Shown: positions 1-32,074 of the stretch, one piece after another
Layout: the number at the start of each line of letters is the position of its first letter
Position numbering within the stretch: the first letter of the stretch is position 1
DNA from: a virus
Direction: 5' to 3' (one strand)
IMG/VR virus record: IMGVR_UViG_3300037245_000757
Span: 1 to 32,074 of that record
Length of the DNA stretch: 32,074 nucleotides
Notes under the pieces: model-generated
The model's database searches: none
Seen by the model: the letters and a program-made list of their open reading frames with translations, nothing else
What the model was told of the DNA's origin: nothing
Program-made: the position numbers and the translations under genes

Positions 1-66
1 AAGCTAAGTGAAAATAGTGAATTTGCAGACAATTTAGATTCGTGGTTTTGTAACTGGAAAGGATGA
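1..66 (+). CDS. 3' end of an unidentified upstream gene (partial)
   Basis: Frame 1 is open from the first base to a TGA at 64-66, and the other two forward frames stop within the first nine bases. The visible tail is 21 residues ending SWFCNWKG. The next gene starts two bases after the stop, the spacing seen throughout this window. The product cannot be identified from so short a tail. Confidence 0.5.
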   Translation, partial: KLSENSEFADNLDSWFCNWKG

Positions 67-67
67 A

Positions 68-643
68 ATGTCACTGAAAAAAACCATCACAAGGGGTGAC
101 AGTAAATCGCTGTTTTTGACCATGTTAGCTGAGAAAAAAGAGGGTGTAACTACTTGTAACCCCTTAAATAGAACAAAAGAGTGTATGAGTAGGTGTGAAA
201 AAGATAAAAGGGATATATGTGAAAAAGACGTGCATATAGAGAACAATAAGGAATTTGCTGGTGACACAGTTACAGAGACAAAAGATACTAAACCAGAATC
301 GTATTCTAAATCTCCAATGCCACCAGCACTCAGATCAAAGCAATTCCGACAAAAGGTAAGAGTGGTTCTAAATTGGCTTGGTCTTGAAATGACTGTCGGG
401 AATTTCCGGAAATGTGACAAGAAATATGATTTCGAAGCGATGTATGAAAATATCCTGAAACGAGCCACAAAACCAGAGTTTGAAGCCAGATGTTTTCTGC
501 TCGATCAGGATGGCGATAAAATACCCAGGCCAAACGATCATGGACTTGGCTACGCGACGATCGCGGTAGATGTTCCAGGTGAAACCAGAGATAAAGCGTT
601 GGCAAACGTGCCAACAGGATATAAATTTATTCAGTGGCTTTGA
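68..643 (+). CDS. hypothetical phage protein, 191 aa
   Basis: I do not recognise this protein. The start at 68 sits behind AAAGGA at 58-63. The N-terminal half (residues 1-90) is hydrophilic, Lys/Glu-rich and probably disordered. The C-terminal half (about 92-191) looks folded, with a motif RVVLNWLGLE near 98 and an aromatic end (FIQWL). Scattered cysteines (residues 30, 39, 43, 50 and others) do not form a clear zinc motif. It is first in a short run of small genes ending at the terminator at 1856. Function unknown. Confidence 0.7.
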   Translation: MSLKKTITRGDSKSLFLTMLAEKKEGVTTCNPLNRTKECMSRCEKDKRDICEKDVHIENNKEFAGDTVTETKDTKPESYSKSPMPPALRSKQFRQKVRVVLNWLGLEMTVGNFRKCDKKYDFEAMYENILKRATKPEFEARCFLLDQDGDKIPRPNDHGLGYATIAVDVPGETRDKALANVPTGYKFIQWL

Positions 644-661
644 GCCAGAAGGAGTAATGTT

Positions 662-955
662 ATGATTGAAATAATGGAAATATTTTGCGTTCTGTTTTGG
701 GTTGTAATTTTAGCAGTGGCGGTTGGCATTGACTGGCTTAGAAATGATATGAGAAAATTGAGAAAGAGTTTGGACGATGCTCACATGAATTTTCTCGATT
801 ACCTTCTGTATGAACCAAGTGCCGAGCAATTCAATGAATTAATCAAACTCCTCCAGGACGCAAAACACCAGATGTTAATCGAAAAGAATTACGCAGCGGC
901 ATTGTCAGCGATGAACGCGGCCACTAATCTTGTCGTTAAAATGAAAGAGGGTTGA
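662..955 (+). CDS. small single-pass membrane protein with helical tail, 97 aa
   Basis: One strongly hydrophobic segment at residues 7-26 is followed by a charged, probably alpha-helical cytoplasmic or periplasmic tail. The start follows AAGGAG at 650-655 with normal spacing. It ends five bases before the lipoprotein gene at 960, so the two are almost certainly co-expressed. The architecture (one TM plus helix) fits a pinholin, an i-spanin-like protein or a small regulator, but no family signature is visible. Pairing with an adjacent lipoprotein makes a spanin-like pair possible; this is inference from order only. Confidence 0.6.
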   Translation: MIEIMEIFCVLFWVVILAVAVGIDWLRNDMRKLRKSLDDAHMNFLDYLLYEPSAEQFNELIKLLQDAKHQMLIEKNYAAALSAMNAATNLVVKMKEG

Positions 956-959
956 TGTT

Positions 960-1274
960 ATGAAAATCAATTGGCATTTTATAATTGCGATGATAATAAA
1001 CACTGCGTTATGGGTTGGGTTGATTTTACTCCTCAACGGCTGCAAGTCAACCAGCGAGACGACGACTGTCAAACTTAAAGGTGACATCGTATTCCAAAAT
1101 ACGATCAAGAGCGATTCTTTCATGTACTGGACCCGGGCGAGCGGTCTTAAACATTCCACACCTTTTACCTTAACTGCAATTAACAATATCGAATCTGCAC
1201 CTGACCCTAACGGTATTGAGGAGGTCAGTGACGGGGCTGTAAATGCGTTCTTGCGGGCGTTAGGGCTATTTTAA
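960..1274 (+). CDS. predicted lipoprotein, 104 aa
   Basis: A positively charged start, a hydrophobic stretch at residues 7-25 and a lipobox ending LNGC with cysteine at residue 28 predict lipidation by Lgt and cleavage by signal peptidase II. The mature part is about 77 residues, hydrophilic, with no recognised domain. It directly follows a small TM protein. Phage lipoproteins include Rz1-type outer-membrane spanins and superinfection-exclusion proteins; this one is not notably proline-rich, so neither role can be assigned. Confidence 0.65.
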   Translation: MKINWHFIIAMIINTALWVGLILLLNGCKSTSETTTVKLKGDIVFQNTIKSDSFMYWTRASGLKHSTPFTLTAINNIESAPDPNGIEEVSDGAVNAFLRALGLF

Positions 1275-1280
1275 AGTAAA

Positions 1281-1295
1281 CCTAGAATGCCTAGG
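1281..1295 (+). other. small intergenic hairpin
   Basis: CCTAG and CTAGG flank a five-base loop between the lipoprotein gene and the Gp49-family gene. There is no T-run, so it is not a terminator. It may be a processing site or mere coincidence. Confidence 0.25.
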
Positions 1296-1322
1296 AACTT
1301 ATATTAAGAAAGGGAACAAGAA

Positions 1323-1841
1323 ATGGACAACGAAACAAAAGAAAAAAAAGTGCCAATGCGAACGTTTATTGGCACGAAGATCATCAAAGCAAAGCCGATG
1401 ACCAACCATGAGTTTGACGGCAGTCACAGTAAGCCGGTCGACAGTGACTTGGATGCCGCGAACGGTTATCTGGTTCAGTACGCAGACGCCGATGGTGTAT
1501 TCGGCGAAACTCCGTATGAGGCATGGAGTCCGAAGGACGTGTTCGAGAAAGCGTATTTATCAATGCGTGACAGCGACGGAAGCAAGATCACTTTGTCGAT
1601 GGTGGAGGATTTCATTGAAACAAGGGATGTTGTTACGATGGGCGACAAAACTACAGTTGTTCAAGCCACCCTTCGCAATGGTTTCGTCATCACTGAGTCA
1701 TCATCTTGCGTTGACCCTGCGAATTACGACAAGGATGTCGGCGAAAAAATCTGTATGGACCGAATCCAGAACAAGGTATGGGAGTTGCTTGGTTTCATGC
1801 TCCAAACCGCTATTAGCGGAGTACAAGTCCACACTATGTAA
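1323..1841 (+). CDS. phage Gp49 family protein (N4 gp49 / Sf6 gene 66 type), 172 aa
   Basis: Two modules are visible. Residues 17-78 carry the pattern GTKIIKAKPMT, then NGYLVQY and AWSPKDVFEKAY, a short domain common in phage genomes. Residues 91-161 match the Phage_gp49_66 pattern: TTVVQATLRNGFVITESSSC, then NYD, GEKIC and a final VWELLGFML. The start follows AAAGGGAAC with good spacing. The family's role is unknown although it is widespread in podoviruses and siphoviruses. It is the last gene before a strong terminator. Confidence 0.85.
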   Translation: MDNETKEKKVPMRTFIGTKIIKAKPMTNHEFDGSHSKPVDSDLDAANGYLVQYADADGVFGETPYEAWSPKDVFEKAYLSMRDSDGSKITLSMVEDFIETRDVVTMGDKTTVVQATLRNGFVITESSSCVDPANYDKDVGEKICMDRIQNKVWELLGFMLQTAISGVQVHTM

Positions 1842-1855
1842 CCCCCATTATCACC

Positions 1856-1894
1856 ACCAACAGGGCGGTTTCGGCTGCTCTGTTGGTCTTTTAT
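1856..1894 (+). terminator. rho-independent terminator after the Gp49-family gene
   Basis: ACCAACAG at 1856-1863 pairs perfectly with CTGTTGGT at 1880-1887. The helix continues inward through GGCGG/GCTGCT with G-U pairs, and TCTTTTAT follows. It separates the first gene block from the virion module. Confidence 0.85.
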
Positions 1895-1916
1895 CAAAAT
1901 AAATCTTAATTTCTTC

Positions 1917-1946
1917 TTGACATTTAATTCATAAGTTGTTTATTCT
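1917..1946 (+). promoter_or_regulatory. sigma-70-type promoter for the virion module
   Basis: A perfect -35 TTGACA (1917-1922) is followed after 18 bases by TATTCT (1941-1946, four of six consensus bases). It lies in AT-rich DNA directly after a terminator and ahead of the terminase genes. The predicted start near 1953 would leave almost no leader before the ATG at 1954. Confidence 0.6.
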
Positions 1947-1953
1947 ACGCACT

Positions 1954-2112
1954 ATGGACCATGAAGAACTCGACACTGCCAGGAACGAATTAGACGCGGC
2001 TCACACGTTCTACAAGATGAATCCCGTCCTGTCGAACCTTACGAAGCTAAGTAACGCAGTTAAGGTTGTCGACTCAATCATCCAGAAGGAGGTTGATGAT
2101 CGCCAAGGCTAA
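1954..2112 (+). CDS. small ORF ahead of terminase, 52 aa, possibly leaderless
   Basis: An ATG at 1954 opens a 52-codon frame ending TAA at 2110-2112, predicted as a charged helical peptide (start MDHEELDTAR). It overlaps the start of the small terminase gene by 17 bases, so the terminase ribosome binding site lies inside it. No Shine-Dalgarno is visible and the predicted transcription start is within a few bases of the ATG, so any translation would be near leaderless. It may serve to couple translation into the terminase gene. Confidence 0.5.
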   Translation: MDHEELDTARNELDAAHTFYKMNPVLSNLTKLSNAVKVVDSIIQKEVDDRQG

Positions 2113-2512
2113 AATACATCCGGCTTCCAAAGCGATCAGTAATCCAAAGCAGGAAATGTTCTGCCAGTTGTTCTCCGGTAATGTCTCAGGCGAATTCACA
2201 GGCAGCGGGTTACATAGTTATCGAGAGGCGTTTAGCTTTGACATAACCACAAAGAAGGGCAACGCATGTGCCAGGGCCTCAGCGAGCACGTTGTTGAAGA
2301 ACCCAAAGATATACAAACGCATCAATCATCTAATCCAGATTGAACTATCAGAAATGACATCCGACAGCCAGCTATCACTTTGTATAATGCAATGTGACGA
2401 TATGAAAGTTAAGATCGCAGCGATTAAACATTACGACGACATTCAAGGTCGTATCACGAAGAAGATAGAACACAGCGGCAAAGTGGCCCTATTACCCCCG
2501 GTGGTTGAATGA
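2096..2512 (+). CDS. terminase small subunit
   Basis: This is the DNA-recognition component of the packaging motor, which acts with the large subunit at 2595. The pattern fits small terminases of the Terminase_2 type: NPKQEMFCQLF (residues 16-26), SYREAF (41-46), then a helix with ASTLLKNPKIYKRI (63-76) as the helix-turn-helix region, and the C-terminal GRITKKIEHSG (118-128) seen in many homologues. At 138 aa it is of usual size. The start at 2096 is chosen because AGAAGGAGG (2084-2092) lies just upstream; a TTG at 2066 in the same frame would add ten residues before the motif and is less likely. Confidence 0.8.
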   Translation: MIAKAKIHPASKAISNPKQEMFCQLFSGNVSGEFTGSGLHSYREAFSFDITTKKGNACARASASTLLKNPKIYKRINHLIQIELSEMTSDSQLSLCIMQCDDMKVKIAAIKHYDDIQGRITKKIEHSGKVALLPPVVE

Positions 2513-2595
2513 GTGACCCAGAACCCAAAGAGAATCCATACTTGCCAGACGAATACAGAAAGTTGCTTGAGGCTTACTTGAAAGATATCAAATAA
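2509..2595 (+). CDS. 28-aa linker ORF between terminase genes
   Basis: The ORF begins in an ATGA overlap with the small terminase stop and ends in a TAATG overlap with the large terminase start. The peptide (start MSDPEPKENPYLPDEYRK) is acidic and proline-rich at its front and helical after that. The double overlap suggests real translation by re-initiation, but no family is recognisable. Confidence 0.5.
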   Translation: MSDPEPKENPYLPDEYRKLLEAYLKDIK

Positions 2596-4109
2596 TGCCA
2601 GATATACAACTAAAAGTCAAACGCACAGACAGACAGCGGATTGCATGGACAGCCCTTGCGATGACTGTGATTGACCGTTTGCTGTATGGCGGGGCGAAGG
2701 GCGGCGGTAAGACTTTCTTTATGGTTGTATGGTTGTTTACTCAGTGCTGGGCTATGGCAGCAGCCGGTAAACTTGAGAAATCAGACACACCTCCTCACGT
2801 TGGCTGGTTTGGCAGAAAGAACGCTGTTGACTTCACCGGAACCACGCTTGAAACATGGAAGCAGGTTATCCCCGCTGATTACTACGAGATCAAGGGTGCG
2901 AGTGATAAGCATCCAAGACATATCCTGATAGACGGTAGGATCGCATTAGATTATGGCGGGCTTGATAAGAGTGAGAGCATCCAGAAGTTTAACTCTGCTG
3001 AATACGTTCTTATCGGCATCGACCAGGCGGAGGAAGTTACAAAGAGCGATGTTGCTGTATTGCGTGCATCGTTACGAATGGTGTTCAAGGACAGTCAGGG
3101 CAATGTCGTATTACCGCGTGACAATGACGGCAATGTCCTGATGAACCCGCGTGACCTTGACGGTAACAAACTCCCCGAAGAAGATCGAGTGCCTTACAAG
3201 AACTGGCCGTTCAAAGAACTATACACAGCCAACCCACGTCAGTGTTGGTTGAAAAATGACTTCATACTTGCACCGAAGGATAATGCGAAATTCGTATCTG
3301 CGTTACCGACCGACAATCCTCACCTTCCAGACAGCTACATAAAAACTCTTAAAGATGCTTTCGAGCATCGACCTGAACTATTGGCGGCTTACCTTGAAGG
3401 TGATTGGTCTTCGATCGAAGGAGCGGACCAGGTCATCAAGGGTCGATGGATCGAAGAAGCGATGGCCCGGCAAGCAACACAAGAAATACATAAACGCTTT
3501 CTTGTTTGTGATACTGCGACATTTGGTGACGATGAGTGTGTAATACTCCTCATGGATAACGCTGAGATCGAAGATGAAGTAATCATGCCTTACTGTGACC
3601 ATGACCAGATATCGAATCGGCTGGCTGGTTTAAGTGCTATGAACGGTGACTTGCCGATCGTTGTTGAAGCGGTTGGTGCTGACACAGGCGAAGCGGTTAT
3701 TACAGACCTCAAGAAGATGGGTAAAACAGTTATAAGATACACCCCGCAAGGTCAATCAAATTATCCTGAAAAGTATTACAACCAAAGAGCGGAAGCTTGG
3801 AGCGAAGCGGCGAAGATACTGAATGAGGGCGTTTTTGATAACATAACAAATATACCGGTCGTATGCCATAATATGAACATGAAAACCAGAGGCCAACTAT
3901 GTACCCCAACTTATGAATTTCGTAATTGTAAGATCATCATCGAGGCTAAGAAAAGCATTAAAAAGAGGCTGGGATGTAGCCCTGATAGAGGTGACACGTA
4001 TATAATCGGCTTATGGGCATGGAAGAAGTTGCCGATAACAACGAAGAATGACCAGGCTTTCACTAAAAAGAAGAAAAGAAGAACCCGTCAGTCAGCGATG
4101 TCGGTTTAA
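2595..4109 (+). CDS. terminase large subunit (packaging ATPase and nuclease)
   Basis: This protein drives DNA into the procapsid and cuts the concatemer. The Walker A motif GGAKGGGKT is at residues 32-40, and Walker B with catalytic acidic residues (LIGIDQAEE) at 139-147. A coupling-type TANPRQCW is near 211-218, and the hallmark YLEGDW is at 266-271. The C-terminal RNase H-like nuclease has likely metal ligands Asp306 (VCDTA), Glu358 (VVEAVG) and Asp464/Asp467 (SPDRGDTY). At 504 aa it is full length. A very basic tail (KKKKRRTR) ends the protein. It lacks its own clear ribosome binding site and starts within the stop of the 28-aa ORF. Confidence 0.95.
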   Translation: MPDIQLKVKRTDRQRIAWTALAMTVIDRLLYGGAKGGGKTFFMVVWLFTQCWAMAAAGKLEKSDTPPHVGWFGRKNAVDFTGTTLETWKQVIPADYYEIKGASDKHPRHILIDGRIALDYGGLDKSESIQKFNSAEYVLIGIDQAEEVTKSDVAVLRASLRMVFKDSQGNVVLPRDNDGNVLMNPRDLDGNKLPEEDRVPYKNWPFKELYTANPRQCWLKNDFILAPKDNAKFVSALPTDNPHLPDSYIKTLKDAFEHRPELLAAYLEGDWSSIEGADQVIKGRWIEEAMARQATQEIHKRFLVCDTATFGDDECVILLMDNAEIEDEVIMPYCDHDQISNRLAGLSAMNGDLPIVVEAVGADTGEAVITDLKKMGKTVIRYTPQGQSNYPEKYYNQRAEAWSEAAKILNEGVFDNITNIPVVCHNMNMKTRGQLCTPTYEFRNCKIIIEAKKSIKKRLGCSPDRGDTYIIGLWAWKKLPITTKNDQAFTKKKKRRTRQSAMSV

Positions 4110-4120
4110 GGAAATAAACT

Positions 4121-6187
4121 ATGCCAGATGAAACATTAGCACATCCAAAAACGGACAATGAGATACTCGACAAGGTCGTAGAGTTCCGCAAGACCGCTTC
4201 GGGATCCTTCAATCAATACGACCGTATGCGCAAGGCTGAGAACTTTGTTATAGGTGGCGAGCTTCAATGGGACGAGAGCGTAAGGCTTAAAGCGAAGGAC
4301 CAAGGCAAGTTTACGCTGTCAATCCCGATAGTCAAGGCACAGATCAAGCAGATTGCCGGTGGTGAGATACAGAATCCACAGGACTTCATTGTTGAGAATA
4401 CCCAGGGCGGTGCTGCTGCAATAGCTAACGTCCTTACAGCATTGACAAAACAGGTGGGTGACTCTGAATCAGTGCGATATGAGAAATCGCAGATGTTCGA
4501 AGCTGGCTTGTCGTCAGGGCAGGGTGTTATCGGCATATTTATAAATAAGACCGACGATCCCAAGCATGGCGATCTTACTATCAAGAAGCTAAACGAGCAT
4601 AATTGCTTATTTGATAGAAATGCTCAGTCATACGACCAGAACGAAAAAGGCACAGGTGGCCGGTTTGTCATCTATGAGGAATGGATTGAAAAGGATGAGG
4701 TTGAAACTGAATACCCGGACAAAGCGGATGAACTGGCTGTAAGTGGAAGCAGTACGTCCCGTGGACTCTTGGCGGGCATGAAAGACGCTATTATTGACTG
4801 GATGGTGGGAGGGGACAGGAATAATAACAACGAGCGAGGTTCGTTTGGCGATAGAAACCGCAATGATCTCGATGACGTAACTCGTAACCGATACTTGAAA
4901 TCACACACATACTGGAAAGAGTATATAAAAGCCGTCCATTGGTTTGATAACCGGGAATCGGATCTTGACTCAAAACTATTACTCAAAGATAGCGAGATTG
5001 CCGCAGCAAAGAAAGCCACCAAAGCAAACCCAGAGATATTCAGCATTGAGGAAGTGGACACGTTTGTCATGCACCACACTATCAGGGTGGGCGATACGTT
5101 CTTGGAGGATAGGGTTGACGAGATGAACGGGGTTCAGATGTTTCCGATTATCCCGTTCTGGCCTTACTGGATAAACGGCTACAAATCAGGTATTGCCGAG
5201 GACTTGATCGGTACACAGGAAGAAATCAACTGGTTCCATTCGATGACCGCGAACCAGGTCAAGCAGAATAGTTACCAGCCGGTGATTGTCAAAGAGGACC
5301 GTACGGGCGATAAAGCTGATGATCTCAGGGATATGCTTGGCAAGGGACAAAGGGCTGTGATCAACGCCGATGATTACGGCGGCAAGGTCGAGTTTGTTAG
5401 TCCACCGCCATTCCCGAACACGGAAGTAATTGTCAGAGAATCAATGAACAACGTCAAAACGATCACCGGGAGGCTTGATATCCCCGAATCTGACCAGAGG
5501 GCGTTATCCGGTACGGCGAAGAAAGTTGATGTTGCGAAAACACAACAAGGATCCGCTTCGATATTCAGCAACTTCAATTATTCACTCGCAATGCTCGGAA
5601 ATCTTATCGTTGAGATAATCCGCAAGAATGACATATTCAGCGAGGACGAGATTAGGGCAACGATCGACAAAGAGGACTTGATCGATGGAGATATTCTCGA
5701 CCAGGCGATGGGAATCGTGATAAACCAGCTTCGGCAGCAGGGAGCGAATATACCAGGTCCGCCACCTGCCATAAACCCGGTCAGGGCGAGTATGGCAGCA
5801 AAGAATCCAGAACTACAAGCGGAAATACTTGACACTTTCAACGACGAGACTGAGTTTTATGGTCAGTTTGTCAATCAGGTCGAGCAAGCAGCGATACCGA
5901 TCGCCGAGGATATAATGATAAACCTGATCGGCCAGCGTAAGACCGGCAAATACAACACAAAGATGACCCTATCGCCGATGAGCGAGACGATGCGGACTAT
6001 CAAGGCGATTCAGATATTTGAACTTCACAGGACCTTGCGAGAAGCGGGCGATGTTGGTTTGAACCCAGAAGACTTAATCAACTCGACTGATGCTCCGAAC
6101 AAGGACGAACTTATCAAGGGTAGAAAGAAATTGCTTGCCAGTATTTCGGCATCAGCGGACGACGTTTCTGTTTCGAGGAGTGCTTAA
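4121..6187 (+). CDS. portal protein, P22-like
   Basis: This is the dodecameric portal that forms the packaging and ejection channel at one capsid vertex. Its 688-aa length matches podovirus P22-type portals rather than the 450-550 aa of most siphoviruses. Supporting patterns are the N-terminal helical region with GGELQWDE near 45-52, LSIPIVKAQIKQIAGGE near 66-82 and LFDRNAQSYD near 163-172 (the P22-type region where xDPxAxxxD-like residues occur). A long C-terminal helical crown also carries Gln-rich segments. AAGGAA precedes the start by a normal distance. It directly follows the large terminase, as expected. Confidence 0.88.
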   Translation: MPDETLAHPKTDNEILDKVVEFRKTASGSFNQYDRMRKAENFVIGGELQWDESVRLKAKDQGKFTLSIPIVKAQIKQIAGGEIQNPQDFIVENTQGGAAAIANVLTALTKQVGDSESVRYEKSQMFEAGLSSGQGVIGIFINKTDDPKHGDLTIKKLNEHNCLFDRNAQSYDQNEKGTGGRFVIYEEWIEKDEVETEYPDKADELAVSGSSTSRGLLAGMKDAIIDWMVGGDRNNNNERGSFGDRNRNDLDDVTRNRYLKSHTYWKEYIKAVHWFDNRESDLDSKLLLKDSEIAAAKKATKANPEIFSIEEVDTFVMHHTIRVGDTFLEDRVDEMNGVQMFPIIPFWPYWINGYKSGIAEDLIGTQEEINWFHSMTANQVKQNSYQPVIVKEDRTGDKADDLRDMLGKGQRAVINADDYGGKVEFVSPPPFPNTEVIVRESMNNVKTITGRLDIPESDQRALSGTAKKVDVAKTQQGSASIFSNFNYSLAMLGNLIVEIIRKNDIFSEDEIRATIDKEDLIDGDILDQAMGIVINQLRQQGANIPGPPPAINPVRASMAAKNPELQAEILDTFNDETEFYGQFVNQVEQAAIPIAEDIMINLIGQRKTGKYNTKMTLSPMSETMRTIKAIQIFELHRTLREAGDVGLNPEDLINSTDAPNKDELIKGRKKLLASISASADDVSVSRSA

Positions 6188-6409
6188 ATGGAGTGGAAGA
6201 ACATGAAAATAACAAAAAACTGGAATCTTTCTTTTAGTGATATTTCTAAGGCTCGATTTTGTTTTGGCTTTGGGTGGTTCAAACGAGACTTGCTACCTCG
6301 ACATCGAGGCAACCGTGAGGAAATCATAATTTTCGTGAGTTTAGTGCTATTTGACATCCTGTTGCACCGTGAACTTGAACAAGCTAAGTCTATTACTGTG
6401 AGTGCGTAA
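6188..6409 (+). CDS. hypothetical protein, 73 aa
   Basis: The ATG directly follows the portal stop, with a strong GAGGAG at 6175-6180, seven bases upstream. The product is basic, aromatic-rich and has a hydrophobic run at about residues 46-58, possibly membrane-associated. No family is recognised. The next gene begins just beyond its stop. Confidence 0.5.
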   Translation: MEWKNMKITKNWNLSFSDISKARFCFGFGWFKRDLLPRHRGNREEIIIFVSLVLFDILLHRELEQAKSITVSA

Positions 6410-6410
6410 G

Positions 6411-6596
6411 ATGGTTGCAATCAAAACCACCAATTTCAGCTACAACAAGGCAAGGCAGAACGCCACGTTCGACACAAGCCCCGATGGTTTAGGCTGGGGG
6501 CCTGGTTACGTTGCGAAGCGTGAAGGGCTTGGCGTTGACACAAATTCAAAACAGTATCAAGATAACTTCGATAAGATAGATTGGTCGAAGAAATAA
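6411..6596 (+). CDS. hypothetical small protein, 61 aa
   Basis: A hydrophilic protein containing GLGWGPGYVAKREGLGVD, rich in glycine and aromatics. A GTG at 6402 in the same frame would extend it by three residues; ATG 6411 is preferred because it follows the previous stop. The ribosome binding site is weak (GTGAGTG). Function unknown. It sits between the portal and the lipoprotein cluster. Confidence 0.5.
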   Translation: MVAIKTTNFSYNKARQNATFDTSPDGLGWGPGYVAKREGLGVDTNSKQYQDNFDKIDWSKK

Positions 6597-6618
6597 CTTT
6601 TAATTGGAGAACGAAGAA

Positions 6619-7077
6619 ATGAAGCTTGAAATGTGGAAAGAAAAGTATTGTCATAAAAACAGCAAGGCGTGGGCGATAAATGTATGGGCTAGGGGATTGT
6701 TTATACAACTTGGGCTGACTAGGTTGACGATTCCATTCTTCTGGAAGAAACAATCGACGGCAGTTTTGTTCATGTTGGTAATAGCTGTGTGCGTTGCGGG
6801 ATGCGAACCAGAAACAAAGTACATAATCCCAAACGTGTACGAGTGGCAACCAGCCACAAAGCTTATCCTGCTTGACAATGGTGTCGACCATGAGGATATA
6901 CACGATTGCCTTGTGTGGGCTTTCGGCGAGAATTACGACAGGTTGCCACTTAATGAACTCGATGACAAGTGGCGAGAACTGCATAGCGATTCGTTTGAAA
7001 TAGCAGGTTACGATTGCATTATCGAATCGACAAAGAAAATAGGCGTTGCGTATTTAGCAAAAGGAGAACAAGAATGA
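6619..7077 (+). CDS. predicted lipoprotein, 152 aa, with long N-terminal extension
   Basis: A hydrophobic stretch ends in the lipobox VAGC with cysteine near residue 62, followed by EPE. The segment before it (about 45 residues, including several aromatic and basic residues) is much longer than a standard signal peptide. An internal start could therefore give a shorter form, although GGAG at 6606-6609 fits the ATG at 6619. The mature domain (about 90 residues) contains DCLVWAF and acidic patches with no known family. The next gene carries a nearly identical lipobox region (AVCxAGCEP), suggesting the two are diverged paralogues. Confidence 0.6.
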   Translation: MKLEMWKEKYCHKNSKAWAINVWARGLFIQLGLTRLTIPFFWKKQSTAVLFMLVIAVCVAGCEPETKYIIPNVYEWQPATKLILLDNGVDHEDIHDCLVWAFGENYDRLPLNELDDKWRELHSDSFEIAGYDCIIESTKKIGVAYLAKGEQE

Positions 7078-7424
7078 ACAGTCCACAAGAAACACCAGAC
7101 CAAGTTTTAGCGACAATAGTAACTCGGCTTCTTTTTATCGTAATAACAGCAGTTATGTTAGCGGTGTGCCTTGCGGGGTGCGAACCGTCTGAATCGCTAA
7201 TCACAATAGGAGATACTCCGAAACCTACGGTGATATACATACCAGACTCGCCGGAAAGTACATTTACGACAACACAGATTGACCCGGAAGCCTGCATAGC
7301 CCATGCGATAGAGCCACGGTACGAAGATACTGAATCTGCCGATCCTAACGAATGGGTGATTGATACTGACGACTACATTGTTATAGAAGCTGAAATTAAA
7401 CGAAGAATTGGAGAACTGAAATGA
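7074..7424 (+). CDS. predicted lipoprotein, 116 aa
   Basis: The start at 7074 overlaps the previous stop as ATGA and follows AAAGGAG; an upstream in-frame ATG at 7014 lies inside the previous gene and is rejected. A hydrophobic stretch at residues 15-34 ends in the lipobox LAGC with EP after the cysteine, like the gene before it. The mature part starts with a Ser/Thr/Pro-rich linker followed by an acidic domain. Outer-membrane or periplasm-facing location is expected; the role is unknown. Confidence 0.65.
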   Translation: MNSPQETPDQVLATIVTRLLFIVITAVMLAVCLAGCEPSESLITIGDTPKPTVIYIPDSPESTFTTTQIDPEACIAHAIEPRYEDTESADPNEWVIDTDDYIVIEAEIKRRIGELK

Positions 7425-7828
7425 ATAGAAAGATAATTGCTCTATTTATAATGCTTGCACTGTTATGCCTTACGTTAACCGGTTGCACTGAAACTCAGAA
7501 GTTCGGTAACGGCGATCCGAGTGCTGAATACATAAGTATGTTCGGCAATGACAACACGGACAGGTTGAACTGGACACAAGAACAGAGGATAACGTGGATT
7601 CTTCAGGCTATAACTGAACAGAACGAGCTTTCGAACAGGATTGCTAACGCATTGGCGAATTTGAGCGAGCGGGTTAAAGTGCTGGAAAAACCGAAAGCCG
7701 AAGATCATTCGAAGTGCATCCTAAACCTCGACGGAAAATGCTGCACGGTCAAGGGGTGCAAGGTGGCGAATCCGGATGTACCCGTTGACCCATGCAAGAA
7801 TACTGATCCGAGATTCAAAAAGAGGTAA
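7421..7828 (+). CDS. predicted lipoprotein with coiled coil, 135 aa
   Basis: This is the third lipoprotein in a row, overlapping the previous gene as ATGA. The signal MNRKIIALFIMLALLCLTL leads to lipobox LTGC with cysteine at residue 22. Residues about 60-90 (TEQNELSNRIANAL onward) form a heptad-like helix suited to oligomerisation. The C-terminal part has five cysteines (KCILN, KCC, GC, PC), which could form disulphides outside the cytoplasm. A lipoprotein with a coiled coil is compatible with a spanin, but this cannot be settled from sequence. Confidence 0.65.
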   Translation: MNRKIIALFIMLALLCLTLTGCTETQKFGNGDPSAEYISMFGNDNTDRLNWTQEQRITWILQAITEQNELSNRIANALANLSERVKVLEKPKAEDHSKCILNLDGKCCTVKGCKVANPDVPVDPCKNTDPRFKKR

Positions 7829-7830
7829 TC

Positions 7831-8118
7831 ATGGTAAAACAAGTTAAAGACAAACGCCGTAAGAACGCTAAAAAGAAGAAGTTTGAACCGAAGCCAGAGT
7901 GGGTACAGGCGTTTATGATATACTTGCTTCATAAGAACGGTGGAAGCTTGACATTGCCACTGAAAAGCCTCAGAATGTTCGAAGCTTTGAAATCGGCCAA
8001 TCTGACCGACCTGACATACGACGAAGTGGCAGAAACAGTAACGATCACGGCACCGGAAGCAAAACTCCCGGAAAAGTCGAAGATCATACATAACAAGGGA
8101 ATTCAATTAACGAGGTAA
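7831..8118 (+). CDS. hypothetical basic protein, 95 aa
   Basis: The N-terminus is strongly basic (KDKRRKNAKKKKFEPKPEW), followed by a compact domain of about 70 residues. AGAGG precedes the ATG. The translation start region (16 bases around the ATG) is identical to that of the next gene. Nothing identifies the function; a nucleic-acid-binding or minor virion protein is possible given the basic start and its position between portal and capsid genes. Confidence 0.6.
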   Translation: MVKQVKDKRRKNAKKKKFEPKPEWVQAFMIYLLHKNGGSLTLPLKSLRMFEALKSANLTDLTYDEVAETVTITAPEAKLPEKSKIIHNKGIQLTR

Positions 8119-8120
8119 TC

Positions 8121-8720
8121 ATGGTAACAGAAACGAAAGTGAAATGTAAAAAAGAAGGGTGTGGTCACGAATGGTTGAGTCAGGCGATGCTTAAAAACAT
8201 TGAGGCTGGCAATGTCAAGTGCAAAGCAGACGGTTGCGAATGTACCGATCTGGAAGTGGTGGTCGATGAAGTGGCGAAAAGCTGTATTGGTTGTCACAAC
8301 TATGATGCGTGTCATCCCGAGGGCATGGCTGCTGACGCTGATCCTATAGTCATGGCCGCTGATTGCCAAGATTGGAAAGAGGCTGAAAAGGCAGAAGAAA
8401 AGGCAGCTGAAAAGGCAGAAGAAAAGGCACCTGTCCAGAAGCCAACACCACCGCCACCAAAAGGTATTCAGCAGCTTCAAGCCGAAGGCACAGAGCTACG
8501 TAAGAAAGCAGTCGATACCAAGAACAAAAATGCGGCAGCTAATATCAAGGCAGAACTTGAAGCCCTGGCCGATCAGCCGCTTAATGCCGAGGAAAAGGCG
8601 TTTTGTTTGGCTATTGAACCGAAATTGAACGCCGGCAGAAAAGATGAAACACCGTGTCCGGCTGATATGTTGCGATATTCCATGCTTAAAGGTCGAATGG
8701 ACATTGAAGGCGGTGTGTGA
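8121..8720 (+). CDS. zinc-ribbon protein with Glu/Ala/Lys repeat linker, 199 aa
   Basis: Two cysteine sets suggest zinc binding: C9, C14, C34, C39 and C41, then C55, C58, C64 and C82 (pattern SCIGC, DACHPEG, AADCQDW). They are followed by a tandem eight-residue repeat rich in Glu, Ala and Lys (residues 88-103), a proline run PTPPPP and a helical C-terminal domain. CGAGG precedes the ATG. No named family is recognised. It lies in the portal-to-capsid interval, where accessory head proteins are common. Confidence 0.65.
   Translation: MVTETKVKCKKEGCGHEWLSQAMLKNIEAGNVKCKADGCECTDLEVVVDEVAKSCIGCHNYDACHPEGMAADADPIVMAADCQDWKEAEKAEEKAAEKAEEKAPVQKPTPPPPKGIQQLQAEGTELRKKAVDTKNKNAAANIKAELEALADQPLNAEEKAFCLAIEPKLNAGRKDETPCPADMLRYSMLKGRMDIEGGV
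8382..8429 (+). repeat. 24-bp tandem repeat, two copies, inside the zinc-ribbon gene
   Basis: Two perfect 24-base units (8382-8405 and 8406-8429) encode an eight-residue AEKAEEKA-type unit twice. This is a recent in-frame duplication lengthening a charged helical linker. Confidence 0.8.
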
Positions 8721-8959
8721 TGTCGTTAGCAACGAAAAGAGCAGTTTTCCCAGAAGCTTTTAAGCCAAAGAAATTGTCCGAAATAAAGGACAAGGACGAG
8801 AAGCGATGGAAAATCGAGGGTGCTGTATCGACTTTGAAAAGGAAATCTGGTGTCGAGCGAGAAATCGCAGAGATCAAGATGGACAAACCATTGTTCGACG
8901 CAGCACAGGCTATGATAGATCAGGAAATAGCTGATTTAGCAGTAGCCAAGACAACTTAG
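8720..8959 (+). CDS. hypothetical protein, 79 aa, ending in an amber codon
   Basis: The ATG at 8720 overlaps the previous stop (TGATG); a GTG at 8717 would add one residue. It is a charged helical protein containing KRAVFPEAFKPKKLSEIKD and no recognised domain. It ends in TAG, which is used less often than TAA or TGA here. The same frame continues open for 25 codons beyond it with protein-like sequence (ANQDLYRIAREMQE), see findings. It lies directly upstream of the scaffold-like gene. Confidence 0.6.
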   Translation: MSLATKRAVFPEAFKPKKLSEIKDKDEKRWKIEGAVSTLKRKSGVEREIAEIKMDKPLFDAAQAMIDQEIADLAVAKTT

Positions 8960-9131
8960 CTGTACTGGACAGCGGCAAACCAGGACTTGTACCGTATTGC
9001 ACGGGAAATGCAAGAATCTGTTGACTGCGTAGGTTGACAGAGACGTTTTTGGTGGTTTCGGTAAAAATCACCCCCTACTGCGGGAAGCAGGACTTGTACG
9101 GCACTCCAGCCGGAATAAAGGAGTAATACTA
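8960..9131 (+). other. 172-bp intergenic gap with repeat and possible readthrough extension
   Basis: The gap precedes the scaffold-like gene. A 12-bp exact repeat CAGGACTTGTAC occurs at 8981-8992 and 9088-9099, within a longer imperfect repeat. Bases 8960-9034 continue the frame of the previous gene past its TAG. Weak hairpins (TTGCA/TGCAA near 8997; CTGC/GCAG near 9078) are present. No convincing promoter or terminator was found. Confidence 0.4.
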
Positions 9132-9851
9132 ATGGAAACTGAACTAAAAGAGAGCAGCGAACAGGAAACGCAAACCGAAGCGGTTGTCGAAGAAAAGGTC
9201 ACTGAAAAGGTAGAGGAGCCGATGGTTCCGCTACATGAGCATACAGCACTTCGATCAAGGGCACAGACAGCAGAAGTTGACAATGCAAGGTTGAAGGGCC
9301 AGATTGATATTTTGACCGCTCAGCAAACAACCGAAGCACCGGTAAACGTCTCGCCCGTAGATCGTGAAATCGCAAGACAGCGTGAAGAAGATCCCGACTT
9401 GACGGATGATGACATTGTTATCACCGCCAAGACATTCAGGGATCAAGAAGCATGGAAGGTGCAGACAGCAAATCAGGCGTCGGAAGATGCCGCTGCCAGC
9501 GACTTAAAGGTACAACAGGCAATATCCGTCCAGACTGCTTACAAGGTCCACGACGATTACATGGATGTGATAAATCAGGGCGATAAGCTGTTGACAGAGG
9601 GACAGCTCCTTGATTGTCGAAATGCTGGTGCTGACTTCGGCGAAAAGTCTTACCAAATGTGCAAAAGTGCTATCGAAAAAGCGAATCTTAAAGCTGCTCC
9701 TGAATCGAGCGAGCAGACAGATGACGAAAAAGTTGCAGCAGACGCCGCGGCAAAGGTGAAGGCCGATGCAGAAGCGGAAAAGGCTGTGCCGTCGCAGGAA
9801 AGTATTTTAAGTAATATTAGCCTGCAAACGACAAGAGTCCAGAATCTGTAA
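9132..9851 (+). CDS. candidate capsid scaffolding protein, 239 aa
   Basis: Its position directly upstream of the major capsid gene and its composition fit a scaffold. It is highly acidic, Gln/Glu/Ala-rich, almost entirely predicted helix, with no cysteine-rich or catalytic motif. The N-terminus (ESSEQETQTE) is disordered and there is a helical core around residues 40-190. AAAGGAG lies upstream of the ATG with good spacing. Scaffolds share little sequence between phages, so the assignment rests on context and composition. Confidence 0.65.
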   Translation: METELKESSEQETQTEAVVEEKVTEKVEEPMVPLHEHTALRSRAQTAEVDNARLKGQIDILTAQQTTEAPVNVSPVDREIARQREEDPDLTDDDIVITAKTFRDQEAWKVQTANQASEDAAASDLKVQQAISVQTAYKVHDDYMDVINQGDKLLTEGQLLDCRNAGADFGEKSYQMCKSAIEKANLKAAPESSEQTDDEKVAADAAAKVKADAEAEKAVPSQESILSNISLQTTRVQNL

Positions 9852-9856
9852 AACTC

Positions 9857-9875
9857 GCTCCTGAAAAAAAGGAGC
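9857..9875 (+). promoter_or_regulatory. hairpin covering the capsid gene ribosome binding site
   Basis: GCTCC at 9857-9861 can pair with GGAGC at 9871-9875 across a nine-base A-rich loop. The second arm is the Shine-Dalgarno for the major capsid start at 9881. With five pairs it is marginally stable and could tune rather than block translation. Confidence 0.35.
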
Positions 9876-9880
9876 TTAAA

Positions 9881-11224
9881 ATGTTTAATTTTATTATGGA
9901 CTTTACCAAGCAGGGCATGAAAGACCGTGCTATGGCAAAGCAGGCAATGGCTGTTGACTATTTGGGGCTACCAACCCCACTTAGACAGTTCTTTGTCGCC
10001 ACCAGCTATGAGTTTGGTGATCCCCGAGCACAGACCGCGTGGTCTGATGCAGTTTACGCCTTTGGCCTTGAGAATATGTTCTTTACACCCTTCATAGGTG
10101 CCAAGAATGACAAAAACGCTCTCATCGTCACAGACAATGAACTGAAAGACCGTCCCGGCGGAACTATCATCTTTGAAGCCCACGTAAAACTGTCCGGTGG
10201 CGGACAAGGCGATGACGGCAACACAACCGGTAAAGAAGCTCAGATCAAACGCAGGAATATGTCTATGACCTTACATCAAAGGTCACAGTCTACCGTTTCT
10301 GCGGGTGCTATGAGTGAACAGTTGACGCGGTCGAATTTCCGTGCTGACAGCCGGAACGATCTTGGCGAATGGCTTTCCGAGGCTATGGAAGATGATCTCA
10401 ATACGTGTGCTAATGGCACGTATAACGAGAACTCCGGCGGATCGGCAATTCAGACTGTCAACGAGTCCTATCCTACTTCTGACCGCATTTATTACGGCGG
10501 ACAGGCTGCGGACGGTACTCTCGGCAACAGTGGTACAAGTCTATTGAGCGATGCACTTCTGACGGCTGGTACTCAGGCAAGCAACCTGATGGGTACTGTG
10601 CTCATGGAAGCTATCAAACGCCGGATGACCGCAGCGATACCGCGTTTCCGTCCAGTGGCACTCCATGACTTGACAAAGGCGAATCCTGACGATGCAAGGT
10701 CCGGAAAGAATCTCGGCCCTGTCCTGGCGAAAGTGTTTATCGTCCTGATGAGTCCATTGCAGATCAAGTCCATAAGAGCCGAAACAGGCGAATTGGGCTG
10801 GAAGGCAATGCAGCGAGACGCCAACGTCCGCGGTAATCTGAACCCGATTTTCTCCGGTGCTTCATTCTATCACGACGGAATGTTGGTATTTGAGTATGAC
10901 CGCACAGCTATAAGGACCGGAGCCGGTGGTACAACCCTGGCCGAAGGTTTTCTGCTTAACGCAGGGCGGACGGCCACAACCGACGCTTGTGCTTCCGGCA
11001 GGACTGTTGCCAGATCCTTATTTATGGGTGCTCAGGCTATGGCGTTTGGATGGGCGAAGAAACCATCGTGGTCCGAAGACATGGTTGATAATGATATTCC
11101 TAAGATCAAAATCAACCAGATATACGGAACCAAAAAATCAATCTTTAACGCTCATGGAACGGAAACTCCTGGAAGCGACGAGGCTATATTCACCGTCGAT
11201 ACAGAAGTAATCGTTGACGCATAA
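9881..11224 (+). CDS. major capsid protein, N4-gp56 / DUF4043-like
   Basis: This is the shell-forming HK97-fold protein. The pattern is that of the N4-gp56/DUF4043 group: TAWSDAVYAFGLENMFFTPF near residues 48-67, then PGGTIIFEAHVKLSGGGQGDDG near 92-113, and an RRNMSMTLHQRSQSTVSAGAM segment after it. EWLSEAMEDDL lies near 165 and a large C-terminal domain follows. The length of 447 aa is usual. AAGGAGC precedes the ATG; an internal ATG at 9896 is less well placed. Most copies are needed from this gene, and its ribosome binding site can form a small hairpin. Confidence 0.85.
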   Translation: MFNFIMDFTKQGMKDRAMAKQAMAVDYLGLPTPLRQFFVATSYEFGDPRAQTAWSDAVYAFGLENMFFTPFIGAKNDKNALIVTDNELKDRPGGTIIFEAHVKLSGGGQGDDGNTTGKEAQIKRRNMSMTLHQRSQSTVSAGAMSEQLTRSNFRADSRNDLGEWLSEAMEDDLNTCANGTYNENSGGSAIQTVNESYPTSDRIYYGGQAADGTLGNSGTSLLSDALLTAGTQASNLMGTVLMEAIKRRMTAAIPRFRPVALHDLTKANPDDARSGKNLGPVLAKVFIVLMSPLQIKSIRAETGELGWKAMQRDANVRGNLNPIFSGASFYHDGMLVFEYDRTAIRTGAGGTTLAEGFLLNAGRTATTDACASGRTVARSLFMGAQAMAFGWAKKPSWSEDMVDNDIPKIKINQIYGTKKSIFNAHGTETPGSDEAIFTVDTEVIVDA

Positions 11225-11244
11225 ACAGAAAGGAACGTGTTCTA

Positions 11245-13122
11245 ATGAAGAAGTTTACTATTATTTTAATGCTTGCCTTACTGTTTGGCACAGTACAGGC
11301 GGGAAATCGTTTCGGTGATGTGTACCACGAGATACAGATTGTCGATGAAAATGGCGAGAAGGTAGACGATATTACAAATCTGTTTATCTATCTTGCCGGA
11401 ACTACAACCGACGCTACGATCTATATGGACGAAGCCAGGCAGAATACTATAACTATACCGATGACGGAAGCTTCCACGAACACAACCCTTACAGATGGGA
11501 AGGTGTTCTGGTGGGGTCCTGATAAGTATGATTTTAGTATGACGAACGGCGATGGAGTTGGTCCCCGGACAAACTCTGGACATAGGGATCGAGCGTCTAA
11601 CGAAGGCGAAATACAGTTTCCATCGTATTTACAGTCGATAAGCTCCACGAATTATACGGACGCACAGACTATTACGATGGGAACGGGTGCCGACTGGGTT
11701 TTTCAGGCTGGCAATGTAGCTAATCGACTTTCGTTTACACCGGCTGCTGATGATTCTACGTTTAACATTGGTGTATCAGGGACGGGTCTAAACTCTAATT
11801 TCAATGTCTTTAACGGCACTGCTTTGGGGTTTAAGTTGAGTTCGGCAGGTGCTACACACTCGCTGACCTATGACGGTGGAATAGTGAACTTGAACCCAAG
11901 TTCGAATTTCGCTACCAATATCTGTACCGGTACATCAACAGGTGCTACTACTATCGGTAATTCGGCTGGTGGTGCAATTGCACTCGATACTGATACCAGT
12001 ATTACGGTTAATGCTGATGATTCGTATGCGTTGACGGTATCTGCTGGTGCGGTGACTATAGCTGCTGCCGGAGCATCGGCGGGCGATGTAACGCTGACAG
12101 CTGCTGATATAATGTCATTTATATCGACTGACACAAAGCTGTTTAACGGTGCTGCTGCTGAGACATGGATTGTCGAAGGTACTGCTGACGATCACGAAGC
12201 AACTATCGTGTTTACTGACCCTACCGCTGACGTAACTTGGACATTTCCAACCGCGGCGGCTGACACGTTTGCTGTAATGGCTTCGACGCTTGCGACAAAC
12301 GCACCTGAGATCGTTAATTCGGTATCTGGTGGAACTAATCAGCTTATCTATGAAGGTACAGCAGATGCAAGCGAGTGTATTTTGACCGCTGCCGATGCAA
12401 CCGCGGACGTGATTTACACGTTACCAGATGCAGCCGCAGCCACTTATGGCATAATGCCGTCGTCTTTGGCTACGAACGCTGTTGATATTGCGAACTCGGT
12501 AACAGGTGGAACAAGCCAGCTTGTCTTTGAAGGTGCGACCGCTGATACCGAGGAATCGATAATTCAGGCTACCGATCCAACGGCTGATATAATCTGGATT
12601 CTTCCGGATGGAGCGGCTGATTCGTTTGCGTTTGTTGGTTCAACTTTAACGACCAATATTGCAGAGGCAGCTAATTCGTTCTGGGGTGGTACTAACCAGA
12701 TCATCATGGAAGGTGCGACTGCCGATGCGTTCGAGACGATCATAACTCCGAACGACGCGACCGCAGATGCTACGATAGAACTTCCAGACGATTCAGGCGA
12801 TATAGTCTACGCTCCATCGGGCGTAGTTGATTATGCTGCTGGTGCGGGTGCGTTGCCGATCACGCATACGATAATCACTTACGAGAGTACAGGCGGAGCT
12901 GAGGCATTGACGTTGGCAGACGGTCAACCTGGCCAGATATTATCAGTCAACCATGACACCGATGGCGGTAACGGCGTAATCACGCCAGCAACCGCGTTAG
13001 GTTATACGTCTATTGATTTGGCTGATGATGGCGATATGGTTACGTTTCAGTTTGTAGATACACAAGGATGGATAATTATTGGTACGGCTGGTAACGCAGC
13101 TCCACCTGTAGTTACTCCTTAA
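11245..13122 (+). CDS. capsid-adjacent repetitive fibre or decoration protein with signal peptide, 625 aa
   Basis: The N-terminus looks like a classic Sec signal: MKK, a hydrophobic core (residues 4-16) and a VQA cleavage site after residue 19. It is followed by a beta-rich domain (20-130), a Gly/Thr/Ala/Asp-rich beta region, about 3.6 repeats of 59-60 residues (311 onward), and a C-terminal domain from about 527. The C-terminal domain contains AEALTLADGQPGQILSV and WIIIGTAGNAAPP, a module I associate with phage head fibres. Position right after the capsid gene supports a head-fibre or decoration role. Composition is strongly Asp/Thr/Ala-rich with few Lys, as in secreted adhesins. A signal peptide on a cytoplasmically assembled virion protein is unexpected. 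Confidence 0.65.
   Translation: MKKFTIILMLALLFGTVQAGNRFGDVYHEIQIVDENGEKVDDITNLFIYLAGTTTDATIYMDEARQNTITIPMTEASTNTTLTDGKVFWWGPDKYDFSMTNGDGVGPRTNSGHRDRASNEGEIQFPSYLQSISSTNYTDAQTITMGTGADWVFQAGNVANRLSFTPAADDSTFNIGVSGTGLNSNFNVFNGTALGFKLSSAGATHSLTYDGGIVNLNPSSNFATNICTGTSTGATTIGNSAGGAIALDTDTSITVNADDSYALTVSAGAVTIAAAGASAGDVTLTAADIMSFISTDTKLFNGAAAETWIVEGTADDHEATIVFTDPTADVTWTFPTAAADTFAVMASTLATNAPEIVNSVSGGTNQLIYEGTADASECILTAADATADVIYTLPDAAAATYGIMPSSLATNAVDIANSVTGGTSQLVFEGATADTEESIIQATDPTADIIWILPDGAADSFAFVGSTLTTNIAEAANSFWGGTNQIIMEGATADAFETIITPNDATADATIELPDDSGDIVYAPSGVVDYAAGAGALPITHTIITYESTGGAEALTLADGQPGQILSVNHDTDGGNGVITPATALGYTSIDLADDGDMVTFQFVDTQGWIIIGTAGNAAPPVVTP
12175..12822 (+). repeat. tandem ~177-bp coding repeats (59-60 aa units)
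   Basis: Units begin at 12175, 12352, 12529 and 12709, each opening with EG(A)TAD. They share a DPTAD or DATAD core, a hydrophobic strand, a proline and a GGT(N/S)Q end. The last copy is partial. The units have diverged at DNA level, indicating an old expansion rather than recent slippage. Confidence 0.8.
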
Positions 13123-13134
13123 ATTTATTCTGGA

Positions 13135-13187
13135 CTGAGGCCCGATCTTTTGTTCTCCAACTGAAGATCGGCCTCAGATCCTTTTTT
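13135..13187 (+). terminator. strong rho-independent terminator inside the virion module
   Basis: A stem of about 14 pairs with one bulged C (CTGAGGC at 13135 pairing with GCCTCAG at 13171-13177, then CGATCTT with AAGATCG) is followed shortly by TTTTTT at 13182-13187. It directly follows the fibre gene, so the head genes are probably transcribed more than the tail genes downstream. Confidence 0.85.
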
Positions 13188-13198
13188 CGAGGTGAAGC

Positions 13199-13798
13199 AT
13201 GGCTTTCATAAACAAAGACGACATAATCGAGGACGTCAACGAGAACCTTGGTTTAAACGCTTCCGACACAGACCTTGACCGCCAGATTAACAAGGTTTTG
13301 AGTGATCTGAGCAAAAAAGGGTTGTTGATCGATACCGATGATACGCAAACGCTTGACGATGGCGATACGACGCTCAACTGGCCTACCGGCTACAGGTCAA
13401 CGTTTAATATAACTCTGACCGACGCAGGCGGCACAGAAAGAGAACCACTTATTAAATTGCCAGGAGGCATTAAAGAGTATCGCCAGAAAATCGCACACGG
13501 TTCGACGGCAGGGATTCCACGATGGTTCGCCGAGTTCGAGGGTAAGTTCTATCTCTGGGGTACTGCTGGCGAGGCTTATACAACCCTTATAGAATTCAGA
13601 AAGAACCATCCAAAGGATCCGAACAATATCGAATTTGACACAGACTTTGAAAATGTGATGTTTGCCGGCGTTACCTACTGGAAGGCGGCAGCACTCACGA
13701 GATCGAACGCAGTCGCAATATGGAAACCGATATACGACCAAGAAATGAAAAAGGTAGTATTAGACAGAAGGAATCAGCCATCATTAATGAGAGGATAA
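13199..13798 (+). CDS. candidate head-to-tail adaptor (P22 gp4-like position), 199 aa
   Basis: The pattern fits podovirus connector or adaptor proteins. An N-terminal helical pair has a DLDRQINKVLSDLSKKGLL region (residues 24-42), a NWPTGYR turn follows, and the middle carries GIPRWFAEFEGKFYLWG with AYTTLIEFRKN after it. That is the usual 'P-x-Y/F, then beta strands' arrangement of head-completion proteins that dock under the portal. CGAGGTGA precedes the start. It comes right after a terminator, the first gene of the tail block. Confidence 0.6.
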   Translation: MAFINKDDIIEDVNENLGLNASDTDLDRQINKVLSDLSKKGLLIDTDDTQTLDDGDTTLNWPTGYRSTFNITLTDAGGTEREPLIKLPGGIKEYRQKIAHGSTAGIPRWFAEFEGKFYLWGTAGEAYTTLIEFRKNHPKDPNNIEFDTDFENVMFAGVTYWKAAALTRSNAVAIWKPIYDQEMKKVVLDRRNQPSLMRG

Positions 13799-13802
13799 AA
13801 AA

Positions 13803-14036
13803 ATGAACAAGCACCCTTTAAAATCAAAAACAATGTGCGGAATTTTTACCGTTATAATAATCGCCCTGATGAATATAATGGGCGTAGGCGAAGCTGAGAT
13901 CGGCAACACTTACGACACTATTACTAATTCCACAGGCCAGAAAACGGAATCAGCAAAGGACATCGGCCTCGTCGTCGGTGGTGCGTTCGCTGCTTATGGC
14001 CGTTACAAAGTGAAAGGCGGAAAAGATGAAGAATAG
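13803..14036 (+). CDS. small membrane protein, holin-like, 77 aa
   Basis: A basic N-terminus leads to a hydrophobic helix at about residues 12-29. A polar loop, a second weakly hydrophobic glycine-rich helix (DIGLVVGGAFAAYGRY, 53-68) and a charged C-terminal tail (KGGKDEE) follow. Two helices with a charged tail resemble class II holins, but a minor tail membrane protein is also possible. GAGAGGA precedes the ATG. It overlaps the next gene by 11 bases. Confidence 0.5.
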   Translation: MNKHPLKSKTMCGIFTVIIIALMNIMGVGEAEIGNTYDTITNSTGQKTESAKDIGLVVGGAFAAYGRYKVKGGKDEE

Positions 14037-15720
14037 AAAAACTTTAAATTGGAAAATAACTGCGATGGTATCTGTCTTTGTGATGGTACTTTTAATCGCC
14101 TCTTATGGTTACGCAGTCGTCTACACAAACCTGATCGATACCAGCAAGCCAGCAGGTACGGACGATCCCCGCGAAGCTGATGACAACATGCGTCGGATTC
14201 AGGCTGGATTTCAGGAGATACTTGACAAAACCCACGACTTTGAATTGACCGGAACTATCATAACAGGAACAGGCTACCATAAAACCCCGTATGACGTAAG
14301 GATTGAGGAGGGCGTTGACCCAACAGGAGTAACAGACTCCTACGCGGCCATACAAGCGGCTCTTGACTCAGGAGCAAGTAAGGTGATTATGCCACATGGC
14401 GATTACAAAGTATCACAGCCAGTAAGAGTCGACGCGAGCGTTCAGTTGGTTGGAGAAAGTTCATCCTCGAATAGCGGAACGATTATATTCCCTGATTTAT
14501 CAGTTGATTGGGCGGTTGCGTTTCCAGACAGGGGAGTAATAGAAACCAGAAACTTTGATTGGCCTACGGGGTATCCTGGCGGGTCGGTTAAACCCGATTT
14601 CTGGCATTGGGGTAGTATTGAAAATTTACAGGTCAAATGCAATAAAGACCCCCTCTTTGCTACATTCCCAGCAAGGGTTCCTGATTACGGTATAGTAATC
14701 TGGGCCGCTGGAGAGCAATCGCTTCTGAGAAGAACGCAAGTGACAAACGCAACAAAGGCTAATTATCTACTTGGCGGATTCATGGCCGTATTGCAGGTAG
14801 AAGATTGCGGCGGGTCTAATTCAGGTAGCGGTTATGGCGTAACAATGACAAACCACCCGAACATTAATTTTGCACCCGGAGTGTCCAGCAGAGATGGAGG
14901 CAGGGGTAACGGCGGTTCAATTCGGTTTATAGGTTTCTCAGGTGACGGTAATCCACTTGGCCTATTGCATGCAGACGGTACTCAGATAGTAGATTGCATT
15001 GGATTAAAAAGCGAAAGTCAAGAGCCTGCAATAACCATTGGAGGAAGCAGTGCAGCTAATGCCAGGCAAAGATGGAGCATTACAGGTTATCGACATGAGG
15101 CTGGTGCGTCAGTTGGTGATTTTCTTCGGATTGATGACACTGCTAAACCTCAAGTATTTATCGGTCCCGGCCAATGCGCCAACTCCGTTAATCTTTTGAA
15201 CGACACAGTAAGTAGCGTTGTAATTCCAAAACAAGCCGAGGGATTTATATTGTTCTACGACAGAGATCAAGACTACCAAGTACGGTCGCGGTTCGGGACT
15301 TTCCCGGGAAGTGCAAAATTCCAAAGTAATGTCGATGGTGACGGTGCTCAAATAGAGGTAGCGTGGGGCGGTGACGGTTCTCCAGACACAACCAGCAGAC
15401 GGACTACTTTAGATGTTAGGAACGCTGTACCGGCAATAAGAAGGTACACCGGACTTGCTGCATCCAAGAGAATTATTTGGAGTGTTGATTTTGCGTCTAC
15501 CGGTGACAACTATATGTTATATGCTTACAACGGAACTGATACGGAAGCTATCGTTAATATGGACAGCAACGGAGATACTGCGTCTGTCTCTATCGGCCTT
15601 GACCCTGCACAAAAAGTCGGCTTCTACGGTACAACTCCTGTAATACAGCAGTCAGTGACAGACCTCAATACGTTACTAATAGCACTTGACGCTTTAGGAA
15701 TAATAGTGGACGGAAGATAA
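14026..15720 (+). CDS. tailspike / receptor-binding protein with pectate-lyase-like beta-helix and signal anchor, 564 aa
   Basis: The domain order is clear. Residues 1-30 are a positively charged hydrophobic segment with possible YGYA cleavage. Residues 31-75 are a common phage fibre module (NLIDTSKPAGTDDP, then ADDNMRRIQAGFQEIL). Next comes a right-handed beta-helix typical of Pectate_lyase_3, starting at GVDPTGVTDSYAAIQAALDS (about 92-111) and running to about 400. A C-terminal module with GFYGTTPVIQQ ends the protein. Such spikes bind or degrade surface polysaccharide. No catalytic residues can be assigned by eye. The hydrophobic N-terminus is unusual for a tail protein. Confidence 0.75.
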   Translation: MKNRKTLNWKITAMVSVFVMVLLIASYGYAVVYTNLIDTSKPAGTDDPREADDNMRRIQAGFQEILDKTHDFELTGTIITGTGYHKTPYDVRIEEGVDPTGVTDSYAAIQAALDSGASKVIMPHGDYKVSQPVRVDASVQLVGESSSSNSGTIIFPDLSVDWAVAFPDRGVIETRNFDWPTGYPGGSVKPDFWHWGSIENLQVKCNKDPLFATFPARVPDYGIVIWAAGEQSLLRRTQVTNATKANYLLGGFMAVLQVEDCGGSNSGSGYGVTMTNHPNINFAPGVSSRDGGRGNGGSIRFIGFSGDGNPLGLLHADGTQIVDCIGLKSESQEPAITIGGSSAANARQRWSITGYRHEAGASVGDFLRIDDTAKPQVFIGPGQCANSVNLLNDTVSSVVIPKQAEGFILFYDRDQDYQVRSRFGTFPGSAKFQSNVDGDGAQIEVAWGGDGSPDTTSRRTTLDVRNAVPAIRRYTGLAASKRIIWSVDFASTGDNYMLYAYNGTDTEAIVNMDSNGDTASVSIGLDPAQKVGFYGTTPVIQQSVTDLNTLLIALDALGIIVDGR

Positions 15721-17570
15721 TGTCAAGAGATTTCGGAATACTATCTGAAAAGTTGAATGTCCAAGAGTCGATACCAAGTATCTTGACTCCAGCGGCATTC
15801 TTGCAGGCTGAAAGTCGAAATGTTTTCGAGCAGCATGGAGAATATAAAGCTTTGCGTGGTAGGCTTGCAGCGTTTCAGGATGCTAATCAGGTGAACATCT
15901 TGGCACCTTCGGATGTTTACGCGATCACAAGCATCGTCTCAGGCACTAAGACCATAAACATCACAGGCGATCACTCGGCGGGCAACACAGTTTTAACAGT
16001 AGGTGCGACTATTAGGATCAACGGAGGCTCGACCGCTGGCAATGAGACAACGTTCACGGTTGCAACCCTGCCGACAACGGGATCATTAACAACCGTCGAA
16101 GCCATTGCCGCCGATGCGATACCCGGAAATCTGTTCGTCGGTGCAACTCCAATAATCAGACATCATAAACACACAAAACAGCAGACCGGCGTCGAGTATT
16201 TACTTGTCGGCACAAGGTACAACATCTTTTTATGGACTAACGCCGATAAGACATTGGCCGTCAAATTCACAACCGGATCGGTAGCAGAAACAACACATTG
16301 GGATATACTTACCCACCTTGATAATGTTTACGCAACAAACAATATTGATGTAATCCAGAAGTGGGATGTTAGGGATGATCCGAATAACAACTTCGCGGCA
16401 CTCAATAATGTCCTAGGTCTTGACATTGACGGAGCGGGGACCAGGCTGACAGCTTGTAAGTACCTTGCATCATTCGAGGGGTATCTATTCCTGTTTTATA
16501 CTACTGAGGGCGGAGGTGCGAATAACGTCAACCCGCAGCGAGGTCGTTGGTCATCCTTGCGTAACGACAGTGACTTCAACGAGAACAGTGCCGGCGATGC
16601 GGGCAAGAGACAGTTTGACAATACACCGGCGTTCATCGCGGGCGTTGGAAAAAAGGATTCAACTCTTTATGTGTTTACCAACGGCGATAAGCCTGTTACT
16701 TACGCCGGATGGCTAACTACCGAGGACCTTGTTTTCGTATGGGACGAAAAACAGATTCAAACAGGAGCTATTTCGCCAGATTGCATTTTAAACGACAAGG
16801 CAGGCGATCTGTATTATCTGGCGAATGACCTTACTTTCAGAGAGATCGATACACCGTTCTCGTTAAGTGTACCGGTTGATAAGATTCTAAGGAATGTTAA
16901 TATTGAGTTTGTGGGTTTAGCGCAGGCCACATATATAGACGAGTTCGGACATATTTACATATCAGTCCCAACCGGTAGCAGTGAGACGAATAATACGATC
17001 CTCGATATGACGGTCAGTGATAAGACTTGGAACATCCACGACATCCCGGTCCGGGCGTTTGGTGATTATACACGGCAGGAAGTATTTACTTATAATTCCC
17101 TGCCATACGCTACCTACGACGATTGGGGCGAGGCATGGAAGGTATACGACACGAACGTAAACGTGTTGGGCTTTCCTCTTGACCTGGCATCTGATTACTC
17201 AGGCGGCACGTTTGAACTTCACGCAGCGTTTAACGATGCTGGTGCGGACTATACCAGATCATTAGTTATCGGCACCGACTTTAACGCTTTTCAGGTTTTC
17301 AAGCGGGTTAATAATGGCGTTGACCTGTATTTTAACCGTGAAGCGGCGGGCAACGTAAATGTTTTCATAAAAAGGGATCTCGAAGCAAACTGGCAGTTGG
17401 TCGGAGTCGCATCGCTCGTAGATACGAGCCTTCCGGATCCGGATGTCGTTGTCGTGCATGTTCCGTTTGATACCAGAGCGAAATACTTAAAGATAAAACT
17501 TGAAAGCACTGATTATTTTGAATTCATCGGAGCGGTATTTAACGAATTTGAATTGGATGGATATCGATGA
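15720..17570 (+). CDS. candidate tail nozzle / DNA-stabilisation protein (P22 gp10-like position), 616 aa
   Basis: A long beta-rich protein starting in a TAATG overlap. A region near residues 25-50 with the arrangement AESRNVFEQHGEYKALRG resembles the opening of podovirus nozzle proteins. Many blades of the type YLLVGTRYNIFLW, FEGYLFLFY, DSTLYVFTNG and DLYYLAND suggest a beta-propeller. A C-terminal galactose-binding-like beta domain (DYSGGTFELHAAFNDAG, then YLKIKLES) completes it. P22 gp10 is shorter (about 470 aa), so an added C-terminal domain is likely. Assignment rests on fold pattern and gene order (adaptor, then spike, then nozzle). Confidence 0.5.
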   Translation: MSRDFGILSEKLNVQESIPSILTPAAFLQAESRNVFEQHGEYKALRGRLAAFQDANQVNILAPSDVYAITSIVSGTKTINITGDHSAGNTVLTVGATIRINGGSTAGNETTFTVATLPTTGSLTTVEAIAADAIPGNLFVGATPIIRHHKHTKQQTGVEYLLVGTRYNIFLWTNADKTLAVKFTTGSVAETTHWDILTHLDNVYATNNIDVIQKWDVRDDPNNNFAALNNVLGLDIDGAGTRLTACKYLASFEGYLFLFYTTEGGGANNVNPQRGRWSSLRNDSDFNENSAGDAGKRQFDNTPAFIAGVGKKDSTLYVFTNGDKPVTYAGWLTTEDLVFVWDEKQIQTGAISPDCILNDKAGDLYYLANDLTFREIDTPFSLSVPVDKILRNVNIEFVGLAQATYIDEFGHIYISVPTGSSETNNTILDMTVSDKTWNIHDIPVRAFGDYTRQEVFTYNSLPYATYDDWGEAWKVYDTNVNVLGFPLDLASDYSGGTFELHAAFNDAGADYTRSLVIGTDFNAFQVFKRVNNGVDLYFNREAAGNVNVFIKRDLEANWQLVGVASLVDTSLPDPDVVVVHVPFDTRAKYLKIKLESTDYFEFIGAVFNEFELDGYR

Positions 17571-17851
17571 GTTTTTTACCTAGAAAACTCAAACTTGATC
17601 GGCCTGGCATTAAGGTTCTGTTTAGCTGGAAGGCGTTACAGATATGGCTTGACAAGCTGGTCGTTGCTCTTGAGGAAAGTTACCAGTTGCAAAGAGATTT
17701 CGTCATGGGTAACACGGCAGGAGAAACGTCAAACTGGAAGATACGAGAAGCGACGGCAGCGGATGTTACCGCCAACCAAGCGAGAGCGGTAGGTAATTTG
17801 ATAGTAGTAAACAAAACTACAGGAACAAAGTGGGAATATGAAGCATCTTAG
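17567..17851 (+). CDS. hypothetical small tail-module protein, 94 aa
   Basis: The start overlaps the previous stop as ATGA and the end overlaps the next gene by 14 bases. The middle is helical with WKALQIWLDKLVVALEESY (residues 22-40); the end (AVGNLIVVNKTTGTKWEY) looks beta. It has no recognised family. Translational coupling on both sides suggests a minor tail or fibre-assembly protein. Confidence 0.6.
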   Translation: MSFLPRKLKLDRPGIKVLFSWKALQIWLDKLVVALEESYQLQRDFVMGNTAGETSNWKIREATAADVTANQARAVGNLIVVNKTTGTKWEYEAS

Positions 17852-19979
17852 TCTAATATTATTGATGGTATTTTCAGCGTCCGGCAATGTCACTTATGAC
17901 GACCTTGAACCGGCCACGACGAACACCTACGATCTAGGTGCTGCATCCTTCCAGTGGAAAGATGCTTACGGTGACGGTGTGCTTGATTGGGACACTATAA
18001 CAGACGGTACGTTCTCAGTAACAGCAGGCAACTTCACAGGCGTAGGCAACATCACCGGTACAGATATTGATATTTCAGCAGGGACGGGAAGTTTTACGGG
18101 ATCTGGCGTAAGCACGTTCGGCGGTGCTATTGTTAGCGACCTTACCGCCTCATCAGGCGTTTACACCGACGCATCGAAACAACTTACAAGCACACCGCCA
18201 ACATCAGGCATTTTAGGCCACTGGACACGAGCAGGCACAGTTCTTGGTACGGCTGTTGTTGGCGATGATATAGTCACCACAAGCTTAATCCAGGGCATGC
18301 GAGGGATTTTTACCGGCTCAGTTCCTACCCCAATGCTCATACTAGAGCAGACAAGTGCAATCAGAGATGCCATATTACGGATAACCCATACTGACACAAG
18401 CAAGAATATCAGTATGGGCATAGATCAGGTTGATAGTAAGTTTAAGATTTCACTGAGCACTGCCCTTGCCGTAGATACATGGCTAACCGTTGACGCAAGC
18501 TTTGACGCGGTGATGGCTGGCGATTTACAGCTAAAAGATAACGGTTTTCTTGGTATTCCCACAGACCCAAACCTTATGCAGTTGGCTCTTAATGCTGTTA
18601 CGGTTAATGGTGATTTAAGGGTAGATTCTATAGGTATCGGAACGGCCCCTGACCCCGCTAATGCACAACTAAAAATTGATGGTACAGTCCAGACAGCGGT
18701 GGGTTTTTCTACGATTGAAACATCAACAACTTTAGAACCAACTACGCCAAACCTAGCTCTAAATGGTGTTGAGTTTACCATGAACCTTGCAAACTCGCCA
18801 GAGAATGTAACCAAACTCGTAGGTGGGTTTGGTGGACTTGCTGTCTCGAACACATATACCGGAACTATTGCCGATGCAAGGGTATTTGAAGCCGCTGGTG
18901 TTATACAAAGAGGCGTGTCTGGCGCCACCATTACAAGATGGGCTGACTTCTACGCAAGCAACCCATTGCTATCCGGTGGCCCTCCAATAGCTGGTGATAT
19001 TGAGACGTTGTACGGTTTGTACATTGAGGATATGACTTCTGGCAGCGTGGCTAATTGGTCAATCTACTCGCTTGGCGGCAACATGGCACACGCTGGCAAC
19101 GCCCGCTTCGGCGATAACACAGTGCCGACACACGCCCTTGAGGTTGCGGGCGATGGCACTATCTTCTTTAAAGAAACAACAACGCCAACGCCTCTGGCTG
19201 ACTTCGGGGCAATCTACACCAAGTCAAACAATGAATTATTCTTTCAGTCGGGCGATGGCGTAGAACATTTACTACATGGTGATGCTTTTTCAAATATTTG
19301 GTTTCATTCCACCTCAGACGTAGATGTTACTATCGCAACACAAGATATTTACACCCTGATAGATTCTTTTACAGTAGTCGGACATGAAGACGATTTATTG
19401 AATGTTGTGGGTAATACTACAACAAATACATTGACTCTTTCTTCTATGGCTGGTGGTGAGTACGAAGTTTCTTATCACGGTTCTATTACTGCGGCAGGCG
19501 GCCAGGACAAAGAGATGACGTTTGCAATGGGGATTACGTTAGCTACTCCGAAAGACATAACCGATGTAACGGACAATGGAGTTTCCCCGATAGTCGTCAC
19601 GTCCGTAGCTCACGGTCTGGAAGATGGCGATATGGTCGAGATTGTCGGAGTACTGGTGAATACCAATACTAACGGCTCGTTTATAGTTGACAACAAAACT
19701 AACGACACTTTTGAAATTGTTGATTTAGACGGTTCTGCTACAACCGGCAACGGCGACTATGACGAGGGCACTCCTACCGGCGATATTACAATAGAGTACC
19801 CCGGAAATATGGAAGTTCATCGTATGGTAAGAGGTGCAGATTTTGGGTCAATTTCAGCCACAGGACTCCATGTGTTAGCTGGTGGTGATGTTTTAGCTAT
19901 ATACGTGGCAAACCTTAGCGGCACAACCAATTTAACCGTTTCGTCGATCAGCTTTAGTTGTTTTAGGATTGGTGATTAA
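17838..19979 (+). CDS. large tail fibre protein with short signal-like N-terminus, 713 aa
   Basis: A short hydrophobic start (MKHLSLILLMVFSASG) looks like a signal peptide. It is followed by a fibre-type motif TNTYDLGAASFQWKDAY (about 28-44), seen in phage and environmental fibre proteins, and by long Gly/Thr/Asp-rich beta regions with repeated 'dGsv' units. A segment DVTDNGVSPIVVTSVAHGL (about 576-594) precedes a DGDMVEIVGV strand, a common beta-sandwich insert. The C-terminus has EYEVSYHGSITAAGGQ and an ALAIYV-type end reminiscent of C1q/TNF-like trimerising heads. It probably acts in host recognition. Confidence 0.65.
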   Translation: MKHLSLILLMVFSASGNVTYDDLEPATTNTYDLGAASFQWKDAYGDGVLDWDTITDGTFSVTAGNFTGVGNITGTDIDISAGTGSFTGSGVSTFGGAIVSDLTASSGVYTDASKQLTSTPPTSGILGHWTRAGTVLGTAVVGDDIVTTSLIQGMRGIFTGSVPTPMLILEQTSAIRDAILRITHTDTSKNISMGIDQVDSKFKISLSTALAVDTWLTVDASFDAVMAGDLQLKDNGFLGIPTDPNLMQLALNAVTVNGDLRVDSIGIGTAPDPANAQLKIDGTVQTAVGFSTIETSTTLEPTTPNLALNGVEFTMNLANSPENVTKLVGGFGGLAVSNTYTGTIADARVFEAAGVIQRGVSGATITRWADFYASNPLLSGGPPIAGDIETLYGLYIEDMTSGSVANWSIYSLGGNMAHAGNARFGDNTVPTHALEVAGDGTIFFKETTTPTPLADFGAIYTKSNNELFFQSGDGVEHLLHGDAFSNIWFHSTSDVDVTIATQDIYTLIDSFTVVGHEDDLLNVVGNTTTNTLTLSSMAGGEYEVSYHGSITAAGGQDKEMTFAMGITLATPKDITDVTDNGVSPIVVTSVAHGLEDGDMVEIVGVLVNTNTNGSFIVDNKTNDTFEIVDLDGSATTGNGDYDEGTPTGDITIEYPGNMEVHRMVRGADFGSISATGLHVLAGGDVLAIYVANLSGTTNLTVSSISFSCFRIGD

Positions 19980-20004
19980 ACTACAACCGTAGAAAGGAAT
20001 TACA

Positions 20005-20796
20005 ATGGGATTCAGTTTAAGTAAAGCAATCACCGGAGCATTGGCAGGCTTCGGTTTAAGTGGTGGGAATCCGGTCGCTGCTCTCGTCGGCGGAGCAGCT
20101 GGTTTATTCGGTGACGACGATCCTGCAAAATCGTCCGTAGCGTTCTCGAGGGTTCCGTCAACGGATCAGGAGAACATTGCAAGAGGCAAACTGTTTGGTC
20201 TGGCAACTGAAGAACTTCCGGACGTTCCAACCAGGCAGATCGCAAAGACCGGAGCGAAATCGCCAACCGCCCAAAAAGCGAGAGCGTCGTTGGTCGGCGA
20301 GCTTGACACTGACTTCATGGACAGGGAGGACGTGCGGGCTATAATCGCCGAGACTTCCCAGCGTGGTGACTTGCTTTTGAATCGTATTGCCAGAGGGTTA
20401 CAGGCAAGCGGAAATATAACTTCTACGCCAGGCAGAGACGCCGTAGGCCGTGCGGTGACGGATGTCCAGAAAAGTATCACGGCATCGCTGTCATCGTTCG
20501 CTGAAAGCTCCGCAGGCCGCAAGATCGATGTTGCAAGGCTACTCGAAGGGCTTGAGCAAACAGACGCAGAACGTACGCGGATTGAAAGTCAAGCGGGACT
20601 TGACGCAGACTTCCAGCAAAAACAACAGCAAAGAATCGAGCCGTTTACCTTGCAAGCCGACCTCTTACGGTCTATACTTGGCGAGCAGCCAGCCGTCCAG
20701 CCGTTAGTTTCCGGTGGTGGTGCAAAGGATCCGCTGGGTGGACTTGGCGATATAATCGGACAGCTTCTAAGCGGCGTAATAAGCAAGAAAGATTAA
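20005..20796 (+). CDS. candidate ejection / DNA-transfer protein, 263 aa
   Basis: The N-terminus (about 37 residues) is glycine/alanine-rich and hydrophobic with GxxxG-like spacing. Most of the remainder is a polar helix with Gln/Arg/Glu heptads and a GLGDIIGQLLSGVI end. This layout and position after the fibres match podovirus ejection proteins such as P22 gp7, which pass through the tail into the envelope. AAAGGAAT precedes the start. Confidence 0.55.
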   Translation: MGFSLSKAITGALAGFGLSGGNPVAALVGGAAGLFGDDDPAKSSVAFSRVPSTDQENIARGKLFGLATEELPDVPTRQIAKTGAKSPTAQKARASLVGELDTDFMDREDVRAIIAETSQRGDLLLNRIARGLQASGNITSTPGRDAVGRAVTDVQKSITASLSSFAESSAGRKIDVARLLEGLEQTDAERTRIESQAGLDADFQQKQQQRIEPFTLQADLLRSILGEQPAVQPLVSGGGAKDPLGGLGDIIGQLLSGVISKKD

Positions 20797-20807
20797 AGGA
20801 CAATACC

Positions 20808-21803
20808 ATGGCACAGAGAGTTTTAAGTCCAATCAATGTAAGCAGCAGAGACGAGGCCGCTGGATTCACTGGCGGAGAGCGGCTTGCACAGTCACTATCT
20901 GGCATCCTAAAGACGATCACCGAAGGCGAGCAGGTACGAAAACAGCGGCAACAGCTTGACCGCGTGACCAGAGCTATATCGGCTGGTGCGACAACGCCAG
21001 AAGCGATCCTTGCAGCAGCACAGGAAGAACCTACCTTTGCCGGTGGCATAAGGGGTAAGGTCCAGAAAGCTATCGGTGGGTTTGCTCCGGGCGGTGGTGG
21101 TTTATCCGATCAGATTAAACAGATGGTTATCGGGGAAGCTTTGAAAAAAGCGTTGTCACCATCGTTATTGTCGCCAGATGAGCAGAAAAAAGGTGCAAGG
21201 ATAAAGGCTGGAATCGACCCCAGGGCAAGTGCGGCACTCAAACAAACCGAGCAATTTGAGCAAACCAAAGAAGATAAGGCTCTCGACAGAGACATTAAAG
21301 TCTTGAAAGATGAGAAAAAAAGCACTGTACAAAAAGATGGTGCAAGAAATCGCCTGAGACATAACCCAACTTTGAAAGAAGCCCAGCCTGGCACTGATTT
21401 TACAAAAATACTCAAAGGCCAAAAGAAAGTAAGAGTTGGAAAGCTGGATAGAGCATTTGGGGAAGATGCTTACTGGAAGGCACTCCGAAAAGCACAAGAC
21501 GCTGGACTTGCACAGGGGTTCACCGAAGATAGTATCGAGAAAAACTTCAATGACTGGTGGGATAAAAAAGCTACACAAGGAGCAAAAGGACAGCCCGGAT
21601 TCGGCAAATTCGTCGTACCACGACCTGAGTTTATGGATGTTGCCGAAACGCCCGGCACAAAAATCGCTCCAATTTCAAAGGCAAAAGGTGTCGGCGTTGA
21701 TACATCAACAACTATAACTATGGTTTCCCTTGACGGCAAAGTTTTTAATGTTCCAGCCGACAAACAACAGAAATTTATCGACAACGGATTTAAGGCACAA
21801 TAA
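20808..21803 (+). CDS. candidate internal virion (ejection) protein, 331 aa
   Basis: Helical and polar, with a Gly-rich stretch (GGFAPGGGGLSDQ near 89-101) and long Lys/Glu/Asp-rich helices (about 140-200). A C-terminal beta strand pair includes ITMVSLDGKVFNVPADK. The next gene starts within its stop (TAATG). No named family is recognised; the assignment follows from lying between two ejection-type proteins. Confidence 0.5.
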   Translation: MAQRVLSPINVSSRDEAAGFTGGERLAQSLSGILKTITEGEQVRKQRQQLDRVTRAISAGATTPEAILAAAQEEPTFAGGIRGKVQKAIGGFAPGGGGLSDQIKQMVIGEALKKALSPSLLSPDEQKKGARIKAGIDPRASAALKQTEQFEQTKEDKALDRDIKVLKDEKKSTVQKDGARNRLRHNPTLKEAQPGTDFTKILKGQKKVRVGKLDRAFGEDAYWKALRKAQDAGLAQGFTEDSIEKNFNDWWDKKATQGAKGQPGFGKFVVPRPEFMDVAETPGTKIAPISKAKGVGVDTSTTITMVSLDGKVFNVPADKQQKFIDNGFKAQ

Positions 21804-24094
21804 TGGCATTTGACCCGCTAAAAGAAGGTGCAACCGAGGTTTTCGACCCAATAGCCGAAGGTGCGGTTGCAGTTGACGAGTTTAACCCCTTTGCCGAAGG
21901 TGCAACGGAGCGACAGGGCATAGCATCGCGTCCGGGCGTACCAATACCAGACCCGGACTTAGAACCGTCCGTAATACCGCCCGGAACCGACCTGAGTACA
22001 CTTTCAGACGATGAACTTTTCGAACTTAATCGCCAGTTGTCAGAGAAAATCAAGCCTACTTTGTTCGCAGAACGTCCGGATATTACCCCAGAAGCACAAA
22101 AAACCGCACAGGAGGCTAAACTTGCCGAGCAAAGGGAAATCGTCGCACAACAAGATCAAACAATCAGCCAGGAAATAAAGGACTCGCTGAAAAGAGGCGG
22201 TTTAAATGTCGTCGCGGGCGTTGGCGGTACGGTTGCGGAGGTTGCGAAATTATCCGATGAACAGGGATTAAGCCTGCCAGGATTGAACCAACTGGGCGAA
22301 ATAGGTGGTAATATTGCCAGAAACGCACTTATTGAGCTTAAAGACCCTGAACTGACGGCATCGAGCCTTAAAGGGATGTCAATAAAACAGAAAACCGCTA
22401 CTTTTATCGCCCAAGTGGTTCCTGAAACGCTGGCATTTATGGCTGGAACAACCGCAGCGACAGTTTTAGGCGGTCCCGCGGCCGGTGCATTGTTTGCTTT
22501 CAGCGTTGAGGGCGATTCATCCGCCCGCGATGTGCTTGAAAGAGGTGGTACGCAAGAAGAGGCAAACGTAAACAGGCTGGTCGTCGGCACGATAAACGCC
22601 GCTCTTGAGCAATTACAGGTCAATCGTGTCCTGAAATTCGGTGAGGGTGGAGTTGAGGCCATTGCCAGAATAGCAAAAGAAAAGACCCTTAAATCTATCG
22701 CAGCAGCCGGTAAAGATGTCACTCTGGCCGGAATAAAGCAGTTTATCACCGAGGGATTGCAGGAGGCGACACAAGAGGCCGTATCGATCGCCACACCGGG
22801 CATAACGTCCGGTGAAGTTACTGACATCGACAGTGCCTTACAGCTTGCCATTGATTCAGGTGGTCGCGTAGCACTTGCTGGGCTTGCAGGTGGGACCGCT
22901 GGACTGTTTTTGGGAGGTGGTGCTGCTGGAACCCAGATACTCGCTCAGTCGTTCGCTGAAAAGACTGACGCCGACACTGATATTGCTGATGGTGAGTTCG
23001 GGGCAGAGCCAACCGCAGATATAACTGAAAAGCATGCTGACGCTGTGCCTGTCAAGGCAGAAGAAGCACCTCCGGTAGTTGAGGAGGCCGAGGTTGCCAA
23101 GGGCTTAGAAGCGAAGCAGGAGGCTACGGAGAAGTTGGAAGTCAAAAAGCCCAAACCGGCGAAAATAGAGCCGATTACGAAGCCGAAAGCACCTGTTGTC
23201 GAGCAGAAGGCGAAGGTTGCGGATACCAAAATACCCACAAAACCCGTTGTGGCTACTAAAAAGTCTGTAAAGCCCGACGTTACAGAATCCGTAACCGCCG
23301 AATCGGTCCAGAAACAGCCTAAAGTGGCACCGGAAAGTTCAGTGTCGCAGGAAACATCTACCAGCGTCGAGGATGCTGTAAAGGTGGACGTTACGGATCC
23401 CGCTTTCCCAACATCGACAAAACACGCATCCACCAAAGAGATACGCGAACGGCTGGGGATCGGGCAGGTCAACTCGAAAACACGCAGAAGCGATGAGCAG
23501 GCGATGAAAGAGGCTGTGGATCAGAAGATACCGGAAAAGGCTCAGAGAATCGCCGACGAGATCAATGTCAACGCGAGGGCATTGTCAGACGTCGAAGATG
23601 CTGGGATGCGTATCGCGGTCGCTGAACTGGAAATCGAACATGAGCAGCTTATGGACCTTATCGGGGAGTCAACGGACGACGCCGATATTAAAACCCTATC
23701 GGCAGAAGCCAGCCGTGTCGAGCAAGAGTTTGACAATCTCCTGAACGCACTTGAAACGTCCGGCTCAGAGGCAGGCCGAGCTTTAAGAGCACGAAAAGTA
23801 CAGGTTGGGCGTGACTTTAAACTAACATCTGTCCTGAATAGAGCAAAGGCAGCGGCTGGTAAAAAGCTATCTGCAGCAAAAAAGGCTGTTTTTAAAGGAC
23901 TTACGAAAAGACTTGTGAAAGCAGAAAAGAAGATCGTGACGCTCGAAACTGAGGTGCAGGATTTAAAGGCAAAAGGAATCTTCAGGCGTGGAGCAAAGCG
24001 GTTTACCACGCTAAGCAAACAGCAGCGACGATCGACGATCGCTGAATTATCGAGCAATGTAAATGTTCTTTTAAGTCAAGGATGTAATAACTAA
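21803..24094 (+). CDS. large internal virion protein, polyvalent-protein-like, 763 aa
   Basis: The N-terminus repeats a FDPxxEGA motif three times (residues 3-35). Three glycine/alanine-rich hydrophobic segments follow (about 131-148, 200-235, 352-378), suited to membrane insertion during DNA ejection. Residues 400-540 form a long Lys/Glu/Pro/Val-rich linker. The C-terminal third is helical with SEAGRALRARKVQVGRDF near 652-669, the 'xGRALRxRK...DF' signature of domains associated with large polyvalent proteins. The next gene continues at TAATG and carries the rest of the usual architecture. Confidence 0.6.
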   Translation: MAFDPLKEGATEVFDPIAEGAVAVDEFNPFAEGATERQGIASRPGVPIPDPDLEPSVIPPGTDLSTLSDDELFELNRQLSEKIKPTLFAERPDITPEAQKTAQEAKLAEQREIVAQQDQTISQEIKDSLKRGGLNVVAGVGGTVAEVAKLSDEQGLSLPGLNQLGEIGGNIARNALIELKDPELTASSLKGMSIKQKTATFIAQVVPETLAFMAGTTAATVLGGPAAGALFAFSVEGDSSARDVLERGGTQEEANVNRLVVGTINAALEQLQVNRVLKFGEGGVEAIARIAKEKTLKSIAAAGKDVTLAGIKQFITEGLQEATQEAVSIATPGITSGEVTDIDSALQLAIDSGGRVALAGLAGGTAGLFLGGGAAGTQILAQSFAEKTDADTDIADGEFGAEPTADITEKHADAVPVKAEEAPPVVEEAEVAKGLEAKQEATEKLEVKKPKPAKIEPITKPKAPVVEQKAKVADTKIPTKPVVATKKSVKPDVTESVTAESVQKQPKVAPESSVSQETSTSVEDAVKVDVTDPAFPTSTKHASTKEIRERLGIGQVNSKTRRSDEQAMKEAVDQKIPEKAQRIADEINVNARALSDVEDAGMRIAVAELEIEHEQLMDLIGESTDDADIKTLSAEASRVEQEFDNLLNALETSGSEAGRALRARKVQVGRDFKLTSVLNRAKAAAGKKLSAAKKAVFKGLTKRLVKAEKKIVTLETEVQDLKAKGIFRRGAKRFTTLSKQQRRSTIAELSSNVNVLLSQGCNN

Positions 24095-25872
24095 TGGCAA
24101 AAGATTGCTCAGAATTAGCTCAAAGCATAACTGACCTGGCGATGGCGATCGGTGCCGAGTCTGACATCAAGACGCTTGACGATGTTGTTACCAGAATGAA
24201 AACGACCGTGCCGGGCATAACCCGCCAGATAGTCGTCGATTCAATTGTCGAAGCCACTGAGGGCAAGAATCGCCAAACTGATGATCTAATTCAGAAATTG
24301 AACAAAATCAAAGAAGAAGCCCGTCAGGACAAACGCCTACAGCGAAAAGTAACCGAACTTGAAAAGATTCTAAGGGCTGGTGAAACGATCCAGCCGAAAG
24401 CCCGGGGGAAAAAGGCAACTCAGGCTATCGAGAAATTACGATCTATCCGTGACGACCTGAAAAAGAAAATAGCCAAAAGTGAACCTGCGCAGAAAAAGCG
24501 GTTGCAATCTCAAATCGACACGCTCACAAAACGCATCGAGTCCGGCGATATTTTACCGACACCGCGAATCGTCGTAACCCAGAGCAAAGAAGTCGAAAAA
24601 CTGAAATTTAAACGCGACGAGATTCAACGTGAGATACGTCGTCAGATCAGTAATTTAAAACCGAGAAGTATATTTAGCAAGGCTATACAAGATCCTTTCA
24701 ACGCTGCGAGAAATATAATGACAGCATTTGACTTCTCTGCGGTATTTCGCCAAGGTGGTTTTATCGCACTTGGACATCCCGTTCGAGCAATCAAGAGTCT
24801 CGTCCCTATGTTTAAGGCTTTTTCTTCACAGCAAAGGCAGGATAAGATTGCAAGGGACATCAAGGACAGGCCAAACGCTCCATTGTATGCAAAAGCAGGC
24901 CTGTTCTTGGCTCCTACTGATGGAAGTTATCAGCTATCAAAACAAGAAGAAATAATGCAATCAAAGTTGATTAAATCAGCAGAAAAAGCTTTACCTGGCT
25001 TGGCTGGTTCCAATAGAGCATATATAACATTCTTGAACGAACTCAGAGCAGATTCATTTGATATTATGGCTGCCGGACTATCCAAAACAGGAGAAGTGAC
25101 GTTGGATGAAGCTAAGGCAATCGCAAAATATGTAAACGTGGCTACGGGCAGAGGGACTTTGGGTAAGTTTGAAAATGCTGCTGAAGGATTAAATGTGGCG
25201 TTCTTTGCTCCAAGGTACACAGCCAGCCGGTTCCAGTTGCTCGGCGGACTAGTGACTCAACCGATCAAAGCCCTTAGAGGCGACAGGGTGGCGAAGCAAA
25301 TAACGAAAGAATACGCCCGATACCTGATCGGAATGGCTATGGTTTACGCACTGGCGGCATTAACACTTGACGACGATGCGTTTGAATGGGATCCTCGTTC
25401 GCCAGATTTCGGCAAGATAAAGATTGGTAACACCAGGGTTGATGTTCTTTCCGGTATATCGCAAGTTACAGTTTTGTTATCCAGGTTAATATCTGGTAAG
25501 GTTAAATCGTCTGTGACCGGCGAAATAAGTCCGATACGCGGCGAAGATGTTGGATTTGGCAGGCGAACGTCAGCAGGAGTATTAGGTAGTTTTTTAAGGT
25601 ACAAGCTGTCCCCGATGTTCGGCACAACTTTAAATCTACTAACCGGCAAGGACCCTATCGGTGAGCCGTTCGGTCCGGAGGACTTACCGAGAAGCTTACT
25701 TGTACCGCTTTCATTCAGAGAGATATTTGAAACTATGCAGGAACAAGGCATGGCTCGCGGCACAGCAATATCAACACTTGCTATTTTCGGAGCAGGAGTA
25801 CAAACGTATGGATCACAAACGAACGGCAAGAAATCTAAAAGCGACACAATCGAATTCAAAGTAAAAAAATAA
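24094..25872 (+). CDS. large internal virion protein, polyvalent C-terminal-like, 592 aa
   Basis: Residues 1-200 are helical and Lys/Glu/Arg-rich (a continuation of the coiled region of the previous gene). After that comes a domain I recognise from the C-terminal end of large phage polyvalent proteins: VAFFAPRYTASRFQLL near 367-382, a hydrophobic helix YLIGMAMVYALAALTL (about 409-424), DFGKIKIGNTRVDVLSG near 437-453 and KLSPMFGTTLNLLTGKDPIG near 504-523. In other phages these sections form one polypeptide, so this looks like a gene split. Injection with the genome is the inferred role. Confidence 0.6.
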   Translation: MAKDCSELAQSITDLAMAIGAESDIKTLDDVVTRMKTTVPGITRQIVVDSIVEATEGKNRQTDDLIQKLNKIKEEARQDKRLQRKVTELEKILRAGETIQPKARGKKATQAIEKLRSIRDDLKKKIAKSEPAQKKRLQSQIDTLTKRIESGDILPTPRIVVTQSKEVEKLKFKRDEIQREIRRQISNLKPRSIFSKAIQDPFNAARNIMTAFDFSAVFRQGGFIALGHPVRAIKSLVPMFKAFSSQQRQDKIARDIKDRPNAPLYAKAGLFLAPTDGSYQLSKQEEIMQSKLIKSAEKALPGLAGSNRAYITFLNELRADSFDIMAAGLSKTGEVTLDEAKAIAKYVNVATGRGTLGKFENAAEGLNVAFFAPRYTASRFQLLGGLVTQPIKALRGDRVAKQITKEYARYLIGMAMVYALAALTLDDDAFEWDPRSPDFGKIKIGNTRVDVLSGISQVTVLLSRLISGKVKSSVTGEISPIRGEDVGFGRRTSAGVLGSFLRYKLSPMFGTTLNLLTGKDPIGEPFGPEDLPRSLLVPLSFREIFETMQEQGMARGTAISTLAIFGAGVQTYGSQTNGKKSKSDTIEFKVKK

Positions 25873-25883
25873 GGAGCGGCAGC

Positions 25884-26153
25884 ATGGCAAAGGACAAAGT
25901 AAGCAACATCGCATGGATCAGGCTTGGGCTGGCGGTTGTCGTCATCGGTACTGGCATTACAACTGCGTTTGTATTGGCACAGGCTGATATTAAAACAGTC
26001 AAGGCCGAAACGGTAGAACTTAAAGAGGATGGATGCAAACCGTCCGGACAGAATAAGATTGACATCCTTTTGATCCAGAAGGATCTTGAAATAATCCAGA
26101 AAACGCAAGAGGATGGTTTCAAGGCTGTCCTTGAAGCCGTTAATAACCGTTGA
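25884..26153 (+). CDS. small membrane protein with coiled-coil tail, 89 aa
   Basis: A single TM helix at residues 11-33 is followed by a helix with heptads (KIDILLIQKDLEIIQKTQED) to the end. AAGGAGCGG precedes the ATG. It is the last gene before the terminator at 26177, a position where phages often place lysis genes. The layout resembles XhlA-type or i-spanin proteins, but no endolysin is visible nearby. Confidence 0.55.
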   Translation: MAKDKVSNIAWIRLGLAVVVIGTGITTAFVLAQADIKTVKAETVELKEDGCKPSGQNKIDILLIQKDLEIIQKTQEDGFKAVLEAVNNR

Positions 26154-26176
26154 ACTCATCTTATCTTCCTACGAGG

Positions 26177-26211
26177 GATGGCCGGCATACGCACCGGCTG
26201 TCTTTTTTTTT
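26177..26211 (+). terminator. rho-independent terminator closing the virion module
   Basis: GCCGG at 26181-26185 pairs with CCGGC at 26194-26198, extended outward by four more pairs including G-U. The stem is followed by nine T residues (26203-26211). Confidence 0.9.
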
Positions 26212-26323
26212 CATTAATAAATTCTTAACAACTCCGTACCACGTATCATACACGTAACCTTTTCATTTACATCCTCTTAACATTTGAAAATGTGAAAATA
26301 AATCCGATTTTTTACTGGACAAA
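26212..26323 (+). promoter_or_regulatory. AT-rich control region with palindrome and direct repeat
   Basis: This non-coding DNA lies between the terminator and the structured leader. CACGTA occurs twice, five bases apart (near 26239-26255). A perfect ACATTT-GA-AAATGT palindrome sits at 26280-26293, the size of a repressor operator. Promoters for the downstream module should lie here, but no convincing -35/-10 pair was found. It could also be a replication origin; this is undecided. Confidence 0.35.
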
Positions 26324-26484
26324 CGGCAGCGGATAGCCGACAATGTTTTTATGAATACGACGGCAATCAAATTCACAGAAACAAACACCCGCAGCCAAAG
26401 ACTTTTCAGGCTTGCCGGATCATCCCCCGATTGCCGTCGAGAGTATGTAGAAGGTAAGCCTGAAATTTTTGGAAAGGAAATGAA
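26324..26484 (+). promoter_or_regulatory. structured 5' leader with interleaved inverted repeats (pseudoknot candidate)
   Basis: Arm A CGACGGCAATC (26358-26368) is the exact complement of GATTGCCGTCG (26429-26439). Arm B TTTCAGGCTTGCC (26404-26416) pairs with GGTAAGCCTGAAA (26453-26465) with one G-U. The arms interleave as A-B-A'-B', giving pseudoknot topology. It ends five bases before the GGAAAGGA ribosome binding site (26471-26478) of the gene at 26485. A small CGGC/GCCG hairpin (26324-26339) lies upstream. This may be a translational switch or protein-binding leader. Confidence 0.5.
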
Positions 26485-26488
26485 ATGA
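26351..26488 (+). CDS. possible 45-aa leader ORF overlapping the structured leader
   Basis: An ATG at 26351 opens a 45-codon frame ending in an ATGA overlap with the gene at 26485. No ribosome binding site is visible and most of the frame lies within the pseudoknot arms. If translated, ribosomes would melt the structure and expose the downstream start, as in leader-peptide control. It may equally be a chance frame. Confidence 0.25.
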   Translation: MNTTAIKFTETNTRSQRLFRLAGSSPDCRREYVEGKPEIFGKEMK

Positions 26489-27036
26489 ACGCAGAACTAA
26501 TGAACGCAAAACTAATTGAAGCGGCACAGAAGAACGAGAAGTCGTTTGGGTTGATGAGTGCGGAGTTGCAGGAAGCGATGCTGGATGATATGCATAGATG
26601 TGGCAATTTAAAAAATTATGAAGTCTATTGCTGGCTTTATGGTAAAAAAGGTTGGCACCAATCCATGCATTACCCTGATTCAGGTAAACCCGTCCGCGGA
26701 AAGTATGACGTGTTCCCCTACCGCCTCCGCCCCGACTACAAGCCAGAGAGCGGGATAGTGGAGTGTGAGATATTAACATTCAGAGTAGGGGCTAAATTTC
26801 ACGAACATGGTTATGTGTGGGACGGATTGAAATGTGTGATAAATGTAATCCCTGACGGCTACGAACGAGAGGGCTTTAAGTTTGAGGATGAAAGAAAAAG
26901 CGTGACCGCTTTTCCCGTGATTTATATGGTCGAAGGCCACGAACTTCCATTTTACGGCGTCAACTCATCTGACTTTGATAAAACCACTATCCTCCACGCA
27001 ACCCACATACTATTCAGAAAGTTAAATGATGAATAA
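26485..27036 (+). CDS. hypothetical protein, 183 aa
   Basis: The start follows GGAAAGGA with good spacing. Helical at the front (about 1-40), it then has a mixed region with tryptophans and HQSMHYPDSGKPVRGKYDVFPYR (patterned near 56-78) and several histidines. It ends with a helical ILHATHILFRKLNDE. No family recognised. It is the first gene of the third module, directly behind the structured leader, and so probably under its control. Confidence 0.65.
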   Translation: MNAELMNAKLIEAAQKNEKSFGLMSAELQEAMLDDMHRCGNLKNYEVYCWLYGKKGWHQSMHYPDSGKPVRGKYDVFPYRLRPDYKPESGIVECEILTFRVGAKFHEHGYVWDGLKCVINVIPDGYEREGFKFEDERKSVTAFPVIYMVEGHELPFYGVNSSDFDKTTILHATHILFRKLNDE

Positions 27037-27322
27037 ACACGACCACAACGAACTCCACACGCTCGCCGACGACGAAGCTGATATACAGGAAGCCGAAGCG
27101 AGTAAAACAAAGTGTAACGGATGCTGTACGCTCACGGAGGAGCTTTTTGAGTGTCGTATATGCAGCGAAAGCTTTTGTAATGGTGAAGATTGCATGGCAA
27201 TTAACTATAAAAATACAGACTTGAATCTGTGTACTTGTTGTCAGGAAGAATCAAATATAATTATTGACCGGCTGGTTGAACGAATTGAAGATTTAGACTA
27301 TCAAATTCGGAATTTACAATAA
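27026..27322 (+). CDS. small zinc-finger-like protein, 98 aa
   Basis: Nine or more cysteines in residues 30-72 (KCNGCC, FECRIC, SFCNGEDC, LCTCC) are arranged as in treble-clef/RING-like double zinc sites. An acidic N-terminus and a helical end (RLVERIEDLDYQIRNL) flank them. ATG codons at 27026 and 27029 are both possible; the first overlaps the previous gene by 11 bases. Small zinc proteins like this often bind host transcription or ubiquitin-like factors, but no specific role can be claimed. Confidence 0.6.
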   Translation: MMNKHDHNELHTLADDEADIQEAEASKTKCNGCCTLTEELFECRICSESFCNGEDCMAINYKNTDLNLCTCCQEESNIIIDRLVERIEDLDYQIRNLQ

Positions 27323-27338
27323 GAAAAGGAATAGTATT

Positions 27339-27803
27339 ATGGAGAACGAAATATTTGAAGTTGACATAGAGTGCCAAAGTTGCGGCGGAACGGGTCTTTA
27401 CGTAGGAATGGCCGAAAGAGACGGGGCGGCAGTTGTTTGTTGCCGTTGCAAAGGGTCTGGTAAATTCCACCACAAGTTTACATACACACCTTTCGTTAGT
27501 CGTGTAAAAAGAAAAGACGTTCGGCGTGTTTTCGGGAATGGATGCGGCTATGTTCACTCTGCTGATAATGTTGTCATGGAAGATAAAACTCAGATTAACT
27601 TTACACAGGCAGGTGCATCCTACGATGAATGGCTAAACGGCAAAAAACCTATTCCGCTTAAAACTTTATATTGTCCGTTACAGTGGTCAAGCCAGCGATG
27701 GAGTCATAAAGGCTGCCCGAACATCGGCTGTATTACATCATGCCCTAGTAGATGTAATATGGATAAATGTTGGAAATTATATGATGAAGAAAATAAGGAA
27801 TAG
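27339..27803 (+). CDS. DnaJ-type zinc-finger protein, 154 aa
   Basis: CQSCGGTG (residues 12-19) and CRCKGSG (35-41) are two CxxCxGxG half-sites as in the DnaJ cysteine-rich domain. There is no J domain. A second cysteine cluster near the end (GCPNIGC, SCPSRC, MDKC) may bind another zinc. AAAAGGAA precedes the ATG. The start region is nearly identical to that of the next gene (22 bases, one mismatch). It ends in TAG. Confidence 0.65.
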   Translation: MENEIFEVDIECQSCGGTGLYVGMAERDGAAVVCCRCKGSGKFHHKFTYTPFVSRVKRKDVRRVFGNGCGYVHSADNVVMEDKTQINFTQAGASYDEWLNGKKPIPLKTLYCPLQWSSQRWSHKGCPNIGCITSCPSRCNMDKCWKLYDEENKE

Positions 27804-27807
27804 TATC

Positions 27808-28371
27808 ATGGAGAACAAAGAAAATAACACAGACGACATGTACGACGACAGCGAAGCATCCTTTGACCTGAAGGCAGCAACGATCCTCGCCGAACATATC
27901 GCTCTTGAGACTGACGAAGTGTCGGAACTCAAAGCAGAGCATACCAGACGAACAGAGGAGCTTAAACAGGCTCGTATCGCTCTGTATGATTTACAGAAAG
28001 CTGCGGGGATGACGAAGTTTACCACCGAGAGCGGGCTGTCACCGTCACTGAACCTGAAAACAAGGTACGCAAGGAACGCTTCGGTGTCTGAGGAAACCCT
28101 GTTCGGGTTCCTTGAGGATAACAAGCTTGGCGATATTATCAAGCGTACTGTCAATTATAACACGCTCAATAGCACGATGAACGAATATGTTAAAATGGGC
28201 GGCGAGATACCTTTAACGGACGAGGATATGAGCATACCTATGCCTGAGGGCGACGACTATACTTACTCGAAAGAAGAACGTCCCATCATCACATCATGGG
28301 AAGAAAAAGGAATCCGCATGAATGGCAAGAGCAAGTTTGTTGCGGCGTTTAAAGCCGAAAAGGGGGTGTGA
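27808..28371 (+). CDS. conserved phage hypothetical protein, 187 aa
   Basis: The start at 27808 is chosen because AAGGAA precedes it and the same start region occurs at 27339; an earlier ATG at 27781 lies inside the previous gene. Two helices (about 17-70) with ELKAEHTRRTEELKQARIALYD form a coiled coil. A beta turn (TTESGLSPSLNLKTRY) and a helix-rich end follow, with DNKLGDIIKRTVNYNTLNSTMNEY. This 'coiled coil, beta, GLxDlIKRTVN' order recurs in phage genomes near recombination genes. Role unknown. Confidence 0.65.
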   Translation: MENKENNTDDMYDDSEASFDLKAATILAEHIALETDEVSELKAEHTRRTEELKQARIALYDLQKAAGMTKFTTESGLSPSLNLKTRYARNASVSEETLFGFLEDNKLGDIIKRTVNYNTLNSTMNEYVKMGGEIPLTDEDMSIPMPEGDDYTYSKEERPIITSWEEKGIRMNGKSKFVAAFKAEKGV

Positions 28372-28373
28372 TT

Positions 28374-28718
28374 GTGGGTTGGGACGCATTTGCAGAAACA
28401 AAAACGGGAAAAACTATAAAAAGTGCTAAAATCAAAAAAGCATTTAGTGATGCAAGCGATCAGCTATGCTTGCTTGTTGGATGCGATGGTTTTTTGAGTC
28501 ACTGTGCATTAGATTGCTCTGGTGCAGGTGCCGCCTTAAAGGAAGCAACTGGATTTGGAGTTTACGATGAGGCGGGTTGGTCTGCCGAAAAAGTTCAATT
28601 AGCAAAGGCAAAGGCTTCGTGGGAAGAAGTCGAAGGGTGTTTGAGTTTGATCGCATCCGCTAAAGTATTCTTGGATTTATGTGCAAAGCACAATCTGAGC
28701 ATATATTTCAGTTGGTAA
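28374..28718 (+). CDS. conserved phage hypothetical protein, 114 aa, GTG start
   Basis: The GTG at 28374 has GGGGG at 28363-28367 at suitable distance; a GTG at 28368 would add two residues. It has GWDAFAETKTG at the start, ATGFGVYDEAGWSAEKV in the middle, and ends AKVFLDLCAKHNLSIYFSW. The 'YDExGWSxExV ... SAKxFLxxCAxxxLxIxFSW' pattern seems conserved among phage proteins of unknown role. It is followed by a structured leader before the next gene. Confidence 0.65.
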   Translation: MGWDAFAETKTGKTIKSAKIKKAFSDASDQLCLLVGCDGFLSHCALDCSGAGAALKEATGFGVYDEAGWSAEKVQLAKAKASWEEVEGCLSLIASAKVFLDLCAKHNLSIYFSW

Positions 28719-28726
28719 CACCGGAG

Positions 28727-28783
28727 CTTCTGCGGTTTAGAAATACAGAAGTCAAAGAAACTAAGAACTGAAAGGGTAATATC
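28727..28783 (+). promoter_or_regulatory. hairpin leader motif, copy 1
   Basis: CTTCTG (28727-28732) pairs with CAGAAG (28746-28751) around a loop beginning CGGT and ending GAAATA. It is followed by CAAAGAAACTAAGA (28753-28766) and then the GTG start at 28784. A second copy with different but still complementary stem bases precedes 30098. This is a candidate cis-regulatory RNA or protein-binding site. Confidence 0.55.
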
Positions 28784-29833
28784 GTGGAAACAGAAAACAA
28801 ATTAGTAGAGATCAATACTGAAACCTCAAAGCTGGTTGCTTTCGATCCTATCAGATTGGAACTTGCAAAAGTTAAAAAGGCGAACGCCGAGCGTGTATTT
28901 GATTATGAGACGCCAGCGGGCGAGAAAGATGCTCGCAGTTGGGTACACAAGCTCCGCGGGACGAAATCGAAGATCAACGAGATACACAAAACCACAAAAC
29001 AGAAAGCACTTGCAGCTTGCCAGTTGGTTGACTCTGAGCGAAATGAGTGTATCGCCACCATCGAAGAAATGATCGATGTTCACATGAAGCCGATCAACGT
29101 CATAGCCGATCGCATCAAAGCCGAAGAACAGGCAAAGGTCGATGCTATACAGGCAGCAAAGGAAAAAGCCGAAGCGGTAAGGCTGGCTGACATCAAGGCA
29201 CAGGAAGAAGAAAACGAGCGTAAGGCGAAAGAACTGGCTAAGATGCAAGCGGATATCGAGGCAGAGCAAAAAGCAAAGCAGGAAGCGATCGACGAAGCTA
29301 TCAGGAAACAGGAACTCGCAGAAAAGGCTATTGCGGAAGCTGCCGAAAAGATCGAACAGGCAGAAAAAGAAGCGGCTGAAATAGTTTCTGCCGCCAGAGC
29401 GGTTGCAAAAAAGGCAGAACAGGAAAAGGCCACTGCTGTCCAGTTTGCAAAGGAAACCGCCGAAGCATCTAAGCAGCAGGAAGCCGAGCGTGTTCAGCGT
29501 GAAGCTAACATCAAACTCCAGGCCGAAAAGGATGCTCGCGAAAAGGCCGAAAAGAAAGAAGCTGAACACAAGCAGGATCTTATCGATGCGGCTGCAAAGG
29601 CAGAGGTCGAAGAAAGAGCAAAGGCCGAAGCTGAAAAGGAAGAAGCTAAACGTGTTGAGCGTGAAGCTGCTGAAAAGGAAGCGAAGCGGGTTGCTGATGA
29701 GAAGCATCGGGAAAAAGTTGAGAATGTCATCGAAAAAGCCATTAACGATATAATTGGGGATGACCTCATTGCTCGCAACCTTGTTATCGCTATCGTCAAC
29801 GGCGAAATCCCGCACGTAACAATCAATTACTAA
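28784..29833 (+). CDS. long coiled-coil phage protein, 349 aa, GTG start
   Basis: The start is GTG with AAGGGTAAT upstream, behind hairpin leader copy 1. Residues 25-110 have the pattern VFDYETPAGEKDARSWVHKLRGTKSKI and a helix with SERNECIATIEEMID, familiar from phage proteins next to recombination genes. Residues 110-310 are an almost uninterrupted Ala/Glu/Lys/Gln coiled coil (dimeric or trimeric rod). A short folded end (IGDDLIARNLVIAIVNG) follows. The role is not established; a nuclease-inhibitor or recombination-accessory role is a guess from neighbours. Confidence 0.65.
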   Translation: METENKLVEINTETSKLVAFDPIRLELAKVKKANAERVFDYETPAGEKDARSWVHKLRGTKSKINEIHKTTKQKALAACQLVDSERNECIATIEEMIDVHMKPINVIADRIKAEEQAKVDAIQAAKEKAEAVRLADIKAQEEENERKAKELAKMQADIEAEQKAKQEAIDEAIRKQELAEKAIAEAAEKIEQAEKEAAEIVSAARAVAKKAEQEKATAVQFAKETAEASKQQEAERVQREANIKLQAEKDAREKAEKKEAEHKQDLIDAAAKAEVEERAKAEAEKEEAKRVEREAAEKEAKRVADEKHREKVENVIEKAINDIIGDDLIARNLVIAIVNGEIPHVTINY

Positions 29834-29847
29834 GGAAGGCGGTTATT

Positions 29848-30024
29848 ATGGAAGCGATTGTATTGCTCATCATTGTTTTCGTTATTGGACTACTCGTTGG
29901 ATGGTATACAGGTGGAGTCTACATCTACCGTGCCCTGAGAACAGAAGCGAGGACTGGTATTATAAGCTTCAACGAAGAACATTACCGAACCAATAAAGTG
30001 CAAAAGATTACACAGTATACATAA
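29848..30024 (+). CDS. small single-pass membrane protein, 58 aa
   Basis: The ATG at 29848 follows AAGGAAGGCGG. The N-terminal hydrophobic helix (IVLLIIVFVIGLLVGW, residues 4-19) is followed by a basic, then polar 35-residue tail. The gene is intact, well spaced, and lies between the two hairpin leader copies. Function unknown. Confidence 0.6.
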   Translation: MEAIVLLIIVFVIGLLVGWYTGGVYIYRALRTEARTGIISFNEEHYRTNKVQKITQYT

Positions 30025-30032
30025 CCCCGTAA

Positions 30033-30097
30033 CTCCGCCGGTATGAATAGCGGAGGCAAAGAAACTAAGAGTCTAAGAAACTGAAAGAAGGTGTCAA
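30033..30097 (+). promoter_or_regulatory. hairpin leader motif, copy 2
   Basis: CTCCGC (30033-30038) pairs with GCGGAG (30050-30055) around a loop starting CGGT and ending GAATA. CAAAGAAACTAAGA (30057-30070) follows and is identical to the copy at 28753. The GTG start of the next gene is at 30098. Three of six stem pairs differ from copy 1 and all are compensated. Confidence 0.55.
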
Positions 30098-31000
30098 GTG
30101 ACAGAAGAAGAAGAAAAAGCCCAAGAACTGGCGAAAGATGACGTGGCCGAAAAAAAGGTCGATGAAGCACTGGCGAAAAAGCCAGAAACCGAAAACGCAT
30201 TGGCGTTGAGCGATGCAGAGCAAGACGATATATTCGGATCGTCCACGCTGGACAAATCGACGCCGTTATACCTCAAGCATTACAAGATCGTTAAGGATTC
30301 GGCTGAGTTTGAGGTCGGTCCCGACGAACGAGTAAAGAAGCTTGTTGGTCATGTTTTATACAAACACTGTTCAAGCAAATTCTTTAAAGGTAAATTCAAT
30401 CCATCTGAGCCGTCACCTCCAGACTGTTATTCGACTAATGGCGTCAAACCTGATGGTGGTGAAGATGTTCAATGTACCGGTATATGTGTTCAGTGCGAAA
30501 AGGACAAATACGGATCCGGTGACAACGAAAAAAGCAAGGCGTGTAAGAATTACATCCAATTATTGTTTTTACCAGATGGAGCTTTTATTCCGGTAACGAT
30601 ATCGGCGTCGGCTGCATCTTTAGGCAAAAACAGTGACTTGCAAAAGTGGCTTGATGGTGTGGTAAATGAAGTATCGACGGCGTACAATAAAATCGGCAAG
30701 AAGAATAATGCAGGCGAGCCGATCGTCGATTTCTGGTGGGCTAAAGTCGAGATTACTCTCGTGAAAAAGACTTTTTCCAATGGTGAAGCCAGTGCTGTTG
30801 TCATTAAAACACTTGGTATTCTCCTGCCTGATAGCGATGAGAATATGGTGAAAATTCGATCAATACATTCAAAAAAGAAAACTTTCACCGAAGTTTACAA
30901 CAAAGAGCTTCGTACCTTTATCGAAGGCGAAGCCGACGAAGCACCCGCCGAGACAGAACCAGAAGGCGGCTATGACGATGAAGAAGAAATCCCTGTATAG
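30098..31000 (+). CDS. candidate phage ssDNA-binding-type protein, 300 aa, GTG start
   Basis: An acidic helical N-terminus (residues 1-50) precedes a folded core. The core has CTGICVQCEKDKYGSGDNEKS-type zinc cysteines (patterned near 128-145) followed by KACKNYIQLLFLPDGAFIPVTIS (split near 148-170). It then has helical VVNEVSTAYNK and beta FWWAKVEITLVKK. The C-terminus is a strongly acidic tail (EADEAPAETEPEGG, DDEEEIPV), as in many single-strand DNA-binding proteins. The 'GKACKN...LF/L' core recurs in phage proteins near recombination genes. GTG start with AAGGTG upstream. Confidence 0.5.
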   Translation: MTEEEEKAQELAKDDVAEKKVDEALAKKPETENALALSDAEQDDIFGSSTLDKSTPLYLKHYKIVKDSAEFEVGPDERVKKLVGHVLYKHCSSKFFKGKFNPSEPSPPDCYSTNGVKPDGGEDVQCTGICVQCEKDKYGSGDNEKSKACKNYIQLLFLPDGAFIPVTISASAASLGKNSDLQKWLDGVVNEVSTAYNKIGKKNNAGEPIVDFWWAKVEITLVKKTFSNGEASAVVIKTLGILLPDSDENMVKIRSIHSKKKTFTEVYNKELRTFIEGEADEAPAETEPEGGYDDEEEIPV

Positions 31001-31008
31001 CAGGGATT
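30988..31008 (+). other. 8-bp hairpin spanning a stop codon
   Basis: AATCCCTG (30988-30995) pairs perfectly with CAGGGATT (31001-31008); the loop is TATAG, which contains the TAG stop of the preceding gene. No T-run follows. Its second arm overlaps GGATTA (31004-31009), which can instead pair with TAATCC at 31047-31052, so two folds compete. Confidence 0.5.
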
Positions 31009-31091
31009 ATGCGACTGGTGTCGGGCTGGCCCTTATCTTTGCTGGGTAATCCGAAACGGCTCGGCACCATGCTCTTATAAAATTGAATATA

Positions 31092-31233
31092 TGGGACAGT
31101 GGCACGGATGAACGAACAGGGTGCCGTTCATGGCAACTTAACATTGACGTAAGCAAATACGTCGGTGGCACTTTGCCGCAGCCCTTGCAAGGCTGAAAAG
31201 TATTGTCCGCGGCTTGGAACCCGCACTGTCCCA
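31092..31233 (+). ncRNA. ~140-nt RNA domain closed by a perfect 10-bp helix
   Basis: TGGGACAGTG (31092-31101) pairs with CACTGTCCCA (31224-31233). Inside are hairpins ATGAACG/CGTTCAT (31108/31125), GACGT/ACGTC (31146/31159) and CAGCC/GGCTG (31179/31191). It ends six bases before the tRNA. No known RNA family is recognised. Confidence 0.45.
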
Positions 31234-31239
31234 CCTTAC

Positions 31240-31312
31240 TGCGGCGTGGAGAAGTTGGTATCTCGCAAGGCTCATAACCTTGAGGTCGTGGGTTCGAATC
31301 CCACCGCCGCTA
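31240..31312 (+). tRNA. tRNA with CAU anticodon, initiator-like (fMet type)
   Basis: A complete cloverleaf of 73 nt. The acceptor TGCGGCG/CGCCGCT has U1:U72 unpaired, D-stem GAGA/TCTC with GG in the loop, anticodon stem CAAGG/CCTTG with loop CTCATAA, variable AGGTC, T-arm GTGGG-TTCGAAT-CCCAC and discriminator A. CCA is not encoded. The unpaired first base pair, A11:U24 and G30:C40, G31:C39 pairs are bacterial initiator features; A29:U41 replaces the usual third G:C. Elongator Met or tRNA-Ile2 normally pair 1:72 and have Y11:R24. Confidence 0.85.
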
Positions 31313-31360
31313 TTATCTGAAACCGATGGCTCTCGATGAGGCCTTTGTCGAACGGTGAAG

Positions 31361-31522
31361 ACTTTGTAATGCCCAAGCTTGATGCCAAATATATAGGTTG
31401 TCAAATGATTGCAAAGTACTGGATACGGGACTGCCGGCAGGGCGAATTATCCCCTGCTCGGCTTTATATAAAAATAACGACCAAAACAACTATGCCCGTT
31501 GCCGGTGCGGGGATCACCGGCA
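31361..31522 (+). ncRNA. three consecutive strong hairpins downstream of the tRNA
   Basis: ACTTTGTAAT (31361) pairs with ATTGCAAAGT (31408) over 10 positions with one G-U. GCAGGG (31437) pairs with CCCTGC (31452), extended by CCG/CGG past one bulge. TGCCGGTG (31500) pairs with CACCGGCA (31515). A reading frame crossing them (31336-31632) has no ribosome binding site and is judged spurious. Confidence 0.45.
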
Positions 31523-31539
31523 GTAAGAAAATTGAATAC

Positions 31540-31697
31540 AGAATATCAGCAGCGGGAATAAGTGCAGCATGGAAACTATCTGCATCCGGAAAGCCCGCCT
31601 GTGTTATGCCAGATGCGTCAGGTGGCGAATAGCGTCAGACAGTGAAGTAGTCTTTGGCCTGTACCACGCATTGCAGTTCGAATCTGCCTGATATTCT
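31540..31697 (+). ncRNA. cloverleaf-like RNA domain closed by a 10-bp helix, with T-arm-like hairpin
   Basis: AGAATATCAG (31540-31549) pairs with CTGATATTCT (31688-31697). Arm 1 is GCGGG/CCCGC (31552/31594) enclosing TGCAG/CTGCA (31563/31580). Arm 2 is ATGCGT/ACGCAT (31613/31666) continued by CAGG/CCTG (31619/31658) and AGAC/GTCT (31637/31650). Arm 3 is GCAG-TTCGAAT-CTGC (31673-31687), a tRNA-type T-loop stacked directly on the closing helix. It cannot be folded as a normal tRNA. Confidence 0.45.
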
Positions 31698-31809
31698 TAT
31701 CCTTAATGCAACCCAGCCGCAGGTGGTTGTTAAATAAGATGGCCTAAGAAACCATGCAGGCAGAAAAAACAGCGGCCAGTTTTTTAACATTTAACCCGAA
31801 AGGAACGTC
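31698..31809 (+). other. intergenic spacer with A/T-rich hairpin
   Basis: AAAAAAC (31764-31770) pairs with GTTTTTT (31779-31785) around an eight-base GC-rich loop. It could work as a weak terminator for the RNA locus, as the pairing strand is itself a T-run. No promoter was recognised. Confidence 0.35.
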
Positions 31810-31998
31810 ATGCCAAAACGAACATACACGCCAGCGAAAGAAGTGCATCAGGCACTTAGCCGAGCACAGGAACGACAAAAGCGGTATATGCTATGGTATC
31901 TGAACAGGCCGTGGATTTACCGCTTGCTTGATGCGGTACTCGCTGTCGGTGATCCTAAAGCTTACGACCAGGCAAGAGAAGCGGGGGCGATATTGTGA
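31810..31998 (+). CDS. hypothetical small protein, 62 aa
   Basis: GAAAGGAACG precedes the ATG. The protein is basic and helical, with HQALSRAQERQKRYMLWYLNR and a hydrophobic end (LLDAVLAVGDPKAY). It is the first gene after the RNA locus and overlaps the next start as GTGA. Function unknown. Confidence 0.6.
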   Translation: MPKRTYTPAKEVHQALSRAQERQKRYMLWYLNRPWIYRLLDAVLAVGDPKAYDQAREAGAIL

Positions 31999-32074
31999 AA
32001 GCTAAAATATACCTACATTCAGACAAGAGTAGTAATATTAGAAAAGGCAAGGAACTTGGCTTGACCGGCGAAGC
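31995..32074 (+). CDS. 5' end of an unidentified gene (partial, GTG start)
   Basis: A GTG overlapping the previous stop (GTGA) opens a frame to the window edge; GGGGGCG lies upstream. The visible 26 residues begin MKAKIYLHSDKSSN. Too short to identify. Confidence 0.45.
   Translation, partial: MKAKIYLHSDKSSNIRKGKELGLTGE

Follow-up and report, generated by a model that had tools for sequence, protein, structure and literature searches.

Conserved Predicted Export Signals on the Probable Tail Appendage Proteins of an Uncultured Clade of P22/SU10-like Podoviruses

The assembly of tailed phages is taught as a cytoplasmic process, and phage variable proteins are stated to be without signal peptides (PMC6199706). 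A record of an uncultured virus (IMGVR_UViG_3300037245_000757; 32,074 nt, analysed over its whole length and referred to here as the window) raises the question of whether this holds for the proteins that a phage carries on its tail: three proteins encoded in its virion module, at the positions given for them in the original prediction (Table 1), begin like substrates of the Sec pathway. Conserved signals of this kind would mean that receptor-binding proteins can be matured via the export path of the host.

The virus is a P22/SU10-like podovirus and a member of an uncultured clade, with a P22-type portal (PF16510, E 2.8e-42) and a tail hub (SU10_adaptor, E 6.7e-11). Its virion module runs from TerL through the portal, lipoproteins, a scaffold-like protein, and the major capsid protein (MCP) to a 625-aa protein, F1; these are followed by an SU10-type adaptor, a 77-aa membrane protein, a 564-aa spike, and a 616-aa nozzle-like protein, and then by a 94-aa protein, a 713-aa fibre (F2), and internal proteins. 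F1, the spike, and F2 look like tailspike or fibre proteins, and since no spike or fibre gene lacking a signal was seen in the window, they are the likely receptor-binding set.

Table 1. Positions in the window of the appendage genes, their predicted signal peptides and mature domains, and the neighbouring genes
Feature	Position	Strand	Evidence and remarks
P22-like portal	4121..6187	+	PF16510 P22_portal, E 2.8e-42; no signal; control
Major capsid protein	9881..11224	+	Phage_capsid_3, phrog_334; no signal; control
F1, 625-aa tailspike-like appendage protein in the MCP–adaptor slot	11245..13122	+	Signal in 25/25 relatives; model of N-domain
F1 signal peptide (predicted), MKKFTIILMLALLFGTVQA	11245..11301	+	Signal rule, conservation, codon selection
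F1 mature N-terminal domain, docking-domain-like fold (predicted)	11326..11601	+	AF2 pLDDT 78, Foldseek, VIA
SU10-type adaptor	13199..13798	+	E 6.7e-11; no signal; control
77-aa small membrane (holin-like) protein	13803..14036	+	Overlaps spike start
564-aa spike with pectate-lyase-like (PF12708) motif	14026..15720	+	E 3.9e-7
Spike signal peptide or signal anchor (predicted), ends YGYA	14026..14115	+	Signal rule
Spike mature N-terminal TPAGxDDPxEADD domain	14116..14300	+	Alignment; signal-less in L002, L007, L032, L035
616-aa nozzle-like tail protein	15720..17570	+	Signal in 0/9 relatives; control
F2, 713-aa fibre, slot between nozzle and internal proteins	17838..19979	+	Slot comparison among relatives
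F2 signal peptide (predicted), MKHLSLILLMVFSASG	17838..17885	+	Signal rule

All signal calls rest on a plain rule that requires a positive n-region, an uncharged hydrophobic core of at least 8 residues, and small residues at -3 and -1. The rule matched 0.64% of 6384 internal windows; on shuffled N-termini the rate was 0.5-0.7% with the F1 and F2 starts and 9.8% with that of the spike, which is longer and hydrophobic. F1, the spike, and F2 were all called at their annotated starts, and each start is preceded by a Shine-Dalgarno-like site. F1 begins with MKKFTIILMLALLFGTVQA and continues with GNRFGD (predicted cut after residue 19); the spike begins with MKNRKTLNWKITAMVSVFVMVLLIASYGYA, hydrophobic at residues 13-26, and continues with VVYTN (predicted cut after 30); and F2 begins with MKHLSLILLMVFSASG and continues with NVTYDD (predicted cut after 16). 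The F2 signal is the shortest and weakest of the three, with A at -3, G at -1, and a short core, and is weaker than the signals of the F1 proteins. None of the other virion proteins of at least 190 aa in the window was called at its own start; apart from lipoproteins, the rule picked out two small membrane proteins and, wrongly, a downstream start inside TerL. A lipoprotein reading was rejected for the three window proteins, which lack the type II lipobox that some other small genes have, and twin-arginine (Tat) transport is not indicated, there being no RR pair in the F1 signals compared or in the spike and F2 signals of the window.

Viral contigs were searched with the capsid protein, a search blind to F1, and 26 loci were obtained; the gene after MCP was readable in 16 of these and had a signal start in all 16. 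The full F1 set consisted of these loci, loci found with the F1 mature domain, and one bacterial MAG contig, and includes the near-identical loci L007/L031, L030/L032, and L034/L035. By the rule, 25 of 25 F1 homologues in the set have a signal, with the features of a Sec/SPase I substrate (positive n-region, uncharged core of 8-16 residues, small residues at -3 and -1). The core genes on the same contigs served as controls, and signals were called in 0/34 MCP, 0/27 scaffold, 0/21 portal, 0/15 adaptor, and 0/9 nozzle proteins; of seven TerL calls, two start further downstream, within the ATPase, and were taken to be false. Nine reference phages (SU10, T7, P22, BPP-1, HTVC010P, and four distant capsid relatives) gave one weak match in 114 virion-module genes, which bears out the premise that virion proteins of tailed phages normally lack signals. 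Within the virion module the signals are limited to appendage genes. Further contigs carry one to four signal-bearing genes between MCP and the adaptor.

The F1 signals share a mean pairwise identity of 26%, the mature domain 53%. Nearly all of the signals nevertheless keep KK or RK, the hydrophobic core, and A-X-A or a close variant; the n-region is basic, an acidic residue is absent in 20 of 22, and A or G stands at -1 in all, with a predicted mature end after A-X-A that is GNRFGDVYHEIQ-like. Most signal starts are preceded by AAAGGA or AAGGA, Shine-Dalgarno-like sites, and comparison of signal codons between relatives (pooled pS 0.38, pN 0.18) indicates purifying selection. Low identity combined with retained features and pS above pN is the pattern of a working signal peptide, and the 25/25 conservation, the Shine-Dalgarno-like sites, and the codon-level selection led us to reject a start-codon artefact for F1. 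The signal peptides are present, conserved in their features, and selected as protein sequence.

Nearly every relative also has a signal in the F2 slot. Signal-bearing proteins were found there in the window, L004, L006, L009, G396, G397, and G398, and further contigs have one to five such genes (up to five in L050, L103, and L110); one 327-aa protein of G398 is an exception, and in L007 the slot has a stretch resembling a signal but no standard start codon for it. The body of F2 is variable and ends in a tip common to the window and G397.

What follows the predicted F1 cut was examined with an AlphaFold (AF2) model of the mature N-domain built from 23 relatives (pLDDT 78). In the PDB the Pan3 tail complex ranked first, with a Foldseek probability of 1.00 at E 0.04, and a second aligner (VIA) gave Z scores of 7.0 for Pan3, 6.3 for Pam1, and 5.7-5.9 for the head-binding domain of the P22 tailspike (gp9; 1LKT); these values are moderate and fall short of proving the family, since unrelated beta-sandwiches reach a similar range and several pilin-type beta-sandwiches, together with WceF, are among the VIA matches. 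Matches in a viral structure library include pectate-lyase and tail-fibre proteins of tailed phages. No credible family was found for the domain in Pfam or PHROGs, and no match by PDB sequence profile. The model suggests a docking domain of the tailspike type, which would resemble P22 gp9 and the tail-complex chains of the cyanopodophages Pan3 and Pam1 in fold and register; placement in a virion module of the P22-portal, SU10-adaptor type is a further likeness. The structural alignment starts at residue 9-10 of the model and residue 9-14 of the targets, a register in which the predicted F1 cut would give an N-terminus of the usual tailspike length. In the solved Pan3, Pam1, and P22 chains the domain lies at the chain start, whereas F1 has a signal peptide ahead of it. 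With a docking-like fold modelled after its predicted cut, F1 looks like a virion appendage. The spike body has a pectate-lyase-like motif (PF12708, E 3.9e-7), which among the three proteins is found only in the spike; the full-length spike model (pLDDT 36) was left out of the fold reading. The mature parts had been likened to secreted adhesins, a likeness not supported by the docking-type fold modelled for F1, the pectate-lyase-like motif in the spike, and the variable body with a shared tip in F2. Our analysis confirmed the observation and extended it from the window to the clade, and we read the proteins as tail appendages with export signals in place of adhesins.

Export of the appendages is strongly supported by these sequence patterns and is the simplest reading because the signals are both conserved and limited to appendage genes; that the proteins are in fact exported and cleaved, fold in the periplasm, and dock after lysis is our inference. 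Late in infection, spikes and fibres would be made as precursors with a signal peptide, which Sec would carry over the inner membrane and signal peptidase would cut; the cut would expose the docking domain as the new N-terminus, in the same register as in signal-less tailspikes. Folding of the appendages in the periplasm would go on alongside the filling of heads in the cytoplasm, and lysis, by breaking the membrane, would let spikes meet tail hubs, so that spike docking would be the last assembly step. In P22, tailspikes are added last, in an independent step, and tailless heads accept them in vitro; given a docking-like domain at the mature N-terminus, exported spikes could likewise join hubs at lysis. 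We put the probability that the appendages are Sec substrates that are exported, cleaved, and then docked to the tail hub at or after lysis at about one half. It is a little more doubtful that the whole clade builds its particle in this two-compartment way, in which heads take up their DNA in the cytoplasm, spikes and fibres exported by Sec are trimmed by signal peptidase and wait in the periplasm, and the two come together only when the cell lyses. If the appendages are exported, periplasmic folding, oxidation, or glycosylation would be accessible to them, with a last assembly step at lysis.

Among the open papers searched, none was found that describes a tailed phage with signal peptides on its tailspikes or fibres. 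The coat proteins of filamentous phages are virion proteins made with Sec signals and assembled in the membrane during extrusion; that particle, however, is non-tailed, whereas the present virus is tailed, encodes a portal and a terminase, and has head proteins that lack signals.

The main rival reading, which we consider rather unlikely, is that Sec exports the proteins but they stay out of the virion. They would then act in the periplasm or at the surface of the host cell during infection, perhaps by trimming or binding surface glycans to free progeny or by blocking superinfection. Pantoea stewartii WceF offers a precedent: as predicted for F1, it has an export signal, here a cleaved Tat signal, followed directly by a P22-tailspike-like head domain, and it modifies exopolysaccharide outside any virion (PMC7949094). 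WceF, however, is a cellular enzyme of an exopolysaccharide cluster, with a Tat signal and a beta-helix trimer, whereas F1 belongs to a virion operon and has a Sec-type signal and a body of unrecognised family; the F1 copies that were examined belong to the virion modules of viral contigs and of the MAG contig L041, not to a bacterial exopolysaccharide cluster. Phages of Porphyromonas gingivalis likewise have genes adapted to Sec export by the host, some with Q at +1 (PMC10367356); these signal-bearing genes follow the Bacteroidetes Q rule and are read as envelope modifiers, which would favour a surface role, but they are not described as tailspikes or fibres (PMC10367356). In F1, Q stands at +1 in 8 of 23. 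Several lipoproteins encoded in the same late region also fit a role at the surface. On the other hand, the window would then have no obvious receptor-binding protein, the genes occupy both appendage slots of the virion module across relatives, and fibres that dock to virions usually combine, as here, a conserved N-domain and a variable body. A signal peptide beside phage genes need not indicate a host or moron gene in annotation.

The spike family is less uniform. Its members share a mature domain (TPAGSDDPxEADDRxRExKAA), and of about 22, about 13 have a hydrophobic start and nine start directly at the mature domain: L002 (87% capsid identity), L007, L032, L035, L050, L053, L060, L103, and L084, a MAG prophage. 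In L033 and L035 the N-domain is similar and the signal is the difference. The expectation that homologues share the hydrophobic start thus holds for F1 throughout and for nearly all of the F2 slot, and for the spike only in part; homologues starting downstream of the hydrophobic segment, which the original prediction had named as evidence against it, do occur in part of the spike family and not in F1. Signal-less spikes in close relatives indicate that export is not needed for the spike, and the mature spike must work from the cytoplasm in some members. This would be consistent with a dual fate, in which export is inefficient or regulated, a cytoplasmic pool is built into virions in the normal way, and an exported pool has a second job at the envelope. 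We regard such a dual fate as improbable: F1 is never without its signal, the F1, spike, and F2 genes of the window show no start codon where the mature protein begins, and the kept cleavage sites would be superfluous for a cytoplasmic pool. With F1 always signal-bearing and the spike variable, the clade provides natural pairs for testing the role of the signal.

The hydrophobic ends had alternatively been proposed as membrane-targeted assembly anchors. Uncleaved, they might tether appendages to the inner membrane, or do so with intermediates of assembly, or they might lie buried in the virion. The spikes of L013 and L033, with long hydrophobic starts and no clear cleavage site, would suit such a role, which is possible for some spikes. 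A small membrane-protein gene lies 5' of the spike in 9/13 with a signal versus 1/8 without, a weak tendency, with L006 counted by eye, that would point the same way; this gene as the origin of the spike signal was rejected, since the correlation is weak and ignores kinship. F1 and most F2-slot proteins, by contrast, have short h-regions and retain A-X-A-like sites, and a positive n-region predicts that the body crosses the membrane, away from a cytoplasmic virion, so anchoring is a highly improbable general explanation. An artefact of start choice or hydrophobic composition, for which the simple rule and the short window F2 signal might speak, has a negligible chance of being correct outside single cases such as that F2, given the AAAGGA/AAGGA sites, the codon-level purifying selection, and signals in 25/25 F1 proteins against none in most core genes.

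The host is likely a member of the Planctomycetota. A GTDB scan gave one match, on a contig (L041) of a Planctomycetota MAG, where the capsid protein is 64% identical and F1 has a signal; the contig is short and may be mis-binned. Its virion genes are the same as those of the viral contigs. Capsid relatives were found in 8/161 genomes of the order of the MAG, several at E 1e-52 to 1e-60, and in 5/392 of a phylum sample, where all except the MAG itself were at 1e-17 or weaker. The F1 domain had no further match among 397 genomes of the class, and tblastn found no isolate homologues of the F1 N-domain, the spike N-domain, the nozzle, or the N-part of F2, only repeat or short-motif matches. The Shine-Dalgarno-like sites speak against Bacteroidota hosts. 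In sister prophages, found in MAGs of the same planctomycete order, the small or fibre-like genes lack signals; a host requirement as the sole cause of the signals was accordingly rejected, and the signals are a trait of the phage clade, not of its host.

Two of the signal-bearing appendages, the 625-aa tailspike-like protein and the 713-aa fibre, contain stretches that resemble proteins of other phages. The tailspike-like protein has repeats of the type GGTNQLIFEGxTADxxExxI (residues 294-520) that resemble proteins of Pelagibacter phage HTVC008M; outside the repeats, no counterpart was found in HTVC008M proteins. A module of about 70 residues in the fibre (residues 564-644) is similar to PF16190 (E1_FCCH) and also occurs in Vibrio and Pelagibacter phage tail proteins.

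Related capsid genes are present in planctomycete genomes, with at least five in a single genome, each on a separate contig; such multiplicity is interpreted as several prophages or fragments. Where these loci are readable, the gene following the capsid gene is fibre-like and lacks a signal.

Lipoproteins are also encoded in the corresponding region of related loci (L004, L005, L050, and G397). Most spikes that carry a signal have a small holin-like membrane-protein gene ahead of them, and few of those lacking a signal do, a weak correlation. L053 and L112 are outgroup contigs whose appendages lack signals; in both, the protein at the position corresponding to the 263-aa internal protein begins with a signal-like stretch of its own. 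The terminase large subunit of L068 (the contig of L004) carries an intein-like insert after GGAKGGSK.

Coordinates of the features discussed
Feature	Sequence	Position	Remark
Lipoprotein gene	window	960-1274	close to left end
Three tandem lipoprotein genes	window	6604-7828	portal-scaffold interval; lipobox AGC/TGC
Tailspike-like protein repeats	window	12124-12804	
Holin-like membrane protein	window	13803-14036	77 aa; overlaps start of spike
PF16190-like module	window	19527-19769	
Internal-protein equivalent	L053	12351-13238	
Internal-protein equivalent	L112	14096-15004	
Terminase large subunit	L068	5695-8145	816 aa
Related capsid genes	G475	C12, C29, C30, C33, C60	
Related capsid genes	G814	C231, C254

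Follow-up and report, generated by a model that had tools for sequence, protein, structure and literature searches.

A duplicated leader, predicted to fold as a pseudoknot, precedes an SSB-like and a coiled-coil gene in an uncultivated tailed phage: a candidate gene-32-like operator

Introduction

Why would two neighbouring phage genes, one encoding a coiled-coil protein and the other a protein resembling single-stranded DNA-binding (SSB) proteins, start behind the same leader, with stems that differ in letters and keep every base pair? The case comes from the 32,074-base IMG/VR record IMGVR_UViG_3300037245_000757 (positions 1-32,074, hereafter the window) of an uncultivated virus, a tailed phage encoding a P22-like portal and a terminase. 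The original prediction read the two leaders as hairpins under selection for RNA structure and proposed an autoregulatory site or a riboregulator.

Results

The duplicated leader

The leaders at 28716-28783 and 30022-30097, each running from the stop codon of the preceding gene to a GTG start, were homologous over that span (Table 1). Every detail first reported, namely two copies with a six-bp stem, a loop opening with CGGT, a 14-base identical tail and GTG starts at 28784 and 30098, was found in the sequence; that description had missed that homology begins at the TAA stops (28716 and 30022) and that a CCG is complementary to the CGG of the loop. Both copies carried TAAC[A/C]CCG[G/T]A 5' of the stem, with 13 bases from TAAC to CGGT in each. 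The loop was CGGTTTAGAAATA in copy 1 and CGGTATGAATA in copy 2, with a single base (T and G, respectively) between stem and tail. Homology faded 3' of the tail, where ACTGAAAG and a Shine-Dalgarno-like stretch preceded the GTG in both copies. Further leader repeats were seen in the window phage at 27318 and 27787.

Table 1. Coordinates of the two leaders and the surrounding genes in the window
Feature	Position	Strand	Remarks
DUF7307 (Pam3 gp33-like) gene	27781..28371	+	Same family directly 5' of the SSB-like gene in L044
TAA stop of upstream gene	28716..28718	+	Start of copy 1 leader homology
Copy 1, predicted S1 5' strand	28720..28723	+	ACCG; pseudoknot scan
Copy 1, predicted S2 5' strand	28726..28732	+	GCUUCUG
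Copy 1, six-bp Watson-Crick stem	28727-28732 with 28746-28751	+	CTTCTG/CAGAAG; read in sequence
Copy 1, predicted S1 3' strand	28733..28736	+	CGGU (start of the loop); no base between S2 and S1
Copy 1, predicted L3	28737..28745	+	UUAGAAAUA; A-rich
Copy 1, predicted S2 3' strand	28746..28752	+	CAGAAGU
Copy 1, conserved A-rich tail	28753..28766	+	CAAAGAAACTAAGA
Copy 1, Shine-Dalgarno-like	28770..28776	+	GAAAGGG; read directly
Coiled-coil gene	28784..29833	+	349 aa; GTG start; phrog_1376 (E 6.4e-12), function unknown
58-aa membrane-type gene, TAA stop	30022..30024	+	Stop opens the copy 2 leader
Copy 2, predicted S1 5' strand	30027..30029	+	CCG; pseudoknot scan
Copy 2, predicted S2 5' strand	30033..30038	+	CUCCGC
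Copy 2, stem	30033-30038 with 30050-30055	+	CTCCGC/GCGGAG; read in sequence
Copy 2, predicted S1 3' strand	30039..30041	+	CGG
Copy 2, predicted L3	30042..30049	+	UAUGAAUA
Copy 2, predicted S2 3' strand	30050..30055	+	GCGGAG
Copy 2, conserved A-rich tail	30057..30070	+	CAAAGAAACTAAGA
Copy 2, Shine-Dalgarno-like	30086..30091	+	AGAAGG; read directly
SSB-like gene	30098..31000	+	300 aa; GTG start; phrog_23155 (E 3.2e-15); candidate repressor

The stem arms differed between the copies at three of six positions with every pair kept, as originally claimed, while the tail was identical at 14 of 14. Markov-1 resamples of 32 kb held 3.1 repeated 14-mers on average, and 172 of 200 held one or more; a repeated 14-mer is by itself unremarkable. 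A perfect stem (at least six Watson-Crick pairs, loop of 9-15) ended at 84 of 32,014 positions per strand, and both copies of the repeat carried such a stem, ending exactly 1 nt 5' of the tail. If copy 2 descends from copy 1, the chance of three double changes that all pair is estimated at about (1/3)^3 to (1/4)^3. With two copies, the compensation is suggestive of selection and not decisive. RNAfold, which does not consider pseudoknots, found neither leader unusually stable (z of 0.54 and 0.03), and its alternative fold of copy 1 covered the start region.

Predicted pseudoknot geometry

In each copy, pairing of the conserved CCG just 5' of the stem with the CGG that opens the loop would give an H-type pseudoknot, with S1 of 3-4 bp, L1 of 2-3 nt, S2 of 6-7 bp, no junction base and an A-rich L3 of 8-9 nt ending AAUA. 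The stem and loop of the proposed hairpin leader are thus present, and the element is better described as a pseudoknot. The predicted knots are 33 and 29 nt long, with 5' ends at -64 and -71 relative to the GTG, and A-rich RNA of 31-42 nt extends from the knot through the Shine-Dalgarno to the GTG.

In a pseudoknot scan that scored sites by simple nearest-neighbour stacking with a constant loop cost, the leaders ranked third and fourth among distinct sites of the window's plus strand. Sites with such a score were not rare (mean of 2.8 per resampled strand); the improbable part is that this repeat has both its copies among them. Of 1000 local resamples each, none reached the score of one leader and 2 reached that of the other. 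The window held 146 hairpins on both strands (at least six Watson-Crick bp, loop of 9-15), seven of them with a suitably placed 3-bp S1; an all-GC S1 was found in the two leaders only. Because S1 is short and, except for its outermost pair, invariant between the copies, with no covariation of its own in the window, the pseudoknot is from the window alone a good hypothesis and no more.

Three other readings of the leader letters were dropped: pairing of the loop CGGU with a downstream ACUG, which leaves no bases for L1 and has a variable distance; a preQ1-I-like UUAG:CUAA pairing, absent from copy 2; and an ECF-sigma promoter, whose consensus does not fit the 13-nt spacing. Rfam covariance models, including those of riboswitches such as preQ1-I, matched neither the window leaders nor the leaders of eight relatives.

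The SSB-like protein and its gene neighbourhood

The product of the gene at 30098, labelled 'ssDNA-binding-type' in the original prediction, falls into no named family (no Pfam match and no NCBIfam match at a useful score) and matches phrog_23155, a PHROG family of unknown function; its fold resemblance and cysteine pattern agree with the label. Cysteines 110, 130, 133 and 149 were invariant in all 81 aligned family sequences. The C-terminus is acidic (YDDEEEIPV), and its EEIPV resembles the tips of bacterial SSB proteins; a loose pattern for an ending of this kind matched 11 of 168 family proteins.

Compared with the RB69 gp32 core, the AlphaFold2 model of the window protein (pLDDT 77) gave Z 5.4 (158 residues aligned); T4 gp32 gave Z 4.1 (161 residues), and the phiC31 RDF scored higher than either (Z 7.6). 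Another member of the family, whose model was better (pLDDT 87), gave Z 6.3 over 148 residues for RB69 gp32, 5.6 for T4 gp32 and, again higher, 8.0 for the phiC31 RDF; its top PDB match in Foldseek was the RB69 gp32 core (E 0.013, probability 0.87, a weak match). Viral Foldseek matches (E <= 0.001) included two named ssDNA-binding proteins, the rest being mostly unnamed. An OB-fold core with an inserted zinc site, as in gp32-type SSB proteins, may be present, given the resemblance to the RB69 gp32 core and the four cysteines. The gp32 fold matches of these models are weak (Z below 8), and all the Z values lie in a range in which a common arrangement may account for them.

In three relatives (L044, L046 and L053) the SSB-like gene lay between DUF7307-type and polymerase-type genes, named from their translations; the DUF7307 assignment in L044 was confirmed. 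Judged by translation, L046 and L053 also had an SNF2-type helicase upstream. A DNA polymerase is annotated 3' of the SSB-like gene in PW916, ctUtU524 and AXL_3.

Capsid and portal relatives of the window phage exist, the closest being short contigs. Neither gene had a homologue at E <= 0.01 in 14 records, comprising 13 portal or capsid relatives and the record of L012, a distant relative of the coiled-coil gene that adjoins ERF and YqaJ recombination genes and had entered the sample through its weaker match to the coiled-coil protein. Two descriptor scans of relatives' loci found no equivalent leader.

Knots before related genes in other phages

The exact motif, which was to be sought in other phages, was not found there. 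The pattern CGGT...ATA...AAAGAAACTAAG had 9 matches in viral contigs, none in a comparable leader, and a pattern of the tail plus ACTGAAAG had 110, of which 85 were viral stretches and 25 were genome contigs, without a comparable hairpin leader among them; the architecture recurs and the letters do not. Separately, an unrelated phage contig (L173) showed an A-rich leader duplicated with part of its gene, with no hairpin seen.

Relatives of the SSB-like gene were taken from two profile scans of viral contigs (best 80 of 157 and best 80 of 440). In the first set, 8 of 78 leaders (identical leaders, e.g., L105, L109 and L110, taken separately) scored -12 or lower against 3.7% of shuffles, and several very strong knots lay 59-76 nt upstream. 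In the second, 23 of 72 distinct leaders did so against 8.7% of shuffles. Within one subfamily, 11 of the 20 distinct leaders that stood nearest among the relatives listed had such a score; the shuffle background was 8.7%, and the 9.0% background of other genes refers to a stricter geometry. Over both scans with a tighter geometry, 17 of 119 distinct target leaders reached -12 compared with 47 of 522 leaders of other genes (p=0.063) and 7 of 119 antisense controls; the counts were 10 of 119 against 22 of 522 at -14 (p=0.054) and 9 of 119 against 10 of 522 at -16. Rank tables of leaders in eight records were set aside, as the SSB leader was missed in 3 of 8 and ranked unexpectedly low in G015 (start choice or piece ends).

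Set against other genes at these loci, the excess across the whole family is modest; the element is accordingly patchy and belongs to part of the family. Among isolated phages, the Acinetobacter phages Effie, HHU4 and MD-2021a share the predicted knot GCGU-ua[u/a]-GCCUUAGU--ACGC-uuaa-ACUAAGGC, which scores -16.1 and starts at -68 to the SSB-like gene (0 of 1000 shuffles as strong for Effie). No strong knot was found in the leaders of AXL_3, KPP25, Xp15, Rollin, RHph_TM27A and THSA-485A (6 of 9 isolated-phage records); the leader of ctUtU524 scored -10.4, and that of PW916 fell outside the best 40 of the second set. The original prediction had staked its case on the element being kept in relatives with orthologous genes, and the outcome was mixed: many leaders, including those of several isolated phages, have no strong knot, and over half of the 20 closest distinct leaders in one subfamily have one.

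The relatives' knots shared the architecture with different sequences, their S1 being 3-6 bp with many pair types, and several leaders had the tail ACTCTGTT in common. Nine leaders (L234, L235, L239, L240, L245, L249, L251, L255 and L282) had L1 of 1-2 bases, no junction base and knot 3' ends 32-48 nt before the start. Aligned with MAFFT by sequence only and read with the L234 structure, they gave a covariation of 0.301 against 0.157 when shuffled (0 of 500 as high), a comparison in which the choice of leaders for high score favours paired cells and not the alignment register. Sliding the structure along the same alignment gave at most 0.12. Both stems covaried, with two-sided changes in 5 of 6 pairs of S1. 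The original claim of selection on RNA structure, for which the two window copies alone are suggestive, is supported; the leader RNA structure is very probably under selection.

This alignment also bears on a simpler reading, in which the six-bp stem-loop and tail are functional (protein-bound, as an mRNA stabiliser or as a standby site) and the CCG-CGG complementarity is coincidental. S2 alone covaries between the window copies, 5 of the other 144 window hairpins also have a 3-bp S1 so placed, and the T4 gp43 operator is a hairpin, the cited passages of PMC3014915 reporting no pseudoknot for gene 43. Like that operator of a replication gene, the window leader has a hairpin with conserved loop bases 5' of the ribosome-binding site; unlike it, the window leader has a predicted pseudoknot. 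Against a coincidental CCG-CGG, these triplets belong to the small number of bases that are conserved beyond the tail and are identically spaced in both copies, and in the relatives S1 spans 3-6 bp with many pair types and covaries. A functional hairpin without S1 is therefore unlikely, and the leader probably forms the pseudoknot, judging from sequence.

A second phage with two copies

In G020, the whole record carrying L249, the leader of the SSB-like gene has the predicted knot CGCU-ca-CGGCGU--AGCG-cccaac-ACGCCG. A BLAST search of this leader against whole records located a second tail in G020 (17 of 18 bases), 1.6 kb upstream. Directly 5' of it lies the predicted knot GCCG-ucg-CAGUCC--CGGC-uucau-GGACUG, with wholly different stems and a score of -16.5, and 3' of it the ATG of a 178-aa gene with no Pfam match. 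Shuffles reached the G020 scores in 10 of 1000 cases for the SSB-like leader and 5 of 1000 for the second copy, the latter having been located via the tail alone and not by the knot scan. G020 repeats the window pattern: the same tail, different but paired stems and two neighbouring genes. Among eight whole records in which tail copies were sought, G020 alone had one, the other seven being without. Leaders of genes directly 5' of SSB-like genes showed no clear excess of knots (14 of 109), and a second copy is therefore not general.

Discussion

Comparison with known systems

In the cited passages on T4, the knot of the gene 32 operator measures about 28 nt, and the RNA after it, over more than 40 nt, has less structure and carries UUAAA/UAAA elements (PMC535899); the operator is placed about 67 nt before the start codon, and gp32 nucleates on it (PMC3014915). 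Like the gene 32 systems of T4, T2 and RB69, the window has a predicted H-type pseudoknot of about 30 nt, located some 60-70 nt ahead of an SSB-like gene. It also has A-rich RNA that extends from the knots across the ribosome-binding site, and a product with four conserved cysteines whose predicted fold weakly resembles gp32. Unlike the T4 operator, it has two copies before two genes, a short S1 of 3-4 bp, an unrelated sequence in a non-T4 phage, and CUAAG and GAAAC units in its tails instead of UUAAA/UAAA repeats. As those repeats are absent and binding is here only inferred, the window leader resembles the gene 32 operator in anatomy and is not classed as a member. Patchiness has a precedent, since the same two sources describe a diverged but similar knot in RB69 and, in the passages cited, none in RB49 (PMC535899, PMC3014915).

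Two other repeated elements are less close. STAXI pseudoknots recur near SSB genes, in tandem and with frequent UUCG loops (PMC2864571); the window also has repeated predicted pseudoknots near an SSB-like gene, unlike STAXI 1.3 kb apart and at start codons, and STAXI was absent among the Rfam matches of the window leaders up to E 5. The SAS/ESAS elements of cluster K mycobacteriophages are, like the window leaders, repeated at start codons, part of them with an upstream inverted repeat; SAS is the 13-bp GGGATAGGAGCCC next to the start, and the passage cited sees little support for mRNA hairpins (PMC3203893). The window leaders, unlike these, have no such 13-bp sequence beside the start, and their arms compensate.

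Who reads the leader

Of the functions considered, an autoregulatory site for the SSB-like product, one of the two originally suggested, is the best supported by the sequence and model comparisons, and on balance the leader may well be its translational operator; the overall interpretation is supported in part. A small ligand, another phage protein or a protein of the host (e.g., ribosomal protein S1) could also read a real operator or riboregulator. In favour of this, one copy stands before a gene other than the SSB-like one, and the contig ends at 32074, beyond which other candidate regulators may lie. This is nonetheless improbable, as related knots recur before the same gene family in unrelated phages, gp32, to which this family bears a resemblance, is known to bind such a knot, and no Rfam riboswitch matched. 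Direct autoregulation by the coiled-coil protein of its own gene was considered and set aside.

The duplication might also involve no shared regulator, if 1.3 kb of DNA holding the coiled-coil gene and the membrane gene had been inserted or duplicated with a good ribosome-binding leader whose structure is incidental. The leader repeats at 27318 and 27787 and the duplicated leader of L173 would fit such an origin; three fully compensated pair changes beside an unchanged tail, and the two-copy pattern in G020, make it very unlikely. A DNA-level site, either a promoter or the dyad operator of a transcription factor, would account for an intergenic inverted repeat that is flanked by conserved bases. 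It is highly improbable, since a dyad binder needs conserved arms; here half of the arm positions differ and the remainder of the element is conserved.

Proposed mechanism and significance

In the operator reading preferred here, the SSB-like protein would bind single-stranded DNA during replication and, when in excess, nucleate on the leader pseudoknot and spread along the A-rich tail, where it would block ribosome binding and so repress translation. With two copies of the leader, this protein would regulate the coiled-coil gene at 28784 as well as its own. We regard this complete account, a duplicated gene-32-like operator through which an SSB-like protein controls itself and the coiled-coil gene, as reasonably likely. 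A search of a literature collection listed no paper describing a gene-32-like operator for this gene family.

More tentatively, and possible rather than probable, a family of gp32-fold SSB proteins in non-T4 phages may carry gene-32-like knot operators whose sequences have wholly turned over with the knot retained, copied in some (the window phage and G020) to a second gene and forming an SSB-controlled regulon that senses free single-stranded DNA. If so, knot-based SSB feedback would be a phage strategy of ancient or repeated origin and not a peculiarity of T4. If the operator reading is right, phrog_23155 would gain a function, the isolated Acinetobacter phages Effie and HHU4 would offer a system in which to test it, and gene-32-like control would extend well outside T4 and act on more than one gene.

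Leader folding and other non-coding elements

The best RNAfold fold of 28719-28790 paired the 5' arm and loop of the copy 1 stem (the first of the twin predicted pseudoknot leaders) with the start region GGGUAAUAUCGUGGAAA. This pairing, possibly an alternative state of copy 1, would hide the start codon. Start-region pairing of this kind was not seen in copy 2.

Repeated leaders were also found elsewhere (see table). The further repeat in the window (AAGGAATAGTATYATGGAGAAC; 85% identity over 33 bases) showed no evident hairpin. The repeated A-rich leader of an unrelated phage contig, L173 (CAAAGAAACTAAACTT...ACTACTGAAAGGAGG, copies 170 bases apart), was duplicated together with the initial codons of its gene. 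In record G020, the SSB-like gene is separated from the gene that follows it by a -25 knot or long hairpin, possibly a terminator.

The non-coding stretch preceding tRNA-Met was strongly structured, with closing ends GGGACAGUG/CACUGUCCC and a minimum free energy of -56.7 kcal/mol (z -3.5), equalled by none of 200 shuffles; an Rfam search of it gave no match. Within the later stretch that has no convincing gene, 31541-31700 is bounded by GAATATCAG/CTGATATTC and contains GCAGTTCGAATCTGC, which is T-arm-like, so that it resembles an interrupted or broken tRNA; the fold of 31541-31690 was not unusual (z 0.48).

Positions of the leaders and non-coding elements
Record	Position	Strand	Feature
Window	27318-27350		Leader repeat, at ATG start
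Window	27787-27819		Leader repeat, at ATG start
Window	31093-31238		Structured stretch
Window	31240-31312		tRNA-Met(CAT), immediately after structured stretch
Window	31320-31800		About 500 more bases, no convincing gene
Window	31541-31700		tRNA-like ends
L173	2600-3500	-	Duplicated leader
G020 (locus L336)	~7920-7970	reverse	Knot or long hairpin

Possible fold relatives of the SSB-like protein

The phiC31 recombination directionality factor (RDF; 9teh_I) matched the predicted structure models m7da3dbace41a and mb796b659ebb8 from phrog_23155, the family of the SSB-like product, with Z of 7.6 and 8.0, slightly above gp32 (the SSB of T4/RB69), hinting that a broader fold family may join RDF-like and SSB-like phage proteins.

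What the first reader, a model, noticed from the sequence alone, without database searches (positions are those of the whole stretch)
31001..31809. Possible giant structured phage RNA around an embedded tRNA (GOLLD/ROOL-like context)
This is the longest gene-poor stretch in a very compact genome, and it is full of strong, mostly nested inverted repeats. These include two separate perfect 10-bp long-range helices (31092/31224 and 31540/31688), several perfect 7- to 8-bp hairpins and an intact tRNA. Established knowledge: the GOLLD and ROOL classes are roughly 600-800-nt ornate RNAs, typically in phages and near or including tRNA genes. Inference: this locus is a member of one of those classes or a new one.
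Basis: partly seen in the sequence, partly recalled or inferred. Interest (0 to 1): 0.8.

Follow-up and report, generated by a model that had tools for sequence, protein, structure and literature searches.

The report
Oversized tRNA-like RNAs flanking phage tRNA
The longest gene-free stretch of this phage fragment is a small tRNA island: an intact start-type tRNA flanked by two RNAs about twice tRNA size that appear to have tRNA-like ends; it is not one of the known giant phage RNAs.

Summary
31001-31809 is by far the longest gap between genes (809 nt; next 197). It holds an intact tRNA-Met(CAT), 31240-31312, with initiator features, and both perfect 10-bp helices exist as stated. GOLLD and ROOL gave no match even at E<=10, and the whole stretch folds only slightly better than shuffled sequence (z -1.57; downstream 497 nt z -0.43). 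One ~800-nt ornate RNA is therefore not supported. What stands out is two separate units, A (31092-31233) and B (31540-31697). Each is closed by a perfect 10-bp helix. Each has a T-arm-shaped hairpin directly against its 3' strand (B: canonical TTCGAAT loop), and each follows the same 11-mer AAAATTGAATA, found nowhere else in the window. No other of the 28 comparable helices in the window has such a hairpin; shuffles give 0.13 per 32 kb. I read A and B as oversized tRNA-like RNAs, resembling T4 species-1 RNA (rnaC). Similar 116-154-nt tRNA-like RNAs, missed by ARAGORN, occur in other phage tRNA loci. No homologue of A or B was found, so covariation could not be tested. B also overlaps a 98-aa ORF that may be real. 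Function is inferred only.

The parts
31012..31073 (+). hairpin with a long stem (GGTGTCGGGCTG / CGGCTCGGCACC) upstream of unit A
   Evidence: fold z -3.5 for 31010-31079; role unknown
31079..31089 (+). AAAATTGAATA, 2 nt before unit A (promoter or processing signal inferred)
   Evidence: exact 11-mer repeat; only two exact copies in the window, none else within 1 mismatch
31092..31233 (+). unit A, 142-nt tRNA-like RNA: closing helix 31092-31100/31225-31233 (10 bp if 31224 is used), expanded region 31102-31178, anticodon-arm-shaped hairpin 31179-31195 (loop CTTGCAA), T-arm-shaped hairpin 31209-31224
   Evidence: fold z -3.2; tRNA-like fold only 2.3 kcal/mol above the free minimum; helix plus abutting T-arm-shaped hairpin; with ~61 nt removed ARAGORN reads tRNA-Ala(TGC), 117 variants vs 0 of 60 shuffled interiors reaching that count
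31240..31312 (+). intact tRNA-Met(CAT), initiator-like (A11-U24, U1 x U72 mismatch, two of three G-C pairs in the anticodon stem), no encoded CCA
   Evidence: closest database matches are tRNA-Met genes of unrelated phages
31336..31632 (+). possible 98-aa gene (alternative start ATG 31372), overlaps unit B by 93 nt
   Evidence: codon usage coding-like, periodicity weak; no homologue; pLDDT 43
31528..31538 (+). second copy of AAAATTGAATA, 1 nt before unit B
31540..31697 (+). unit B, 158-nt tRNA-like RNA: 10-bp closing helix 31540-31549/31688-31697, long hairpin 31552-31598, long arm 31613-31671, T-arm GCAG-TTCGAAT-CTGC 31673-31687 directly against the 3' strand
   Evidence: only hit of a T-arm-plus-remote-acceptor scan of the window, ~0.02 hits per shuffled 32-kb strand; but overall fold z only -1.5

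Best explanation
The gap is a small phage tRNA island: an initiator-like tRNA flanked by two oversized tRNA-like RNAs (A, 142 nt; B, 158 nt). Each has an acceptor-like 9-10-bp closing helix and a T-arm-shaped hairpin stacked on its 3' strand, with extended hairpins where the D- and anticodon arms would be. Most likely the stretch is transcribed as a precursor, and RNase P and 3' tRNA-processing enzymes cut at the acceptor/T-arm coaxial stack to release stable tRNA-sized and double-sized RNAs, as for T4 species-1 RNA. Shown: the helices, the T-arm shapes, the shared 11-mer leader, the tRNA. Inferred: transcription, processing and any function; the likeliest function is a stable tRNA mimic or decoy, alternatively an interrupted or decaying tRNA.
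For: Whole-window scan on both strands: 28 perfect helices of >=9 bp spanning 110-200 nt; only A and B carry an abutting 4-5-bp/7-8-nt hairpin; 200 shuffles average 0.13 hits per strand. B has the canonical T-loop TTCGAAT. The same 11-mer lies 1-2 nt before both units, a coincidence seen in 0 of 1000 shuffles. T4 rnaC has the same plan at 139 nt in the T4 tRNA cluster: terminal stem, two long arms, T-arm GGGTTCGAATCCC against the 3' strand. Oversized tRNA-like RNAs missed by ARAGORN recur in other phage tRNA loci, e.g. a ~137-nt family on six IMG/VR contigs with a ~60-nt insert in the D-arm and 6 pairs with compensatory changes; Rfam's own tRNA model accepts two in L118 (115 and 122 nt).
Against: No homologue of A or B, hence no covariation. 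Rfam's tRNA model does not report A or B even at E<=10, and the model of the 137-nt family gives B 5.8 bits and does not align A. B's overall fold is unremarkable (z -1.5) and it overlaps a possible gene. A's T-loop (CTTGGAAC) is not canonical. The scans were designed after A and B had been seen, so the chance figures are optimistic.
Confidence: 0.55

Rival explanations
1. One large ornate RNA of a new class spans the gap with the tRNA embedded as in the GOLLD linker; A and B are domains of it.
For: Size and layout resemble GOLLD, which can lie near or contain tRNAs (PMC12286853). Phages such as Xanthomonas phage Elanor have an 875-nt gene-free gap with a tRNA-fMet-like gene ~210 nt from its start, and a conserved ~200-nt structured RNA upstream of the tRNA with 12 compensated pairs in 11 phages.
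Against: No match to RF02032 or RF03087; whole-gap fold z -1.57 and downstream half z -0.43; the strong helices close two separate units; no long-range helix embraces the tRNA beyond chance-length repeats.
Confidence: 0.17
2. A and B are interrupted or decaying tRNA genes: former tRNAs with ~60-80-nt inserts in the D-arm region, spliced or non-functional.
For: A with ~61 nt removed is read as tRNA-Ala(TGC). Prevotella Lak phages carry tRNAs with introns (PMC6784885), and the ~137-nt RNAs of other phages are read as tRNA(TGA) after removal of ~62 nt.
Against: B gives no tRNA after removal of any segment tried. A lacks the alanine identity pair G3-U70 (it has G3-C70) and a canonical T-loop. Perfect 10-bp closing helices are not expected of decaying genes.
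Confidence: 0.18
3. Ordinary tRNA gene plus a small protein gene (31336-31632); the helices are chance.
For: Coding-like codon usage of the ORF; 10% of windows elsewhere in the genome also fold at z<-2.
Against: Helix plus T-arm combination and shared leader at both units are far above shuffles; ORF periodicity weak and length unremarkable (P 0.19).
Confidence: 0.1

Closest known systems
Bacteriophage T4 species-1 RNA (rnaC, AF158101 70908-71046)
   Same: ~140 nt, in a phage tRNA cluster, terminal stem with T-arm directly against its 3' strand, two extended arms
   Different: no sequence similarity seen; T4's terminal stem has mismatches while A and B have perfect 10-bp helices; T4 rnaC is annotated as a small stable RNA, A and B are predictions
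Interrupted tRNAs of phages (Lak megaphage tRNA introns, PMC6784885; ~137-nt RNAs of L117/L119/L123/L130/L137/L139)
   Same: tRNA ends with ~60-nt extra sequence; near tRNA-Met genes
   Different: the Lak introns were described from tRNAscan; the 137-nt family has a canonical T-arm and anticodon arm; unit B does not reduce to a tRNA, and no sequence homology to A or B was detected
GOLLD (RF02032) and ROOL (RF03087)
   Same: phage location, gene-free stretch of ~800 nt, tRNA inside or near
   Different: no model match; no evidence of one long structured RNA
Gap RNA of Bosavirus/Pamexvirus phages (Elanor and relatives)
   Same: long gene-free gap with tRNA-fMet-like gene at about the same offset
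   Different: different sequence and structure; conserved domain upstream of the tRNA has covariation

Membership tests
GOLLD (RF02032) | match to the covariance model of the conserved region (gathering 150 bits) | tested here: not met
   no match at E<=10; no positive control run
ROOL (RF03087) | match to the covariance model (gathering 99.1 bits) | tested here: not met
GOLLD/ROOL-like ornate large RNA | conserved elaborate secondary structure over ~600-800 nt supported by covariation | tested here: inconclusive
   no homologues of the region found; fold energy near shuffled
tRNA (RF00005), 31240-31312 | model score and cloverleaf | tested here: met
   66.1 bits vs 29; ARAGORN cloverleaf
tRNA (RF00005), units A and B | model score | tested here: not met
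   no tRNA match at E<=10
T4 rnaC-like tRNA-like RNA | long RNA closed by a terminal stem with a T-arm directly against its 3' strand, in a tRNA locus | tested here: met
   B: canonical; A: 8-nt T-loop variant
T4 rnaC-like tRNA-like RNA | expressed, processed, stable RNA | not testable with these tools
   no transcript data
~137-nt phage tRNA-like family (model R1) | match to model R1 | tested here: not met
   B 5.8 bits, E 0.32 in 841 nt; A not aligned as a unit

The most novel reading that the evidence does not exclude
Phage tRNA islands, including this one, carry a widespread and largely unannotated set of oversized tRNA-like RNAs (acceptor/T-arm ends with expanded D- or anticodon-arm regions) that act as tRNA mimics, for example against host tRNA-cutting defences or for initiation, and that ordinary tRNA finders miss.
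Probability: 0.25. Interest if true: 0.65.

Novelty: new variant of a known kind. Interest (0 to 1): 0.42.

Why it matters
T4's species-1 RNA has, to my knowledge, no assigned function. If RNAs with the same plan recur beside tRNA genes in unrelated phages, comparative work and simple deletion tests become possible, and tRNA annotation of phages is systematically incomplete. If A and B are only decaying tRNAs, the finding is ordinary.

Tried and rejected
GOLLD/ROOL by cmscan and direct model search. tmRNA or intron-bearing tRNA by ARAGORN: none at normal stringency; hits at 70-80% thresholds were discarded as noise. Relatives of the region by DNA and through neighbouring proteins gave nothing useful. 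Terminase and portal searches found no further contig. MCP searches found genus-level relatives, but all are contigs of 4.9-8.2 kb that do not reach the region; no relative in GTDB genomes. Direct homology of A to B: internal similarity not significant (P 0.05-0.38), so the global significance including the leader rests on the 11-mer. AAAATTGAATA as a genome-wide promoter: no other exact copy and no excess of near matches. Homology of A/B to the 137-nt family by covariance model: no. That family by pattern in GTDB genomes: none. AlphaFold of the ORF: uninformative.

Full report
What is there. The window is a complete IMG/VR record of 32,074 bp, classed linear, so probably a fragment. Terminase, portal and an N4-gp56-type major capsid protein place it as a distant relative (25-27% in the capsid protein) of the ~61-kb podoviruses LASTA, PEp14 and Itty13. 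Genes are packed on the + strand; the only gap above 200 nt is 31001-31809. The gap contains a tRNA-Met(CAT) at 31240-31312. From its sequence it is initiator-like: A11-U24 and an unpaired 1-72 position (U x U), although it has only two of the three anticodon-stem G-C pairs (cloverleaf). Very similar tRNAs occur in unrelated phages; in a Stenotrophomonas relative of Elanor the same gene type is annotated tRNA-fMet.

Is the structure more than chance? Both 10-bp inverted repeats are exact. Two such repeats with spans of 160 nt or less never appeared in 500 shuffles, whereas 7-bp hairpins spanning 60 nt or less are at chance level. The whole stretch folds at z -1.57 and the part after the tRNA at z -0.43. 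Significant pieces are 31010-31079, 31092-31233 and 31421-31530, but similar values are not rare in coding parts of the same genome. So the case for one ornate 800-nt RNA is weak, and GOLLD and ROOL models do not match.

Two tRNA-like units. In both 10-bp units a hairpin of T-arm size lies directly against the 3' strand of the closing helix, as the T-arm does in tRNA. In B it is GCAG-TTCGAAT-CTGC at 31673-31687, followed at once by CTGATATTCT. In A it is GCGG-CTTGGAAC-CCGC at 31209-31224, which uses one base of the 10-bp helix. A scan of both strands of the window found 28 perfect helices of 9 bp or more spanning 110-200 nt; only A and B have such a hairpin, against 0.13 per shuffled strand. 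A stricter scan requiring the TTCRANN loop finds only B. Both units are preceded, 1-2 nt away, by AAAATTGAATA, which has no other exact copy in the window; this coincidence did not occur in 1000 shuffles. I designed these scans after seeing the units, so the figures should be read as supportive, not as formal P values. Unit A also has a 5-bp hairpin with the 7-nt loop CTTGCAA, which looks like an anticodon arm (TGC); when ~61 nt are removed, ARAGORN calls tRNA-Ala(TGC), and none of 60 interior shuffles reached that number of calls. Unit B does not reduce to a tRNA, and Rfam's tRNA model scores neither. Hence 'tRNA-like ends' is shown for B and likely for A; 'is a tRNA' is not.

Comparison with other phages. 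T4's species-1 RNA (rnaC, 139 nt, in the tRNA cluster) has the same plan: terminal stem, two extended arms, and the T-arm GGGTTCGAATCCC against the 3' strand. Among 30 IMG/VR loci fetched because they carry the same tRNA-Met type, the scan found several 116-154-nt tRNA-like RNAs (shuffled loci: 1 hit in total). A ~137-nt family occurs on six contigs (L117, L119, L123, L130, L137, L139). It has acceptor, anticodon and T-arms plus a ~60-nt structured insert in the D-arm; 6 of 35 pairs show compensatory changes in five sequences. These lie within about 40-300 nt of the tRNA-Met, upstream in some and downstream in others. Two more (L118, 115 and 122 nt) pass Rfam's tRNA threshold. Prevotella Lak phages are reported to carry tRNAs with introns (PMC6784885). 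These are analogues of A and B; model R1 of the 137-nt family does not recover A and gives B 5.8 bits, so no homology is claimed.

The conflict. Unit B overlaps the end of ORF 31336-31632. Its codon usage resembles the phage's genes (0.7% of false-frame segments do as well), but its 3-base periodicity is below the 10th percentile of coding segments, its length is unremarkable (P 0.19), it has no homologue and AlphaFold gives no confident fold. I cannot decide between a spurious ORF, an overlap, or a chance helix in B.

Mechanism. Most likely the stretch is transcribed with its neighbours; RNase P recognises the acceptor/T-arm stack of A, the tRNA and B and cuts their 5' ends, tRNA 3' enzymes trim the other side, and the closed 9-10-bp helices protect the products. 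A 6-nt spacer between A and the tRNA fits co-processing. What the products do is not known; a tRNA mimic or decoy is my preferred guess, and an interrupted or decaying tRNA the main alternative. None of this was tested, and no relative that covers the region could be found (the genus-level relatives are 4.9-8.2-kb contigs).

Verdict. Real feature; not shown to be GOLLD or ROOL; most likely a tRNA island with two oversized tRNA-like RNAs; new variant of a known kind, moderate interest.

Noticed in passing
L148:2793-2993 (Xanthomonas phage Elanor) and L154-L163: A ~175-203-nt RNA conserved between terL (a tail-fibre gene in A1432) and the tRNA in 11 Bosavirus/Pamexvirus-type phages, no Rfam match in Elanor; RNAalifold gives 35 pairs, 12 with compensatory changes, including GATGAGA/TCTCATC and a hairpin just before the tRNA. 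Possibly an undescribed RNA family.
   Followed up: partly
L123:222-358, L117:8267-8403, L119:4321-4456(-), L130:538-675(-), L137:234-371(-), L139:5695-5831(-): ~137-nt tRNA-like RNA family with a ~60-nt structured insert in the D-arm, missed by ARAGORN, near tRNA-Met genes of IMG/VR phages.
   Followed up: partly
L118:2832-2946, 3009-3130, 6686-6789: tRNAs of 104-122 nt accepted by the Rfam tRNA model with inserts, in a locus with 25 ARAGORN tRNAs.
   Followed up: no
L149:3091-3619 (Gordonia phage GodonK): Rfam tmRNA match of 90 bits inside the phage's tRNA cluster, not annotated in the record; it overlaps an annotated tRNA-His.
   Followed up: no
L153:6741-7823 (Streptomyces phage LuckySocke): An RNA ligase gene beside the phage's tRNA genes, of interest for tRNA repair or splicing.
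   Followed up: no
window 1323-1841: Codon usage favours this frame (0.33/codon) over the overlapping ORF 1408-1902 (-0.17/codon); the former is probably the gene.
   Followed up: partly
window 30988-31008: Perfect 8-bp hairpin over the stop codon of the 30098-31000 gene; followed by a T-rich run on the minus strand, so it could end minus-strand transcription.
   Followed up: no
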